Assembly: GCF_014842995.1 (NCBI RefSeq)
Contig: NZ_JACYXL010000001.1
Coordinates: 373,183-437,182 of the forward strand
Direction of reading: 5' to 3'
Origin: Rhodanobacter sp. 7MK24
Lineage (GTDB): Bacteria; Pseudomonadota; Gammaproteobacteria; Xanthomonadales; Rhodanobacteraceae
DNA: 64,000 bases
The translations under genes were made by a program, and so were the position numbers. Shown in pieces: positions 1 through 64,000 of the stretch (position 1 is the first letter of the stretch; each line of letters begins with the position of its first letter). Below the pieces are notes generated by a model. That model ran no database searches, had not been told where the DNA came from, and saw nothing but the letters and a program-made list of their open reading frames with translations.

Positions 1-100
1 GGGTGAACTCATCGGCGGCTGCGACATCGTCGTCGACCTCGAGGCTTCCGGCGAGCTGGCGCGCATGGCCGGAGACGTGAGCGGGACTGTGCACGAATGA
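1..100 (+). CDS. grxD: C-terminal end of a monothiol glutaredoxin (Grx4/GrxD type), cut by window edge
   Basis: Only the last 32 codons are inside the window, read from base 2 to the TGA at 98-100. The visible peptide begins GELIGGCDIVVDL, which matches the GG-CD segment near the end of monothiol glutaredoxins. In that family this segment contacts glutathione and the shared [2Fe-2S] cluster. The active-site CGFS motif would lie upstream and cannot be seen. The stop overlaps the start of the next gene as ATGA, so the two are probably translationally coupled. The family is fairly clear from the GG-CD segment, but the exact paralogue is an inference. Confidence 0.75.
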   Translation, partial: GELIGGCDIVVDLEASGELARMAGDVSGTVHE

Positions 101-867
101 CGTTGCCGACAGCGCGACTCCCCGGGGGCTGGATGCCCGCCAGCGACACGCTGGACGGCCGCGTGGTGCTGGTCACGGGTGCTTATGGCGGCCTCGGTGG
201 CGCGGTGGCGCGCGCAGCCGCGCGTGCGGGCGCCACCGTCATCATCAGCGGCAAGCGCAAGCGCCAACTGGAACAACTTTACGACGCCATGCTGGCCGAC
301 GGCCTGTCCGAGCCGGTGATCCATCCGCTGGACATGGAGACGGCCACGCCGCGCGAATACGCCGCGCTGGCCGACGGTCTGCGCCACGACTTCGGTCGCC
401 TGGACGGCATCGCGCACTGTGCAGCCAGCTTCGCCGGCCTCACGCCGATCTCCATGCACAAGCCCGACGGCTGGTTGCGTGCCATGCATGTCAACGTCAA
501 TGCGCCGTTCGCGCTCACCCAGGCCTGCCTGCCGTTGTTGCAGGAGGCTGCAGACAGCGCGGTGGTGTTCGTCCTGGACGATCCGCAACGGTTGGCACGG
601 GCGCACTGGGGCGCCTATGGCGCATCGAAGGCGGCGCTGGAACGCTTCGCGGAAATCCTGCACGAGGAAACCGACGAAAGCCCGTTGCGCGTGCATGCGT
701 TGCTGCCTGCGCCGATGCGCACCATGCTGCGCAGGCAGGCGTATTTCGGTGAGGATGCCATGCAACGCCCCCTGCCGGATGCCGCGGCTGCGGCGATGGT
801 CTGGTTGCTCGGGGCGCATGGTCTGCCTGCACGTGGCCATGTGCTCGATCTGCGAGGAGAGGGTTGA
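97..867 (+). CDS. SDR-family oxidoreductase (YciK-like), catalytic Ser replaced
   Basis: A 256-residue classical short-chain dehydrogenase/reductase, expected to be cytoplasmic and NAD(P)-dependent. The nucleotide-binding motif TGAYGGLG is at residues 27-34, an NVN segment is at 133-135 and the active-site motif YGASK is at 174-178. The overall pattern (WGAYGASK, then LRVHALLPAPMRT) resembles E. coli YciK, whose substrate is not known. Where the family has its catalytic Ser, about 13 residues before the Tyr, this protein has Asp-Asp (VLDDPQ). The usual NNAG-type segment reads HCAAS. Activity may therefore be altered. The start at 97 overlaps the preceding glutaredoxin stop, and the stop overlaps the next start, so the three genes look like one operon. 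Confidence 0.85.
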   Translation: MTLPTARLPGGWMPASDTLDGRVVLVTGAYGGLGGAVARAAARAGATVIISGKRKRQLEQLYDAMLADGLSEPVIHPLDMETATPREYAALADGLRHDFGRLDGIAHCAASFAGLTPISMHKPDGWLRAMHVNVNAPFALTQACLPLLQEAADSAVVFVLDDPQRLARAHWGAYGASKAALERFAEILHEETDESPLRVHALLPAPMRTMLRRQAYFGEDAMQRPLPDAAAAAMVWLLGAHGLPARGHVLDLRGEG

Positions 868-1478
868 TGGAAACGCAGATGACCACCTTGTCGGCGGGAA
901 TCATGCTGTTCCTCATCATGGATCCGCTGGGTAACATCCCGATCTTCCTCAGCCTGCTCAAGGATGTACCGCCGAAGCGGCGGCGCCGCGTGCTGGTACG
1001 CGAGCTGCTGATCGCGCTGGGTGTGCTGCTGGGTTTCCTGATCGGTGGCCAGCACCTGCTCAGCCTGCTTCAGCTCAAGCCCGATTCGATCAGCATCGCG
1101 GGCGGCATCGTGCTGTTCCTCATCGGCATCCGCATGGTGTTCCCGCCGGCGGATGGCGGCGGCATCTTCGGCAAGAGCGGCGGCGGCGAACCTTTCATCG
1201 TGCCTATGGCGATTCCCGGCGTTGCCGGCCCCTCCGCGATGGCGGCGTTGCTGCTGCTCACCAATACCCAGCCGGGACGTACCGCCGACTGGGCCATCGC
1301 GTTGATCGGCGCATGGCTGGCCACGGCCATGATCCTGTTCTTCTCCACCTACCTGTTCCGCTGGCTCGGCGAGAGCGTGCTGACTGCGTTGGAACGCGTG
1401 ATGGGCATGCTGCTGATTGCCCTGTCGGTGCAGATGTTCATGGGCGGCGTGGCCGCGTTTCTGCATCTGGCGCTTTGA
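867..1478 (+). CDS. MarC/YhgN-family integral membrane protein
   Basis: A 203-residue inner-membrane protein of the MarC family (UPF0056), with about six hydrophobic segments and the family pattern FLIMDPLGNIPIF near the N-terminus. The second half carries a matching PMAIPGVAGPSA segment. Members such as YhgN and MarC were once linked to antibiotic resistance or amino-acid transport, but no firm function is established. The ATG at 867 is chosen because its A is the last base of the preceding TGA and GAGGAGAGGG lies just upstream. A TTG three bases earlier is possible but less likely. A long leader and an intrinsic terminator follow. Confidence 0.85.
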   Translation: METQMTTLSAGIMLFLIMDPLGNIPIFLSLLKDVPPKRRRRVLVRELLIALGVLLGFLIGGQHLLSLLQLKPDSISIAGGIVLFLIGIRMVFPPADGGGIFGKSGGGEPFIVPMAIPGVAGPSAMAALLLLTNTQPGRTADWAIALIGAWLATAMILFFSTYLFRWLGESVLTALERVMGMLLIALSVQMFMGGVAAFLHLAL

Positions 1479-1565
1479 CGAGCCGATACGCGACATACCG
1501 TGGCGAATGTCATGATGGAACTAATGTAAAATTGCTGTAAAATAAGCCGGAGACAATATCAAAGG

Positions 1566-1662
1566 CTTTGGACGGCGGGCGACGCAATTCAATAGAAGGG
1601 TGTCGCAAGAAAATTCGCATTACGAGCTGCTAGTGCTCGATCCGGAAGGGTCGAGTTTTTTT
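1566..1662 (+). ncRNA. candidate small RNA or transcribed leader upstream of the TonB receptor gene
   Basis: Between marC and the TonB receptor there is a possible promoter (TTGCTG at 1532-1537, 16 bases, CAATAT at 1554-1559). It is followed by an imperfect hairpin (GCGACGC pairing with GTGTCGC) and a strong intrinsic terminator. The transcript would be about 97 nt. It could be a small RNA, a leader whose terminator controls the receptor gene, or simply the end of the marC transcript. No known RNA family is recognised. Confidence 0.3.
1636..1662 (+). terminator. intrinsic terminator between marC and the TonB receptor gene
   Basis: The arms CTCGATCC (1636-1643) and GGGTCGAG (1648-1655) pair around a GGAA tetraloop, with one T-G pair. 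A run of T follows (1656-1662). It lies 158 bases after the marC stop and 94 bases before the receptor start. Confidence 0.85.
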
Positions 1663-1756
1663 GTGCCCGAAATATTCGTTTTTTCTTTCGAAACGCGTTT
1701 GTTTACCGCCGCGACCCAGTCATTACTGGCTTGAACTTGCATTACGGGGATTACAT

Positions 1757-4249
1757 ATGAAGCGAGCTTATCTCTCTGCAGCGATTGCACTCTCTCTTGG
1801 CCTGGCGTCGTCGATGGCGCTGGCGCAGACCACGACCGGCAACAGCCAGCCTGCGCAAGCCACGGCCCAGCAGGGCGGCGGTGGCCAGTCCAGCGTGTCG
1901 AGCACCTCCAAGGTGTCGGCGGTGGCCACCAAGCATGCGCGCGAGCTGCAGTCCGTCGAAGTGACGGCAACGGCCGTGAGCCTCGGCGGCGGCCTGATGT
2001 CCGAGCAGGACGCGCCCAAGGCGGTGTCCACCATCACGCGTGCAGCGATCCAGCAGGGAGCGCCCGGCGGCACCTTCGTGCAGGCGATCCAGAGCATCCC
2101 GGGCGTGTTCACGTCCACCGACGATTTCACGGGCCTGAACGACGGCAACTATTCCATCCGCGGTTTCACCAGCGACGAAGTGGGTACCACCGTCAACGGT
2201 GCGCCGATCAACGACAGCGGCAACTACAAGGTGTACGCCACCGAGTACGGCGACGCCGAGAACATGGGCGACATCACCGTGCAGCAGGGTTGGCCGGATG
2301 TCGACCAGCCCATCTCCGGCGCGGCCGGCGGCTCCATCGGCTGGGCGACCATCGATCCGTCGCACACAGGCGGCGTCGATCTCAGCCAGACCTTCGGCAG
2401 CAACAGCTACCACCGCACCTTCGTGCGCCTGAACACCGGCGACATGGGTCCGGTGCGCTCCTGGATTTCGTACTCGGACAACGACGCGGATATCTGGGAC
2501 GGCCCCGGCCAGCAGAAGGTGACCAAGGTCGACGGCAAGGTGCTGTGGACCATCGACGACCGCAACTCGATCTCCTTCTCGATGCAGTACAACCGGGAAG
2601 TGAAGAACAGCTACATGCACCCGACCAAGGCACAGGCGGCTGCGGACTACGACTACAACTACTCCGACATGTGGGTAGTGCCCGAGAACGTGAAGTCGAC
2701 GAGCGTCAGCTCTTGCGGACCGAACGTCAACTACAACGCCTGTTATTACAAGCTGCACACCAATCCGTATATCAGCTGGATGGGCAGTGCCGACGGCGAG
2801 TTCACGCTGAATGACAGCCTGCACCTGTCCGTGGTGCCCTACTTCCAGTACGGCGACGGCGGCGGCAGCGGCGCCTCGGCCTTCAAGGAAAGCACCTCCG
2901 ACAACAATGAGTACGGCTATGTCAATGCCGACCTCAATGGCGACGGCCTCATCACGAATGGTACCAAGGGCCTGGTCTATTCGCTCAGCCAGAACATCAC
3001 CTACCGTCCCGGCGTCATCGCCAAGTTGAGCCAGGATCTCGGCCTCAACGACACACTGGTCTACGGCGTGTGGTGGGAGCGTCCGCGCGAGCAGCAGAAC
3101 GAAGTGTTTACGCCGATCGATACCAGCACCGGCACGCCGTCGGACATCTGGGCGCAGACCGACCTGATCCGTTATCCGGACGGCCGCGTACAGGCGCTGT
3201 ACGACGAATACACCACCACCACCACCGAGAAGGCCTTCGCCACCAACACATGGACGCCCAGCGACCAGTGGACGGTGACCGCTGGTGTTTCCTACGTCTG
3301 GGCCCAGCGCAAGGGCTTCGACTACGAGTACCCGGGTTCGAACTATGGTCCGTACTACGACCAGCAGTTCGGCGGCCCGTTCGAGGCCACCTACCACAAA
3401 TGGTCGCCGACGGTGGGCACGAAGTTCCAGCTGAACGACGAGAACCAGCTTTACTTCGGCATGGGCCGGACGTTCCGTACGCCGGTCAACGGCGCGCTGG
3501 CTCAGAACGGTGCGGCAGCCGACCTCAATGCTAATCACCCGGAATCGGGTAGTTTCACTGCGATAAATAAGCCTGAGACGGCGACCAGCGCCGATTTGGG
3601 CTGGCGTTTCTACGCTCCGCGCGTGTCGGTCAACATCGATGCCTATGCTGCCAACTTCCAGAACAAGCAGGTCAGCGGCTACGACGATAACAGCGGCCAG
3701 ACGGTGTACACCAACCTGCCCAGCGTCCACATGCGTGGCCTGAACACCGAAGCCAGCGTCAAGCTGACCGACCAGTTCACCCTGTACGGTTCGTACACCT
3801 ACACCATGGCGCGCCAGCAGGACAACGTGAATTCGGGCAGCGATGGCATCTACAACACGGCTGGCAAGGATCTGACCAACACGCCGCGCAATGCCGCCTA
3901 CGCGAGCCTCGACTTCAAGCAGGGTCCGCTGTGGGCCAGTCTGAACGCGAAGTACAGCAGCGCGATCTGGGGCGACTGGTCGAACACGGAAAAGGTGGGC
4001 GGCTACACCACCTTCAACCTGAGTGCGGGCTATCACCTGCCGGATTTCTCGGCTGACTTCACCCAGCCCTACATCAAGTTCAACGCGTTCAACTTGACCG
4101 ACCACCAGGCGCTTACCTGGTCTTCGAACATCCCGCTCCTGGCGGCCTCGGGCCAAAGCACGAATCCCTCCGCCTATGGAACGGCGGTGGCTTACTCGAT
4201 CCTGCAGAGCCGTACCTACATGATCACCTTCGGCGTTTCGATCCGCTGA
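1757..4249 (+). CDS. TonB-dependent outer-membrane receptor
   Basis: An 830-residue outer-membrane receptor that should import a large or scarce substrate using energy from TonB-ExbBD. The ATG at 1757 is chosen because it begins a classic signal peptide (residues 1-23, MKRAYLSAAIALSLGLASSM then ALA) and has GGGGA upstream. The open frame extends further upstream without coding character. A low-complexity Gln/Gly/Ser linker leads to a TonB-box-like SVEVTA at about 66-71, then the plug domain (about 75-180, with the YSIRGF segment) and a long beta-barrel rich in alternating Tyr/Thr/Asn. The substrate cannot be told from sequence. It is followed by a strong terminator and transcribed alone. Confidence 0.9.
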   Translation: MKRAYLSAAIALSLGLASSMALAQTTTGNSQPAQATAQQGGGGQSSVSSTSKVSAVATKHARELQSVEVTATAVSLGGGLMSEQDAPKAVSTITRAAIQQGAPGGTFVQAIQSIPGVFTSTDDFTGLNDGNYSIRGFTSDEVGTTVNGAPINDSGNYKVYATEYGDAENMGDITVQQGWPDVDQPISGAAGGSIGWATIDPSHTGGVDLSQTFGSNSYHRTFVRLNTGDMGPVRSWISYSDNDADIWDGPGQQKVTKVDGKVLWTIDDRNSISFSMQYNREVKNSYMHPTKAQAAADYDYNYSDMWVVPENVKSTSVSSCGPNVNYNACYYKLHTNPYISWMGSADGEFTLNDSLHLSVVPYFQYGDGGGSGASAFKESTSDNNEYGYVNADLNGDGLITNGTKGLVYSLSQNITYRPGVIAKLSQDLGLNDTLVYGVWWERPREQQNEVFTPIDTSTGTPSDIWAQTDLIRYPDGRVQALYDEYTTTTTEKAFATNTWTPSDQWTVTAGVSYVWAQRKGFDYEYPGSNYGPYYDQQFGGPFEATYHKWSPTVGTKFQLNDENQLYFGMGRTFRTPVNGALAQNGAAADLNANHPESGSFTAINKPETATSADLGWRFYAPRVSVNIDAYAANFQNKQVSGYDDNSGQTVYTNLPSVHMRGLNTEASVKLTDQFTLYGSYTYTMARQQDNVNSGSDGIYNTAGKDLTNTPRNAAYASLDFKQGPLWASLNAKYSSAIWGDWSNTEKVGGYTTFNLSAGYHLPDFSADFTQPYIKFNAFNLTDHQALTWSSNIPLLAASGQSTNPSAYGTAVAYSILQSRTYMITFGVSIR

Positions 4250-4292
4250 CCTTGCGTTCCATCGCCTGCGGCTGACACAGCGCAGGTTGCGA

Positions 4293-4321
4293 AGCCGGCA
4301 CCTTCGGGTGCCGGCTTTTTT
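4293..4321 (+). terminator. intrinsic terminator after the first TonB receptor
   Basis: The 10-bp arms AGCCGGCACC and GGTGCCGGCT pair around a TTCG tetraloop and are followed by a T run. The stem begins 44 bases after the receptor stop. Confidence 0.92.
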
Positions 4322-4566
4322 GTTGCCGGAATCACCCTCGGAAGCGGCAACGAAGCAGCGATCAGGCAAATTGTTACGATAATGTAATATCTTGCGCGTA
4401 ACTTTTTGCGCAGCAGCCTCGGCCGGAGCCTCCGCCCATGGCCGCTGCATTCCCAGGGGCAGCAGAGGAGCCAGTACCGCGCCCGGCATGCCGGGGCGAC
4501 GGATGGTCCGGCCTGCTGCCTTCACTTCGTTGCTTGTTGCGAACCGCCATAAGGGTCGACGTCTCT

Positions 4567-7500
4567 ATGAAACACACCAATCGCGCCAAACTGCTGCCGA
4601 TGGCCATCGCCGCACTGTTGGCTTCCTCGCCGATCCTGGCGCAGGACACCTCGTCCTCGATCAGCGGCCGGGTGCTCGACGGCAGCGGCCAGCCGGTTGT
4701 CGGCGCCACCGTGCAGATCGTGCACGAGCCGTCAGGCACCACCAAGGTCGCCACTACCGATGCCAATGGCCGCTATTCGGCGCAGGGCCTGCGCGTGGGA
4801 GGCCCGTTCGATGTCACCGTGTCCAAAGGCGGCATGCCCCAGGCCGAACAGAAGAACGTCTACCTGCAGCTGGCGCAGGACACTGCGGTCAACCTGGCCA
4901 TGGGTGCCGAGCAGGTCAAGGAGGCGAAGAATCTCGGCGGCGTCACCGTGTCGGCCAACGCGCTGGCACAGACCTTCACGCCCGACAACAAGGGCATGTC
5001 CACCAATGTCTCGCAGCGCGAGCTGCAGGCTGCGCCGTCGCCGGGCCGCTCGATTGCCGACATCGCCCGCCTCGATCCGCGCGTGAGCATTTCCGATCGC
5101 GGTGAAGGCGCCATCTCCACGATGGGCATGAACAACCGCTACAACTCGATCACCGTGGACGGCGCCGGCGTGGGCGATCCGTTCGGCCTGAATTCCAACG
5201 GCATGCCCTACATCGGTTCGCCGATCTCGGCCGACACCATCGAGGAATACAACATCTCCACGGCGAACTTCGACGTGGCTTCCGACACCGTGGGCGCCAA
5301 CATCAACGCGGTCACCAAGAGCGGCACCAACGATTTCCACGGTTCGGTGTATTACGCCTACCGCAATGCCGACAAGCTGGTCGGCACGGCTGGCTGGCTG
5401 AACAAGGACCAGCCGGGTTACGACTACGCCGGCTACAAGCGCGACTGGACCGCGGGCGCCACGCTGGGCGGACCGATCGTCAAGGACAAGCTGTTCTTCT
5501 TCGTCAACTACGAGAAAGAGAAGACCATCGGCCTCGGCGCCGATTCGGCCAACGGTCTCGATTCCACTCTCGGCAACGGCTCGTCCACCTCCAGCAAGGT
5601 GTCGCCGGGCGACCTTCAGCGCATCATCAACGCCGCCAACGCACTGGGGCTGAAACCGGGCAATTTCAGCGGCGGAAACGTGGATCTGCTCGACGAGCGC
5701 TACCTGGCCAAGCTGGACTGGAACATCACCAACAACCACCGCGCCAGCTTCAGCTACCAGCGCACCAAGGAAGTCCAGCCGATCGTGCAGGGCAACTCCA
5801 GCAACTCGATCGGTCTGACCAGTTACTGGTACACCAAGAACAGCGACACCAAGAATGCGGTGCTGCAGTTCTTCGACGACTGGAACGAGGACTTCTCCAC
5901 TGAAACCAAGCTCGGCTACCGCCAGTTCTCGCAGGTGCGCAGCGTCGCCGAGCAGCAGCCGCAGGTATTCGTCGATGTGGGCGTCAGCACGAATCCGAAG
6001 ACCGGCAAGCAGACCGGCTCGACGCCCTACGTCGACCTGGGCGAGGACCAGTACAGCCACTACAACGTACTGAACATCAAGACCTGGAGCCTGTTCGAGG
6101 CGGCCACCTGGTATCTGGGCGACCACACCCTCAAGGGCGGCGTCGACTTCCAGCAGAACAAGATCTACAACCTGTTCGGCCGTACCGAGTTCGGCGCCTA
6201 CACCTTCTACGGCATCGACAATTTCGAGAAGGGCATCTACGGCTCGTACAACATCTACCAGCCGTCGACGGGCTATACGCTCAACGATGTGGCAGCACAG
6301 TGGACGTTGCGCCAGACCAGCCTGTTCCTGCAGGACACCTGGCAGGTGAACAACAACCTGTCGCTGCAGTACGGCATCCGCGTCGACCAGGCCAACACCG
6401 GCGACCGTCCGGTCTACAACCCCGCGGTCACCAAGACCTTCGGCATCGATGCGAACGGCCAGGTCGTGGTGAACTATCCGTCGGGCAGCAACATCACCCC
6501 GTTGCGCAACAACAACACCATCGACGGTCTGCGTATCGTCGAGCCGCGCGTGTCGTTCAACTACGCCTTCGACACCCCGCTGATGACGCAGCTGCGCGGC
6601 GGTTTCGGACTGTTCCAGTCCAATCCTCCGACGGTGTGGATGACCAACCCGTTCCAGAACAACGGCATCACCACCACCGTGTACCAGGTTTACAACGACT
6701 ACGGTGTTCAGCCGGGGCAGGGCAACAGCCTGCCGGTGTTCAGCCCGAATCCATACGGCCAGAACCTGCCGCCGCCGGCGAGCAGCTCGATGAACGTGGA
6801 TACCATCGACCGGAACTTCAAGCTGCCCTCCGTGTGGAAGTACAGCCTGGCGCTCGACCGCGAACTGCCGTGGTGGGGCACGGTGTTTTCGGCCGAGTAC
6901 CAGTACGTCAAGGTGCGCAACGGCATCTGGTACCAGATGCTCAACCTCGGCTCGCCCACGGGCACGATGCCCGATGGCCGCGCACAGTACTGGAAGACGC
7001 CGGGCGAAGCCGGCGCCAGTGCCGATGCCCGTGCCAACGCGAGCAAGAGCTTTACCTACAACTCCACCTACCTCACCAACACCCACAAAGGCCATGCCGA
7101 CGCATTGACCCTGTCGTTGAAGAAGCCGTTCTCCGACAGCTGGTTCGGCAGCCTGGGCGTGACCTTCGGCGACTCCACCGAGGTCAATCCGGGCACCTCC
7201 AGCCAGGCCAGCTCGAACCTGTCGAACAGCGCCTGGGTGAACCCGAACGACGAGACGGTGGCGCGTTCCAACCGCGCGGTGCGCCAGCGCGTCAATGCAT
7301 CGGTCACCTGGCAGCACCGGTTCTTTGGCGATTACGTCACCAGCATCGGCGCGTTCTACGACGGCCATACCGGCCAGCCGTACAGTTGGACCTTCGGCAA
7401 CGACGCCAACGGCGACGGCTTCGGTCAGGGCACCGACCTGGTCTATATCCCGCGCAACGGCGAAGTGACCCTGCTGCAGCCGAACGGCAAGCCGGCCACG

Positions 7501-7929
7501 GCCGCGCAGATCCAGCAGTTCTACAGCTACATCCAGAGCGACTCGTATCTGAGCAGGCACCAGGGCCAGATCGCCAAGCGCAACGCCGCCAGCGCCGCCT
7601 GGGTCAACGACCTCGACCTGAGCGTGCGCCAGGAAATCCCTGGCCTCTTCAAGGGCAACAAGGGCGAAGTCCGCCTGGACGTCTACAACGTGCTGAACCT
7701 GGTCGACAAGCGCTGGGGCCAGGAGCACGACCTGGGCTTCTACCAGACGCGCAACCTCGCCGACTATGCCGGCGTGGGCGCCGACGGCAAGTACATCTAC
7801 AAGCTCTACACCGACAAGTACGGCAACTACCAGCCGGAGCAGTACACGGTGTACGACGCCGGTACCTATACCAAGACCAATGTGGTCTCGCGCTGGTCGG
7901 CGATGTTGACGGTCCGCTACACGTTCTGA
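4567..7929 (+). CDS. Oar-like TonB-dependent receptor with N-terminal carboxypeptidase-regulatory-like domain
   Basis: A 1120-residue outer-membrane receptor of the long Oar-like type common in Xanthomonadales. The ATG at 4567 begins a signal peptide (residues 1-25, ending PILA-Q); AAGGG lies about 14 bases upstream. Residues 29-112 form a carboxypeptidase-regulatory-like beta-sandwich (SISGRVLDGSGQPVVGATV). A plug domain follows at about 140-260 (MGMNNRYNSITVDGAG) and then a very long barrel ending in the aromatic TVRYTF expected for outer-membrane insertion. Such receptors are often linked to peptide or oligosaccharide uptake, but the ligand here is unknown. The 245-base upstream gap holds an AT-rich stretch around 4370-4395 that probably carries the promoter. 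A terminator follows the gene. Confidence 0.9.
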   Translation: MKHTNRAKLLPMAIAALLASSPILAQDTSSSISGRVLDGSGQPVVGATVQIVHEPSGTTKVATTDANGRYSAQGLRVGGPFDVTVSKGGMPQAEQKNVYLQLAQDTAVNLAMGAEQVKEAKNLGGVTVSANALAQTFTPDNKGMSTNVSQRELQAAPSPGRSIADIARLDPRVSISDRGEGAISTMGMNNRYNSITVDGAGVGDPFGLNSNGMPYIGSPISADTIEEYNISTANFDVASDTVGANINAVTKSGTNDFHGSVYYAYRNADKLVGTAGWLNKDQPGYDYAGYKRDWTAGATLGGPIVKDKLFFFVNYEKEKTIGLGADSANGLDSTLGNGSSTSSKVSPGDLQRIINAANALGLKPGNFSGGNVDLLDERYLAKLDWNITNNHRASFSYQRTKEVQPIVQGNSSNSIGLTSYWYTKNSDTKNAVLQFFDDWNEDFSTETKLGYRQFSQVRSVAEQQPQVFVDVGVSTNPKTGKQTGSTPYVDLGEDQYSHYNVLNIKTWSLFEAATWYLGDHTLKGGVDFQQNKIYNLFGRTEFGAYTFYGIDNFEKGIYGSYNIYQPSTGYTLNDVAAQWTLRQTSLFLQDTWQVNNNLSLQYGIRVDQANTGDRPVYNPAVTKTFGIDANGQVVVNYPSGSNITPLRNNNTIDGLRIVEPRVSFNYAFDTPLMTQLRGGFGLFQSNPPTVWMTNPFQNNGITTTVYQVYNDYGVQPGQGNSLPVFSPNPYGQNLPPPASSSMNVDTIDRNFKLPSVWKYSLALDRELPWWGTVFSAEYQYVKVRNGIWYQMLNLGSPTGTMPDGRAQYWKTPGEAGASADARANASKSFTYNSTYLTNTHKGHADALTLSLKKPFSDSWFGSLGVTFGDSTEVNPGTSSQASSNLSNSAWVNPNDETVARSNRAVRQRVNASVTWQHRFFGDYVTSIGAFYDGHTGQPYSWTFGNDANGDGFGQGTDLVYIPRNGEVTLLQPNGKPATAAQIQQFYSYIQSDSYLSRHQGQIAKRNAASAAWVNDLDLSVRQEIPGLFKGNKGEVRLDVYNVLNLVDKRWGQEHDLGFYQTRNLADYAGVGADGKYIYKLYTDKYGNYQPEQYTVYDAGTYTKTNVVSRWSAMLTVRYTF

Positions 7930-7952
7930 GTACGCTGCCGGATGTCACGGGA

Positions 7953-7982
7953 AGCCGGTGCCCACGGAGGCGCCGGCTTTTT
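7953..7982 (+). terminator. intrinsic terminator after the Oar-like receptor
   Basis: The arms AGCCGGTGCC and GGCGCCGGCT (one T-G pair) enclose the loop CACGGA and lead into a T run. The stem closely resembles the terminator after the first receptor. Confidence 0.9.
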
Positions 7983-8200
7983 CATGTCACACATTCTTGC
8001 CAGCATGTCATTCCGCGGACGTGCCATGGGCGCACGGCGGCAGTCCTGTCGCGCGTCGTGGCGTGTTCTGTGAATGCCCCCGTGCAAGTACGAGGGCAGC
8101 CAGGCATTTTGGCTTGACTGTGCCGCAGCCCAGGCAGGAAGCTTCACGGTCGCCGCATCTACGCGGGCGTGTGCCCGCGGGACAGTGGTTGGAGATATCG

Positions 8201-9604
8201 ATGAACGATGCAGGTACCGGCGTTGCCGGTCGCAAAGCCGCGGTGAGCGCACGCATTTCGCCCGCCGGCGGCCTGGACATTCTTTCCCGTCACGAAGTGG
8301 CGCGTCTGCGCGGGGCGAGCGATTCGGGCCTGCACGGCCTGCTGCGCCGTTGCGCCCTGGCGGTGTTGACTTCGGGCACCATCAGCGACGACCCGCGGGC
8401 CATCCTTGAGCAATATCCGGATTTCGACATCCAGGTGCAGCAGCAGGATCGCGGCATCAAGATCGAGCTGACCAACGCTCCGGCGCAGGCCTTCGTGGAC
8501 GGCCAGATCATCCGTGGCATCAACGAATTGCTGGTAGCCGTGGTGCGCGACATCGTTTACGTGTCCACGCAGCTGAAACAGATCGGCAGCGACGATCTCG
8601 AGCCCTCCGATGCATTGACCCAGGCCGTGTTCGAGATCCTGCGCAACGCACGCATCCTCAAGCCGCACATCGACCCGAACCTGGTGGTGTGCTGGGGTGG
8701 CCACTCGATCTCGCGCGATGAGTATGAGTACACCAAGGCGGTGGGCTACCAGCTCGGCCTGCGCGGCATGGACATCTGCACCGGCTGCGGCCCGGGCGCG
8801 ATGAAGGGGCCGATGAAAGGCGCCACGATTGCCCACGCCAAGCAGCGGCGTCGCAACAACCGCTATATCGGGGTCACCGAGCCGGGCATCATCGCGGCCG
8901 AGTCGCCGAATCCCATCGTCAACCAGCTGGTCATCATGCCGGACATCGAGAAGCGCCTCGAGGCCTTCGTCCGCATGGGACACGGCATCATCGTGTTCCC
9001 CGGCGGCGTGGGCACGGCGGAGGAGATCCTCTACCTGCTTGGCATCCTGCTGCACCCGGAAAACGCCGGTATTCCGTTCCCGTTGATCCTTACCGGGCCG
9101 AAGCAGTCGGCTGCGTATTTCGAGCAGATCGACAAATTCCTGCGCCTCGCACTGGGCGATGCGGTGGCGGCGCATTACCAGATCATCGTGGACGATCCGG
9201 CTGCGGTGGCAAAGGCGATGGCCAAGGGCATCGAGAAGGTGCGCAACAATCGTCTCGACACCAAGGACGCGTTCTTCTTCAACTGGGCCTTGCGCGTCCC
9301 CCTGGAGTTCCAAAGCCCGTTCGCGCCCACGCACGAAGCGATGCGCGGCCTGCAGCTGCATCATGGCCGTCCGTTGCACGAATTGGCGGCTGACCTGCGC
9401 CGTGCGTTCTCCGGCATCGTGGCTGGCAACGTGAAAGAGGAAGGCGTGCAGGCGATCGAGAAGAACGGTCCGTTCGACATCGACGGCGACCGCGACATCA
9501 TGCAGGCACTGGACAAGCTGCTGCAGGCCTTCGTGGCGCAGCATCGCATGAAGCTGCCCGGCGGCACGGCCTATGTGCCGTGCTATCGCGTGATCACGAG
9601 CTGA
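8201..9604 (+). CDS. ppnN: pyrimidine/purine nucleotide 5'-monophosphate nucleosidase (YgdH/PpnN, LOG family)
   Basis: A 467-residue cytoplasmic enzyme that, in E. coli, splits nucleoside 5'-monophosphates into base and ribose 5-phosphate and is stimulated by (p)ppGpp. Domain order fits PpnN: an N-terminal regulatory domain (about 1-150), a central LOG-family Rossmann domain with GGHSI (166-170), TGCGPGAM (194-201) and the signature PGGVGTAEE (267-275), and a C-terminal DUF3412-type domain. Length is close to E. coli PpnN (454). The ATG at 8201 is preferred over upstream in-frame codons because GGAG sits ten bases before it. A perfect hairpin (CGCGGGC-GTGT-GCCCGCG, 8162-8179) lies just upstream of that ribosome site. 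The gene stands alone and ends in its own terminator. Confidence 0.93.
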   Translation: MNDAGTGVAGRKAAVSARISPAGGLDILSRHEVARLRGASDSGLHGLLRRCALAVLTSGTISDDPRAILEQYPDFDIQVQQQDRGIKIELTNAPAQAFVDGQIIRGINELLVAVVRDIVYVSTQLKQIGSDDLEPSDALTQAVFEILRNARILKPHIDPNLVVCWGGHSISRDEYEYTKAVGYQLGLRGMDICTGCGPGAMKGPMKGATIAHAKQRRRNNRYIGVTEPGIIAAESPNPIVNQLVIMPDIEKRLEAFVRMGHGIIVFPGGVGTAEEILYLLGILLHPENAGIPFPLILTGPKQSAAYFEQIDKFLRLALGDAVAAHYQIIVDDPAAVAKAMAKGIEKVRNNRLDTKDAFFFNWALRVPLEFQSPFAPTHEAMRGLQLHHGRPLHELAADLRRAFSGIVAGNVKEEGVQAIEKNGPFDIDGDRDIMQALDKLLQAFVAQHRMKLPGGTAYVPCYRVITS

Positions 9605-9630
9605 CGAGGTCGTCGAGAGCCGCATGCAAA

Positions 9631-9656
9631 AAGGCCGGCATTGCTGCCGGCCTTTT
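9631..9656 (+). terminator. intrinsic terminator after ppnN
   Basis: The arms AAGGCCGGCA and TGCCGGCCTT pair around TTGC and are followed by TTC. The stem starts 26 bases after the ppnN stop. Confidence 0.85.
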
Positions 9657-9724
9657 CGTGCCAGTTTGCAGATGCGCCCTGACAGCTTGCGCATCACGAT
9701 TTACGCATCGAATTACGCGCAATC

Positions 9725-9757
9725 CAAAAGAAAAGGGCCTGCATTTCTGCAAGCCCT
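9725..9757 (-). terminator. intrinsic terminator after tRNA-Asn
   Basis: Read on the minus strand, AGGGC-T-TGCA pairs with TGCA-G-GCCCT around GAAA with one internal mismatch, and then TTTTCTTTT follows. It lies ten bases beyond the CCA end of tRNA-Asn. Confidence 0.8.
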
Positions 9758-9766
9758 CGATGTATC

Positions 9767-9843
9767 TGGCGCCCGAAGCTGGACTCGAACCAGCGACCCC
9801 CTGATTAACAGTCAAGTGCTCTAACCAGCTGAGCTATTCGGGC
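9767..9843 (-). tRNA. tRNA-Asn (anticodon GTT)
   Basis: The 77-base minus-strand gene starts with acceptor arm GCCCGAA, which pairs with TTCGGGC, followed by discriminator G and an encoded CCA. The D arm (TAGCTCAGCTGGTTAGAGCA), the anticodon loop TTGACTGTTAATCA with GTT, and the T arm GGTTCGAGTCC are all intact. A terminator follows. Confidence 0.97.
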
Positions 9844-9910
9844 GGGAGCTGCGTAGTTTGTCGATCGGGCGGGGAGCTGTCAAGCGGCTCTCTTGCTCAA
9901 CAAACCGCAA

Positions 9911-10468
9911 TCATTGTGCCGCGGCGCAACTGGCGGCTTCCGCCGTGCTGGCCGGCGCGCCGCGGATGCGGCCGATGTTGGAGACCACCACCACCAGGGC
10001 CTGATCCGGGTCGTTCCGGCTGCAGAAGCGCAGCGTGTTGGTCGTGCCGCTGGCGCTGCTATCGCTGCGGAAGCGCACGAATTGGCGGCCGTTGTCGCCC
10101 AGGACGGTGATGCCGGTGTAGCCGGCCCTGGTGCGCAGGGGAGCGGCATCTGGCTGGCCGTCGCGATCCTGGTCGTGGCCGACCAGCCAGCCGGACTCCC
10201 AGCGTGTCTCGCCACTGCAGCGCATGCCGTCGCGGCTGGGGCAGAACAAGGCGGTCTTGCCGGTGGTGACGGCGATGCCGCGTGCGTGTTGCAAGGCGGC
10301 GATGAAATCCATCTGCGCGACTTGCATCCGGTTATGCCGAACGAAACGTGCCAGCGAAGGCGCGGCGATGGCCGTGAGCACACCGAGAATCGCCACGACC
10401 ATGATCTGTTCGATCAGGGTGGCGCCACGCGGCCTGTCGCGTGAACAGCAAGCCTTTCGCATCGCCAT
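9911..10468 (-). CDS. type IV pilin-like protein, GspH/FimT family
   Basis: A 185-residue pseudopilin. The N-terminus is a short basic leader ending RPRG, then ATLIEQIMVVAILGVLTAIA, a prepilin hydrophobic helix with the conserved Glu at mature position 5. The first mature residue would be Ala instead of the usual Phe or Met. The rest matches the GspH/FimT layout: a helix (LARFVRHNRMQVAQMDFIAALQ, shown in part), then a beta-rich domain with two Cys (FCPSRDGMRC). Such minor pilins help start assembly of type IV pili or type II secretion pseudopili. The ATG at 10468 is chosen over upstream in-frame codons because AGGAG lies eight bases before it. No other pilin genes are nearby. Confidence 0.82.
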   Translation of the reverse strand: MAMRKACCSRDRPRGATLIEQIMVVAILGVLTAIAAPSLARFVRHNRMQVAQMDFIAALQHARGIAVTTGKTALFCPSRDGMRCSGETRWESGWLVGHDQDRDGQPDAAPLRTRAGYTGITVLGDNGRQFVRFRSDSSASGTTNTLRFCSRNDPDQALVVVVSNIGRIRGAPASTAEAASCAAAQ

Positions 10469-10555
10469 GATGCGCTCCTGCATGGGCGGAGGTGTCATGC
10501 TAGGAAGGCATGGTCACGCGGCCAGCCGTCCGGCAGGGGAGCATGGCGTCGGACT

Positions 10556-10578
10556 CTGCTGACAGGGTATGTCAGCAG
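10556..10578. promoter_or_regulatory. perfect inverted repeat in the uvrB upstream region
   Basis: CTGCTGACA (10556-10564) and TGTCAGCAG (10570-10578) are exact inverted copies around GGGTA. TTTAATAT, a possible -10 sequence, follows at 10585-10592, ahead of the uvrB start. It may be an operator or an RNA hairpin. It does not match the E. coli LexA box. Confidence 0.5.
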
Positions 10579-10620
10579 CCTCGATTTAATATGCAAGTCT
10601 CCGCCCGCATGTCGTTGGCC

Positions 10621-12636
10621 ATGAACGATAGATTCGAACTTGTCGCGCCTTACCAGCCTGCCGGCGACCAGCCCGAGGCGATCCGCCGCCTGAGCGAGGG
10701 CTTCGAGGCCGGCCTGGCCGCGCAAACCCTGCTGGGCGTCACCGGCTCTGGCAAGACCTACACCATCGCCAACGTGATCCAGCAGGTGCAGCGGCCCACC
10801 ATCGTGATGGCGCCGAACAAGACGCTGGCGGCGCAGCTGTACGGCGAATTCAAGGAGTTCTTCCCGCACAACGCGGTGGAGTACTTCGTGAGCTACTACG
10901 ACTACTACCAGCCTGAGGCCTACGTGGTGGCGTCCGACACCTTCATCGAGAAGGATGCTTCGATCAACGACCACATCGAGCAGATGCGGCTGGCCGCCAC
11001 CAAAGCGCTGCTTTCGCGGCGCGACGCGATCATCGTGGCCACGGTCTCGGCGATCTACGGCCTGGGTAATCCGGAGGATTACCTGTCGTTGCGGCTGATC
11101 CTGGCGAAGGGCGAGCGCATCGATCAGCGCCAGCTGATCCGCCAGCTCACCGAACTGCAGTACACCCGCAACGAGATGGAGCTGCGTCGCGGCACCTACC
11201 GCGTGCGTGGCGAGATCATCGATGTGTTTCCTGCCGAATCGGAAACCGAAGCGCTGCGCATCGAGCTGTTCGATGGCGAGGTGGAAGGCCTGGCGCTGTT
11301 CGATCCACTGACGGGCGAAACCGTCCGCAAGGTGCCGCGCTACACGGTGTATCCGCGCACGCATTACGCGTCGACGCGCGAGAGCGTGCTCAACGCCATC
11401 GACACCGTCAAGGACGAACTGAAAGAGCGGTTGGAGGTGCTGTACCGCGACAACAAGCTGGTCGAGGCGCAGCGGCTGGACCAGCGCACCCGCTACGACG
11501 TGGAGATGATGGCCGAGGTGGGTTATTGCCAGGGCATCGAGAACTACTCGCGCCATCTATCACGGCGTGCGCCCGGCGAGCCGCCGCCCACGTTGTTCGA
11601 CTACCTGCCGGCCGACGGCCTGCTGGTGGTGGACGAGTCGCACGTCACCGTGCCGCAGGTCGGCGCGATGTACAAAGGCGACCGCTCGCGCAAGGAGACG
11701 CTGGTGGAATTCGGCTTCCGCCTGCCATCCGCGCTGGACAACCGGCCCTTGCGCTTCGAGGAGTGGGAGGCGCGGGTGCCACGTGCGATCTACGTTTCCG
11801 CCACGCCGCGCGAGTACGAGCTGCAGAAGTCCGGCGACGCCATCGTCGAACTGGTGGTGCGCCCCACCGGCCTGGTCGATCCCGAAGTGGAGGTGCGCCC
11901 GGTGCGTACCCAGGTGGACGACCTGCTGGGCGAGGCCAACAAGCGCATCGCGATGGGCGATCGGGTGCTGGTCACCACGCTGACCAAGCGCATGGCCGAG
12001 AACCTGACCGAATATCTCTCCGAGCACGGCGTGAAGGTGCGCTACCTGCATTCGGACATCGAGACGGTGGAGCGCAGCGAGATCATCCGCGACCTGCGCC
12101 TGGGCGAGTTCGACGTGCTGGTGGGCATCAACCTGCTGCGCGAGGGCCTGGACATGCCCGAGGTGTCGCTGGTGGCGGTACTCGACGCCGACAAGGAAGG
12201 CTTCCTGCGCTCCACCGGCTCGCTGATCCAGACCATCGGCCGCGCCGCGCGCAACGTGCGCGGCAAGGCGATCCTCTACGCCGACGAAGTGACTCGCTCG
12301 ATGCAGGCGGCAATGGACGAAACGGCCCGCCGCCGCGAGAAGCAAGTTGCCTACAACGAGGCGCACGGCATCACGCCCAGGACGGTGGAACGACGTATCG
12401 CCGACATCATGGAGGGCGCCCGCAGCGAGTCGCCGCGCGGTCGCGGCGGCAAGGGCAGGGCGCGTGCCGTGGCCGAATCGCCGGCGAGTTATGAAGCCAT
12501 GGATCCGGCCAAGGCCGCCGTCGCCATCAAGAAGCTGGAGGCGCAGATGTACAAGCACGCCCAGAACCTGGAGTTCGAGGCAGCGGCCCATCTGCGCGAC
12601 CAGATCCATCAGTTGCGCGAGCAGGCCTTGCGTTGA
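10621..12636 (+). CDS. uvrB: excinuclease ABC subunit B (UvrB)
   Basis: A 671-residue DNA-repair helicase-like subunit that receives damaged DNA from UvrA, verifies the lesion and recruits UvrC. The Walker A motif GVTGSGKT is at residues 39-46, the beta-hairpin region reads [14 protein letters not shown], the DESH box lies in [10 protein letters not shown], and motif VI is QTIGRAARN. The C-terminal UVR coiled coil (about 632-668, [20 protein letters not shown]) is present. Length equals E. coli UvrB (673). The ATG at 10621 is chosen by alignment of [18 protein letters not shown] with known UvrB starts. In-frame ATG codons at 10609 and 10591 are possible and no strong ribosome site decides between them. 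The stop overlaps a repeat element. Confidence 0.97.
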
Positions 12637-12936
12637 GAGCCTGTTCAATAGCTCTACATGGCCCACGTTGCCTTGCCGTGGCCGTCAGGTGTTAGTGCAT
12701 GGCGCAGGCTGGCGGGTCTAGCCGCGCGCTGTCGCATGGTGGTCACGGTAGGCAAACCGAAGGGCCGAGGGTGGTTGCCCACATGCCGGCGTCGTCACCC
12801 GGTCGTGGACGGACGCCCACTCCTCGCTCCTCAGGGCAGTGCCCATCCATGGATTCTTCCCGCGTGCCTTCACTTTCCCCCGGTCTGCGCGCAAACAGCT
12901 CCCGGCGCGGGAGCGTGGAGATGTTGAACAGGCTCT
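12636..12936. repeat. 301-bp non-coding element bounded by 19-bp terminal inverted repeats (MITE-like candidate)
   Basis: The left end AGAGCCTGTTCAATAGCTC (12636-12654) and the right end GAGATGTTGAACAGGCTCT (12918-12936) are inverted copies, identical over the outer 13 bases and over 17 of 19 in total. The interior shows no gene with coding character. The left end begins with the last base of the uvrB stop codon and the right end lies 5 bases before the tRNA-Val promoter. No clear target-site duplication is visible. A small non-autonomous element or a large chromosomal repeat are both possible. Confidence 0.55.
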
Positions 12937-12940
12937 AAGC

Positions 12941-12969
12941 TTGTCGCGGGGCAGGGAGTCGCCTATACT
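12941..12969 (+). promoter_or_regulatory. promoter of tRNA-Val
   Basis: TTGTCG (12941-12946), a 17-base spacer and TATACT (12964-12969) form a good sigma-70-type promoter. A GC-rich discriminator (GCGCGG) follows, as is usual at stringently controlled stable-RNA promoters. Confidence 0.75.
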
Positions 12970-13002
12970 GCGCGGCTCGCGCGGCTTGCAGCCGTGCGAA
13001 TC

Positions 13003-13077
13003 GGGCGGTTAGCTCAGCGGTAGAGCACTACCTTGACATGGTAGGGGTCACAAGTTCGATCCTTGTACCGCCCACCA
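13003..13077 (+). tRNA. tRNA-Val (anticodon GAC)
   Basis: The 75-base gene has acceptor arms GGGCGGT and ACCGCCC, discriminator A and an encoded CCA. The D arm TAGCTCAGCGGTAGAGCA, the anticodon loop CCTTGACATGG with GAC and the T arm AAGTTCGATCCTT are intact. Confidence 0.97.
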
Positions 13078-13089
13078 ATTTGAATCCGG

Positions 13090-13124
13090 CAACGGCGCGG
13101 CCTTCGGGCACGCGCCGTTGTTGT
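13090..13124 (+). terminator. terminator after tRNA-Val
   Basis: CAACGGCGCG (13090-13099) pairs with CGCGCCGTTG (13111-13120) around an 11-base loop, and TTGTTT follows. Confidence 0.7.
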
Positions 13125-13180
13125 TTCCGACACCCGGCTGGTGCCGGATTGATCCTGCGAGGCCGGGGAACCTCGATCGG

Positions 13181-14230
13181 TCAGTGGTCGAAGCCGTCGT
13201 CGCCCCGCACGATCGCAACGCCGTTGGTGGTGCCGCTGTCGATGGTGACGACGCTCTTCAGGTCGAAATTGCCATCGCCGTCCACGTTGAAGATGGAGAC
13301 GTGCGAGGCCGACCCGGTGCCGTCGATGACCGCGGCGAGGCCGTCGCGGTAAGTGATGTCGGTCGGCGCGCCGTTGAACGAGGCCACCACCGCTGCGTCC
13401 TGGACGATCTTGCGGCCGTACACGAGGTAGCGGGATACGGAGTGGCTGGGCGAATTGGCGGAGAACAGGAAGGGCCCGTCGAGGGTGACCCAGCAAGGAG
13501 CCATCTGGGTGCCGGAGCCGGTGACCGTCAGCACCGCATCGTTGCGCACGAGGCTGATCTCGTTCGCGTGCGCGATGGTGACGTAGGCATCGTTGCCGCG
13601 GGTGGCGAGCCCGAACGGTGCGTTGACGTTGGCGGGGATGTTCGCCACCAGCCTGGTCGTGCCTGACACGCTGCCCTGGTCTGTCAGGTCGACCGTTTCA
13701 ATGGCATTGCTCTTCTCGCTGATGACCAGTTGGCTGCCGATGACGCCTACCTGGGCCGCGGAGCCATCGGCGACGGCCAGCCGCGCCTTGCCGTCGGCGA
13801 TGGAATTCACGCCATGGCGGTCGATCGGATGCGATTCGATATAGGTGGCGGTCAGGATGTAGAGATGGCCGTGGCCGAAGGCGACGCTGACCGGGTTGTT
13901 GAGGGCGGGGACGAGCTTCTCCAGTTGCAGCGGAATGCCTGTCCAGCCTTTCTGGAAGACCGAAACATTGCCCGATCCGAAATTGACCACGGCAAGGCGA
14001 TCGTGACTCTGTGCGATGCCGCCGGCATTGCCTGTGACTCCACCGGATCCTCCGGTCGGGGATTGCTCGACCAGTGCACCGCGGGTGTCATAGACCAGCA
14101 ATTCATTGTTGGCTGTGTTCGATGACGTAACCACCAGGTCGCCATCGTTCCAATGTGCGGCAGCCTGCGCATTGACGGTTCCCGCAACCATCAATCCAAG
14201 CAGCGCCGATCCAAAGACCGTCTTTTTCAT
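13181..14230 (-). CDS. secreted beta-propeller-like protein, function unknown
   Basis: A 349-residue exported protein. A signal peptide occupies residues 1-22 (MKKTVFGSALLGLMVAGTVN-AQA). The rest is a series of short beta-rich repeats of the kind seen in YncE/lactonase-like propellers (for example GNVSVFQKG, NPVSVAFGHGHLYILTATY, DAYVTIAHANEISLV, PTDITYRDGLAAVID), so a periplasmic propeller fold is inferred. No catalytic motif is recognised. The start is supported by GAGGAACG upstream of the ATG at 14230. It is transcribed alone and converges on tRNA-Val. Substrate or partner cannot be named. Confidence 0.75.
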   Translation of the reverse strand: MKKTVFGSALLGLMVAGTVNAQAAAHWNDGDLVVTSSNTANNELLVYDTRGALVEQSPTGGSGGVTGNAGGIAQSHDRLAVVNFGSGNVSVFQKGWTGIPLQLEKLVPALNNPVSVAFGHGHLYILTATYIESHPIDRHGVNSIADGKARLAVADGSAAQVGVIGSQLVISEKSNAIETVDLTDQGSVSGTTRLVANIPANVNAPFGLATRGNDAYVTIAHANEISLVRNDAVLTVTGSGTQMAPCWVTLDGPFLFSANSPSHSVSRYLVYGRKIVQDAAVVASFNGAPTDITYRDGLAAVIDGTGSASHVSIFNVDGDGNFDLKSVVTIDSGTTNGVAIVRGDDGFDH

Positions 14231-14533
14231 GATCGTTCCTCGATATGGGCATTAGGTATGCGGCAACAGGCGTTGCCGCGACAAGTCGCTAATCAGCGAC
14301 CGCGCGCGTCGGTCACCAGTTATTCGAACGATTGGCCTGGTTGGTTACACCTCGGGCCTGCTGTGTGTGGCGAGCGCAGTCCATGGTGTGCATTTCGAGC
14401 GAGAGGCAACGCACGTAGGCACAGGGTGCTTGGTCTGGGACGCGGCATGAATTCGACCCTGGCGTCGCCCACCGGATACCATGCAACGGCGCGGATTCCG
14501 CTTCGCGCCGTTTCTTTTTGCCGGAGCGATGCG
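14231..14533. other. 303-base intergenic region with a terminator just before the HemJ-like gene
   Basis: The region separates the divergent propeller gene and the HemJ-like gene, so it should hold two promoters. No convincing -35/-10 pair stands out. Its one clear structure is a plus-strand terminator-like hairpin at 14485-14519. No short gene was recognised. Confidence 0.5.
14485..14519 (+). terminator. terminator-like hairpin 14 bases before the HemJ-like start
   Basis: AACGGCGCG (14485-14493) pairs with CGCGCCGTT (14504-14512) around a ten-base loop, followed by TCTTTTTG. No plus-strand gene precedes it, so it would end a short leader or an unannotated small RNA. Confidence 0.6.
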
Positions 14534-14983
14534 ATGGTCTACCTGTGGGTCAAGAGCTTCCACGTGCTGTTCGTGATCGCGTGGATGGCCACGGTGTTCT
14601 ACCTGCCGCGCATTCTGGTGAACCTGGCCGAGGCCGGCGACGAACCCGCAGTGAAGGCGCGGCTGCTGTTGATGGGGCGGCGGCTGTACAGGTTCGGCCA
14701 CAACATGTTCGGCATCGCCTTCCTGTTCGGCCTGACCCTGTGGCAAGGCTGGCGGCTGTTGCCGTCGAAGCTGCCGGACGTGACCGCGGGCCTGCACTGG
14801 ATCGACGTCAAGCTCACCCTGGTAGTCGTGTTGCTGGCCTATTTCGTGTGGACGGGGCGCATGCTCAAGCGTTGCGAGAAGGGCGCTGCGCTGCCGCCTG
14901 CGAAGACGCTGCGCTTGCTCAACGAGCTGCCGGTGCTGCTGCTGCTGGGCGTGATCTTCCTGGTGCTGGCCAAGCCTTTCTAG
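14534..14983 (+). CDS. hemJ: HemJ/CopD-like membrane protein (UPF0093), probable protoporphyrinogen IX oxidase
   Basis: A 149-residue integral membrane protein with four hydrophobic segments. Length and N-terminal pattern (WVKSFHVLFVIAW with His10) fit the UPF0093/HemJ family. Members in many bacteria that lack HemG and HemY oxidise protoporphyrinogen IX to protoporphyrin IX in heme synthesis, and the conserved His is a proposed heme ligand. The start at 14534 has GGAG seven bases upstream. The similar CopD copper-resistance fold is the main alternative. A terminator-like hairpin lies immediately upstream, so expression may be attenuated. The gene converges on the epimerase gene, which ends 22 bases away. 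Confidence 0.72.
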   Translation: MVYLWVKSFHVLFVIAWMATVFYLPRILVNLAEAGDEPAVKARLLLMGRRLYRFGHNMFGIAFLFGLTLWQGWRLLPSKLPDVTAGLHWIDVKLTLVVVLLAYFVWTGRMLKRCEKGAALPPAKTLRLLNELPVLLLLGVIFLVLAKPF

Positions 14984-15004
14984 CCCCGATTCAAGGGCGA
15001 CTGG

Positions 15005-16012
15005 TCAGCGGTTGAAATACCCTCGGTACCACGCCACGAAGCGTTCCACGCCTTCCTCGATGGAGGTGCCCGGCGCGTAGCCCACGTCGCGGCGCAGCGC
15101 CGACACGTCCGCCCAGGTGTCGGGTACGTCGCCCGGCTGCATCGGCAGCAGGTTCTTTTCCACGCTGCGTCCCAGGTGCTGTTCCAGCAGTTCGATGAAG
15201 CGCAGCAGTTGCACCGGCTGGTCGTTGCCGATGTTGTAGACGCGGTAGGGCGCATTCGACGTGCCGGGATTCGGCGACTTCGCGTCGTAGGCCGGGTCGG
15301 GTGTGGCAGGACGGTCGAGGGTGCGGATCACGCCCTCCACGATGTCGTCGACGTAGGTGAAGTCGCGGCTGTGGTCGCCGAAGTTGAACACGTCGATGGC
15401 TTCGCCGCGGCTGATGCGGTCGGCGAACAGCATCGGCGACATATCCGGCCGCCCCCATGGCCCGTACACGGTGAAGAAGCGCAGGCCGGTGGTGGGCAGG
15501 CCATAGAGATGGCTGTAGCTGTGCGCCATCAGTTCGTTGGCTTTCTTCGTCGCTGCGTACAGGCTCACCGGGTGGTCCACGGCGTCCTCCACCGCGAACG
15601 GCAGCTTGCGGTTGGCGCCGTAGACCGAGCTGGAGGATGCGTAGACCAGATGGTCGACGCCACTGTGGCGGCAGGCTTCGAGGACGTTGCCGAAGCCGAC
15701 CAGGTTGCTCTGCACATAGACCTGCGGGTTCTTCAGCGAGTAGCGCACGCCGGCCTGCGCGGCCAGATTCACCACGCGTCGCGGCTTGAAACTTGCGAAG
15801 GCCTCGTTCACCGAGGCGGCGTCGGCCAGGTCGGCCCGACGGTGGGTGTAACCGGCATGGCCGGCGAAGCGGGCGAGGCGAGCCTCTTTCAGCGCCGGGT
15901 CGTAGTAATCGTTGTGGTTGTCGATGCCCAGCACTTCGTCGCCGCGCGCCAGCAGGCGTTCGGTCAGCGCGGCGCCGATGAAGCCGGCGGTGCCGGTGAC
16001 GAGGAGGCGCAT
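15005..16012 (-). CDS. NAD-dependent sugar-nucleotide epimerase, UDP-glucuronate 4-epimerase-like
   Basis: A 335-residue extended SDR. It has the NAD-binding motif TGTAGFIG (residues 6-13), the ASSSSVYG segment (125-132) with the catalytic Ser/Thr, and YAATK (152-156) with the catalytic Tyr and Lys. The segment DNHNDYYDPALK and the VYGPWGRPDMSP region are typical of UDP-glucuronate (or UDP-galacturonate) 4-epimerases, which supply galacturonate for lipopolysaccharide or capsule. The ATG at 16012 is preferred; a TTG two codons upstream is also open. No glycosyltransferase cluster is adjacent, so the glycan it serves is unknown. Confidence 0.85.
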   Translation of the reverse strand: MRLLVTGTAGFIGAALTERLLARGDEVLGIDNHNDYYDPALKEARLARFAGHAGYTHRRADLADAASVNEAFASFKPRRVVNLAAQAGVRYSLKNPQVYVQSNLVGFGNVLEACRHSGVDHLVYASSSSVYGANRKLPFAVEDAVDHPVSLYAATKKANELMAHSYSHLYGLPTTGLRFFTVYGPWGRPDMSPMLFADRISRGEAIDVFNFGDHSRDFTYVDDIVEGVIRTLDRPATPDPAYDAKSPNPGTSNAPYRVYNIGNDQPVQLLRFIELLEQHLGRSVEKNLLPMQPGDVPDTWADVSALRRDVGYAPGTSIEEGVERFVAWYRGYFNR

Positions 16013-16157
16013 GGGCAAAGCCTTTGAGGGGTGGAGGCCGGTCTATTGTCGGCGGCAGGGCGCTGAATTGACAGCGCGCGATGGGCTAAACTAGCGTCTC
16101 GCTATCCATTCCAGTGACCAAGGTGGCCCGCGCCAACGCGCCGGCCGAGCGTGTGAC

Positions 16158-16184
16158 ATGGCAACTACCCGTGACCCTCGCTGA
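16158..16184 (+). CDS. putative thrS leader peptide MATTRDPR
   Basis: An eight-codon reading frame, ATG GCA ACT ACC CGT GAC CCT CGC TGA, with two adjacent Thr codons. A weak ribosome site (GAG) lies eight bases upstream. It precedes an antiterminator/terminator pair and the threonyl-tRNA synthetase gene, the arrangement expected for attenuation by charged tRNA-Thr. A ribosome stalled at the Thr codons would leave the antiterminator free. One reaching the stop would cover its 5' arm. Not proven; it is too short to judge by coding statistics. Confidence 0.5.
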   Translation: MATTRDPR

Positions 16185-16193
16185 CGACTCTTC

Positions 16194-16235
16194 CGCCTTG
16201 TGCTCCACAAAGGCGCTCAAGCGCCTTTTTTGTTT
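16194..16235 (+). promoter_or_regulatory. candidate threonine attenuator upstream of thrS
   Basis: Two hairpins share bases and exclude each other. The antiterminator pairs CGCCTTGTG (16194-16202) with CACAAAGGCG (16206-16215, one bulged A... first C at 16206). The terminator pairs AAAGGCGC (16209-16216) with GCGCCTTT (16221-16228) around TCAA and runs into T residues up to 16231, then TTTT after one G. Upstream, CAAGGTGG (16119-16126) can pair with CCGCCTTG (16193-16200) and would act as the protector arm. The terminator ends 12 bases before the thrS start. Confidence 0.6.
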
Positions 16236-16247
16236 TCAGAGAATCCC

Positions 16248-18149
16248 ATGATCGAGATCACGCTACCCGACGGCAGCAAGCGCCCGTTCGACCATCCCGT
16301 ATCCGTGCAGGACGTGGCTGCCTCCATTGGCGCCGGCCTGGCCAAGGCCACCCTGGCCGGCAAGGTGGACGGCAAGCTGGTGGACGCCAGCTTCCCCATC
16401 GAGCACGACGCCAGCCTCGAGATCGTCACCGAGAAAAGCCCAGAGGCGCTGGAAATCCTGCGCCACTCCACCGCGCACCTGCTGGCGCAAGCGGTGCAGC
16501 GCCTTTATCCGGGCGCGCAGGTCACGATCGGCCCGGTGATCGACAACGGCTTCTATTACGACTTCGCCTACGAGCGCCCCTTCACGCCCGATGACCTGGA
16601 GAAGATCCAGGCGGAGATGGAGAAGATCGTCAAGGAGGCGCTGCCGGTGACGCGCAACGTGAAGTCGCGCGACGACGCGGTGGCATTCTTCCGTGGCATC
16701 GGCGAGGCGTACAAGGCGGAGATCATCGAGAGCATCCCGGCCAACGAGGAACTCTCGCTCTACTCGCAGGGCGAGTTCACCGATCTGTGCCGCGGCCCGC
16801 ACGTGCCCAACACAGGCAAGCTGCGTGCATTCAAGCTGATGAAGGTGGCCGGCGCGTATTGGCGCGGCGATTCCAACAATGCAATGCTGACGCGCATCTA
16901 CGGCACTGCGTGGTTGAACGACAAGGACCTCAAGGCCTACCTGCATCAGCTGGAAGAAGCCGAGAAGCGCGACCATCGCAAGATCGGCAAGGCGCTGGAC
17001 CTGTTCCACCAGCAGGAGGAAGGTCCCGGCATGGTTTTCTGGCACCCCCGTGGCTGGGCGATCTGGCAGCAGGTGGAGCAGTACATGCGCCGGGTGTACC
17101 GCCAGAGCGGCTACCAGGAAGTGCGTTGCCCGCAGGTGCTGGACGTGTCGCTGTGGAAGAAGTCCGGCCACTGGGACAACTACCAGGAAAACATGTTCTT
17201 CACCGAATCGGAGAAGCACACGTTCGCGCTGAAGCCGATGAACTGCCCCGGCCACGTGCAGATCTTCAACACCGGCCTGCACAGCTACCGCGAGCTGCCG
17301 ATCCGTTACGGCGAATTCGGCGCCTGCCACCGCAACGAGCCCTCGGGCGCGCTGCACGGCATCATGCGCGTACGCGCCTTTACGCAGGACGACGGCCATA
17401 TCTTCTGCACGCCCGATCAGGTCGAGGCGGAAGTCACGGCGTTCCATCTGCAGGCCATGAAGGTCTATGCCGACTTCGGTTTTACCGATATCGCGGTCAA
17501 GCTGGCACTGCGCCCGGACAAGCGCATCGGCTCGGACGAATTCTGGGACCGCACCGAAGACATGCTGCGTCGTGCACTGCGCGCGGCCAACGTGAACTGG
17601 GAGGAGCTGCCGGGCGAGGGCGCCTTCTACGCACCCAAGATCGAGTACCACCTGAAGGATTCCATCGGTCGCGCCTGGCAGGTGGGCACCATGCAGGTGG
17701 ACTTCATGATGCCCGAGCGGCTGGGTGCCGAATACATCGACGAACAGTCGCAGCGCCAGCGCCCCGCCATGCTGCACCGGGCCATTGTGGGGTCGATGGA
17801 GCGCTTCATCGGCATCCTGATCGAGCACCATGCCGGCCTGCTGCCGCCCTGGCTGGCGCCGGTGCAGGCCGCGGTGTTCAGCATTACCGACGCCCAGGCC
17901 GGATATGCCGGCGAGGTAGCGCAAACCCTTGTCGATAAAGGCTTCCGGGTAGAGGCCGATTTGCGCAACGAGAAGGTCGGCTATAAAATCCGCGAACATA
18001 CGTTGCAGAAAGTCCCTTATCTTCTGGTGGTCGGTGACCGCGAGAAGGAAGCGGGAACCGTTTCTGTGCGTACCCGTTCAGGTGAGGATCTGGGCAGCAT
18101 GCCGCTGGCCGACTTCATCGGACGACTGCAGGCCGAGACGCAACGCTGA
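16248..18149 (+). CDS. thrS: threonyl-tRNA synthetase
   Basis: A 633-residue class II aminoacyl-tRNA synthetase that charges tRNA-Thr and edits mischarged Ser. It has an N-terminal TGS domain (1-61), an editing domain with [10 protein letters not shown] at about 73-82, the catalytic core with motif 2 ([15 protein letters not shown]), the zinc-binding Cys in MNCPGH, and motif 3 ([13 protein letters not shown]). The C-terminal anticodon-binding domain begins near 530. Length is close to E. coli ThrS (642). The ATG at 16248 follows directly after the attenuator. This is the first gene of the translation operon, and infC follows 45 bases after the stop. Confidence 0.98.
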
Positions 18150-18194
18150 AGGCGTTGCACGGCCTAATCAAAACTTCTTCTGGAGGATAGTGGT

Positions 18195-18722
18195 ATCGCT
18201 ACCACCGACAACAAGGGTAATCGCCGTAACCTGGAAATCCGCGTTCCGCGCGTACGCGTGATCGGCGCCGACGCTGAGCAGCTGGGCATCCTCACCCGCG
18301 ACGAGGCGCTGGCTCTGGCGCAGGAAGCGGGGATGGACCTGGTCGAAATCCAGCCGAACGGCGATCCGCCGGTCTGCCGCATCATGGACTACGGCAAGTT
18401 CAAGTTCGAAGCCCAGAAGAAGGCCCAGGCCGCCAAGAAGAAGCAGAAGCAGGTCGAGATCAAGGAAGTGAAGTTCCGTCCGGTCACGGACGTGGGCGAC
18501 TACGAGATCAAGCTGCGCAACATGCTTCGCTTCCTCGAGGAAGGCGACAAGGTCAAGGTCACCATCCGCTTCCGCGGCCGCGAGATGTCGCACCAGGACC
18601 TGGGCCAGGAAATGGCCAAGCGCATCCAGGTCGACATCGGCGAGAACGGCCAGGTGGAATCCTTTCCCCGCCTGGAAGGCCGCCAGATGGTCATGATGAT
18701 CGGCCCCAAGAAGAAGCAGTAA
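18195..18722 (+). CDS. infC: translation initiation factor IF-3, ATC start codon
   Basis: A 175-residue IF-3 that binds the 30S subunit and checks start-codon pairing. The N-domain ([15 protein letters not shown]) and C-domain ([18 protein letters not shown], then [10 protein letters not shown] and [14 protein letters not shown]) are complete. No ATG, GTG or TTG gives the full N-terminus. The frame opens at ATC (18195) with GGAGG eight bases upstream, giving [13 protein letters not shown] rare AUU/AUC start is the family hallmark and lets IF-3 repress its own translation. A GTG at 18258 would remove 21 conserved residues. A weak terminator-like hairpin (18727-18750) follows, before rpmI. Confidence 0.93.
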
Positions 18723-18961
18723 GGCGACGGCGGCTTGCGGGCTGCCGTTTCGCATGAGGCGATGGGCGGCCTTCCTGCCCGGATCAGCGCCATAGGCTGG
18801 CGCCGGTCCCGATTTCTCCGTACAATTGCCAGTTCGACCCGCCAGGAAGGGTCGTGAACCGATGTCGGCAGGATGGAAAGCGCGGCCTTGCGGTCGCCGC
18901 CGAATCAGTCAGAAACCGGGCCGCTCCCGTAAGGAGGGCGACCCCATCAAGGAGCATTTCC

Positions 18962-19159
18962 ATGCCCAAGATCAAGACCAACCGGGCGGCGGCGAAGCGT
19001 TTTCGCAAGACCGCTTCCGGCAAGTTCAAGGCCGGTCACGCCTTCAAGTCGCACATCCTGACCAAGAAGTCGACCAAGCGTAAGCGCAACCTGCGCGCCA
19101 CCAACCACGTCAAGGCGTGCGACACCAAGGGTGTGGCTCGCATGTTGCCGTATCTCTGA
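18962..19159 (+). CDS. rpmI: 50S ribosomal protein L35
   Basis: A 65-residue, very basic ribosomal protein beginning [20 protein letters not shown], the family signature. AAGGAG lies eight bases upstream of the ATG at 18962. It sits between infC and rplT as in most bacteria. The 239-base gap after infC has a TACAAT at 18821-18826 that might be an internal promoter. In other bacteria this region is where L20 binds to repress rpmI-rplT, but no specific L20 site was identified by eye here. Confidence 0.98.
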
Positions 19160-19176
19160 ACCGGGAGGACTAGACC

Positions 19177-19536
19177 ATGGCTCGTGTCAAGCGTGGCGTT
19201 ACCGCCCGTCGTCGTCACAAGAAGATCATTGGCCGCGCGAAGGGCTATTACAACGCCCGCCGCAAGGTTTTCCGCGTAGCCAACCAGGCCGTCATCAAGG
19301 CCGGCCAGTACGCGTACATCGGCCGCAAGCAGAAGAAGCGCCAGTTCCGCGCCCTGTGGATCGTGCGTATCAACGCTGCTGCCCGTCAGTTCGGACTGTC
19401 CTACAGCCGCCTCATCAACGGCCTGCTGAAGGCCGGCATCACGGTCGACCGCAAGGTGCTGGCCGACATCGCCGTGCACGACATCAAGGCCTTTGGTGCC
19501 ATTGCTGAAAAGGCGAAGGCCGCACTGGCAGCGTAA
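19177..19536 (+). CDS. rplT: 50S ribosomal protein L20
   Basis: A 119-residue protein needed early in 50S assembly and, in other bacteria, the repressor of its own operon. It has the expected basic N-terminus ([19 protein letters not shown]) and the C-terminal helical domain ([18 protein letters not shown]). GGGAGG precedes the ATG at 19177, 17 bases after rpmI. A dispersed repeat and a strong terminator follow. Confidence 0.98.
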
Positions 19537-19540
19537 TCTG

Positions 19541-19598
19541 TGCGCTCATCCTTGATCGCGAAGATCAAGAAGCGGCCATCCACGGCCGCACTCTTCAA
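19541..19598 (+). repeat. dispersed intergenic repeat family A, copy 1
   Basis: About 58 bases beginning TGCGCTCATCCTTGATCGCG and containing the hairpin GCGGCC-ATCCAC-GGCCGC. Related copies occur at 37508-37565 and 52301-52355 (both inverted). It lies directly behind rplT. Confidence 0.7.
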
Positions 19599-19618
19599 GG
19601 GATGCGCGTAACGTCTGC

Positions 19619-19653
19619 GGGGAGGAGGCCTAAAGCCTCCTCCCCGTTTTTAT
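19619..19653 (+). terminator. intrinsic terminator between rplT and pheS
   Basis: GGGGAGGAGGC (19619-19629) pairs perfectly with GCCTCCTCCCC (19635-19645) around CTAAA, followed by GTTTTTATTT. It should end most thrS-rplT transcripts; pheST then needs read-through or its own promoter. Confidence 0.92.
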
Positions 19654-19661
19654 TTGGATAA

Positions 19662-20825
<1,164 letters not shown>

Positions 20826-20844
20826 ACGCCGCAGGAACCGTGAC

Positions 20845-23235
20845 ATGAAATTCTCCGAGAACTGGCTGCGCCAGCATGTGCCGACCAAGGCGTCGCGCGA
20901 CGAACTTTCCGCGACGCTGACGGCCATCGGCCTGGAAGTCGAAGACGTTGCCGCGCTGGGCGATTCGCTTGATGGCGTCGTCGTGGCGCGCATCGTCAGC
21001 ACGCAAAAACACCCGGAGGCCGACCGCCTGCAGGTATGCGAGGTGGAGACGGGCAACGGCACCGTGCAGATCGTCTGTGGCGCGCCCAACGCGCGCGCGG
21101 GCCTGGTGGCGCCGCTCGCGACCGTGGGTGCGACGTTGCCGGGCGGTGTCGCCATCAAGCCGGCGAAGCTGCGCGGCGTCGAATCGTTCGGCATGCTGTG
21201 CTCGGCCAAGGAGCTCGGCATCGACCCGGATGCCTCGGGGCTGCTCGAACTCCCGGCCGATGCCCCGGTGGGCACGCCGCTCGCGGCGTACCTCGGCCTG
21301 CCGGACGCCAGCATCGAGATCAAGCTCACGCCCAACCGTGCCGACTGCTTCAGCGTGCGCGGCATCGCATTCGACGTCGCCGCCGCGCTGGGCGGCGAGG
21401 TGCTGCCGCTGGACGCCGCGCCGGTATCCGCCGGCAGCGCCGCCGCGATGGAAATCGCCCTGGAAGCCGGCCCGCGCGTTCCGCGCTTCACCGGCCGCGT
21501 GATCGATGGGGTGGACGCACGCGTGGCGACGCCCGTGTGGATGGCCGAACGCCTGCGCCGCAGCGGTCTGCGCCCGATCAGCTTCCTGGTCGACGTCACC
21601 CAGTACGTGATGCTGGAACTGGGCCAGCCGATGCACGCCTTCGACAAGGACAAGCTGGAGGGTGGGATCGTCGTGCGTCCGGCGCGTGCCGGCGAGTCGC
21701 TGCAACTGCTCGATGGCCGCACCGTCGAGCTGGACGGGGATTTCCTCGTCGTCGCCGACGGCCACGGCGGCAGAGGCGAACGCGCGGTCGCGCTGGGCGG
21801 GATCATGGGTGGTTCCGAAACGCGCGTGACCGATACCACCCGCAGCGTGTTCCTGGAGGCCGCACACTGGATTCCCTCGGCCATCATCGGCCGCAGCCGC
21901 CGGCTGGGCATGCACACCGACGCCGGGCACCGTTTCGAGCGTGGCGTCGATCCCGAGCTGCCGCCCATCGCCATCGAGTACGCGACCAGGCTGATCCTTG
22001 ATATCGCCGGCGGCGTGGCCGGTCCGTTGCTCGATGTCACGCTGCCCGGGCAAGTGCAGGCACCGCAGCCGATCCTGCTGCGGCGCGCGCGCCTTGTGCG
22101 CGTGCTCGGCCTGGCAGTTGCCGATGCCGAGGTCCTGCGCATCTTCACTGCGCTTGGGATGAAGGTCGAGCCGCTGGCCGAAGGGTGGCGGGTCACTGCG
22201 CCCAGTCGCCGCTTCGATATCGAGCGCGAGGAAGACCTGATCGAGGAAGTCGCGCGCATTTTCGGCTATGACAGCATCCCTACCGCCACGCCGGCGGGCG
22301 CATTGGTCCTCGTCGCCGAGCCGGAGGCCCGCATCGGCGAACTGGCGCTGCGCGAGCAACTGGCCGCGCACGGCTATTTCGAGGCGGTGAACCTGTCCTT
22401 CGTCTCCGCCGAGCTGCTGGCGCGCTGGGGTTTCGAAGGGCAGGGCGTACCGCTGGCCAATCCGCTGTCGGCCGATCTGGCGGTGATGCGCCCCTCGCTG
22501 CTGCCGGGGCTGGTGGAGGCTTTGCGCCACAACCGCGCGCGCCAGCAGGAACGGGTGCGCCTGTTCGAAGTCGCCCGCGTTTTCGCGGCGGGCAACCCGC
22601 CTGTGGAAACCCCCAGCGTGGCCATTGTCGCCAGCGGCAACGCCCATGCCGAACAGTGGGGCGAGCCGTCCCGTGCCCTGGATTTCTTCGACCTCAAGGG
22701 CGACCTCGACGCCTTGCTCGCCTGGGGGGGCGAATCCCACCGCTGGACGATCCATGCCGACGGTCTGCCGGCCTGGCTGCATCCGGGCCGCGGTGCGCGG
22801 CTCGCGCGCGACGGCCAGACAGCCGGTTGGCTGGGCGCCCTGCATCCGCAGTTGGCCAAGGCGCTGGACCTGGGTCCGGACGTGCATGTGCTGGAACTGG
22901 CGCTGGAGCCACTGCTGGCCCGCCGTCTGCCCAAGGCACAACCGGTAGCGCGTTTCCCCTCCGTACGCCGCGACATCGCGGTCGAGGTGTCCGATGAGGT
23001 GACCTGGTCACGGATCGAGCAGGCGGTCAGCGGCAGCCTCGGCGAGCTGCTGGTGGAGCTGCGACTGTTCGATCGCTACAGTGGCAAGGGGGTCGAAGTG
23101 GGCCGAAAAAGTCTCGCTATGGGCTTGATTTTGCAGGATGCTTCCCGCACCCTTACCGACGAAGACGCAGACCGCTGCGTGCGGCAGGCCATTGCCGCAT
23201 TGGAACAAACATGCAAGGCCAAGTTGCGAGGATGA
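20845..23235 (+). CDS. pheT: phenylalanyl-tRNA synthetase beta subunit
   Basis: A 796-residue partner of PheS that recognises tRNA-Phe and edits Tyr-tRNA. Domains in order are an N-terminal tRNA-binding OB fold (about 40-150), B3/B4 editing domain (210-360), B5 (400-475), a catalytic-like core (480-690) and a C-terminal FDX-ACB anticodon-binding domain ([19 protein letters not shown], about 702 onward). Length matches E. coli PheT (795). AGGAA precedes the start at 20845. The stop overlaps the ihfA ribosome-site region. Confidence 0.98.
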
Positions 23236-23236
23236 G

Positions 23237-23536
23237 ATGGCTCTGACCAAGGCGGATATGGCCGAGCGGCTTTTCCTCGACGTAGGCCTTAACAAGCGGG
23301 AAGCCAAGGAATTCGTGGACGCCTGTTTCGAGGTGGTCCGCGAGGCCTTGGAGAGGGGGGAGCAGGTGAAGCTGTCCGGTTTCGGCAACTTCGACCTGCG
23401 CGAGAAGAACCAGCGACCCGGGCGCAATCCGAAAACCGGCGAGGAGATCCCGATCTCGGCGCGCCGGGTGGTGACGTTCCGACCGGGTCAGAAACTCAAG
23501 GTGCGAGTCGAAGGCTATGCTGGACCAAGGGAATAA
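23237..23536 (+). CDS. ihfA: integration host factor alpha subunit
   Basis: A 99-residue nucleoid protein that, with IhfB, bends DNA sharply at specific sites and supports recombination, replication and sigma-54 promoters. It begins [20 protein letters not shown] and holds the HU/IHF signature [20 protein letters not shown] near residues 47-66, including the Pro that intercalates. The ATG at 23237 lies one base after the pheT stop with GAGG upstream. The operon position after pheT is conserved in gammaproteobacteria. Confidence 0.97.
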
Positions 23537-23873
23537 CACCGAACTGCCGCCGATCCCGGCCAAGCGCTACTTCACCATCGGTGAGGTAGGCGAGTTGTGC
23601 GGGGTGAAGCCGCACGTGTTGCGCTACTGGGAACAGGAGTTCCCCGCGCTCAATCCGGTGAAGCGCCGCGGCAACCGTCGCTACTACCAGCGCCATGACG
23701 TGTTGATGATCCGCCAGATCCGCGCGCTGCTGTACGACGAAGGCTTCACCATCACCGGTGCACGTGCACGGCTGGAAGGCCCGCAGGCGCGGGTGGAGGC
23801 GAGCATGTCGCACCAGATCGTGCATCAGGTACGGCTCGAGCTGGAAGAAGTACTCGCCCTGCTGCGCCGTTGA
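23517..23873 (+). CDS. MerR-family transcriptional regulator
   Basis: A 118-residue DNA-binding protein that overlaps the end of ihfA by 20 bases. Residues 17-85 form a MerR winged helix ([25 protein letters not shown], shown for family recognition in part; then [20 protein letters not shown]). A short C-terminal helix ([14 protein letters not shown] and on) probably makes the dimer coiled coil. There is no metal-binding Cys pattern, so it is not a metal sensor. A MerR gene next to ihfA is conserved in many gammaproteobacteria, but its targets are not known to me. Confidence 0.9.
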
Positions 23874-23885
23874 GCGCATTCCTCT

Positions 23886-23951
23886 GCTATAGTTCGCGCT
23901 TCCCGATCGCATGATCGCGAAGCACGAAAGGCGGCCACGTTGCCGCCTTTC
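23886..23951 (+). promoter_or_regulatory. tRNA-Pro promoter element and perfect hairpin
   Basis: TGCTATAGT (TATAGT at 23888-23893) is an extended -10 element; no good -35 is seen. Just downstream, GAAAGGCGGC (23926-23935) pairs perfectly with GCCGCCTTTC (23942-23951) around CACGTT. The hairpin may instead end merR transcripts, although its T tract is short. Confidence 0.5.
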
Positions 23952-23961
23952 CAGTCCAAGT

Positions 23962-24038
23962 CGGGGCGTAGCGCAGCCTGGTAGCGCATTTGCCTGGGGG
24001 GCAAAGGGTCGTCGGTTCGAATCCGGCCGCCCCGACCA
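23962..24038 (+). tRNA. tRNA-Pro (anticodon GGG)
   Basis: The 77-base gene has acceptor arms CGGGGCG and CGCCCCG, discriminator A and encoded CCA. The D arm TAGCGCAGCCTGGTAGCGCA, the anticodon loop TGCCTGGGGGGCA with GGG and the T arm GGTTCGAATCC are intact. Confidence 0.97.
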
Positions 24039-24072
24039 ATTGGATGACTCCAGGCAACCCTGGATATCCCGG

Positions 24073-24097
24073 AAACCGCGCCTTGGCGCGGTTTTTT
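24073..24097 (+). terminator. intrinsic terminator after tRNA-Pro
   Basis: AAACCGCG (24073-24080) pairs with CGCGGTTT (24087-24094) around CCTTGG and continues into a T run and G. Confidence 0.88.
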
Positions 24098-24140
24098 GTT
24101 GGCTGCGCTATTTGTGTTGTCCGGCGCGTCCGCAGGCGGA

Positions 24141-26915
24141 TTACGGACGCTGACGCGCCGGAACGCCCGCCGGCTTGTCTTTGGGTTCCGGCACGAGCGG
24201 CGCTGCGCCTTCCTTGCGCGGCAGGAAGTGCTTGGCCAGCAACGCATCCGCCTGGTCGTCCTTGCCGTCTTCACGCAATGCATTGACCAAGGCGCGTACC
24301 AGATCGGCAGGCATGTCCGCATCTGCGGGGAACTTCTCGAGCATGGCGACGCGCTGGGCAGCGGGTTTGCCTGTTTGCTGCATGGCCTTGTCCATGCCGG
24401 TGTAGAGCGCGGGGTTGGCCGGATCGACCTGGAATCCATGCTGGAACACGGTGGCGGCGTCCGCGGGCGCGTGGTCGATCTCGAGCAGCGCGCGGCCAAG
24501 GCTCGCATCCAGCGATGGAATATCGGGCCTGAGCGACGAAGCGCGGCGCCATTCTGCGATGGCCTGATCGGTAATGCCCTTGGAGAACAGCAGCGTTCCC
24601 AGCAGATAGTGCGCGGATGCGTCGGAAGGATTCCTCGCAAGCGCCGCGCGAAGGACCAGGAGCGTTTCGCGTCTTTCGGGGAACACGTAGCGCAGCGGCA
24701 TGCGCGAAGCGGCCTGATAGTCGGCCGCGCCGGATTGGCCCATCTGTTCGCGGCAATACCCGCGGTAGTAGGCCAGCAAAGGATTCCTGTCGGGCAGCAC
24801 TGTACCCGGCTCGGACTCATCGGCCGTCACGGCGGGATAGTGGCGGGTGAGCAGCGCCAGCGCATCGGAATAAAGCCCCAGCCGGTTGTACTGGATCACC
24901 AGATCGAGGATCCGGTTGGGGTCGGCAGCGAGATGTGCATCGAGTTGTGCATCCGGACGACCCAGGATGGATTGCTCGTTGCGCAGAAAATCGCTCGTGG
25001 GATAGGTGGCCAGCGCCTTGGCCACAAGCTGTCGTGCGCGATCAGCAGGCCCAAGCGCACGCCGCACCGCCACCACGTCTTCGATGCAGCGCTGGGCGAC
25101 CGTGTCGGCCGTATCCGGGTGGCATACGTGGGTCAGCACATCGTGTGCGCGTGCGAAATCCTTGTCCTTGATGAGCAGCTCGGCCAGCAACACGCCGGCT
25201 GCAGCCCGATGGGACGGATCGCGATAGGCCGCCTCGAATTCGAGGCGCGCCTCGCGCGGATGATCGAGGAAGACTTCCGCGATGCCGCGGTAGTAATGCG
25301 TCTCTCCGTCCCAGGTGGCACGGTCCTCGACCTGCTTCAACAGACGCGACGCGTCTTCGAAGCGGAACAGGTCCACGTCCAGGCGGCCTTGCGCCTTCAG
25401 GAGAGGCAGGCTGTCCGACGCCGCCGCAAGCGCTTGCGCATAAGTTTTCCGGGCAGTGATCAATTGGCCCTGAAGCTCTTCGTTCGTTCCCCGTTCGAGC
25501 AGGCCGTCGCTCGTATCGGGTGGTTGATAGGTCGTCTGGGAGCCGGTCTTTACTTCGTTGCGCGGGGTCCAGTCGTACTGGTCTTCCGTGTGCTCGAGGA
25601 GCACTTCGTGCTGGTCGCTCTCGAGCACGAAGGTGTATTTCTTCGACGGAGAAAGATCGTCGAACGTGTGTTGCCAGGTCTGCGCCGGATCGAGTGTCGC
25701 CGTTCCCTGGAAGACCGTCTTGGTGCCGTCCAGTATCCGGATGCTTGCATCGGGGAACCGGCGGTTGGCATTGAAGGCCACCGTCAATGCCGCATGTCCG
25801 TCAGCATCGCGCTTCCTGGCCATGAACACGACGCCATTCAAGTTGGCGCGCGAGATGCCGCCGATCCCATGCACGGGCATCCAGTATTCGGAAAAGTGGA
25901 TGACCTGCTCGGGCTGGAGAAAGCCGTAGGTTTCCTGGTTGCGGAAAAGGCCGGCTTGCACTTCTGCATACGCGCTGTCGTTGTCCGAAAGCACATGGCG
26001 CCAGGCGAGGCCATCCGCGTTGGTGCCCCAGGTCCAGATCTTCTTCGCCGGCAGATCCGCATAGTTGGCGTAGTGGACGACGCCGGCATCCGTGTCCGGG
26101 TCGTAGATGCCCATGAACGGTTCGCGGCTGCCGTAGACGAAGCGCGACACGGGGCCGTCTTTGTGGTTGCCGACGATGCTGAGGTCCATGCCTTTCGCAT
26201 TCACCGGCCAGGTGTCGATGTCCTTGAAGCCGTGGCTGGCCGTGAACTGCATCGGGTACCAGATCTTCGAGTCGTCATGGACCTGCACCCCTGCGTTGTT
26301 CCACCAGTAGAACCGGTGCCGCAGTTCGCTCGGGTTGGACAGCGTCACGCGTTCTTCCAGCACGGTGCTGCCCGGGCGCAGGACCAGCTGGACCGTCCAC
26401 TCCATGCCGTAGACGCGATCGCGGTTGCCGATCGTCACTGACGCGCTTCCGTCCGGGTCCTGGGCGTAGGACCAGTCGACGGGCGAGAGAGAAACCCAGT
26501 TGTGCGAAACGGGGAAGTTGAACTCGACGCCGAATGCCGACCACGCGCCGCGATAGCCGATCAGCGCCTTTTTCAGCGTGGGGTTGGCGTAGAACATCGG
26601 CTTGCCGTTGATCTTGTCGACGCACGTATAGATGTGTCCGCCAAGATCGGGAAGGATCGTGCACTTCAGGTATTCGTTCTCGAGAAAAAGCGCGCGCCAG
26701 AGATGCTTGGCTTCGGTGTTGCGCACATCCTCGCGCAGCGAGTAGGGATAGCTGAAATTGGCGGTGCCATAGATGTCGAAGGGCGGGTTCTCGTCGGGTG
26801 GACCTTCCTCCGATGCCGCAAGCGGCATCTGGCCTTGCCAGACGCGAACCTGTGCATGCAGCGAAAGCGGGCCCAACAGAAGCAGGATGCAGAGACTCAA
26901 CCGTGAACGCGTCAT
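24141..26915 (-). CDS. secreted DUF5107 and TPR-repeat protein
   Basis: A 924-residue exported protein. A signal peptide lies at the start (MTRSRLSLCILLLLGPLSLHA). The first third is a DUF5107 domain, a galactose-mutarotase-like beta sandwich (NEYLKCTILPDLGGHIYTCV, then YWWNNAGVQV and FSEYWMPVHGIGG). The rest consists of tetratricopeptide-like helical repeats (for example HYLLGTLLFSKGITDQAIAEW). Proteins of this build occur near carbohydrate-use genes, so sugar or glycan binding in the periplasm is inferred. The ATG at 26915 has GAAGGT just before it; an ATG at 26927 is equally possible. The frame stays open to 27137, but that extension lacks a signal peptide. No glycoside hydrolase is next to it. 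Confidence 0.8.
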   Translation of the reverse strand: MTRSRLSLCILLLLGPLSLHAQVRVWQGQMPLAASEEGPPDENPPFDIYGTANFSYPYSLREDVRNTEAKHLWRALFLENEYLKCTILPDLGGHIYTCVDKINGKPMFYANPTLKKALIGYRGAWSAFGVEFNFPVSHNWVSLSPVDWSYAQDPDGSASVTIGNRDRVYGMEWTVQLVLRPGSTVLEERVTLSNPSELRHRFYWWNNAGVQVHDDSKIWYPMQFTASHGFKDIDTWPVNAKGMDLSIVGNHKDGPVSRFVYGSREPFMGIYDPDTDAGVVHYANYADLPAKKIWTWGTNADGLAWRHVLSDNDSAYAEVQAGLFRNQETYGFLQPEQVIHFSEYWMPVHGIGGISRANLNGVVFMARKRDADGHAALTVAFNANRRFPDASIRILDGTKTVFQGTATLDPAQTWQHTFDDLSPSKKYTFVLESDQHEVLLEHTEDQYDWTPRNEVKTGSQTTYQPPDTSDGLLERGTNEELQGQLITARKTYAQALAAASDSLPLLKAQGRLDVDLFRFEDASRLLKQVEDRATWDGETHYYRGIAEVFLDHPREARLEFEAAYRDPSHRAAAGVLLAELLIKDKDFARAHDVLTHVCHPDTADTVAQRCIEDVVAVRRALGPADRARQLVAKALATYPTSDFLRNEQSILGRPDAQLDAHLAADPNRILDLVIQYNRLGLYSDALALLTRHYPAVTADESEPGTVLPDRNPLLAYYRGYCREQMGQSGAADYQAASRMPLRYVFPERRETLLVLRAALARNPSDASAHYLLGTLLFSKGITDQAIAEWRRASSLRPDIPSLDASLGRALLEIDHAPADAATVFQHGFQVDPANPALYTGMDKAMQQTGKPAAQRVAMLEKFPADADMPADLVRALVNALREDGKDDQADALLAKHFLPRKEGAAPLVPEPKDKPAGVPARQRP

Positions 26916-26927
26916 TACCTTCACCAT

Positions 26928-27464
26928 GCCGGATGTGGACGATTGATCTGCCCGCCAGCCAGGCGCCGCATCAGGTGCCGTGGCCCAGCCGCCACGGCGG
27001 GGCCACGCTGGCTGTTGGTAGGCATTGAACAGACTGAGAGGCGGGATTGGACGGCAAGGCGCGAGCCGCTGCTTCGCTGCGACCGGCCACGCGGCGGTTG
27101 GATCCTGATGTTTCGAAACATGGACTCGCTCCCTCATGGCTCATGCATGATTTCTTTTATTTCTTTTCTCGGCGGCGGTTTTATTGCCAGATTTGAATAA
27201 AAGGAAAGCAAATTGATGTTTTTCGAATATAAACGAAAGAAATGCGGTTGCAAGTACCTTGGATCTCCAGGATGGCGGCTCGCTTCATCGACACTAGGGT
27301 CGGATGACAGGCTCGGTGGTCTGCCGCTGCGGCAATGTGCTGGCGCAGTTCGCTTCATCGGGCATGTCTGCCATGGGTCGTGGCATCCGTTGCGGAAGGC
27401 GCAGGAAATTGCAGTGCGGGCCGGGTAGGCTGCGGCCACGGGTCCATCCACAAGGAGATGCCGC
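26928..27464. other. 537-base intergenic region with AT-rich segment and TTTCG palindromes
   Basis: This lies between the divergent DUF5107 gene and the unrecognised gene at 27465. Bases 27150-27245 are strikingly AT-rich for this genome and probably hold the minus-strand promoter. Two operator-like sites are visible: the perfect 14-base palindrome ATGTTTCGAAACAT (27108-27121) and TTTCG-N8-CGAAA (27221-27238). No gene was recognised. Confidence 0.55.
27108..27121. promoter_or_regulatory. 14-base perfect palindrome, candidate operator
   Basis: ATGTTTCGAAACAT is its own reverse complement. It lies 193 bases upstream of the DUF5107 start, near the similar TTTCG-N8-CGAAA site at 27221-27238. The core TTTCGAAAC also occurs at 1686-1694 upstream of the first TonB receptor. 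Confidence 0.45.
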
Positions 27465-28187
27465 ATGTCGTCGAACAGCTGCCACCCGAACGCGCCGCAC
27501 GAGAAGCTCAAGGCGCCCGACTGGTACGTTTCGGCATTGATGATGGATCGCGCGCTGGACGCGATCCTGCGCCGCGTGAAGAAGTTCGACCGCGAACACG
27601 ACATTCCCTATCTCGCCGGCTACAGCCGGGACGGCAAGACCATCTACATCGACCGCCATCTGCCGAAGAGTTTCATGTTCCGCGGCCGCACCATTGATGT
27701 GGATCGCTTTCTGATCCTGCACGAGGAAGTCGAGAAGACCCTGATCGACCAGCTCGGCCTGCATTACCTCCACGCGCACCAGATTGCCACCCGTGCCGAG
27801 GAGGCCGCCGTGAACGCGCAACGCGTTACCTGGAAGGCCTACGACCGCTTCATGCAGAAATACGTGAAGTCCATCGGCGACGAACGGCTGCAGAAGGTGC
27901 CCTCCGATCTCGACCTCAAGCCCTACCGCGACTACCACGACTACGACCTGCTGCAGCGCATGGAGCAACATATGGAGCACACGCCCGGGCTGGGCGCGAA
28001 GCTCAAGGACGAACTGAAGGCCTATGCCGCCGCCTTCCGCGAGCAGCACGAAGTGGAGCGGCGGCACGCCACCAGTACGCGCAAACGCGCGGCGGTGGCG
28101 CCAAAGCAGGGGGCGGCGAAAAAAGCGGTGGAGAAGCCGGCTACCCGCAAGATGACGGTGAAAGCTTCGAAACGCACGGGCAGCTGA
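27465..28187 (+). CDS. conserved-looking cytoplasmic protein, function unknown
   Basis: A 240-residue soluble protein with no signal peptide or membrane segment. AAGGAG precedes the ATG at 27465. The core is charged and mostly helical; distinctive stretches are IPYLAGYSRDGKTIYIDRHL and ILHEEVEKTLIDQLGLHYLH followed by AHQIATRAEEAAV. The His/Glu-rich pattern (HEEVEK, HYLHAHQIATRAEE) recalls metal sites in putative peptidases, but no HExxH is present, so no function is assigned. The last 40 residues are a Lys/Ala/Arg-rich tail like those of DNA-binding histone-like proteins, likely disordered. Confidence 0.7.
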   Translation: MSSNSCHPNAPHEKLKAPDWYVSALMMDRALDAILRRVKKFDREHDIPYLAGYSRDGKTIYIDRHLPKSFMFRGRTIDVDRFLILHEEVEKTLIDQLGLHYLHAHQIATRAEEAAVNAQRVTWKAYDRFMQKYVKSIGDERLQKVPSDLDLKPYRDYHDYDLLQRMEQHMEHTPGLGAKLKDELKAYAAAFREQHEVERRHATSTRKRAAVAPKQGAAKKAVEKPATRKMTVKASKRTGS

Positions 28188-28408
28188 GCGACAACCCTGT
28201 TGCGGCATGCCGGAAGGCGCGTCGTCCGAATCCGTTTTCGATGCGATGCACGGCTGCGCAACGCGCTCCCCGACGAGAGCTTGTCCGGGGCGTTCGCACA
28301 GGGCTTGAGAGCACCCGCGGCGTCAGCTCAAAGCCAACGGAGCAGGCCGTAGCGATGCCTTGAGCAGGCGCTTGGATAGGAGGGGCGGGCGTTGCACCGC
28401 CCGGTAGT

Positions 28409-30010
28409 TCAGGCGGCTTCCGCCAGCTCCTCTTCCTCGTCCACCTTGAAGAAAGCCACGCTCCTGACCAGCGATCCGGCACGCAACTGCACGGCCTCGG
28501 CCGCAGCGGCGGCTTCCTCCACCAGCGCCGCGTTGCTCTGCGTGACTTCGTCCATCTGGCTCACCGCCTGGTTGACCTGCTGAATGCCGGTCGCCTGTTC
28601 GCGGCTTTGCAGAGCGATGGAATTGACGGTATCGACGACCTCGTCCACGCTTCCGAGCAGCTTGCCGACCATAGCTTCGGCATGACCGATCCTCTGCGTG
28701 CTGCCGTCGATGATGGATATCGATTCCTCGATCAACGCCCGGATCTGGTCGGATGCCGCACGCGAGCTGCGCGCCAGCGACTGCACTTCGGATGCCACCA
28801 CGTTGAACCCCTTGCCGGCCTCGCCGGCATGGGCCGCTTCCACGGATGCGTTGATCGCCAGGATATGGGTCTGGGTCGCGATTTTCGCCATGGTTTCGGT
28901 GATCTCGTTGATCCGGCCGGAGACGTCCTGGACGCGCTCCATCGCCTTGACCGCCTCGCTCATGGCGGCGCCGCTCTCGCGCGCCACATTGGATGCCCCG
29001 GCAGCCAACTGGGCGGCCTGCTGCGCACGCATGGCGTTCGCATTGACGCTCTCGGTGAATTCCTGCATCGACGCGGCGGTTTCCTCCAACGCTGCAGCCT
29101 GCTCGCTGGTGCGCGAAGAAAGATCGTGGTTGCCGCTGGCGATCTGGTTCGTGGAGGAAGAAATCTCGTGCGAACCCTTGCGGATCGTACCGACGACCTG
29201 GAGCAGCTGACGGTTCATGCGATCCAGGGCGGCCAGCAACTGGCCGGTCTCGTCACGACTGGCGGATTCGATGCGCGTGCGCAGGTCGCCGTCGGCCACG
29301 GCCTCGGCCATCTTCACCGCGCGATGGATCGGCATGGTGATGCTGTATGCCAGCATCCAGATCAGCAGCGTGCAGGCAACCAGCGCGCAGAACACTACCG
29401 CCGCCAGCAGGTGCCAGGCACCCCGGTAGGCGTCCTCGCTCTCCGCATCGATGCTGCGGCCCTCGGCCGCGGCCTGGTCCTTCATGCCGGCCACCAGCGC
29501 ATCGATGGCGTCGGTGGGCGGGCGATCCATGCCGGCCACCAGGGCGTCCACCACGTGCACGCTTTCCGGCTTGCTGCCGTTGTACTTCTGCAGGGCGTCC
29601 TCGTAGCGCTTCTGCAGCTCGGCATGGGTAGACAGTGCGGCGTCGACGCCGCGGCTGTCCAGTCCGAGCGTGGTCATCTGCTGCTTGAGGGAGGCAAGGT
29701 CGCGGTCCACGGCCTGGCTGCTGGTGCCGAACTGGTCGTGATACTTCTTGAATGCCTCGGGGGTCGCACCGCGCAGCAGGGTGTCCTTCCAGCTCTGCAC
29801 CTGCTTCTTGAAATCGACCTGGGCCACGCGCGCGGTGTCCACGGCGGCAGCGAAGGCGGTGGCGGTGTGGGTGGCGCGGATCTGCAGTTCGTGGGTGCGT
29901 TCCAGGCCCTGCCACCCGCCGAAGCCGACCACGGCAGTGGCCACCAGCATCACGAAGCCGAGCAGGCCGAGCCGCAGGGCGATGCGCAAGTCGCGTAACC
30001 GGAACGTCAT
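28409..30010 (-). CDS. methyl-accepting chemotaxis protein
   Basis: A 533-residue chemoreceptor. A first membrane segment is at about 12-33, a helical periplasmic sensor domain of the four-helix-bundle type at about 34-200, a second membrane segment at about 202-224 and a HAMP domain at 225-275 (MPIHRAVKMAEAVADGDLRT). The long cytoplasmic coiled coil includes the CheA/CheW-binding tip AINASVEAAHAGEAGKGFNV. The C-terminus is acidic (EEEELAEAA) with no CheR-binding pentapeptide. The ATG at 30010 is chosen; a TTG four codons upstream is the alternative. No che genes are adjacent and the ligand is unknown. Confidence 0.92.
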   Translation of the reverse strand: MTFRLRDLRIALRLGLLGFVMLVATAVVGFGGWQGLERTHELQIRATHTATAFAAAVDTARVAQVDFKKQVQSWKDTLLRGATPEAFKKYHDQFGTSSQAVDRDLASLKQQMTTLGLDSRGVDAALSTHAELQKRYEDALQKYNGSKPESVHVVDALVAGMDRPPTDAIDALVAGMKDQAAAEGRSIDAESEDAYRGAWHLLAAVVFCALVACTLLIWMLAYSITMPIHRAVKMAEAVADGDLRTRIESASRDETGQLLAALDRMNRQLLQVVGTIRKGSHEISSSTNQIASGNHDLSSRTSEQAAALEETAASMQEFTESVNANAMRAQQAAQLAAGASNVARESGAAMSEAVKAMERVQDVSGRINEITETMAKIATQTHILAINASVEAAHAGEAGKGFNVVASEVQSLARSSRAASDQIRALIEESISIIDGSTQRIGHAEAMVGKLLGSVDEVVDTVNSIALQSREQATGIQQVNQAVSQMDEVTQSNAALVEEAAAAAEAVQLRAGSLVRSVAFFKVDEEEELAEAA

Positions 30011-30122
30011 GGCAATACCCAAGCTGGACAGGACACTCGGCTATCGGCAGATCGAAGCTGCGGCTTGAGCATCGCCCCCGGCATGGGCGGCAGGCCCTGC
30101 GCTGCCAGACGGCGGCGCGTCG

Positions 30123-31355
30123 TCAATACAGCACGCGGGTGCGCAACGTCCCCTGGATGGCCACGAGCTTGTCCCTCAAGGCATTGGCCTGGATTTCGTC
30201 GGCCGACACGTCGATCACCACGTAGCCCACCTCCGCGTCCGTCTGCAGGAACTGTGCGTCGATGTTGATATTGCCGGCGGAGAACAGCTCGTTGATGCGC
30301 GACAGCACGCCAGGCACGTTGCGGTGGATGTGCAGCAGGCGCCGGCTCTTCGGGTGTTCCGGCAGCGACACTTCGGGGAAGTTCACCGCGGACAGGGTGG
30401 AACCGTTGTCGCTGTAGCGCACCAGCTTGCTGGCGACCTCGATGCCGATGTTGTCCTGCGCCTCCAGCGTGCTGCCGCCGATGTGCGGGGTGAGGATCAC
30501 GTTGTCCAGGCCGATCAGCGGCGAGACGAACGGATCGTCGTTGCCCTTGGGTTCCACCGGGAACACGTCCACCGCGGCGCCGGCGACGTGCCCGGAGCGC
30601 AATGCCTCGGCCAGCGCGTCGATCTCCACCACGCTGCCGCGCGAGGCATTGATCAGCACCGCGCCCTTGCGCATCGCGGCGATTTCCGTCGCTCCGAACA
30701 TCAGCTTGGTGGCCGGCGTTTCCGGCACGTGCAGGGTCACCACGTCGGAGCGCTGCAGCAGGTCGTGCAGGCTGGCCGCGGCCTGCGCGTTGCCCAGCGC
30801 CAGCTTGGTCTCCACATCGTGGAAGATCACGCGCATGCCCAGGCCTTCGGCCAATACACCCACCTGGGTGCCGATGTGGCCGTAGCCGATCACGCCCAGC
30901 ACCTTGCCGCGCGCCTCGTAGCTGCCGGCGGCGGACTTGCTCCAACCGCCGCGGTGGCATTGCGCGCTCCGTTGCGGGATGCCACGCAGCAGCATGATGG
31001 CCTCGGCGATCACCAGCTCGGCCACGCTGCGCGTATTGGAGTAGGGCGCATTGAACACCGGTACGCCCAGCCGCTCCGCCTCGCCCAGGTCGACCTGGTT
31101 GGTGCCGATGCAGAAGCAGCCCGCCGCGATCAGCCGCTTGGCGTGGCGCAGCACTTCGGCATTGAGCTGGGTGCGCGAGCGCAGTCCCACGATGTGGGCG
31201 TCGGCGATGCGTTCCAGCAGTTGCGCCTCGGGCAGCGACTTCAGGTGGTATTCGATGTTGCTGTAGCCCGCCCGCTCGAAAACCTCCACCGCGGTGCGAC
31301 TCACACCCTCCAGCAGCAGCACCTTGATGTCTTGCCGAGGGAACGAGGTCTTCAT
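30123..31355 (-). CDS. serA: D-3-phosphoglycerate dehydrogenase
   Basis: A 410-residue enzyme, the same length as E. coli SerA, that oxidises 3-phosphoglycerate in the first step of serine synthesis. It has a substrate-binding domain, an NAD-binding domain with GYGHIG (residues 157-162), the catalytic Arg/Glu/His region ending LTPHIGGST, and a C-terminal ACT domain (LHIHRNVPGVLSRINELFS) that in E. coli binds serine for feedback inhibition. The ATG at 31355 has GGAG upstream. SerA enzymes also reduce 2-oxoglutarate to D-2-hydroxyglutarate. The divergent neighbour is a likely enzyme for removing that product. Confidence 0.95.
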   Translation of the reverse strand: MKTSFPRQDIKVLLLEGVSRTAVEVFERAGYSNIEYHLKSLPEAQLLERIADAHIVGLRSRTQLNAEVLRHAKRLIAAGCFCIGTNQVDLGEAERLGVPVFNAPYSNTRSVAELVIAEAIMLLRGIPQRSAQCHRGGWSKSAAGSYEARGKVLGVIGYGHIGTQVGVLAEGLGMRVIFHDVETKLALGNAQAAASLHDLLQRSDVVTLHVPETPATKLMFGATEIAAMRKGAVLINASRGSVVEIDALAEALRSGHVAGAAVDVFPVEPKGNDDPFVSPLIGLDNVILTPHIGGSTLEAQDNIGIEVASKLVRYSDNGSTLSAVNFPEVSLPEHPKSRRLLHIHRNVPGVLSRINELFSAGNINIDAQFLQTDAEVGYVVIDVSADEIQANALRDKLVAIQGTLRTRVLY

Positions 31356-31417
31356 GGGGGCTCCGGCGCGAAATGAACTGCTACTATGCCAGAATTGCGG
31401 CAACGCAGCACGTCGCC

Positions 31418-31433
31418 GTTTGGACGTCCGAAC
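31418..31433. promoter_or_regulatory. 16-base near-perfect palindrome between serA and the D2HGDH-like gene
   Basis: GTTTGGACGTCCGAAC has arms that match at 7 of 8 positions. It lies 63 bases upstream of serA and about 190 bases upstream of the divergent flavoprotein. Nearby, CCACGCA (31435-31441) and TGCGTGG (31449-31455) form a second perfect inverted repeat. A transcription factor site is inferred. Confidence 0.45.
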
Positions 31434-31625
31434 GCCACGCAAGGAGCCTGCGTGGTGGAAACATCCGAGGCGAAAAGCCTGCGGTGCGAAGGCTGATTTT
31501 CGACGGTTCGCCGGCCCGTAGTGGTTCTATGGGCCAAGAAGCGGCGGAAATATGCACCGCACGGCGGGCTTTGCAGCCCGGATGATTTCTGCCGCGCAGG
31601 CTCCTGATAATCCAACGGAGACCTC

Positions 31626-33014
31626 ATGAGCACCGCCCTGGACGATCTCGCCCGCCGCCTGCCCGGGCTGCGCCTGCTTTCCGAGCCCGGCGACCTCGAG
31701 CATTATGGTCGCGACTGGACGCGTCGCTGGACGCCTGCGCCACTGGCCGTCGCGCTGCCGGCCACGGTGGAGGAAGTGCAGGGCATCGTGCGCTGGGCCA
31801 ATGAGCACGGTGTGGCCCTGGTTCCCTCCGGCGGTCGTACCGGGCTTTCCGGCGGTGCGGTGGCGGCGAACGGCGAGCTGGTGCTGAGCCTGGAGCGGAT
31901 GAACCACGTGCTGGGCTTCGACGCCGCCGACCGCACGCTCACCGTGCAGCCGGGCATGCCGCTGGAGGCGGTGCACATGGCGGCGCGCGAACACGGGCTG
32001 ATCTACCCGGTGGACTTCGCCGCGCGCGGCTCCTGCTCCATCGGCGGCAACATCGCTACCAATGCCGGCGGCATCCGGGTGATCCGTTATGGCAACACGC
32101 GCGAGTGGATCGCCGGGCTCAAGGTGGTGGCCGGTAATGGCGAGCTGCTCGACCTCAACCGTGCGCTGGTGAAGAACTCCAGCGGCTACGACTTCCGCCA
32201 ACTGCTGATCGGCTCGGAAGGCACGCTGGGCATCGTGGTGGAAGCCACGCTCAGGCTCACCGATCCGCCGCCGCCCGCGCAGACCATGTTGCTGGCGCTG
32301 CCCGACATGGACGCGGTGCTGGCGGTCTTCGGTCTGTTCCGCGCGAAGCTCTCGCTGCAGGCTTTCGAATTCTTCACCGACGTGGCGCTGAAACACGTGC
32401 TGGCGCATGGCGCGCAGCGCGCGCTGGACGGCGAGCATCCGTATTACGTGGTCACCGAGTTCGACGCGCCGGACGAAGCCGCGCAGGACGCCGCACTGGC
32501 GGTGCTGGGCGAAGGTATGGAGCAGGGCTGGATCGTCGACGGCACGATCGCGCAGAGCGAGGCCCAGGCCGCCGCGCTGTGGCGGCTGCGCGAGGGCATC
32601 ACCGAGAGCCTGGCACCGCACAAGCCGTACAAGAACGACGTGTCGGTGCGCATCGGCGCGGTGCCGGCCTTCCTGCACGCGATGCAGGCGCTGCTGGCGC
32701 GCGAGTATCCGCAGATCGAGGTGGTGTGGTTCGGCCACATCGGCGACGGCAACCTGCACATCAACGTGCTCAAGCCGGCAGGCATGGCGGATGCGGATTT
32801 CATCGCGCAGTGCGAGCACGTCACCAAGCTGCTGGCCGCCACGCTGAAGGAGCACGGCGGCAGCATTTCCGCCGAACACGGCATCGGCCTGGTCAAGCGG
32901 CCCTACCTCGACAGCACGCGCAGCGCAGCGGAGATCGCGCTGATGCGCGGCGTGCGCAAGGTGTTCGACCCGAATGGCGTCCTCAATCCGGGCAAGCTGT
33001 TCGAGGTGGAATGA
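31626..33014 (+). CDS. FAD-binding oxidase, probable D-2-hydroxyglutarate dehydrogenase
   Basis: A 462-residue flavoprotein of the VAO/GlcD group. The FAD-binding loop PSGGRTGLSGGA is at about 67-78, and the C-terminal half has GHIGDGNLHINVL and EHGIGLVKRPYL, whose His/Glu residues hold the metal and hydroxy-acid substrate. D-lactate dehydrogenase or a glycolate oxidase subunit are alternatives. The divergent serA neighbour favours D-2-hydroxyglutarate, because SerA forms this compound and a D2HGDH partner next to serA has been described in Pseudomonas. GGAG lies eight bases before the ATG, and TGATAAT at 31605-31611 may be the -10. The gene converges on the beta-lactamase gene with a four-base gap. 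Confidence 0.82.
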   Translation: MSTALDDLARRLPGLRLLSEPGDLEHYGRDWTRRWTPAPLAVALPATVEEVQGIVRWANEHGVALVPSGGRTGLSGGAVAANGELVLSLERMNHVLGFDAADRTLTVQPGMPLEAVHMAAREHGLIYPVDFAARGSCSIGGNIATNAGGIRVIRYGNTREWIAGLKVVAGNGELLDLNRALVKNSSGYDFRQLLIGSEGTLGIVVEATLRLTDPPPPAQTMLLALPDMDAVLAVFGLFRAKLSLQAFEFFTDVALKHVLAHGAQRALDGEHPYYVVTEFDAPDEAAQDAALAVLGEGMEQGWIVDGTIAQSEAQAAALWRLREGITESLAPHKPYKNDVSVRIGAVPAFLHAMQALLAREYPQIEVVWFGHIGDGNLHINVLKPAGMADADFIAQCEHVTKLLAATLKEHGGSISAEHGIGLVKRPYLDSTRSAAEIALMRGVRKVFDPNGVLNPGKLFEVE

Positions 33015-33018
33015 ACGC

Positions 33019-34023
33019 TCAGGGATGCAGCGTGTCCGCGACCGTGCGTGCCAGGTCGGCGAACAGCGCATCACGTTCGTCCTTCGAGGCGGGCGAGGTC
33101 GTGAGGAAAGCCGCCACGATCACGCTGTGGCCATTAGGCCAGGTCAGGATGCCGATGTCGTTGTAGGCGGCGGTCAGCCCGTCCAGCGTGTAGGACGTAC
33201 CGCATTTGTCCGCGAACTGCACGTTGTGGGGCAAGCCCTGCCGCATGCGGTTCGGTTGCGTCTGCGCCTGCATCAGTGCGAGCAAGGCGTGCGTCGATGA
33301 CGGCGAGAGCAGGGCGCCGCGCTGCAACTGGCGCAGGAAGTCCGCGGCGGCATCCGGCGTAGTGCGGTTGCGCGGATCGGCGAGATAGGCACGGTAGCCG
33401 CGTTGCAGGCGCGACTCCTCTGCTTGTGCCGTTTCGTTCGCCGGCGGCTGCTGGCCGGGCGCCAATTGTTCGAACACGCGGTCGAAGCCGGCCTCGCCCA
33501 TGTCCACGCGCATGCCGGTGATGCCGTGCGCGCGCAGGAACGCGGTGACCTCCTGCGGCGGGACCAGCTTCAGCAGGGCGTCGACGGCGGTGTTGTCGCT
33601 GTCCTTGACGGCTGCCGCGAGCAGTTGGCGCACGGTGAACGTCATCCGTTCGCCATGGAAGTGCGCGCCGATGGATGGCACGGCGGAACCGCCGACCACA
33701 TCCGCGCGCGTCAGCGTGACGGTTTGTTCCATCGACAATTTGCCGCTGTCGATCTGCGCGAATACCGCAGCGGCGACCGGCGCCTTGAACACGCTCATCA
33801 TCGGGTAGGCGCGGTCGGCGTTGACGCGCCAGCGCTCGCCGCTCTGCGGGTCGAGCACGACGATGCCGAACACGCCGGGTTGCGCGTGCCTGGACAGCGC
33901 GTCGAACTTGCCTTGCAGCGCTGCATGGACGTCCGCTGGTTGCGATGTCGCCATGGCCATTGGTGCGATGAAGGCGAGGACAAGGGCGAGCAGTCGAGGC
34001 AGGTGGACGTATTTGGGTTGCAT
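33019..34023 (-). CDS. class A beta-lactamase-like serine hydrolase with KCG in place of KTG
   Basis: A 334-residue exported protein with a signal peptide (residues 1-25, ending PMAMA-T). The serine hydrolase motifs are SVFK (77-80, nucleophile Ser77), SDN (142-144) and KCG (273-275), where class A enzymes nearly always have KTG. A Glu in VDMGEAGFD (about 177) may be the deacylation base, but the omega loop is not a standard match. Class A (subgroup resembling PER-type) beta-lactamase is the best fit. Hydrolysis of beta-lactams is not certain given the changed motif. The ATG at 34023 is chosen for the signal peptide. No LysR-type regulator is adjacent. Confidence 0.82.
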   Translation of the reverse strand: MQPKYVHLPRLLALVLAFIAPMAMATSQPADVHAALQGKFDALSRHAQPGVFGIVVLDPQSGERWRVNADRAYPMMSVFKAPVAAAVFAQIDSGKLSMEQTVTLTRADVVGGSAVPSIGAHFHGERMTFTVRQLLAAAVKDSDNTAVDALLKLVPPQEVTAFLRAHGITGMRVDMGEAGFDRVFEQLAPGQQPPANETAQAEESRLQRGYRAYLADPRNRTTPDAAADFLRQLQRGALLSPSSTHALLALMQAQTQPNRMRQGLPHNVQFADKCGTSYTLDGLTAAYNDIGILTWPNGHSVIVAAFLTTSPASKDERDALFADLARTVADTLHP

Positions 34024-34166
34024 GCGGGGGCTCTGGTTGGCAGGAAGGCACCAGCTTCCCAGATGAAAAGGGCGGCGCGATAGCGTGTGCATGACTGGAC
34101 AATGCGCCGCACGGTCCGTTGCCTCGGGTCGCCGTGTTAGCCTTTTGGAATGTTAGTAATCCGAGC

Positions 34167-35132
34167 ATGTCCATGACGCAGGAACGCCGCGTGCTGTACC
34201 CCGAAATCGAACCCTACGACCGCGGCATGCTCAAGGTCTCGGAGTTGCACACGCTGTACTACGAGCAGTGCGGCAATCCGGACGGCAAGCCGGTGGTGTT
34301 CCTGCACGGCGGCCCCGGCGGTGGCACCAATCCCAAGTGTCGGCGTTTCTTCGATCCGGCGGTGTACCGCATTGTGCTGTTCGACCAGCGCGGTTGCGGT
34401 CAATCCACCCCGCATGCGGAATTGCGCGAGAACACGACCTGGGATCTGGTAGCCGACATCGAGCGCATGCGTGAACACCTGGCCATCGGCCGCTGGCAGG
34501 TGTTCGGTGGCTCGTGGGGTTCCACGCTGGCGCTGGCCTATGCGCAGACGCACCCGGACAAGGTCACCGAACTGGTGCTGCGCGGCATCTTCATGCTGCG
34601 CCGCTGGGAGCTGGAGTGGTTCTACCAGAAGGGCTGCGACGCGCTGTACCCGGACGCCTGGGAAACCTATCTCGCGGCGATTCCCGAAGCCGAACGCGGC
34701 GACCTGATGAGCGCCTACCATCGCCGCCTCACCAGCGACGACCCGGCCGTGCGCGTCGCCGCGGCGCGGGCGTGGTCGGTGTGGGAGGGTTCCACCAGCT
34801 ATCTGCAGCAGGATCCGACCAGCATCGGCGCGCACGACGAGGACGAATTCGCGCTGGCCTTCGCGCGCATCGAATGCCATTACTTCGTCAACGGCGGCTT
34901 CTTCGCGCACGACGATCAGTTGCTGCGTAACGTCGATCGCATCCGCAAGATCCCCGCCGTGATCGTGCAGGGCCGCTACGACGTGGTCTGCCCGATCCGC
35001 AGCGCCTGGGATCTGCACCGCGCGTGGCCGGAAGCAGACCTGCGCATCGTGCAGGACGCCGGGCATTCGGCGTTCGAGCCAGGGAATATCCACGAACTGG
35101 TGGAGGCCACCGATCGCTTCGGTCGCAGCTGA
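34167..35132 (+). CDS. pip: proline iminopeptidase
   Basis: A 321-residue cytoplasmic alpha/beta-hydrolase that removes N-terminal proline from peptides. The oxyanion motif HGGPGGG is at 47-53, the nucleophile elbow GGSWGST at 114-120 (Ser116), and the rest of the triad lies in QGRYDVVCP (Asp) and DAGHSAFEP (His). Length fits the S33 family (about 315). The exact start is uncertain: ATG at 34167 or 34173, both with weak ribosome sites. It is divergent from the beta-lactamase gene and converges on the GMC oxidoreductase gene. Confidence 0.94.
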   Translation: MSMTQERRVLYPEIEPYDRGMLKVSELHTLYYEQCGNPDGKPVVFLHGGPGGGTNPKCRRFFDPAVYRIVLFDQRGCGQSTPHAELRENTTWDLVADIERMREHLAIGRWQVFGGSWGSTLALAYAQTHPDKVTELVLRGIFMLRRWELEWFYQKGCDALYPDAWETYLAAIPEAERGDLMSAYHRRLTSDDPAVRVAAARAWSVWEGSTSYLQQDPTSIGAHDEDEFALAFARIECHYFVNGGFFAHDDQLLRNVDRIRKIPAVIVQGRYDVVCPIRSAWDLHRAWPEADLRIVQDAGHSAFEPGNIHELVEATDRFGRS

Positions 35133-35139
35133 GGAGGCA

Positions 35140-36729
35140 TCAGCCGCCCGCGAGGAATTCCGCCGCCCGCTCGCCGATCATCGCGCAGGCGGCCTGCGTA
35201 TTGCCGGAGATCAGCGTCGGCATGATCGAGGCGTCGGCCACGCGCAGGCCGGCCACGCCGCGCACGCGTAGTTCGGGATCGACCACGGCATTCGCATCAC
35301 TGCCCATGCGGCAGGTACCCACCGGGTGATAGATGGTGTCGGCATGCCGGCGGATGATTTCGCGCAGGCGGACTTCGTCGTCCGTCTCGGCGTCGTACAA
35401 CGCCGGCCCCGCGTAGCGCGCGAAGGCGGGCGCCGCAAGGATGCGGCGGGCCAGGCCCACACCTGCGAGCAGCGTCTCCATGTCGCGCGGATCGCTCAGG
35501 AAGGCCGGGTCGATCAGCGGCGCCGCACGCACATTGGCGCTGGCGAGGCGCACGCTGCCGTGGCTATGCGGACGCAGCACGCAGGTGTGCAATGACAGGC
35601 CGCGTGCGGCATGCAGGCGTCGGCTGTGCTCGTCCACGATGCCGATGCACAGATGCAACTGGATATCGGGCCGTGCCAGTTCCGCTCGCGTACGCAGGAA
35701 GCCGCCGGCCTCGGCCACATTGCTGGTAAGCAGGCCGGTGCCGCGCCGGAACGGGCCGATCGCGCGCAGCACCTGCGGCAGGATGCCTGGCACTGTGCCG
35801 AACAGACCGCGGTCGTCGACCTTGCGGCTGATGACGAAATCCACGTGGTCTTGCAGGTTGGCACCCACGTCGCGGGCGTCGCGATGTACCGCGATGCCCA
35901 GATCGCGCAGGTGTGCGGCCGGCCCGATGCCCGAGAGCATCAGTAGCTGCGGCGTGCCAAAGGCGCCGGCGGCAAGCACCACTTCGGCGCGTGCGGCATA
36001 ACTGCCGCCGTTCGCGCAGGCGATGCCGGTGGCACGCCCGTCTTCGATCGCCACCCGCGCCACCGGGGTTTCCGCGAGCACGGTGAGATTCTTCGGTGCC
36101 AATGCGGTGAGGTAGGCGCGTGCTGCATTCCAGCGGCGGCCATGTTGCTGGAACACCTGGTAGGCGCCCACGCCCTCCTGGCTGGCGCCGTTGAAATCCG
36201 GATTGAAGGAGTGACCGCATTGAGCAGCGGCTTCGATGAAGGCGCGGGTGCAATCGCTGGGGCTGGCCAGATCGCTCACTGTCAGCGGGCCGCCGGTGGC
36301 GTGCCAGGCATCGGCGCCGCGCGTGTTGTGCTCGCTGCGCAGGAAGTAGGGGAACACGTCGCGCCAGGCCCAGCCGGTGGCGCCAAGCCGCGCCCAGTCA
36401 TCGTAATCTTCGGGTTGGCCGCGTATGTAGATCATCGCGTTGATCAGGCTGGATCCGCCCAGTCCGCGTCCACGTGGCTGCACGCCGCGCCGGCCGCCGA
36501 GGCCTGCCTGCGGCACGGTGCGGTAGCTGTAGTTGCGCGCATTGCGGAATGGCACCAGGGTGGCGATGCCCAGCGGCACGTCCGAGCGCATGCCGCTTTT
36601 CGCCGGGCCGGTTTCAACCAGCAGCACGCTGGCATCCGGCTTGAGCGTGGCCAGCCGCGTCGCGGTGGCGCAACCGGCAGGGCCGGCGCCCACCACGATG
36701 AAGTCGAATGCTCCCCTGGGTTCTCGCAT
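35140..36729 (-). CDS. GMC-family FAD oxidoreductase (choline-dehydrogenase-like)
   Basis: A 529-residue flavoprotein that should oxidise an alcohol. The FAD-binding motif VVGAGPAG is at 12-19, the GMC signature GRGLGGSSLINAMIYIRG lies at about 87-104, and the C-terminal active site has HPVGTCRMG and SGNTQA with the catalytic His and Asn. The substrate cannot be told; choline, aryl alcohols and long-chain alcohols are all possible for the family. Its ATG follows directly after the upp stop with no gap, so it is cotranscribed with upp. There is no betaine-aldehyde dehydrogenase nearby, which argues against a choline pathway. Confidence 0.88.
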   Translation of the reverse strand: MREPRGAFDFIVVGAGPAGCATATRLATLKPDASVLLVETGPAKSGMRSDVPLGIATLVPFRNARNYSYRTVPQAGLGGRRGVQPRGRGLGGSSLINAMIYIRGQPEDYDDWARLGATGWAWRDVFPYFLRSEHNTRGADAWHATGGPLTVSDLASPSDCTRAFIEAAAQCGHSFNPDFNGASQEGVGAYQVFQQHGRRWNAARAYLTALAPKNLTVLAETPVARVAIEDGRATGIACANGGSYAARAEVVLAAGAFGTPQLLMLSGIGPAAHLRDLGIAVHRDARDVGANLQDHVDFVISRKVDDRGLFGTVPGILPQVLRAIGPFRRGTGLLTSNVAEAGGFLRTRAELARPDIQLHLCIGIVDEHSRRLHAARGLSLHTCVLRPHSHGSVRLASANVRAAPLIDPAFLSDPRDMETLLAGVGLARRILAAPAFARYAGPALYDAETDDEVRLREIIRRHADTIYHPVGTCRMGSDANAVVDPELRVRGVAGLRVADASIMPTLISGNTQAACAMIGERAAEFLAGG

Positions 36730-37368
36730 TCAGCCCGGCAGTTGCTTGGTGCCGAAGATCTTGTCGCCCGCGTCGCCCAGCCCCGGCAGGATGTAGCCGT
36801 GCTCGTTGAGCCGCTCGTCGATCGCGGCGGTGTAGATCTCGATGTCGGGATGCGCGGCTTCGACGCGCTTCAAGCCTTCAGGCGCGGCGACCAGGAACAG
36901 CCCCTTGATGCGCGTGCAGCCGGCGGCCTTGAGCATGTCCACGGTGGCGACCAGGGTGCCTGCTGTGGCGAGCATGGGGTCGACGATCAGCGCGATGCGC
37001 TCGTCCATGCGGCCGGTGAGCTTCTCGTAGTAGGCGATGGGCTTGAGCGTCTGCTCGTCGCGCTGCAGGCCGACCACGCCGACCTTGGCAGCGGGGATCA
37101 TGTCCAGCACGCCCGGCAGCATGCCGAGGCCGGCGCGCAGGATGGGCACGATGGTGATCTTGGCGCCCTTGATACGATGCACCACGAGGGGGCCGGCCCA
37201 GCCTTCGATGTGCTCCTCGACGGTCTCCAGATCCTTGGTGGCCTCGTAGGTAAGCAGGGCGGCGACTTCACCGGCCAGCTCGCGGAATTCCTTGGTGCTG
37301 ATGCCGGCACGGCGCATCAGGCCGAGCTTGTGCTGGATGAGCGGGTGGCGGACTTCGACGATTTTCAT
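36730..37368 (-). CDS. upp: uracil phosphoribosyltransferase
   Basis: A 212-residue pyrimidine-salvage enzyme that makes UMP from uracil and PRPP. The PRPP-binding loop is seen as [13 protein letters not shown] (about 133-145), with the uracil-binding region [18 protein letters not shown] at the C-terminus and the family N-terminus [19 protein letters not shown]. Length matches E. coli Upp (208). The ATG at 37368 is chosen for this N-terminus; the frame extends upstream into a REP element. The next gene downstream, the GMC oxidoreductase, begins at the following base. Confidence 0.95.
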
Positions 37369-37394
37369 CGTCCAAGCATAGCCGCGGAGCACGC

Positions 37395-37474
37395 GTAGGA
37401 GCGCACCCGTGCGCGATGGCTTTGATGCTGGATCAGAGCAAAAGCATTCGCACACAGGGTGCGCCTACCTACAA
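37395..37474. repeat. inverted pair of REP-like elements upstream of upp
   Basis: GTAGGAGCGCACCCGTGCGC (37395-37414) contains a GCGCAC/GTGCGC hairpin. Its inverted partner ends TGCGCCTACCTACAAG (37461-37476), with an imperfect stem around 37450-37466. This is the TAGGAGCGCAC type of REP seen in many Xanthomonadales and Pseudomonas genomes. Confidence 0.6.
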
Positions 37475-37507
37475 GAATCGCATGGAGCGATTTCGGGCGG
37501 CATTTTC

Positions 37508-37565
37508 TGAAGAGTGCGGCCATGGATGGCCGCCCGTTTGATTCTCGCGATCAAGGATGATCGCA
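37508..37565 (-). repeat. dispersed intergenic repeat family A, copy 2
   Basis: Read on the minus strand it runs TGCGATCATCCTTGATCGCG and on through the hairpin GCGGCCAT-CC-ATGGCCGC to CACTCTTCA. It closely matches copy 1 behind rplT. It lies beyond the terminator of the PsiF gene. Confidence 0.7.
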
Positions 37566-37599
37566 AAAACAAAGCGCCGCCTTGTTGCGGCGGCGCTTT
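37565..37599 (-). terminator. intrinsic terminator of the PsiF gene
   Basis: On the minus strand, AAAGCGCCGCC and GGCGGCGCTTT form an 11-bp stem around GCAACAA and are followed by GTTTTTG. It begins 21 bases after the PsiF stop. Confidence 0.92.
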
Positions 37600-37620
37600 G
37601 GATGGAACGGTGCGGCGGCT

Positions 37621-37989
37621 TCAGTGCGCGGCGGCGGGAGCTGCGGCGGCATCGCCCTTGAGGCAGGAGCTCATGAAGGTCTTGCGATCGGCGCCCTTGA
37701 GCGCCTTGGTCTTGGCGTCGGCATTGCAGCTCTTCATCTTTTCCTGCTGGGTGGCCTTGGCGGTCGGCGCCGCGGCGGCGCTTTCGCCCTTGAGGCAGGA
37801 GCTCATGAAGGTCTTGCGGTCGGCGCTGCTCTTGCCGGTAGCCTGTTTGTTGCAGTCGCTCATGCGCTGCTGCTGCGGGGTGAGTGTCTTGCCGGTGGCG
37901 GTGGCTGCCTGCGGAGTGGCGGCGAACGCGACGGTGGTGGCAAAGGCGAGCACGGCGCAGGCGGCGATCTGGCTGAAACGCAAGGTCAT
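37621..37989 (-). CDS. PsiF-repeat periplasmic protein
   Basis: A 122-residue exported protein with a signal peptide (MTLRFSQIAACAVLAFATTV-AFA). The mature part holds two PsiF repeats, each with a Cys pair: MSDCNKQATG then DRKTFMSSCLKG, and MKSCNADAKTK then DRKTFMSSCLKG, joined by Ala-rich linkers. PsiF is a phosphate-starvation-inducible protein in E. coli with no known biochemical role. GGAGG lies upstream of the ATG at 37989. No PhoB box was recognised by eye. It stands alone, with its own terminator. Confidence 0.9.
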   Translation of the reverse strand: MTLRFSQIAACAVLAFATTVAFAATPQAATATGKTLTPQQQRMSDCNKQATGKSSADRKTFMSSCLKGESAAAAPTAKATQQEKMKSCNADAKTKALKGADRKTFMSSCLKGDAAAAPAAAH

Positions 37990-38135
37990 GATGATTCCTC
38001 CCGAGGTGACCGGCGGCTGCCGGCGTGCGCAGTCTATCGCTGCGGAGGAAGCATTGAAGCTGAACGGCGGAAGACAGGCGTAGGCTTGGCGCCCACCGCT
38101 CGGTCGGCGGTGGGCGCTGGTGTGCATCACGCCAG

Positions 38136-39632
38136 TCAGGCAGCCTTGCTTTCGCTCTTGCGCGGGCCTTCCAGCAGGGCGTGGCGCACGTGCGAGACCA
38201 CCAGGTCCACTTCGGCGCTGGTGACGTTGAAGTGCGGGGTGAAGCGCAGCGAGTTGACACCGCCGTGGATCACGCCGATGCCGCGCTCGCGCATGTATTC
38301 CTCGATGGAACCGGCGCCGTAGCACTTGAACTGCGGGGCCAGCTCGCAGGAGAACAGCAGGCCGGTGCCCTGCACCTTGGTGATCAGGCCGCCCAGCTCG
38401 TCCTTCAGCGCGTTGAGCTTGTCCACGAACTCCTTGCCGCGCTCGCGGATATTGGCGCGCACCCCGTCAGTGAGCTCGCCCAGCGTGGCCAGCGCCACAT
38501 CCAGCGCGCGCGGGTTGGCGGTCATGGTGTTGCCGTAGATGCCCTTGCGGTACAGGTTGCCGGCACGCTCGCTCACCGCCAGCACCGACAGCGGGTACTG
38601 GCCGGCGTTGAGCGCCTTGGAGAAGGTTTCCATGTCCGGCGCGGGCAGCTTCTCGAAGCCGGGGTAGTCGGTGAGCGACAGCACGCCGTGCGCGCGCAGG
38701 CCGGCCTGGATCGAGTCGACCAGCAGCAGGGTCCCGTGCGCTTCGGTGAGCTTGCGTGCGGTGGCGTAAAACTCCGGCGTCACCGCGCGGCCCGGATCGC
38801 CTTCGCCCATCACCGGCTCGAGGAACATCGCCTCGATGAACCAGCCATGCTTGTCGGCGTCGGCGAACGCGGCTTCGAGCTGGGTGATGTTGTACGGCTC
38901 GACCGTCAGCAGGCTGTCCTCGTGGCGATAGCTGGCGAGGTGCTGCTGGTAGGTCTTGCGCGAGGAATCGGAATACAGCGCCGGCTTGTCGGTGCGGCCG
39001 TGGAAGGCGCCCTTCACCGCGAGACGCTTGATAGTGCGGCCGGCGTAGCGGCCACCGACGTCGGTCATCAGCTTGGCGTTGACGTCGGCGATGCGGCAGG
39101 CCAGCGACACCGACTCCGAGCCGGAGTTGAGGCACAGGTAGTGCGCATACGGATTGCTGCCGCGGTTCTGGCCCAGTTCGCGGTTCAGCGCCTGCACCAG
39201 GCGCAGTTGCGCAATGCTGGGCGTCATCACGTTGGCCATCACCTGCGGGCGGGCCAGCGCGGCCTCGATGGCCGGATGGTTGTGGCCGAAACCCAGCATG
39301 CCGTAGCCGCCGTTGTCGTGCACCACCGCGCCTTTCAGCGTGACAACCCACGGGCCGCGCGCGGCAGCCGGCAGGTAGGGATTGATCGCGTCGTCGGGAT
39401 AGAAGTTGACGAAGCCGGCCTGCGCCTGCGCCAGTTGCGCAGACTCGTCCAGCTTCAGGAAATCGCCCAGCTCGGCGCGCAGTTCGCGGTGGCGAGCCAC
39501 CGCGGCGGCCACGGCCTCGCCCAGCATGGCGTCGGTTGCGGCCATGCGCTCGATGCTGGCGTCGTCCAGACCGGTGGTGCGCGGCTTGCCGCCGAATTCG
39601 CGCAGTTCGCGCAGCTGATCGATCAAACCCAT
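38136..39632 (-). CDS. class III (acetylornithine/GABA type) PLP-dependent aminotransferase
   Basis: A 498-residue fold-type I aminotransferase. NSGSESV at 169-175 binds the PLP phosphate, the Asp in LLVDSIQAG (306) pairs with the pyridine nitrogen and Lys339 in TFSKALNAGQYP is the likely Schiff-base Lys. The usual DEVQTG reads DSIQAG, so it belongs to a divergent branch, and the amino donor (ornithine, GABA, lysine or other) cannot be stated. AGGAGAG precedes the ATG at 39632. The region between it and the divergent ABC transporter gene carries a palindrome at 39828-39841. Confidence 0.85.
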   Translation of the reverse strand: MGLIDQLRELREFGGKPRTTGLDDASIERMAATDAMLGEAVAAAVARHRELRAELGDFLKLDESAQLAQAQAGFVNFYPDDAINPYLPAAARGPWVVTLKGAVVHDNGGYGMLGFGHNHPAIEAALARPQVMANVMTPSIAQLRLVQALNRELGQNRGSNPYAHYLCLNSGSESVSLACRIADVNAKLMTDVGGRYAGRTIKRLAVKGAFHGRTDKPALYSDSSRKTYQQHLASYRHEDSLLTVEPYNITQLEAAFADADKHGWFIEAMFLEPVMGEGDPGRAVTPEFYATARKLTEAHGTLLLVDSIQAGLRAHGVLSLTDYPGFEKLPAPDMETFSKALNAGQYPLSVLAVSERAGNLYRKGIYGNTMTANPRALDVALATLGELTDGVRANIRERGKEFVDKLNALKDELGGLITKVQGTGLLFSCELAPQFKCYGAGSIEEYMRERGIGVIHGGVNSLRFTPHFNVTSAEVDLVVSHVRHALLEGPRKSESKAA

Positions 39633-39827
39633 GGTGCTCTCCTCGAAATCCGTCGGCGCCCCGCACCCAGCGCGAAGCAGGCCGACGTGTTTTGCGTGAT
39701 GCGCGGCGGGGTGATCCGGCTTGGCGGCAGCGCGCATCCACGAACCCTAAGGATAACCTGCCGGGCAGGTGGCCCGGTACCCCCTGGCTGCAGCAAAACG
39801 CCTTGCACTGCAACACCTTGCAGGCGG

Positions 39828-39841
39828 GTGACGCCTGTCAC
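39828..39841. promoter_or_regulatory. palindrome GTGAC-N4-GTCAC upstream of the ABC exporter operon
   Basis: GTGACGCCTGTCAC has perfect 5-base arms. It lies 73 bases before the ABC ATPase start, in the divergent region shared with the aminotransferase. It is a candidate site for the operon's own LuxR-type response regulator. Confidence 0.4.
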
Positions 39842-39914
39842 GCGTGATGGCTGACGGCGGCGACTGGGGTTGTCAGGGTCCGCTGTCTACTGTGTGCAGC
39901 ACGGAGGAAAAGCC

Positions 39915-40822
<908 letters not shown>

Positions 40823-40823
<1 letters not shown>

Positions 40824-41617
40824 TGAACACCGTTGCCGTTGTCGCCGCATCGCCGGCCGTCACTTCCGTCATGCCGCCGCGCCGCGTGCTCGGCGCCTAC
40901 CTTGCCGAAGCGCGCAGCGAGTGCCTGCGCTATATGCGTGCACCGGGCTTCTTGCTGCCCATCCTGCTGTTTCCCGGATTGTTCTACCTGGTGTTCGGCG
41001 TGCTGATGGGCAAGTCCGAAGGCGCCGATGCAGCACGTTACCTGCTGGCCAGCTACAGCGTCTTCGGGGTGATGAGTCCGGGCCTGTTCGGCTTCGGCGT
41101 GTCGCTGTCGCTGGAGCGGGACGGCGGCTTGCTGACCTGGAAGCGCGCGCTGCCGATGCCGCCGGGCGCCTACCTGCTGGGCAAGATGCTGATGGCGATG
41201 GGCGCAGCCGCGGTGGTGGTGCTGATGCTGCTGGCGATGGCCATGGGCCTCGCGCACGTGGTGCTGGCACCGGCGCAGGTCGCGGCGTTGCTCGCCACCG
41301 GCATGCTGGGCGTACTGCCGTTCTGTGCGCTGGGCATGCTGGTGGGCACCTTGATCAAGGGGCAGGGCGCGCCCGGCATGCTGCAGCTGGTCTATCTGCC
41401 GATGTCCTTCCTGTCAGGGCTGTGGTTCCCGCTGTCGATGCTGCCCAAGACCCTGCAGCAATTCGCGCCGGTGTGGCCGAGCTATCACCTTGACCGCATC
41501 GCGCTGGTCGCGGCGGGTATCGTGCATGAGCCGGTGCTGCCCCACGTGCTGGTGCTGGCCGGCTTCGCCGCCGCGTTCTTTGCATTGGCGGTGCGGCAGC
41601 TGCGCCGGTACGGCTGA
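40823..41617 (+). CDS. ABC-2 family transporter permease
   Basis: A 264-residue membrane protein with six hydrophobic segments and the ABC-2 pattern MSFLSGLWFPLSMLPKTLQQ before the last loop. It should form a homodimer with the preceding ATPase to export a lipid, drug or peptide. The ATG at 40823 overlaps the ATPase stop (TGATG) and GGAGG lies upstream. The substrate is unknown. The kinase gene starts 20 bases later. Confidence 0.92.
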
Positions 41618-41637
41618 ACTGGCGGTAGCATTCGGCC

Positions 41638-42855
41638 ATGAGCGATATGGATCACCGTTCCGACCACAGGCAATGGCCTGCGTGGCTGCACCCGGCGCCC
41701 GGTTCTGCCGCGGCGGCGATGCGCGCCGCGGGCCATTCGCCCTGGGCCTATGCATGGAACCTGCTGTGGTCGTTCTGGGTGTTTCTCGGCCCGTTGTTCC
41801 AGCATGTGGGGCAGGGCTTCTGGTGGTCGCTGGTAGTGGGCTATCCACTTTTTCTGCTGCTCTTCCTGCTCTCGTGGATACGGCCGACCACCGAGGTGAG
41901 CGGCTATATCGGTGCGCTGGTGATACTCACCGCGCTGTCGATGCCGTGGAATCCCGCCGGGTGGACTTACGCCGTGTTCGCCTGCGCGATGTTGCCGTAC
42001 GAAGGTTCATGGCTGACCAACGCCATCAGGATGGGGGTGATCCAGGCCCTGCTGGTGCTGGAGGGCATCTTCCTGCACTGGGACTGGTACTCCTTCGTGA
42101 TCCTGGTTGGCGTGTGCACCAGCTCGGGCGTCGGCGCGCTGGTCGGACGCATGAACTGGGACAAGAACAACAAATTGCGCATGTCGCACGAGCAGATCCG
42201 CCAGCTTGCCGCCACCGCGGAGCGCGAGCGCATCGGCCGCGACCTGCACGACCTGCTCGGCCATACGCTGTCGCTGATCACGATGAAGCTGGAGTTGTCG
42301 CGCCGGCTGCTCGACCGCGACCCGGAGACGGCACGGCGCGAACTGGCCGAGGCCGAAGAGGTGGCGCGCCACGCGCTGGCGGAAGTGCGTTCGGCGGTCA
42401 CCGGCATCCGCGCCGCGGGCTTCGCCGCCGAGCTGGCGTCGGCCACGCTGTTGCTGCGCACGTCCGGCGTGCAGCTCGACCAGAACCTGCGGGCCTTCAA
42501 CCTGCCGGAGCCTGTCGAGTGTGCGTTGGCGCTGGTATTGCGCGAGGCAGTGACGAACATTGCGCGGCATGCGTGCGCGACGCTGGCGCGGGTGTCGCTT
42601 ACCGGCACGGACGGTGGCCTGCAGCTGTGCATCGAGGACAACGGCCGCGGCGGCATCCACACCGCCGGCAACGGCCTGCGCGGCATGCGTGAGCGGGTGC
42701 TGGCACTGGGCGGCACAATGCGGCTGGATTCGCCTCCGGGCGGCGGCACGCGGCTGGACGTCCAGGTGCCGCTCGTGGCGACGATTGCGGCACATGCCGT
42801 CAGCATGCCCAGGGTCGAGGCGCCGGTCTCCGCCTGTATGCGGCACGCCACATGA
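41638..42855 (+). CDS. DesK-like sensor histidine kinase (first of two)
   Basis: A 405-residue membrane kinase. About five hydrophobic segments (40-165) form the sensor, with no large periplasmic domain. They are followed by a HisKA_3 dimerisation domain with phospho-acceptor His204 in GRDLHDLLGHTL and a compact HATPase domain (LREAVTNIARHA, DNGRGG, NGLRGMRERV). The architecture is that of DesK, which senses membrane thickness or fluidity, and of LiaS-type envelope-stress kinases. Its stop overlaps the start of a second, similar kinase (ATGA). The two share the same kinase core wording but differ in the membrane part. Confidence 0.92.
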   Translation: MSDMDHRSDHRQWPAWLHPAPGSAAAAMRAAGHSPWAYAWNLLWSFWVFLGPLFQHVGQGFWWSLVVGYPLFLLLFLLSWIRPTTEVSGYIGALVILTALSMPWNPAGWTYAVFACAMLPYEGSWLTNAIRMGVIQALLVLEGIFLHWDWYSFVILVGVCTSSGVGALVGRMNWDKNNKLRMSHEQIRQLAATAERERIGRDLHDLLGHTLSLITMKLELSRRLLDRDPETARRELAEAEEVARHALAEVRSAVTGIRAAGFAAELASATLLLRTSGVQLDQNLRAFNLPEPVECALALVLREAVTNIARHACATLARVSLTGTDGGLQLCIEDNGRGGIHTAGNGLRGMRERVLALGGTMRLDSPPGGGTRLDVQVPLVATIAAHAVSMPRVEAPVSACMRHAT

Positions 42856-44060
42856 TTTCCGCCTTGCTTGTCCGCTGGTTCACGCCCGCGCCGGATTCCG
42901 GCGCGGCCGACGACATCCGGCGCGGCAAGTCGCCGTGGGCTGACAGCGTGCATCTGTTGTGGTCGGTGTGGATTTTCATCACGCCGCTGTTCGATAACGG
43001 CACCGCGGGCTACACCCGAACCTGGCTGCTGTTCACGGCCGCGTCCTATCCCCTGTTCCTGTTGCTCTTCGCCAAGATCCAGCTGGCGCCACAACGCACG
43101 GCGTACCTGTATGCCTGGGCCATGGCGGTGTTGTGCTTCGCCTTGCTGCGCTGGTATCCGAGCGGCCTCAGCTATTTCGTCTATGCCTGCGTGATGCTGA
43201 ATCATTGCCGGATGCGCCTGCGCGCCCAGTTGTTCCAGCTGGTGCTGCTCAACGTGGCTTTGCTTGGACTGGCCTGGTGGATCGGCTATCCGACCAGCGT
43301 GCTGGTGATCATGCCGGCTTCGGTCATCGTGATCAGCGTGATCATGCTGGTCGAGCGCATCAACAAGGAAAAGGACGCCGCGCTGCGCCTGTCGCAGGAA
43401 GAGATACGCCGGCTGGCGGTGCTCGCCGAGCGCGAGCGCATCGGCCGCGACCTGCACGACCTGCTCGGCCACACGCTGTCGCTGGTGACGCTGAAGTCCG
43501 AGCTGGCGCGCAAGCTGGCGCTGGCCGATCCGCCGCGCGCCCAGCGCGAGATGGAAGAAGTGGAGCGCGTGTCGCGCCATGCGCTGGCCGAAGTGCGCGC
43601 CGCGGTCACCGGTATGCGCCGCAGCGACCTGACGGCGGAGCTGGCCTCGGCGCGGCTGATGCTCGAAGCCTCGAACATCGCGTTCGAGGCGGGCACGCTG
43701 GCGCTGGCCGGTTTGCCGCCGGAGGTCGAAGCGTCGCTTGCGCTGGTGTTGCGCGAGGCGGTCACCAACATCCACCGCCACGCGCATGCCACGGCGGCGC
43801 GGGTGTCATTTTCATGCGAGACGGAAAGGTTCCACATGCGTATCAGCGACAACGGACGCGGCGGCCTCGCCGCCCACGGCAACGGCATCAGCGGCATGCG
43901 CGAGCGCGTGCGCTCGTTGGGTGGCACGCTCACCATTGATTCGCCCGTGCGGCGCGGCACCACGCTAGACATCGAGGTGCCCTCGCGCGCGGCGCCGAAA
44001 TCCGTTGTCGTGGATGCGCACCTGTTGCCGGCGCTGGCAAGCCAGGGAGGCGCGGCATGA
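42852..44060 (+). CDS. DesK-like sensor histidine kinase (second of two)
   Basis: A 402-residue paralogue of the preceding kinase. Hydrophobic segments span about 32-168. The phospho-acceptor is His202 in GRDLHDLLGHTLSLVT, and the ATPase domain has LREAVTNIHRHAHA, DNGRGG and NGISGMRERV. The N-terminal segment GKSPWADSVHLLWSVWIF matches HSPWAYAWNLLWSFWVF in the first kinase, so the pair arose by tandem duplication. Overlaps of four bases on both sides (ATGA) imply coupled translation with the first kinase and the response regulator. Whether both act on the same regulator or form heterodimers is unknown. Confidence 0.92.
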   Translation: MISALLVRWFTPAPDSGAADDIRRGKSPWADSVHLLWSVWIFITPLFDNGTAGYTRTWLLFTAASYPLFLLLFAKIQLAPQRTAYLYAWAMAVLCFALLRWYPSGLSYFVYACVMLNHCRMRLRAQLFQLVLLNVALLGLAWWIGYPTSVLVIMPASVIVISVIMLVERINKEKDAALRLSQEEIRRLAVLAERERIGRDLHDLLGHTLSLVTLKSELARKLALADPPRAQREMEEVERVSRHALAEVRAAVTGMRRSDLTAELASARLMLEASNIAFEAGTLALAGLPPEVEASLALVLREAVTNIHRHAHATAARVSFSCETERFHMRISDNGRGGLAAHGNGISGMRERVRSLGGTLTIDSPVRRGTTLDIEVPSRAAPKSVVVDAHLLPALASQGGAA

Positions 44061-44659
44061 TCCGCGTGTTGCTGGCCGAAGACCAGGCCATGGTGCGTGG
44101 CGCGTTGTCGGCGCTGCTGAACCTCGAATCCGACATCGAGGTACTGGGCTCGGCCTGCGATGGCGAGGCGGCCTGGCGCGAGCTGCAACGGTTGAAGCCC
44201 GACGTGCTGGTCACCGACATCGAGATGCCCGGTCTTACCGGCCTGGAACTGGCGCAGCGCATCCAGCGGCACGAGTTGCCGATGAAGATCATCATCGTCA
44301 CCACCTTCGCGCGCCCAGGCTTCCTGCGCCGCGCGCTGGATGCCGGTGTTTCCGGCTATCTGCTCAAGGACGCGCCCGCGGAAAACCTGGCCGATGCCCT
44401 GCGCACCGTGCACCGCGGCGGTCGCGCCATCGATCCACAGCTGGCGCTGGAGGCATGGTCGGAGGCCGACCCGCTGAACGATCGCGAACGCCAGGTGCTT
44501 CGCCTCGCCGGCGAAGGACAGAGTGCGGGCGATATCGCCATCGCCCTGAATCTTTCGCACGGTACGGTGCGCAATTACCTTTCCGAAGCCATCGGCAAAC
44601 TCGGCGTGGCCAATCGCATCGAGGCATACCGGCTGGCGCGCCAGAAGGGCTGGTTGTAG
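44057..44659 (+). CDS. NarL/DesR-family response regulator
   Basis: A 200-residue two-component regulator. The receiver domain (1-120) has the acidic pair Glu8-Asp9, phospho-acceptor Asp54 in VLVTDIEMPG, and Lys in GYLLKDAPAE. The C-terminal LuxR-type helix-turn-helix (about 137-200) reads NDRERQVLRLAGEGQSAGDI and so on. It is expected to be phosphorylated by one or both kinases encoded just upstream and to control the ABC exporter operon. The palindrome at 39828-39841 is a candidate target. It is the last gene of the operon. Confidence 0.93.
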   Translation: MIRVLLAEDQAMVRGALSALLNLESDIEVLGSACDGEAAWRELQRLKPDVLVTDIEMPGLTGLELAQRIQRHELPMKIIIVTTFARPGFLRRALDAGVSGYLLKDAPAENLADALRTVHRGGRAIDPQLALEAWSEADPLNDRERQVLRLAGEGQSAGDIAIALNLSHGTVRNYLSEAIGKLGVANRIEAYRLARQKGWL

Positions 44660-44738
44660 CAAGCGCGCACGCGTTCGGGTGCAATGTCGTCCGGAACTTC
44701 TGGCGAGCGCGCCCTTGATTGCCTCCGTATGCCGACGA

Positions 44739-45923
44739 ATGCACCGACTGGCGTGGTTGCTGCTGGCAGCTTGCGTGGCGGCCTGCAGCGGCAAACCCAC
44801 GCCATTGGCCAACGATGCCTATGTGTGGCAGCGGCAATGGACGCCTGCGCTCGTGCGAGCGTTGTCGGACGACGGGCGATCGGTGCGCGAATGGCGCGTG
44901 CTTGCCGGCGAAATGGATGCACAGGGCCAGTGGCGCCTGTTCGCGCCGGACTGGCGTGCACTGGCGGCGAGCGGCAAGCCGGTCGTCGCGGTGGTGCGCA
45001 TCGAGGGACAATTGCAGCACTGGGACGAAGCGACGCTGTTGGCGGACGTGCGTGCGGTGCTGGCGTTGTGGCGGCAGCAGAAAATCGCGTTCGCCGGTGT
45101 GGAGATCGATCACGATTGCGCCACCTCGCGCCTGGCTGCCTATGCGCATTTCCTGCAGTCGTTGCACCCGTCCTTGCTGCCGCGCGAGAAGCTCTCGATA
45201 ACGGCGTTGCCGACATGGATGGGTAGCCCAGGCTTAGACAAGCTGCTCGCGCAGGCCGACGAAACGGTGTTGCAGGTGCATGCCGTGCAGTCGCCGCGCG
45301 CCGGCCTGTTCGATCCTGCCGTGGCGCGCGCGTGGCTGGACGCTTTCGCCCGGCACACGCGCAAACCATGGCGCGTGGCGTTGCCCGCCTATGGCACGCG
45401 AGTGAGCTGGGATCAGGACGGCCGCGTGGTCGCCATCGAAAGCGAGCGTCCCATGTTGCTGGGCGACCAGCGTTCCAACGAACTCTTCGCCGATCCGCAG
45501 ACCATGCAGCGGTTCGTCGCTTCACTGGAACAGGACGCACCGGACCACCTCGCGGGCATCGTGTGGTTCCGCCTGCCCACTGGCGACGACGTGCGGGCGT
45601 GGAGCGAGGCGAGCTGGCAGGCCGTGCTTGCCCGAGCGCCTTTGCGTGCGTCGCTGGCCGTGGTTGCCGTCGCTACGGACGATCCGCGTCGCTACGACGT
45701 CCTGCTGCGCAACGAGGGCGACGCCGACCTGCCCTTGCCGCCGTCGATTCGCGTCGACGGCGGCTGCATGGCGGCGGATGGCATCAACGGTTATGGATTG
45801 CAGCACGACGGCCGTGGCCAGTCTCTGCTACGTACGCGGATGGGAGTGCTTCACGCGGGGCGGCAACTGACCGTAGGGTGGTTGCGCTGCGAGGTCGCTC
45901 CAGGGCTGCGCATCGGCTCGTGA
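44739..45923 (+). CDS. DUF3142 lipoprotein, function unknown
   Basis: A 394-residue exported protein. The N-terminus MHRLAWLLLAACVAACSGK has a lipobox (VAAC, Cys16), so it is probably a lipoprotein. The body matches the DUF3142 family, with a TIM-barrel-like look: KIAFAGVEIDHDC, LSITALPTWMG, and GIVWFRLPTGDD are the sort of strands seen in glycoside-hydrolase-like folds, and EIDHD could be an acidic active site. No enzyme activity is known to me. The ATG at 44739 is chosen for the lipoprotein signal. The next gene starts 62 bases downstream and probably works with it. Confidence 0.8.
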   Translation: MHRLAWLLLAACVAACSGKPTPLANDAYVWQRQWTPALVRALSDDGRSVREWRVLAGEMDAQGQWRLFAPDWRALAASGKPVVAVVRIEGQLQHWDEATLLADVRAVLALWRQQKIAFAGVEIDHDCATSRLAAYAHFLQSLHPSLLPREKLSITALPTWMGSPGLDKLLAQADETVLQVHAVQSPRAGLFDPAVARAWLDAFARHTRKPWRVALPAYGTRVSWDQDGRVVAIESERPMLLGDQRSNELFADPQTMQRFVASLEQDAPDHLAGIVWFRLPTGDDVRAWSEASWQAVLARAPLRASLAVVAVATDDPRRYDVLLRNEGDADLPLPPSIRVDGGCMAADGINGYGLQHDGRGQSLLRTRMGVLHAGRQLTVGWLRCEVAPGLRIGS

Positions 45924-45985
45924 AGGGTGGTTTCCGACATAATTGGGCGACCCGGGCCGAGGGTGCCCGTCTGTCAGGGGAAACC

Positions 45986-48409
45986 ATGTTCAAGCGCACA
46001 TGGATCGCTGCCGCCGCGGCGGCGGCTTTTGCCGGCGCCGTTGCCTGGGCGTGCGGCCCGATGTTCCCCAACCAGCTGCTTGACCGGCGTGGCGCAACCT
46101 TGAAGGCCGTGCCGCAGAACAGCTTCGCGTTCGAGGCGCAGCGCCTGCTGCCGGCGACGGACAAGCTGGCCGGAGACGAATCGTCGCCAGACGACTCCGG
46201 TCCCGCCAAAAAGGATGACGCGACCGAAGCCAAATCGCTGGGTGTGTCGGTGGCGCAGCTCGCGAGCACCAGAGTGTTGCGCACGCTGGACAGCGGCGAT
46301 GCGGCCTACGAGCAGGGCAAGGATCTGCCGGAGGACCTTCGTCTCTACACCGCCGGTGCCGTGGACTATGCCAAGGGCGATGCCGACAAGGCGGCTGCGC
46401 GCTTCGAGCAGGTGCTTGCTCTGCCGCCTGAGCAGGCGAAGCTGCGCGCCACCTGGGCCGCATACATGCTGGGTCGCATCCATGCCGCCAAGGCACATGA
46501 CGCGACAGCCGATGCCCCAGCTTTTGCGAACGAGCGCACGGCGGCCGCGAAGGCTTTCGAGCTTGTGCGCACGCGCGCGGTGGAGGGTGCTTCCGACACG
46601 CAGGGCTTGGCCGTCGCCAGTTTCGGCGACGAAGCGCGGCTGTGGCTCTACGACCACGGCGCGCAGTGCAGTTGGGCTGAGCTCTATGGTGTGTCGCCGG
46701 ATACATCCAGTGACGACAGTGGCGAGGCCAGTGCCACGGCCAAGGACACTGCCCCCGCCTGCGGCACAGGCCTGTCGCCGGACGACCTCAAGAAGGCGAT
46801 CACGCTGTACGCGGCGCAGGCGGGACATCAATCCGACGGCGCGGTGAACTCGCTCGCCGCGGTGGCCGATTTCGTCCTGCGCCAGCCGCAGCTTGCCGAG
46901 GCGCTGATCGACAGCCCGGTGCCGCAGCGCCTGCTGGTCGCCTACGCGCTGGCCCGGATCGGCGATGGATCCGACGACACGGTAGCCGGCGCCCCAAGGC
47001 CGAAGGCCGACCCGCGCCTCGTCGCGCTCGTGCAGGCCATCGAGAAGCGTGGCCTGGACCATGTCGCGGGAGCCGATCGGCTGGCCTCGCTCGCTTACCA
47101 GATCGGCGACTACGACCTGGCCGCCAAGCTGGTGGACCATTCGGCCGGCCCGCTGGCCGAATGGTTGCGCGCGAAACTCGCACTGCAGAAGGGCGACCTG
47201 GCGACTGCGGCTGCGGCTTACGCCGCCGCGGCCAAGGCCTTCCCGAAGGCGGACGATCCGAGGGCCGCCATCGAGCCGGAGAACGTCCGCCTGGTCACGG
47301 GCGAGCAAGGCGTGCTTGCGCTGGCGCGCGGCGACTATGTAGAGGCGATGGGGCACTTGTATGACGCGGCTTCCGCGGCCGGCGGCGATGGCAACGAATA
47401 CACCGACGATGGCTCGGGCAGGGGGTATGGCAACGACGCCGCCTATGTCGCCGAGCGTGTGCTGACGGTCGATGAGCTGAAAGATTTCGTCGATGCGCAC
47501 GCACCCGCGTCCCCCGTTCCTTCCGGCGACAAGCAGACGGTCGGCTCGCTTCCCCTGGCTGACAACCTGCGCTGGTTGCTGGCGCGCCGCCTGATGCGCG
47601 AGGGTCGTTACGACGAGGCCCTGATGTATTTCCCCCAGGACGACGATCCGCGCATTGCCTTCACGGACGACGCCGGCAACAGGCAGGCCGCCAACTTGCG
47701 CAGCAAGGCGCGCGCCTATGCCGATGCCATGCATCAGGCCGCACGCACATGGACGGACATCGGCAAGGCGCAAGCCTTGTACGCCGCTGCGGTAATCGCT
47801 CGCACGGACGGCATGGAAATCCTGAGTTACCAGCAGGGGCCGGATTTCCAGGACAGCGACGGTGCATTCCAGGACGGCAGTGGCCAGACGCCCGACTCGC
47901 TGAAGCAGGCCTACGTCACCGATGGCGAACGGCAGCGCTACGCGGCGAGCGTAGCCAGGCCCGACTATCGCTTCCACTATCGCTACATCGCCGCGGACGA
48001 GGCTTCGCAGGCGGCCGATCTGCTGCCGCCGCGTTCGCAGGCGTTCGCTGCGGTGCTGTGCCAGGCCACGGGCTGGATGCAGCAAGGGCCGCCGGATTAC
48101 GACGACAACTATCCAAATTATGGCCAGCCGGCACCGAAGGGGATTTCCGAGCGCAGGCGCCGCGCTGATGCGTACTACGCACGCTATGTGAAGCAAGGCG
48201 CCTACGTCGATTGGGCCAGCGACTTTGGCGACCATTGCGAAGAGCCCGATTTCAACCGCGCCCGTGCGTTGCAGCGGTCCCAGGAAGTGCGCGCGGTGAA
48301 GCATGCCGTGCGTCGTTGGTTCCCGCTTGAGCTGGGCGGGCTGGTGCTCGTCGTCGCGGGAGTCGTGACCTTGTTGATGCGCCGGCGGCGAGGCAAGGCT
48401 CCGGCCTGA
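45986..48409 (+). CDS. large periplasmic helical-repeat protein with C-terminal membrane anchor, function unknown
   Basis: An 807-residue protein with an N-terminal signal or anchor (MFKRTWIAAAAAAAFAGAVA), followed directly by the motif WACGPMFPNQLL. Most of the chain is TPR-like helical repeats (DYAKGDADKAAARFEQVLAL, AAYMLGRIHAAKAH, RLASLAYQIGDYDLAAKLV). The C-terminus is a membrane helix and a basic tail (LELGGLVLVVAGVVTLLMRR), so it may be anchored with the repeats in the periplasm. GGGG precedes the ATG at 45986. It follows the DUF3142 lipoprotein, and the two probably form one envelope module. I do not recognise a named family. Confidence 0.75.
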   Translation: MFKRTWIAAAAAAAFAGAVAWACGPMFPNQLLDRRGATLKAVPQNSFAFEAQRLLPATDKLAGDESSPDDSGPAKKDDATEAKSLGVSVAQLASTRVLRTLDSGDAAYEQGKDLPEDLRLYTAGAVDYAKGDADKAAARFEQVLALPPEQAKLRATWAAYMLGRIHAAKAHDATADAPAFANERTAAAKAFELVRTRAVEGASDTQGLAVASFGDEARLWLYDHGAQCSWAELYGVSPDTSSDDSGEASATAKDTAPACGTGLSPDDLKKAITLYAAQAGHQSDGAVNSLAAVADFVLRQPQLAEALIDSPVPQRLLVAYALARIGDGSDDTVAGAPRPKADPRLVALVQAIEKRGLDHVAGADRLASLAYQIGDYDLAAKLVDHSAGPLAEWLRAKLALQKGDLATAAAAYAAAAKAFPKADDPRAAIEPENVRLVTGEQGVLALARGDYVEAMGHLYDAASAAGGDGNEYTDDGSGRGYGNDAAYVAERVLTVDELKDFVDAHAPASPVPSGDKQTVGSLPLADNLRWLLARRLMREGRYDEALMYFPQDDDPRIAFTDDAGNRQAANLRSKARAYADAMHQAARTWTDIGKAQALYAAAVIARTDGMEILSYQQGPDFQDSDGAFQDGSGQTPDSLKQAYVTDGERQRYAASVARPDYRFHYRYIAADEASQAADLLPPRSQAFAAVLCQATGWMQQGPPDYDDNYPNYGQPAPKGISERRRRADAYYARYVKQGAYVDWASDFGDHCEEPDFNRARALQRSQEVRAVKHAVRRWFPLELGGLVLVVAGVVTLLMRRRRGKAPA

Positions 48410-48454
48410 TGCCCGTTGGGGCCGCCTCGAGCGGAAGCGCCGCGCTGCCTCGTG

Positions 48455-48982
48455 TCAGGGGAGGCCGCGCGGCGGCACCTTTGGTGTGACAGATGCCTGC
48501 AAGTCGCGCACTAAGCCGGACGGATCGGCAGGCGAAAGCACCACGGTGCACAGATCTCCGCGCAGTACCACGGCCTGCTGCCAATCGGTGACGAAGGCGC
48601 GGTAGCGGCCCAGCTTGGCGTTGCGGAACCAGCCCGAGAACGAGAACAGTCCGCCGTTGCCGAACAGACGGATCGAACCGGCGCCGGCGTTCGGGTCGAT
48701 GGTCGCCTCGCGCAATTCGCCAAGCGCCACGCGCGTTGTCCAGAGCAGCCGGCGCACGTGCAGGACGCCACCGTGCACCGTGTAGTCACGCACTACGAAG
48801 AGCAGGGAGATCAGCAGGATCGACGTAGGCAGCACCATGACTACGGTGCGCACCCTCGGCAGCGTCTGGCCCGGCACGAAGTACGCCACCAGCAGGAATA
48901 CTCCCAGCAGGAGCAGGGTGACGGCGATCGAGATGCCCTTGAGAAAGGTGCCCCAGGGCGCGGCAGGTCGACTTGTTTGCAT
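48455..48982 (-). CDS. small membrane protein with PH-like (bPH) domain
   Basis: A 175-residue protein with two adjacent membrane helices (about 12-32 and 43-63) and a C-terminal beta-rich domain of about 110 residues ([20 protein letters not shown], then [19 protein letters not shown] and [15 protein letters not shown]). The pattern fits bacterial PH-like domains, which occur on membrane-anchored proteins of unclear role. The ATG at 48982 is the only start that gives a sensible N-terminus; the longer open frame is antisense to queA. It is divergent from queA, with 100 bases between the starts. Confidence 0.75.
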
Positions 48983-49082
48983 CCGCGGATTCTCGCCGCA
49001 CGGCGTGGCGTGGACAAGCCGGCGCGCCTGCGTGCCCCACCTGCGCGATAATCTACGGTCGCACGCTTCGAACCCGCCTCCC

Positions 49083-50114
49083 GTGAAAAAGTCCGATTTC
49101 GATTTCGACCTGCCGCCCGAACTGATCGCCCAGGCGCCATTGGCCGAACGTTCGGCCAGCCGCCTGCTGCTGCTGGATGTGGCGGAAGACCGGCGCGAGG
49201 ACCGCATGTTCCGCGAATTGCCCGGATTCCTGCGGCCCGGCGATCTGCTGGTGTTCAACGACACCCGCGTGCTGCCGGCGCGCCTGTACGGGCGCAAGGA
49301 AAGCGGCGGCGCGGTGGAGATCCTGATCGAGCGCGTCACCGGCGCGCACGAGGCCACCGTGCAGCTGGGCGTGAGCAAGAAGCCGAAGGAAGGCGGCCGC
49401 ATCGAACTGGCCGACGGCAGCCATGCGGTGGTGCTTGGGCGCGACGAAGGTTTCTTCCGCCTGCGCTTCGAGGCACCCGAATCGTTGGAGAAGCTGCTGC
49501 TCAAGCTGGGCGAGATGCCGTTGCCGCCGTACATCGAGCGCCACGCCGACAGCACCGATATGGAGCGCTACCAGACCGTGTTCGCGCGCGAGCCCGGCGC
49601 AGTGGCCGCACCCACGGCTGGCCTGCATTTCGACGAACCCTTGCTGGCGCAACTGCGCGAACGCGGTGTGGGTTTCGGCTACGTCACCCTGCACGTAGGA
49701 GCGGGCACCTTCCAGCCGATGCGCACGGAGAACCTCAGCGAGCACCACATGCACCGCGAGTGGCTCAACGTGGGCGCAGGCCTGGTCGAGCAGATCCACC
49801 GCACCCGTGCTGCCGGTGGCCGTGTGTTCGCGGTCGGCACCACCGTGGTGCGCGCGCTGGAGAGCGCCACAGTGGAAGGCGAGCTGCACCCGTTCGCGGG
49901 CGAGACGCAGATCTTCATCTTCCCCGGCTACCGCATCACCAGCATCGACGGCCTCATCACCAACTTCCATCTGCCGCAATCGACCTTGTTGATGCTGGTG
50001 TCGGCGTTGGCGGGCCGGGAGTTCATGCTGGATGCCTATCGGCATGCGGTGGAGCAGCGGTATCGGTTTTTCTCGTACGGGGATGCGATGTTGATCTTGC
50101 CGGGGGACGATTGA
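49083..50114 (+). CDS. queA: S-adenosylmethionine:tRNA ribosyltransferase-isomerase
   Basis: A 343-residue enzyme that converts preQ1 in tRNA to epoxyqueuosine using the ribosyl part of SAM. Family blocks are clear: [20 protein letters not shown] at the N-terminus, [45 protein letters not shown] and [20 protein letters not shown]. The start is GTG at 49083, the only codon giving the standard [12 protein letters not shown]-terminus. GATAAT at 49047-49052 is a likely -10. It precedes tgt in the same pathway, 499 bases away with repeats between. Confidence 0.96.
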
Positions 50115-50241
50115 GTTTCCCTATGGCCCGTTGCGCGGCCTGATCGTCCACGCCTCGCCACCGCCGAGCGGCCCCGGAAAAGCAGCGTTTCCAGCGCGCA
50201 AAAACAACAGCACGAGCAAAGCCAAAGCCAAAGCTGCGTGA

Positions 50242-51738
<1,497 letters not shown>

Positions 51739-51944
51739 CCGGCCGTCATGCGGGAAAACCTGCGGATCGTGCAGACGGCTCTCTTGTTTCGTGCGCCGGC
51801 TGCCCCGATACCGGGACGGAAGTGGCCGCACAAGCGCCTTGTGGCGCAGTGCATGGCCTTGGGGGGCGTGGCATAATCCACGGTCTTTTACTCTAGGCGC
51901 CCGGCAAAAAAACCTGCTGGCGCCATAACTTGCGAGACGAGCCG

Positions 51945-52274
51945 ATGAGTTTTCCGATGTCTTTCACGCTGGCCCAGGCGGCCCCGGGCGCCCAGGGTGG
52001 CGGCCTGTCCATGATCATCATGATGGTGGTGCTGTTCGGCCTGATGTACTTCATGATGATCCGCCCGCAGATGAAGCGGCAGAAGGAGCATCGCACCATG
52101 GTCTCCGCCCTGGCCAAGGGCGACGAAGTGGTGAGCAACGGCGGCCTCGCCGGCCGCGTGGACGAAATCGGTGAGACCTTCATCACCATCGAGATCGCGC
52201 CGAACGTGAAGGTGAAGCTGCAGAAGGGCGCGGTGTCGCAGGTGCTGCCCAAGGGCTCGCTGAAGTCCGCCTGA
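51945..52274 (+). CDS. yajC: preprotein translocase subunit YajC
   Basis: A 109-residue single-span membrane protein that joins SecDF in the holotranslocon. A membrane helix at about 23-43 (LSMIIMMVVLFGLMYFMMIR) is followed by the conserved RPQMKRQKEHRTMVSALAKG and VVSNGGLAGRV. The ATG at 51945 has GAGACGAG upstream. The order yajC-secD-secF is conserved. CATAAT at 51872-51877 might be a -10. A family A repeat and a 152-base gap separate it from secD. Confidence 0.94.
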   Translation: MSFPMSFTLAQAAPGAQGGGLSMIIMMVVLFGLMYFMMIRPQMKRQKEHRTMVSALAKGDEVVSNGGLAGRVDEIGETFITIEIAPNVKVKLQKGAVSQVLPKGSLKSA

Positions 52275-52300
52275 GAGGCTGGGTATCCGGCGCTTTACGC

Positions 52301-52355
52301 ATGGTGCGGCTAGGGATGGCCGCTTCTTGATTCCGGCGATCATGGACGAGCGCAA
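52301..52355 (-). repeat. dispersed intergenic repeat family A, copy 3
   Basis: On the minus strand it runs TGCGCTCGTCCATGATCGCC and on through AATCAAGAAGCGGCCATCC to TAGCCGCACCAT. It aligns along its length with copies 1 and 2, and the GCGGC/GCCGC hairpin is kept although the middle has changed. It lies 26 bases behind yajC. Confidence 0.65.
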
Positions 52356-52426
52356 ACCTCTTGAGTTCGGCCACGGACGATCGGCTGGATGACGTCTGCA
52401 ACACGGATGGCTGCAAAGGATTATCG

Positions 52427-54310
52427 ATGAGCGATTTCCCCCGCTGGAAGTACGCACTGGTTGTGCTGGCGATGCTGTTCGGCATCCTCTACGCGCTGCC
52501 CAACGCTTTTAGGCCGCTGTCGGCGGTGCAAGTCACTCCCAACCAGGGCGCTGCGCCGGCCGACGATGCGCTGCGCCAGAAGGTGGCCGACGCATTGGTC
52601 AAGAGCCACGTGGTGGCGAAGGACGTGGAGGTGCAGGGCGACCATCTGCTCGCCACCTTCGCCAACGCCGACGTCCAGAAGAGCGGCGCCGACGCGATCA
52701 GCGCCTTGCTCGGCGACAACTACACCGTGGCGTTCAAGCTGCAGTCCACGGTGCCGAACTGGCTGACCTCCATCCATGCGAACTCCATGCCGCTGGGCCT
52801 GGACCTGCAGGGTGGCGTGCACTTCCTGATGCAGGTGGACCAGAGCGGCGTGCTCGACAAGCTGGAGAACAGCTATGCCGACGACATCCGCGGCCAGTTG
52901 CGCGACAAGAACATCCGCTACGAGTCGGTGGTCCGCAGCACAGTGGCCGGCCAGGGCATCGTGGTGGTGTTGCGTTCGGATGCCGACCGCTCCAGCGCCG
53001 CCGACCTGATCGCCGGCAATTCGCCGGACCTGGCGGTGACCGACGGCCCCAGCACCGGCGACCGCTTCGTGCTGTACGCCGCGATCAAGCCGACCAAGCT
53101 GCGCGACCTCTCGCTGGGTACGATCAAGCAGAACCTCGCCACGCTGCGCAACCGCATCAACGCGCTGGGCGTGTCCGAACCGCTGATCCAGCAGCAGGGC
53201 GAAGACCACATCGTGGTCGAGCTGGCCGGTGTGCAGGATCCTGCCGGTGCGAAGCGCTTGATCGGTGCCACCGCCACGCTGGAATACCGTCCGGGCATTA
53301 GCAAATTCCCTGATCCACGAGCAAGGGAGGCTGCGCAGAGCGGCAGTATCCCGCCCGATGCGAATCTCTACTACGAAGCTGGAACCAACGAGCCAGTGCT
53401 GGTGGGTAAGCGCCCCATCGTCACCGGTGACCAGTTGGTAGATGCCAGCTCCGGCGTCGATCAGCAGAACGGCACGCCTTCGGTGAACGTGACGCTGAAC
53501 GCCTCCGGCGCGGCGAAGATGCAGGAGTTCACCAACAACAACGTCGGCAAGCCAATGGCGGTGCTGCTGATCAACACCGAGTACGAAACCAGTACGGTGG
53601 ACGGCAAGGTAGTGCGCACGCCGAAGACCATCACCAAGGTGATCAACTACGCCAACATCCAGAGCCCGTTTGGCAAGGAGTTCTCCACCAACGGCCTGGG
53701 CAGCCCCAAGGAAGCTTCCGACCTGGCGCTGCTGTTGAAGAGCGGCGCGCTGGCCGCGCCCATGGACATCGTCGAGCAATACGTGATCGGCCCCAGCCTC
53801 GGCCAGGAAAACATCAAGAAGGGTTTCGACTCGGTGATGCTCGGCCTCGCGCTGGTGCTGCTGGCGGCGGCGATCTACTACAAGCTGTTCGGCCTCGTTG
53901 CCGACATCGCGCTGTTCTTCAACCTGCTGATCCTGGTGGCGGTGATGTCGATGATCGGCGTCACGCTCACCATGCCGGGCATCGCGGGCATCGTGCTGAC
54001 CTTGGGCATGGCGATCGACGCCAACGTGCTGATCTGCGAACGCGTGCGCGAGGAACTGCGCAACGGCTCCACGCCGCACGCGGCGATCCACGCCGGTTAC
54101 GACAAGGCGTGGGCCACGATTCTCGATGCCAACGTCACCCACCTGATCGCTGCACTGGCGCTGATGACGATGGGCACCGGCGCGATCCGCGGCTTCGGCA
54201 TCACGCTGGGCATCGGCATCCTGACCTCGATGTTCACCTCGGTGGTGATGACGCACGCGTTCACCGCGCTGATTCACGGCCGCCGCAAGCTCAAGACCCT
54301 GTCGGTCTAA
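52427..54310 (+). CDS. secD: protein translocase subunit SecD
   Basis: A 627-residue RND-like inner-membrane protein that uses the proton gradient to help pull proteins through SecYEG. The first membrane span is at about 9-27; a large periplasmic domain (LGLDLQGGVHFLMQVD is the start of the P1 base) follows to about 450, then five more spans with GMAIDANVLICERVREELRN, the conserved charged segment. Length is close to E. coli SecD (615). AAGGA precedes the ATG at 52427. secF follows after 16 bases. Confidence 0.97.
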   Translation: MSDFPRWKYALVVLAMLFGILYALPNAFRPLSAVQVTPNQGAAPADDALRQKVADALVKSHVVAKDVEVQGDHLLATFANADVQKSGADAISALLGDNYTVAFKLQSTVPNWLTSIHANSMPLGLDLQGGVHFLMQVDQSGVLDKLENSYADDIRGQLRDKNIRYESVVRSTVAGQGIVVVLRSDADRSSAADLIAGNSPDLAVTDGPSTGDRFVLYAAIKPTKLRDLSLGTIKQNLATLRNRINALGVSEPLIQQQGEDHIVVELAGVQDPAGAKRLIGATATLEYRPGISKFPDPRAREAAQSGSIPPDANLYYEAGTNEPVLVGKRPIVTGDQLVDASSGVDQQNGTPSVNVTLNASGAAKMQEFTNNNVGKPMAVLLINTEYETSTVDGKVVRTPKTITKVINYANIQSPFGKEFSTNGLGSPKEASDLALLLKSGALAAPMDIVEQYVIGPSLGQENIKKGFDSVMLGLALVLLAAAIYYKLFGLVADIALFFNLLILVAVMSMIGVTLTMPGIAGIVLTLGMAIDANVLICERVREELRNGSTPHAAIHAGYDKAWATILDANVTHLIAALALMTMGTGAIRGFGITLGIGILTSMFTSVVMTHAFTALIHGRRKLKTLSV

Positions 54311-54326
54311 GGGCGGGATTCAATCC

Positions 54327-55283
54327 ATGGAAATCTTCAATCACAACAGCAACATCCACTTCCTGCGCATCCGCGTGTACAGCATCGCGATCGCCGTGGT
54401 GCTGATGCTCGCCTCCGTCGCGCTGCTCGCCACCAAGGGCCTGACCTATGGCCTGGATTTCACCGGCGGCGTCTCGCTGGTGGTGGACTATGCGCAACCG
54501 GTGCAGACCGGCGATGTGCGTGACGCGCTGGAGAAGGGCGGCATCGTCGATCCGGTGGTGCAGAGCGTGGGCGGCACCCGCGAGGTGTCGGTCCGCATCC
54601 AGCCCGACAAGGCCATGCTCGACGCCAAGGGCCAGGTGGATCTGGACAAGGTGGCCAGCGTGGTCATGCAACCGCTGAAGGCTGCCCGTGCCGATGCCTC
54701 GCTGAAGAGCCGTTCCTCGGTCAGTGCCGCGGTGGGCGCGGAGCTGAAGAGCGACGGCATGCTGGCCGCGGTGTTCGTGATGCTCGGCATCATGGCCTAC
54801 CTGTGGATCCGCTTCGAGCGTCGCTTCGCCATCGCCGCGGTGGCCACCGAAATCCACGACACGCTGGTGACGCTGGGCATCCTTGCCCTGACCGGCCGCG
54901 AGTTCGACATGACCGTGCTGGCCTCGGTGCTGGCGGTGATCGGCTACTCGATCAACGACAAGGTGGTGGTGTTCGACCGCATCCGCGAGCTGTTCCGCCT
55001 CGCGCGCAAGGCCGAGCCGGAGGAGATCCTCAACCGCTCGATCAACAGCACGCTGTCGCGAACCATCATCACCTCGCTGTTCACCGGCATCACCATGGCC
55101 GCGCTGTTCTTCTTCGGCGGTCCGGCGGTGCACGGCTTCGCGATCACCATGCTGATCGGCATCGTGGTGGGTACGCTTTCCTCGATCTTCGTGGCCAGCC
55201 CCATCCTGCTGTGGCTGGGCGTGTCGAAGAAGGACCTGATGCCGGTGACCAGGGAGAACCCGGAGCTCGCGCGGCGTCCTTGA
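54327..55283 (+). CDS. secF: protein translocase subunit SecF
   Basis: A 318-residue partner of SecD. Span 1 lies at about 20-38, the YGLDFTGGVSLVVDY block begins the periplasmic domain, and spans 2-6 include VIGYSINDKVVVFDRIRELF and RSINSTLSRTIITSLFT, both SecF signatures. Length matches E. coli SecF (323). The ATG at 54327 is 16 bases after secD with a modest ribosome site. A strong terminator ends the operon. Confidence 0.97.
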   Translation: MEIFNHNSNIHFLRIRVYSIAIAVVLMLASVALLATKGLTYGLDFTGGVSLVVDYAQPVQTGDVRDALEKGGIVDPVVQSVGGTREVSVRIQPDKAMLDAKGQVDLDKVASVVMQPLKAARADASLKSRSSVSAAVGAELKSDGMLAAVFVMLGIMAYLWIRFERRFAIAAVATEIHDTLVTLGILALTGREFDMTVLASVLAVIGYSINDKVVVFDRIRELFRLARKAEPEEILNRSINSTLSRTIITSLFTGITMAALFFFGGPAVHGFAITMLIGIVVGTLSSIFVASPILLWLGVSKKDLMPVTRENPELARRP

Positions 55284-55341
55284 TACGTTTCCCTGCCTGC
55301 TGCCTGCCGGTGAGGCCGGGAGGGGAAAACCTGTGCGGTTT

Positions 55342-55379
55342 GCGAACGGCCCGGAACCAATCCGGGCCGTTCGCGTTTT
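55342..55379 (+). terminator. intrinsic terminator after secF
   Basis: GCGAACGGCCCGGA (55342-55355) pairs perfectly over 14 bases with TCCGGGCCGTTCGC (55361-55374) around ACCAA, followed by GTTTT. Confidence 0.95.
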
Positions 55380-55641
55380 GGTGTGGGCCTCTCTCTCCAG
55401 CTCCATGCAGGTCGGCAAAGAGAAGGAATCCCGTACCGGCAGACGACTGAAATCGCCTTGTTCCCCGTCTCCGCGGAAACGTTCTTTCCCTTCGTCCGCG
55501 GCCCTGCGAGCGGAGAAGGGATATCGCAGATATTGAACAGATTCCGGGCGCCCGCTCGCGAAATCTTGTGGCAGAAAAAGGTTCAGCTACACCGCGTCAT
55601 CGTATGCGCCGCCCCGTGGTTCATGCGCTCCCCACCCCACC
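55380..55641. other. 262-base stretch after the secF terminator, no gene recognised
   Basis: Together with the terminator this makes a 358-base gap after secF. CAGATATTGAACAGATTCC at 55530-55548 resembles the right end of the 301-bp element after uvrB (14 of 19 bases), so a decayed copy may lie here. The promoter of the following gene was not resolved. Confidence 0.4.
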
Positions 55642-56739
55642 ATGCACGCCATCTCCGATCTCTGGGCGGCTGCGGTCGACTGGCTGACGTTACATGCAGT
55701 CAAGCCGGTGCTGGCCGTGCTGCACCTCGCGCACTATGTCGTCGACTCACCGCGCGAGATCGCGCAGTATTTCCTGCTCACCGCGATCCAGGTGGCGATC
55801 ATCGCCTGCGTGTTCCGCCCGATGGAAAGCCTGTGGCCGGTGGAGCAATGGCAGGACCGCCGCGCCACGCTGATCGATCGCGCCTACACCTTGCTCAAGC
55901 TGTTCGGCGTGCTCCCGTTGTTCACCTACCTCGTGCTATCGCCGGTGACGCAATGGATAGGCGGCGCCGGCGCCAGCGACGATTCGGCCGGCCTGCTAAG
56001 CGTGCAGGCTATGGTGCCCTGGCTGAGCCGCCATCCGGTGCCGCTGTTCCTTGTCTACTACGCGATCTACGACCTGGTGTACTACGGCATCCACCGCCTG
56101 CAGCACTCGATCCCGTGGTGGTGGGCGCTGCATAGCCTGCACCACAGCCAGCGCCAGCTGAACTGCTGGTCGAACGACCGCGACCACTACCTGGACGACT
56201 TGCTGGAGGCGCTGATCGTGGCGCTGGCCGCGCTGCTGATCGGGGTGTCGCCCACCGACTACGCGCTGCTGGTGCTCAGCGGCGAGCTGCTGCAGAACCT
56301 CGGGCATGCCAATGTCCGGCTGCGCTTCGGCCCGGTGCTGGAGAAGCTGCTGGTCGATCCGCGCTACCACCGCCTGCACCACATGCGGGTGGATCCGGAT
56401 CGGCCCAACCTGCACTACTGCAACTTCGCCTTCATCTTCCCGCTCTGGGACATCGTGTTCGGCACCGCGCTGTTCGGCGAGCCGGCGCGGCCCACCGGGG
56501 TGGGCGATCCGATGGTGGATGCGGACAACCGCCGCGGCATCGTCGGCCAGCAGCTCTACGTGCTGCGTCGCTTCTGGGGCGCACTGCGGCGTCGCGCCGG
56601 CTGGCGGCCGGGCGACGTGGCTTTCGACGAGAGCTATGCGCCGATATCGGTGCGGGACTTCGACCTGCATGCGCTGGAAGCCAGCCAGGTTCCGCTGGTG
56701 CATGCGGGCGCTCAGCCGCAGAGTTCGGCGTCCAGTTGA
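55642..56739 (+). CDS. sterol desaturase/fatty acid hydroxylase-family membrane protein
   Basis: A 365-residue membrane protein with several hydrophobic segments and the family's histidine clusters for a di-iron centre: YYGIHRLQH, ALHSLHHSQ and PRYHRLHHMR. Members hydroxylate or desaturate lipids such as fatty acids, sterols, carotenoids or hopanoid-like molecules; the bacterial substrate here is unknown. No ribosome-binding site is obvious at the ATG at 55642 and upstream codons are less likely. The 3' end overlaps the convergent murU gene by 28 bases. Confidence 0.85.
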   Translation: MHAISDLWAAAVDWLTLHAVKPVLAVLHLAHYVVDSPREIAQYFLLTAIQVAIIACVFRPMESLWPVEQWQDRRATLIDRAYTLLKLFGVLPLFTYLVLSPVTQWIGGAGASDDSAGLLSVQAMVPWLSRHPVPLFLVYYAIYDLVYYGIHRLQHSIPWWWALHSLHHSQRQLNCWSNDRDHYLDDLLEALIVALAALLIGVSPTDYALLVLSGELLQNLGHANVRLRFGPVLEKLLVDPRYHRLHHMRVDPDRPNLHYCNFAFIFPLWDIVFGTALFGEPARPTGVGDPMVDADNRRGIVGQQLYVLRRFWGALRRRAGWRPGDVAFDESYAPISVRDFDLHALEASQVPLVHAGAQPQSSASS

Positions 56740-57416
56740 GCGAGGCGTTGCGGCGTGCCCACGTCCGTCCAGCGCCCGCGGTGCAACGAGCCGGTCAATG
56801 CGCCGCGAGCCATGGCTGCTTCCAGCAGCGGACGCAGCTTGAAGCGTGGCGGCTTTGCGTCGGCATCCGGCGCGTCGCCTACTGCCTTGCGCCAGCCATC
56901 CAGCAATTCGCGACGGAACACGGCGATGCCGCTGTAGGTGAGGCGCGGTTCGCCGTCGGCGTGCAGGCGGCCTTGTGCGTCCAGCCGGAAATCGCCGCCG
57001 GGGTGATGCGCGGGGTTGTCCACCATCAGCAGGTGGGCGGCGCCTTCCGGTTCCGCAGGCAGGGCCGTGAGGTCGGCGTCGCACCACACGTCGCCGCTGA
57101 TCGCCAGCACCGGTTCCGGTCCCAGCATGGGCAATGCGTTGAGCAGGCCACCGCCGGTTTCCAGCGGGGTCGGGCCTTCGTATACATAGCGGATGCGCAG
57201 GCCCCAGCGCGAACCGTCCCCCAGCGCCTCGGGGAATTGCCCGGCCAGGTGCGATGTGTTGATCGCCACGTAGTTGATGCCGATGGCGGCCAGCTTCTCC
57301 AGGTGCCACACGATCAGCGGCTTGCCGCCGATGCATAGCAATGGCTTGGGCGTGCGGTCGGTGAGTGGACGCATGCGTTCGCCCAGGCCGGCGGCGAAGA
57401 TCAGCGCGTGCCTCAT
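56712..57416 (-). CDS. murU: N-acetylmuramate alpha-1-phosphate uridylyltransferase
   Basis: A 234-residue nucleotidyltransferase. The N-terminus MRHALIFAAGLGERMRPLTD with TPKPLL is the NTP-transferase signature; SGDVWCDADL is the metal-binding Asp block and RWTDVGTPQRL closes the domain. With AmgK just upstream it makes UDP-MurNAc from recycled MurNAc, bypassing MurA. In Pseudomonas this route gives intrinsic fosfomycin tolerance. The ATG at 57416 is chosen for the signature N-terminus. A repeat of family B lies between it and amgK. Confidence 0.9.
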   Translation of the reverse strand: MRHALIFAAGLGERMRPLTDRTPKPLLCIGGKPLIVWHLEKLAAIGINYVAINTSHLAGQFPEALGDGSRWGLRIRYVYEGPTPLETGGGLLNALPMLGPEPVLAISGDVWCDADLTALPAEPEGAAHLLMVDNPAHHPGGDFRLDAQGRLHADGEPRLTYSGIAVFRRELLDGWRKAVGDAPDADAKPPRFKLRPLLEAAMARGALTGSLHRGRWTDVGTPQRLAQLDAELCG

Positions 57417-57441
57417 GGCTTGCCCCTGTCTTGTTGGCTCT

Positions 57442-57531
57442 TCGTCATCATTCCGGCGAGGCCCGGAATCCGGCGGCTTTTCCGTAGGTCCAGGGCAAGG
57501 CACTTGATCACGGCTTTCGCCGGGATGACGA
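57442..57531. repeat. repeat family B, copy 2
   Basis: TCGTCATCATTCCGGCGAGG (57442-57461) and GGCTTTCGCCGGGATGACGA (57512-57531) are imperfect inverted copies of the same CGTCATTCCGGCG motif seen between queA and tgt. It separates amgK from murU. Confidence 0.6.
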
Positions 57532-57555
57532 AGATGGGGCGCCCGGGCATTTCCA

Positions 57556-58587
57556 TCATGCTGACGCCACCTGCGTCAGGTCGCGGCCTGATGCATGCCG
57601 TTCCAGCAATGCCGCGAAATCCGCCAATTCAGGATAACTGCGCGCCACCTCGACCACGTAGCGAAACACCTGCGGCACATCCTTGAGGTAAGCCGGTTTG
57701 CCGTCGCGATACCACAGACGGTAGAACTGCCCCAGCACGCGCACGTGGCGATGCAGGCCGGTGAGGTCGAACCAGCGACGGAAGCGCCTGGCGTCCACCT
57801 TGCCATCGATCATGCCCGCGCCCAGCAGCCGTTGCCGGTACGACTCCACCCAACCTTCCACGCGCTCGCGCGGCCACTCGATGTAGGCATCGCGCAGCAA
57901 CGAAGCAAGGTCGTAGGTGAGCGGCCCATGCAGCGCGCCCTGGAAATCGATGATGCCCGGATTGTTCTCGCCGACCACCAGCAGGTTGCGGCTGTGGTAA
58001 TCGCGGTGCACGAACACGCGCGGCTGCGCCAGCGCATTGCGCACGATTACGTCGAACGCCGCTTCCAGCACGTCCCATTCCTCGCAGTCCGGCGTGTGGC
58101 CGAGATGGCGCTTGAGGAACCACTCGGGCATCACTTCCAGCCCGTTCACCAGCACGGTATGGTCGAACGGCGGCAGGTCGTCGCTGGCCACGCGGTTCTG
58201 CATCGCGAGCAGTGCGTCCATGGCGTCACCATAGAGCTTGTCGGCGTTCGCGTCGTCCAATGCGGCGAGATACAGCCGCGAGCCGAGATCCTCGATCAGC
58301 AGGAAGCCTTGGTCCAGATCCTGCGCCGCCACCCCAGGTACGTGCAGCCCCGCGGCAGCAAGCCGCCTACCTATCGCCAGCCAAGGCTGGGGATCTTCGC
58401 GCTCTGGCGGCGAATCCATCACGATCCAGCTCCGCCCTCCGTGCGTGGTGCGCCAATAGCTGCGGAAGCTGGCGTCGGAGGAGGCGGATTCCAGCGTGAG
58501 CGTATCGTCGCCGAGGGTGGTACGGGTCCATGCGAGGCGGGCAGCGGCGCGGAGATCGGTGGCAGTCATGTGGCGATGGTAAGGCAT
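57556..58587 (-). CDS. amgK: N-acetylmuramate/N-acetylglucosamine kinase AmgK
   Basis: A 343-residue kinase of the aminoglycoside-phosphotransferase fold that phosphorylates C1 of MurNAc and GlcNAc during cell-wall recycling. The catalytic loop is VHRDYHSRNLLV, followed by the metal-binding IIDFQGALHGP. The N-lobe has SYWRTTHGGRSWIVMDSPP and the hinge FLLIEDLGS. The length and the murU partner downstream fit Pseudomonas AmgK-MurU. The ATG at 58587 is taken because GAGG lies upstream; an ATG at 58569 is possible. Its start is 23 bases from the end of higA, so a shared transcript with higBA is possible. Confidence 0.9.
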   Translation of the reverse strand: MPYHRHMTATDLRAAARLAWTRTTLGDDTLTLESASSDASFRSYWRTTHGGRSWIVMDSPPEREDPQPWLAIGRRLAAAGLHVPGVAAQDLDQGFLLIEDLGSRLYLAALDDANADKLYGDAMDALLAMQNRVASDDLPPFDHTVLVNGLEVMPEWFLKRHLGHTPDCEEWDVLEAAFDVIVRNALAQPRVFVHRDYHSRNLLVVGENNPGIIDFQGALHGPLTYDLASLLRDAYIEWPRERVEGWVESYRQRLLGAGMIDGKVDARRFRRWFDLTGLHRHVRVLGQFYRLWYRDGKPAYLKDVPQVFRYVVEVARSYPELADFAALLERHASGRDLTQVASA

Positions 58588-58610
58588 CTACCAGCCTCAC
58601 CCGGCGCGCT

Positions 58611-58910
58611 TCAGGCCGCGCGCGGCTGGATGTGTTTCAACTCGGCGGCCAGTTCGGTGCGGGCGCATTCGAGTTCGTAGTTCTTCTGGAGGTTCAGCCA
58701 GCTTTGCGCGTCGGTGCCGAAGTACGCGGCAAGCCGCAAGGCGGTGTCGGCAGTGATCCCGCGCCGCTCGTTCGCAATCTCGTTCACGCGGGCGGCGGTG
58801 ACACCGATGGCGTTCGCCAAGGCGTTCGCCGACAGACCGAAGGGTTTCATGTACTCCTCGCGCAGAATCTCGCCAGGGTGTACCGGCGGGAGGGATTTCT
58901 TGGCGGTCAT
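58611..58910 (-). CDS. higA: HigA-family antitoxin, XRE helix-turn-helix
   Basis: A 99-residue antitoxin of the HigA/VapI type. It begins PPVHPGEILREEYMKPFGLS, the family hallmark, followed by the helix-turn-helix ANALANAIGVTAARVNEIAN and the helical tail ALRLAAYFGTDAQSWLNLQ. It should bind and neutralise HigB and, with it, repress the higBA promoter. It lies 65 bases downstream of higB, in the toxin-first order typical of this family. Confidence 0.93.
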   Translation of the reverse strand: MTAKKSLPPVHPGEILREEYMKPFGLSANALANAIGVTAARVNEIANERRGITADTALRLAAYFGTDAQSWLNLQKNYELECARTELAAELKHIQPRAA

Positions 58911-58975
58911 GGCTTGTCCTGTCTGTTGCGGAATGTTCTAGACGTTGCGTTGTCAATCATCGAAATCGGCGCCAT

Positions 58976-59254
58976 CTAGTGGTAGTCACATATCTCGACG
59001 CGGTGGGCATCGCTGTCCCTCCAGACAAAGCAGAGGCGAAACTGGTCGTTGATGCGAATGCTGTACTGTCCGTTGCGATTGCCCTTCAAGGCCTCCAGTC
59101 GATTGCCCGGAGGAATCCGCAGGAAGTCCAGCGTCGCCGCCGCATCGAGCTGTGCAAGTTTGCGGCGAGCGACATTTTCCATGCGCGCCCAGCGGCGCAC
59201 GCGCTTGCCGTTCGCGAGGGCTTCCGTGTCCTTGTCGGCGAAGGTCTTGATCAC
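58976..59254 (-). CDS. higB: HigB-family toxin (RelE-like mRNA interferase), GTG start
   Basis: A 92-residue toxin of the HigB/RelE superfamily, which cuts mRNA on the ribosome. It reads (V)IKTFADKDTEALANGKRV, then RLEALKGNRNGQYSIRINDQ and FRLCFVWRDSDAHRVEI, the usual core with Arg and His candidates. The GTG at 59254 is chosen because it gives the standard family length and N-terminus, and the promoter's -10 lies just upstream, giving a leaderless or nearly leaderless mRNA. The frame extends 31 codons upstream, across the promoter and operator, which is unlikely to be translated. Confidence 0.88.
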   Translation of the reverse strand: MIKTFADKDTEALANGKRVRRWARMENVARRKLAQLDAAATLDFLRIPPGNRLEALKGNRNGQYSIRINDQFRLCFVWRDSDAHRVEICDYH

Positions 59255-59258
59255 ATGT

Positions 59259-59289
59259 TTATCGTATGTCGATAAGCGATCGATTGCAA
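59259..59289 (-). promoter_or_regulatory. higBA promoter and overlapping palindromic operator
   Basis: On the minus strand, TTGCAA (59284-59289), 17 bases and TACGAT (59261-59266) form a good promoter. The operator TTATCG-N5-CGATAA (59259-59275) overlaps the -10 element. It is a likely HigA site giving autorepression. The predicted start of transcription falls at about the GTG of higB. Confidence 0.75.
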
Positions 59290-59772
59290 GCTGGGAATGT
59301 GAAAAGCGCGTTGCGTTGGCGAGCTTCAAACATGCCGGATGGCACACGAAGCACGGGAGGGTCTGGCTGCGCCTATCGCCCTAGCGCAAGCCAGGGCCAA
59401 CGCCTTCACGCGACTGGTCGCCGAGGCTCTGGATGGCTTGCCGAATGTGGGGAGAATCGAGCATGGTTGCCGTCAAGGAAACCTTCTCGCGCTACTACAA
59501 CGCCGACTACCTTGGGACCGAGAAGGACATCACGGCCTATCCGTAGCCTCTGCGGAAGAGGCGATCCAGCATTGTTCCTTGCTGCCTTGGGACGTGGTGC
59601 GTTCGCGAAGCGTCCTCCGTGAGGTCAAGACCAGGCCGACCCACATGGGGCTTTGCAAGGCGCTGTCCGGCACGGGCAACCTCAAGCTCTGCCGCCGTCA
59701 GCAAAGTGGTGCGTACGCATGGCCTCAAGATCGCGGTGGCAGCGGCCTGAGCGCATGACCGGCCGGGAATCC
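59290..59772. other. stretch with no recognisable gene, probably decayed sequence
   Basis: This completes a 518-base gap between higB and the XRE regulator. Short plus-strand frames exist, including one from 59339 (139 codons) with an Ala/Arg-rich start and one from ATG 59463 whose peptide begins MVAVKETFSRYYNADYLGTE and stops after 27 codons. None has a clear ribosome site or a family I recognise. The second looks like the front of a truncated gene. Erosion at the edge of an acquired segment is an inference. Confidence 0.4.
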
Positions 59773-60174
59773 TCAAGCCGGTCGCTTGGGTATCGGAGTG
59801 CCAAGCACGGCGATCAACTCGCGAACCAGCTTGCGTCGTCCCTCCGGCAGGGCGAGAAAGGCCTCGAAGGCTAGGCGGTCGTGGCCGCGGACATGATCCG
59901 GCCATGCCAAGTTCGCTTCACGTACGCCTTTGTGCGCCGACGTGCCGAACTGCAGCTCATGCGGCGGGACGCCCACGATATGCGCCAGGGCCTGCATGTT
60001 CGCCTGCTTGGGCAGATGCTTGCCGGTGAGCCAGCCGGAAACCGCCTGCGAGGTCACGGCTTCGCCACCGTATTTGGGCACCAGCTTCTCCAGCAAGGCA
60101 GGGCTTGCCTCGATGCCCGCCGCTCCGAGCGCGGCGAGCAGACGCTTGGCGAAGGCGGACTGTTCGGTCTTCAT
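59773..60174 (-). CDS. XRE-family helix-turn-helix protein
   Basis: A 133-residue small regulator. Residues 1-75 form a lambda-repressor-like HTH: FAKRLLAALGAAGIEASPAL, then SQAVSGWLTGKHLPKQANMQ, where the recognition helix is AVSGWLTGK. The C-terminal part (PDHVRGHDRLAFEAFLALPE) is short and helical. It is divergent from the restriction-modification pair, with 104 bases between the starts, so it may act as a controller of those genes. It could equally be a stray phage-type repressor. Confidence 0.8.
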   Translation of the reverse strand: MKTEQSAFAKRLLAALGAAGIEASPALLEKLVPKYGGEAVTSQAVSGWLTGKHLPKQANMQALAHIVGVPPHELQFGTSAHKGVREANLAWPDHVRGHDRLAFEAFLALPEGRRKLVRELIAVLGTPIPKRPA

Positions 60175-60201
60175 GGGCGGAGACCATAGGCGGCACTTCC
60201 C

Positions 60202-60241
60202 TGGTCAAAGGAAATTCATGCTTTATAAGAATCGAAAGATT
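60202..60241 (+). promoter_or_regulatory. candidate promoter of the restriction-modification operon
   Basis: TGGTCA (60202-60207), 16 bases and TATAAG (60224-60229) fit a sigma-70-type promoter in an AT-rich segment. AATC-GAAA-GATT (60230-60241) is a small inverted repeat just downstream, a possible controller site for the divergent XRE protein. Confidence 0.5.
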
Positions 60242-60278
60242 TGCTTTCATGGCGATTGGATTCCTTACGGCCGCCGCC

Positions 60279-62273
60279 ATGCCCAAGTCCCTGCTCGAAC
60301 AGTTGCCCGAGATCATCGCCCGCGGCCGCCAGCAGGCGGAGAAGATCCTGGAGAGCCTGGAAGGGCGGCATCGAGTCGGCTTGCAGACGCGCGAATGGGT
60401 TCTGCCGTCGAAGGACACGCGCGACAGCGACTGGATCAGCACGATGAACCGGCAGGCCCATCTCAGCGAGGAGGGCAACTTCGACTGGACCAACAGGCTG
60501 ATCTACGGCGACAACATGTTGGCTATGGCCGCTCTGCTGGCCGGCGACGAGCTCACGCCCAGCCTGCGCGGCAAGGTTGACCTGATCTACATCGACCCCC
60601 CGTTCGACTCCAAGGCGGACTACCGCACCAAGGTATTGCTGCCGGGCGCGGAGCTGGAGCAGAAGCCTACGGTGATCGAGCAGTTCGCGTATTCCGATAC
60701 ATGGTCGGATGGGACGGCGTCGTATCTGGCGATGATCACGCCGCGGCTGATCCTCATGCGTGAGTTACTTTCTGATACGGGTTCGATCTATGTCCATTTG
60801 GGGATCCAGGTTAGCCATTACGTGAAAATCTTGATGGACGAGATTTTCGGCAAGGGAAACTTCGTACAGGAAGTCATTTGGGCATACGGATCACCTTCTG
60901 GTGGACGAGCGGCCGGTCCAAAAATGGTCAAAATTCATGAGTACATCGCGCATTACTCGAAATGCTACGACAGTCGTTACACAAAAAAAGTGTATTTGCC
61001 CTATGAGCAGAAATACATAGAAGACTGGTTCAAGTACACGGACGATGATGGTCGACGATATCGAATTCGGCTTCGTGGCAAAGACGAAGAAGGCGAGAAC
61101 ATTGTGGATCGACAATATCTAGACGAAAGCAAAGGATTGCCGGCTTCGACAGTATGGACGGACATAAAGCAGATCTATGCTGACCCGCGCGCATATAAGG
61201 AAAATCAGTCGAAGCATTCGGAGATTACCGGCTACGAGACCCAGAAGCCGGTCCGGTTACTGGAGCGCATCGTCGAACATTCTTGTCCGGATAATGGTCT
61301 CGTTGTCGACTTTAATGGCGGATCAGGCACCACGGCAGTTGTTGCCGAGAAACTCGGTCGTCGCTGGATCACATCTGATTTGGGTAAACCTGCCTGCATG
61401 ATCATGCGTAAGCGGTTAATTGATCAGGACGCCAGGCCGTTCTTGTATCAAGCCATCGGTGACTACCAAGTAGAGGCAGCGAAGAACGAGCTGGGCCGCA
61501 AATTCCGCGTAGGTGACCTGTCTGCCATCGTTCTATCGCTGTATGGAGCGCAGCCGCTCGACCCCGACGACAATCCAATTCGCAACCTTGGTAAAGTGGT
61601 GTTCGCCGGTAAGAAAACATTGGTGCTAGTGGATTCGCCAAACAAGCTCACCGGCGATGCCACATTGCGCAAGGCGATTGCTCAGCGCGATAACTTAATG
61701 GGTGGCTGGGATCGCGTGGTGGTATTGGGCTGGAATTTCGAACCCGCCATCGGCCAGAGCATCGCCGCGCTCAGCGACGACCGACTGGAAGTGCTGGTGA
61801 TCCCCCCTGACCTGCTCGACCGCCTGCGCAAGAAGGGCGGCGTCGAGAAGCTGCGCGGTCAGGTGCGCTTCTCCAGTCTGCAGTACCTCACCATCAAGCC
61901 AGTGCGGCGCCTGTGCAGTGGTGACAGTGAGCAGTTGCGAGTGACGCTGGACAACTACGTGCTGCTCTCGCCGGAAGCGATCAACCTGGACGAGGCCAAC
62001 CGAGCCAAGCTGCACAGGGTGATGAACGCCGAGCCGCTGGCGCTGATCGAGTACTGGGCGGTGGACCCAGACTACGACGGCCGGGTGTTCCGCTCGGTGT
62101 GGCAGGACTATCGCGGCAATACCGCGAACGACGACGATACTCTGCGCGTGGCGACCGAGGCGCGCTTCGACGCGCCGCGCAGGGACGGCGCGCGCCGCGT
62201 GTGCGTGCGCGTGGTGGACGTGTTTGGTTTCGAGGCGGAGGTGGTGCAAGTCGTAGCGGAGTGCACGCCATGA
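60279..62273 (+). CDS. site-specific DNA methyltransferase, type III Mod-like (beta class)
   Basis: A 664-residue N6-adenine or N4-cytosine methyltransferase. The catalytic motif DPPF (in DLIYIDPPFDSKADYR) comes first and the SAM-binding motif FNGGSGTT comes after the target-recognition region, the beta-class order used by type III Mod subunits. An N-terminal helical segment (SLLEQLPEIIARGRQQAEKI) and a C-terminal domain of about 220 residues complete it. Bases about 60740-61420, which include the target-recognition region, are visibly AT-richer than both flanks. The ATG at 60279 is chosen for the typical MPKSLLEQLP start; 60249 is also in frame. The stop overlaps the next start (ATGA). Confidence 0.88.
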   Translation: MPKSLLEQLPEIIARGRQQAEKILESLEGRHRVGLQTREWVLPSKDTRDSDWISTMNRQAHLSEEGNFDWTNRLIYGDNMLAMAALLAGDELTPSLRGKVDLIYIDPPFDSKADYRTKVLLPGAELEQKPTVIEQFAYSDTWSDGTASYLAMITPRLILMRELLSDTGSIYVHLGIQVSHYVKILMDEIFGKGNFVQEVIWAYGSPSGGRAAGPKMVKIHEYIAHYSKCYDSRYTKKVYLPYEQKYIEDWFKYTDDDGRRYRIRLRGKDEEGENIVDRQYLDESKGLPASTVWTDIKQIYADPRAYKENQSKHSEITGYETQKPVRLLERIVEHSCPDNGLVVDFNGGSGTTAVVAEKLGRRWITSDLGKPACMIMRKRLIDQDARPFLYQAIGDYQVEAAKNELGRKFRVGDLSAIVLSLYGAQPLDPDDNPIRNLGKVVFAGKKTLVLVDSPNKLTGDATLRKAIAQRDNLMGGWDRVVVLGWNFEPAIGQSIAALSDDRLEVLVIPPDLLDRLRKKGGVEKLRGQVRFSSLQYLTIKPVRRLCSGDSEQLRVTLDNYVLLSPEAINLDEANRAKLHRVMNAEPLALIEYWAVDPDYDGRVFRSVWQDYRGNTANDDDTLRVATEARFDAPRRDGARRVCVRVVDVFGFEAEVVQVVAECTP

Positions 62274-64000
62274 GCCGCGTTGCATCTCCCGACGACCAAC
62301 TCGCGCTGGCCAGGGCGCTCACCCAGCGCGTGCAGTTGCTTTGCCTTGGGCTGGAGCACGGCGAGGCGGAAATCCTCGAACTGGTCACGCCGACGACAGC
62401 GGAACTGCTGGGCTGGTGGTTCAGCGCGGACGCCTGCCAGTCGCGCGCCTTCAATTTCCATGCGGGGCAGCGCCAGGCCATCCTCAATACCATCGTGGCG
62501 CACGAGGTGCTGGACAGCCCGAACCTCGCCGACCTGTACCGGCAGGTGTGCGCGGACGAGCTGCTGAAAGATGGTCGGCTCCTCGAAGTCGAGCAGGGCA
62601 AGCACGCGCATCCGAAATACTGCCTGAAGATGGCCACCGGCACCGGCAAGACCTGGGTGCTGCAGGCGCTGCTGGTCTGGCAGATGCTGAATCGCTCGGC
62701 CGGGTTGGCGGTTGGAATCGATGATCCGCGCTTCACCCGGCATTTCCTGATCGTCGCACCGGGGCTGATCGTGTACGAGCGCCTGCTGGATGCCTTCCTC
62801 GGCAAGGAAGGCGCCGATGGGCAGCGGCGCTTCGAGACGTCTGATGTGGCGGTCTGCCGCGAGCTGTTCGTGCCGCCGGGATATCGCGAACAGGTCGAAC
62901 AGTTCGTGCGCGGCAACGTCTGCACCAAGCAAGAGATTGGGTTGAAGGCGACCGGCGGCGGCATGATCGCCATCACGAATTGGCATCTGTTGGTTGATGC
63001 CGAAGCGGAAGAAGAGCAGCAGGAAGCCGAGGACGCATCGCCGGCGACGCCTGGCATGGTGGCGGATGCCGCCGCCGTGGCCTACGACTTGCTGCCGCTG
63101 ACGCCGGGCCGCGCAACGGGCAACAGCCTGGACGTGCTGGACCGTCGCTGGGCGCGCGGCAACGTGCTGGCGTATCTGGCCGGCATTCCCAGGCTGATGG
63201 TGTTCAACGACGAGGCGCACCATATCCATGAATTGAAGCGCGAAGGCGAGGCTGACGAGGTCGAATGGCAGAAAAGCCTGTCGCGCATCGCTGCCGGTAA
63301 GGGGCGGCATTTCGTACAGGTGGATTTCTCGGCAACACCCTATAACGACGTCGGTGGCGGCAAGAAGAAGCGCAAACTGTATTTCCCGCACATCGTGGTG
63401 GATTTCGATCTGAAGGACGCGATGCGTGCAGGGCTGGTCAAGTCGCTGGTGCTGGACAAGCGCAAGGAGATCGGCGCACTGCCGTTGGAGTTCAAGGCCG
63501 AGCGAGACGAGAACGGCAACGCGACCCTGTCGGAAGGTCAGCGCGTGATGCTGCGTGCTGGGCTGCACAAGCTGCGCAAGCTGGAGGCCGATTTCGCAAA
63601 GCTCGATCCGGTGCGCAAGCCGAAGATGTTGGTGGTGTGCGAGGACACCAAGGTCTCGCCGCTGGTGTCGGATTTCCTGCGCGATCAGGGGCTGGAAGAG
63701 AGCGACGTGCTCACAGTGGATTCCGGCAAGAAGGAAGACATTGGCGAAAAGGAATGGGCGCGCGTTCGCCAGCAGTTGTTCGACGTGGACCGGCGAGCAC
63801 AGCCGCGCGTGATCGTCAGCGTGCTGATGCTGCGCGAAGGCTTCGACGTCAACAACATCTGCGTGATCGTGCCGTTGCGTTCCTCGCAGGCGCAGATCCT
63901 GCTGGAGCAGACCATAGGCCGCGGCCTGCGGCTGATGTGGCGTGAACCGGAATACATCGACAGCAAGCGCGAGAACCGTGAGCGCATCAATCGCGGCGAA
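62270..64000 (+). CDS. type III restriction-like helicase/nuclease (Res), truncated by window edge
   Basis: The frame opens at ATG 62270 and is still open at the last base (577 codons seen). It is a superfamily 2 helicase: Q-like region FNFHAGQRQAI, Walker A ATGTGKT (122-128), motif II DEAH (314-317, in VFNDEAHH), motif III SAT (354-356, in VDFSATPY), and LREGFDVNN with EQTIGRGLRL as motifs V-VI. It should be the ATP-dependent translocating and cutting partner of the upstream methyltransferase; the nuclease domain would lie beyond the window. The four-base overlap implies coupled translation. Type III restriction is the best fit, but related phage-defence helicases cannot be excluded. Confidence 0.88.
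   Translation, partial: MSRVASPDDQLALARALTQRVQLLCLGLEHGEAEILELVTPTTAELLGWWFSADACQSRAFNFHAGQRQAILNTIVAHEVLDSPNLADLYRQVCADELLKDGRLLEVEQGKHAHPKYCLKMATGTGKTWVLQALLVWQMLNRSAGLAVGIDDPRFTRHFLIVAPGLIVYERLLDAFLGKEGADGQRRFETSDVAVCRELFVPPGYREQVEQFVRGNVCTKQEIGLKATGGGMIAITNWHLLVDAEAEEEQQEAEDASPATPGMVADAAAVAYDLLPLTPGRATGNSLDVLDRRWARGNVLAYLAGIPRLMVFNDEAHHIHELKREGEADEVEWQKSLSRIAAGKGRHFVQVDFSATPYNDVGGGKKKRKLYFPHIVVDFDLKDAMRAGLVKSLVLDKRKEIGALPLEFKAERDENGNATLSEGQRVMLRAGLHKLRKLEADFAKLDPVRKPKMLVVCEDTKVSPLVSDFLRDQGLEESDVLTVDSGKKEDIGEKEWARVRQQLFDVDRRAQPRVIVSVLMLREGFDVNNICVIVPLRSSQAQILLEQTIGRGLRLMWREPEYIDSKRENRERINRGE

Follow-up and report, generated by a model that had tools for sequence, protein, structure and literature searches.

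A putative threonine-codon attenuator upstream of thrS in Rhodanobacter and its relatives

The threonyl-tRNA synthetase gene thrS is the textbook example of translational autorepression by a synthetase. In E. coli, ThrRS binds anticodon-like hairpins of the mRNA and blocks the ribosome; the gene and the need are the same as here, and neither a leader peptide nor a terminator is described in the excerpted text of that source (PMC11088916). Is thrS controlled in this way in Rhodanobacter? In the stretch of 64,000 nucleotides from Rhodanobacter sp. 7MK24 that was analysed (the window), the gene is preceded by a short ORF with adjacent threonine codons, for which an original prediction had proposed a leader peptide and attenuator. 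From comparison of sequences across relatives we consider it highly probable that a ribosome-mediated transcription attenuator sensing charged tRNA-Thr controls thrS and probably also infC-rpmI-rplT. The parts of the locus are the following, all on the forward strand:

16068-16097, +, promoter-like pair, TTGACA (16068-16073) and TAGCGT (16092-16097) with a spacer of 18, seen in the sequence
16119-16126, +, arm 1 (CAAGGTGG), able to pair with arm 2, from the within- versus between-species pairing test
16125-16146, +, hairpin H1 (GGCC/GGCC, C-C mismatch, GCGC/GCGC), from RNAalifold on 30 sequences
16147-16160, +, conserved block GAGYGTGYGAC-ATG, running through the leader start codon, from the 30-sequence alignment
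16158-16184, +, leader peptide ORF MATTRDPR (ATGGCAACTACCCGTGACCCTCGCTGA) of 8 codons, a length found in 89 of 107 distinct leaders
16164-16169, +, putative regulatory threonine codons ACT ACC, codons 3 and 4, from counts in 107 leaders
16194-16202, +, arm 2, the antiterminator 5' arm, pairing with 16206-16215 in constrained folding
16206-16215, +, arm 3, the antiterminator 3' arm, from constrained folding of the window
16209-16236, +, intrinsic terminator, stem 16209-16216/16221-16228 with T-rich tail, from the terminator scan
16248-18149, +, thrS, threonine--tRNA ligase, the putatively regulated gene (NCBIfam TIGR00418, 715.6 bits)
18195-19536, +, downstream genes infC (ATC start), rpmI and rplT (NCBIfam equivalogs)

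The terminator scan recovered the hairpin that had been drawn originally, and on rechecking the ORF with its adjacent ACT ACC, the antiterminator, the terminator and CAAGGTGG all lay where they had been placed. The leader ORF reads ATG GCA ACT ACC CGT GAC CCT CGC TGA, with the stop codon at 16182-16184; a strong Shine-Dalgarno sequence was not seen upstream of its ATG. The antiterminator of the window has nine pairs with one bulged A, and in it CGCCTTGTG pairs with CACAAAGGCG. Bases 16209-16215 are common to both hairpins, and the thrS start follows 19 bases 3' of the terminator stem. The window ThrS is 93 % identical to a Rhodanobacter ThrS. The four genes thrS, infC, rpmI and rplT lie on the same strand and are presumably co-transcribed as an operon; the nearest gene upstream of the leader (15005-16018) is on the opposite strand.

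In the proposed mechanism, RNA polymerase would start near 16104 and a ribosome would begin the leader ORF. With ample Thr-tRNA the ribosome would reach the stop codon and cover arm 2, so that the terminator would form and transcription would end upstream of thrS. With scarce Thr-tRNA it would stall at codons 3-4, and the free arm 2 would pair with the first half of the terminator, letting the polymerase read into thrS. Without translation, arm 1 may take arm 2 and the terminator would form. Given the conserved threonine leader and the mutually exclusive hairpins, the cell probably makes more ThrRS when Thr-tRNA is short; the products of infC (IF3) and of rpmI and rplT (both ribosomal proteins) are probably under the same control.

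The leader was compared across relatives in a set chosen by the pattern GTG[CT]GACATG in 176 upstream regions. The 112 hits comprised 108 distinct leaders, and removal of one lacking a stop left 107, of which 85 came from the family of the window and 22 from an additional set of thrS loci. Threonine stands at codon 3 in all 107, encoded by ACT in 98. At codon 4 it is found in 83 leaders with a varying third base (ACC 46, ACG 31, ACA 3, ACT 3). At least two threonine codons, as originally predicted for the window, are present in 94 of the 107 leaders; the remaining 13 have a single one, which is a weak stall signal. Codon 5 is a threonine codon in 10 of the 24 leaders without threonine at codon 4, versus 13 of the other 83 (Fisher p=0.011). 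ACT accounts for 111 of 224 threonine codons in the leaders, but the window's operon genes use it for only 4 of 87. These positional and codon-usage counts favour a selection on threonine decoding, together with an additional preference for ACT. Between 50 and 130 bases upstream of the leader ATG, TTGAC occurs in 80 and TTGACA in 62 of the 107 leaders; a consensus promoter scan did not report the pair at 16068-16097.

A terminator was found 19-45 nt 3' of the stop codon in 101 of the 107 leaders; by the criteria used it was absent from six (L019, L028, L042, L044, L073 and L142, of which L044 is Xanthomonas hortorum). For the 101, pairing energies within species were compared with those between species by permutation, with no tree modelled, and the tests were rerun inside the family. 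Arm 1 paired better with the spacer after the stop codon within species (mean -10.0 kcal/mol) than between species (-9.0 kcal/mol, p=0.0005). The spacer likewise paired better within species (-16.5 versus -15.05 kcal/mol, p=0.0005) when its partner comprised the 5' arm of the terminator, the loop and four 3'-arm bases. Pairing of the spacer with 5' arm and loop was weak (p=0.08), and with the 5' arm alone it was without support across species (p=0.47). Within the family (n=84) arm 1:2 and the widest antiterminator held (p=0.0005), and the antiterminator with the loop only was unsupported (p=0.57). At the 17 loci that do not belong to the family set, both wider antiterminator versions held (p=0.0005 and p=0.0015), and arm 1:2 fell short of significance (p=0.10). 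Twelve tests on control pairings in Xanthomonadales gave p values of 0.10-0.97. The wider test was chosen after a narrow version had failed, since folding from stop codon to loop against shuffled spacers gave a mean z of only -0.20, with 4 of 101 leaders at p≤0.05. In Luteimonas (L012, L033) the arm 2 CGAGG pairs with CCTCG of the terminator loop; the letters differ from those of the window, the arrangement is similar. When arm 2 of the window was forced onto the wider stretch, it paired with loop and 3' arm at -11.7 kcal/mol. The RNAalifold consensus did not choose the terminator and paired GAGNGTGY with the terminator 3' arm. The conservation check in relatives that had been proposed as a decisive one leaves the attenuator standing: the threonine codons, the place of the stop codon, the terminator and the pairings that exclude each other were conserved or co-varied.

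The evidence from the window alone is weaker than that from the family. Its fold has a z of -1.83, equalled by 9 of 200 shuffles, and against shuffled spacers the p value was 0.10 for arm 1:2 and 0.02 for arm 2:3. To model switching, the leader of the window was folded under constraints, each ribosome being taken to cover 31 bases. With the 3' terminator arm untranscribed, a ribosome placed at codon 3 left the antiterminator a probability of 0.99; one at codon 4 gave 0.97, and one at the stop codon 0.00. In this folding, the claim that a stalled ribosome frees the antiterminator and one at the stop blocks it is borne out. For the full-length leader at equilibrium, the terminator had a probability of 1.00 in all four states, the stalled ribosome included; therefore the switch must be kinetic, its outcome being settled while the leader is transcribed, as it is in other attenuators. 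Without ribosome and without the 3' terminator arm, the antiterminator (pair 16196-16213) had a probability of 0.94 versus 0.05 for arm 1:2, so that an off state in the absence of translation is not clear in the window. The pairing by which CAAGGTGG could act as a protector arm, part of the original prediction, is backed by the comparison of relatives (p=0.0005); in the window itself it loses to the antiterminator until the terminator has been transcribed. Conversely, the antiterminator as originally drawn forms in co-transcriptional folding of the window, and its pairing with the terminator 5' arm alone did not hold across relatives. Taken together, the locus has an ORF with cognate codons, a terminator before the first gene, mutually exclusive and co-varying pairings, and a block by the ribosome at the stop codon in constrained folding.

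Other explanations for the conserved leader start were weighed. Hairpin H1 has changes on both sides at three pairs (RNAalifold, 30 sequences). H1 and the block AGYGTGYGACATG look more conserved than a plain attenuator requires, in sequences selected by the block pattern; part of the invariance of the block is due to this selection, because the aligned sequences were chosen by GTG[CT]GACATG. The TGYG in the block would be compatible with the core of a pause signal for RNA polymerase, and its NGU fits, on sequence, the threonine anticodon. The pyrimidines at -13 (16145) and -4 (16154) are correlated in the 107 leaders (T-T 17, T-C 27, C-T 2, C-C 60), which may point to an alternative hairpin spanning the start codon of the leader. 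One further leader has A at -13, and the two C-T leaders include that of the window. We regard it as improbable, though worth stating, that the locus is a switch with two inputs, in which stalling at the threonine codons would be combined with a second sensor (H1 and the AGNGUGYGACAUG block) where the leader ORF starts; this sensor would be a programmed pause of the polymerase or an anticodon mimic binding ThrRS. If true, free ThrRS would block leader translation and drive termination, and autorepression of the E. coli type would be fused with classical attenuation, with a common origin in Xanthomonadales and Betaproteobacteria. That the block is solely such a ThrRS-binding operator, a tRNA-Thr anticodon mimic in or around AGNGUGYGAC beside an incidental short ORF, is very unlikely. 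It contains NGU (N being C in 55, T in 49, G in 2 and A in 1 of the 107 leaders), shares, in the window, CGUGUG with the sequence upstream of E. coli thrS, and the correlation of the two pyrimidines (T-T 17, C-T 2, not corrected for phylogeny) could result from a small alternative hairpin. However, C at -13 disrupts the presenting hairpin in 62 of 107 leaders, the loop would have 6 or 8 nt instead of 7, and the site lies about 90 bases upstream of the thrS start; such an operator also leaves the threonine codons, the stop position and the terminator unexplained.

Conservation for RNA structure alone, with ACTACC kept as partner of GGTGG and no coding role, is hardly credible in view of the codons themselves: codon 4 varies synonymously, and codon 5 carries threonine in 10 of the 24 leaders without it at codon 4, whereas AGGTGG is invariant in the 30-sequence alignment. 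Betaproteobacteria, moreover, have a threonine ORF at thrS without this RNA. Only the retention of ACT at codon 3 beyond the needs of the amino acid (98 of 107), a codon rare in the operon genes (4 of 87), agrees with a structural role. Least probable of all is a constitutive terminator of an upstream transcript with a chance ORF and a thrS promoter further downstream. The sequence offers nothing in its favour; the gene next upstream (15005-16018) is transcribed from the other strand, a promoter-like pair precedes the leader, the distance from terminator stem to thrS is only 19 bases, and the leader is conserved across relatives. Known RNA families gave no alternative. The sequence AAGGTGGCCCGCG resembles a T-box motif; this candidate was rejected, as Rfam gave no T-box match. 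At the window leader the threonine operon leader RF00506 gave no match, Rfam scans of the leader in the window and nine relatives left every family below its gathering score, and a permissive scan of 16050-16280 returned only matches below the gathering scores, including isrK (22.7 bits versus a gathering score of 50), which was taken as chance.

How far the threonine-codon attenuator extends was surveyed by a motif-free scan for ORFs of 5-30 codons that end 5-70 bases before a terminator and have two codons of one amino acid within three positions. Among 96 distinct thrS upstream regions of the family, threonine ORFs were found in 84, against a shuffled null with a mean of 8.5 and a maximum of 14. 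Alanine (22), arginine (21) and glycine (16) came next and were within the null ranges, and histidine with 9 (mean 2.3, maximum 6) was the sole other amino acid slightly above. Nine of the 12 misses have leaders of the same type with one threonine codon, and L185 has another leader type, also with one threonine; in the thrS upstream regions of L095 and L174 no leader was seen. A covariance model, R1, built from 30 sequences (20 from the family of the window), matched 171 of 197 family genomes in 25 of 26 genera at E≤0.01, matches being counted wherever in the genome they lay. In the order 45 of 121 genomes were matched, some weakly. In the class there were 12 matches in 185 genomes. Three of them had E below 1e-15, namely the window's own genome and two more from its order; nine with E from 9e-5 to 0.01 are probably chance. 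The leader is unique in its own genome, with one strong R1 match (103.7 bits) and the next at 20.7 bits. Among 80 thrS upstream regions elsewhere in the class, threonine ORFs were not in excess (2 versus a null of 2.4); this survey covered 80 of 159 thrS-bearing genomes from other orders, some of which may be betaproteobacterial families. Proline ORFs numbered 16 in the same regions (null 4.5), which we think are read-through of upstream tRNA sequence.

Betaproteobacterial thrS genes have a differently built threonine leader with a terminator in 32 of 43 loci, against a null of 4.4 and at most 8, with peptides such as MTPRTTTKLWE and MTPRTLTETTSERR. The list of 43 omits L018, L023 and L047, which bear betaproteobacterial names and in none of which a convincing threonine leader was found. 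In the same scan arginine (17, null maximum 15), phenylalanine (5, maximum 4) and tryptophan (3, maximum 2) were slightly above the null maximum. In 27 distinct loci covariation linked the spacer to the loop and 5' arm of the terminator (p=0.0005). Of the controls, ORF:terminator was not significant (p=0.89) and ORF:spacer was (p=0.002), so that part of the betaproteobacterial signal may reflect relatedness. These 27 loci, nearly all with betaproteobacterial names, have a threonine-rich ORF and a terminator before thrS and a co-varying antiterminator (L021, L026, L027, L030-L032, L034-L038, L041, L043, L046, L048, L049, L052, L056-L058, L062-L065, L075, L077 and L079). A third leader form occurs in three loci of one genus of the window's family, with MTRIFDILD (L185), MTRTFDILD (L186) and MTRTFNLI (L189); L010 has it as MTRTGLLN and L020 as MTRGTGNH. 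An R-T or T-R-T core is present in all three forms, which could indicate common descent.

The closest classical counterpart lies in the same gene cluster of E. coli, where pheM is likewise annotated as the leader peptide of an aminoacyl-tRNA synthetase operon. It precedes pheS, has 14 codons, senses Phe-tRNA and attenuates pheST; the window leader precedes thrS and has 8 codons, two of them for threonine. By analogy, it would work like the pheST attenuator. Threonine codons in a leader peptide followed by a terminator are also known from thrL (RF00506), with the difference that thrL has a long run of threonine and isoleucine codons and its target is thrABC instead of thrS. In Firmicutes, the T-box of thrS senses tRNA-Thr charging by antitermination as well, but binds the tRNA directly. 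An article by Lopatovskaya, Seliverstov and Lyubetsky from 2010 may predict attenuation at synthetase operons. A search of open papers found no report of a thrS leader in Xanthomonadales or Betaproteobacteria. In the excerpted text of Naville and Gautheret 2010 (PMC2965389), the only ThrRS named is that of E. coli, and thrS is absent from the main text. In Streptomyces lividans, a member of another phylum, thrL-thrS has a leader peptide with two threonines (MKRVRPFLETTPGFVPAR) before thrS, a likeness drawn from the peptide and not from the RNA; this thrL has 18 codons and a leaderless start, and its authors found no clear intrinsic terminator, according to the excerpt of that study (PMC8079986). 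The original view of a distinct solution therefore stands with respect to E. coli, but a leader peptide at thrS, judged by the same excerpt, had already been reported (PMC8079986). The mechanism is classical, and because of the likeness to pheST and the reported Streptomyces leader, its probable use at thrS in Xanthomonadales is an addition to the known attenuators. Two large bacterial groups, Xanthomonadales and Betaproteobacteria, appear to control thrS by threonine-codon attenuation, which would make thrS a case of one gene with different control mechanisms in different lineages. The comparison also yields RNA parts that can be tested (arms, stop position, H1, start block) and a covariance model for annotation.

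Some observations concern the surroundings of the leader. The window contains a gene for tRNA-Val(gac) at 13003-13077, and CAAGGTGG (16119-16126) is perfectly complementary to the 5' anticodon strand CCACCTTG of tRNA-Val(GAC), taken from the tRNA-Val upstream of thrS in locus L017; a function for the complementarity of CAAGGTGG and CCACCTTG was not found. Downstream, the gene order is thrS, infC, rpmI, rplT, a terminator-like hairpin, pheS and pheT. The strong hairpin (19617-19647, 13 pairs, from a scan restricted to 19500-19860) lies between rplT and pheS, at the site of pheM in E. coli; a phenylalanine-rich ORF before it was not noticed by eye. Elsewhere in the own genome (L319, minus strand), an ORF with long runs of threonine and isoleucine codons, MTSRAGDIASTITTTITTGTGTRSGRSVVRS, precedes a homoserine dehydrogenase gene and is followed by a hairpin lacking a T run. 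The thrS leader with its two threonine codons may respond to a stronger shortage only. The infC start (18195-18197) is the rare codon ATC, preceded by a good Shine-Dalgarno sequence; it presumably resembles the AUU start of E. coli infC, which is used in the autoregulation of IF3.
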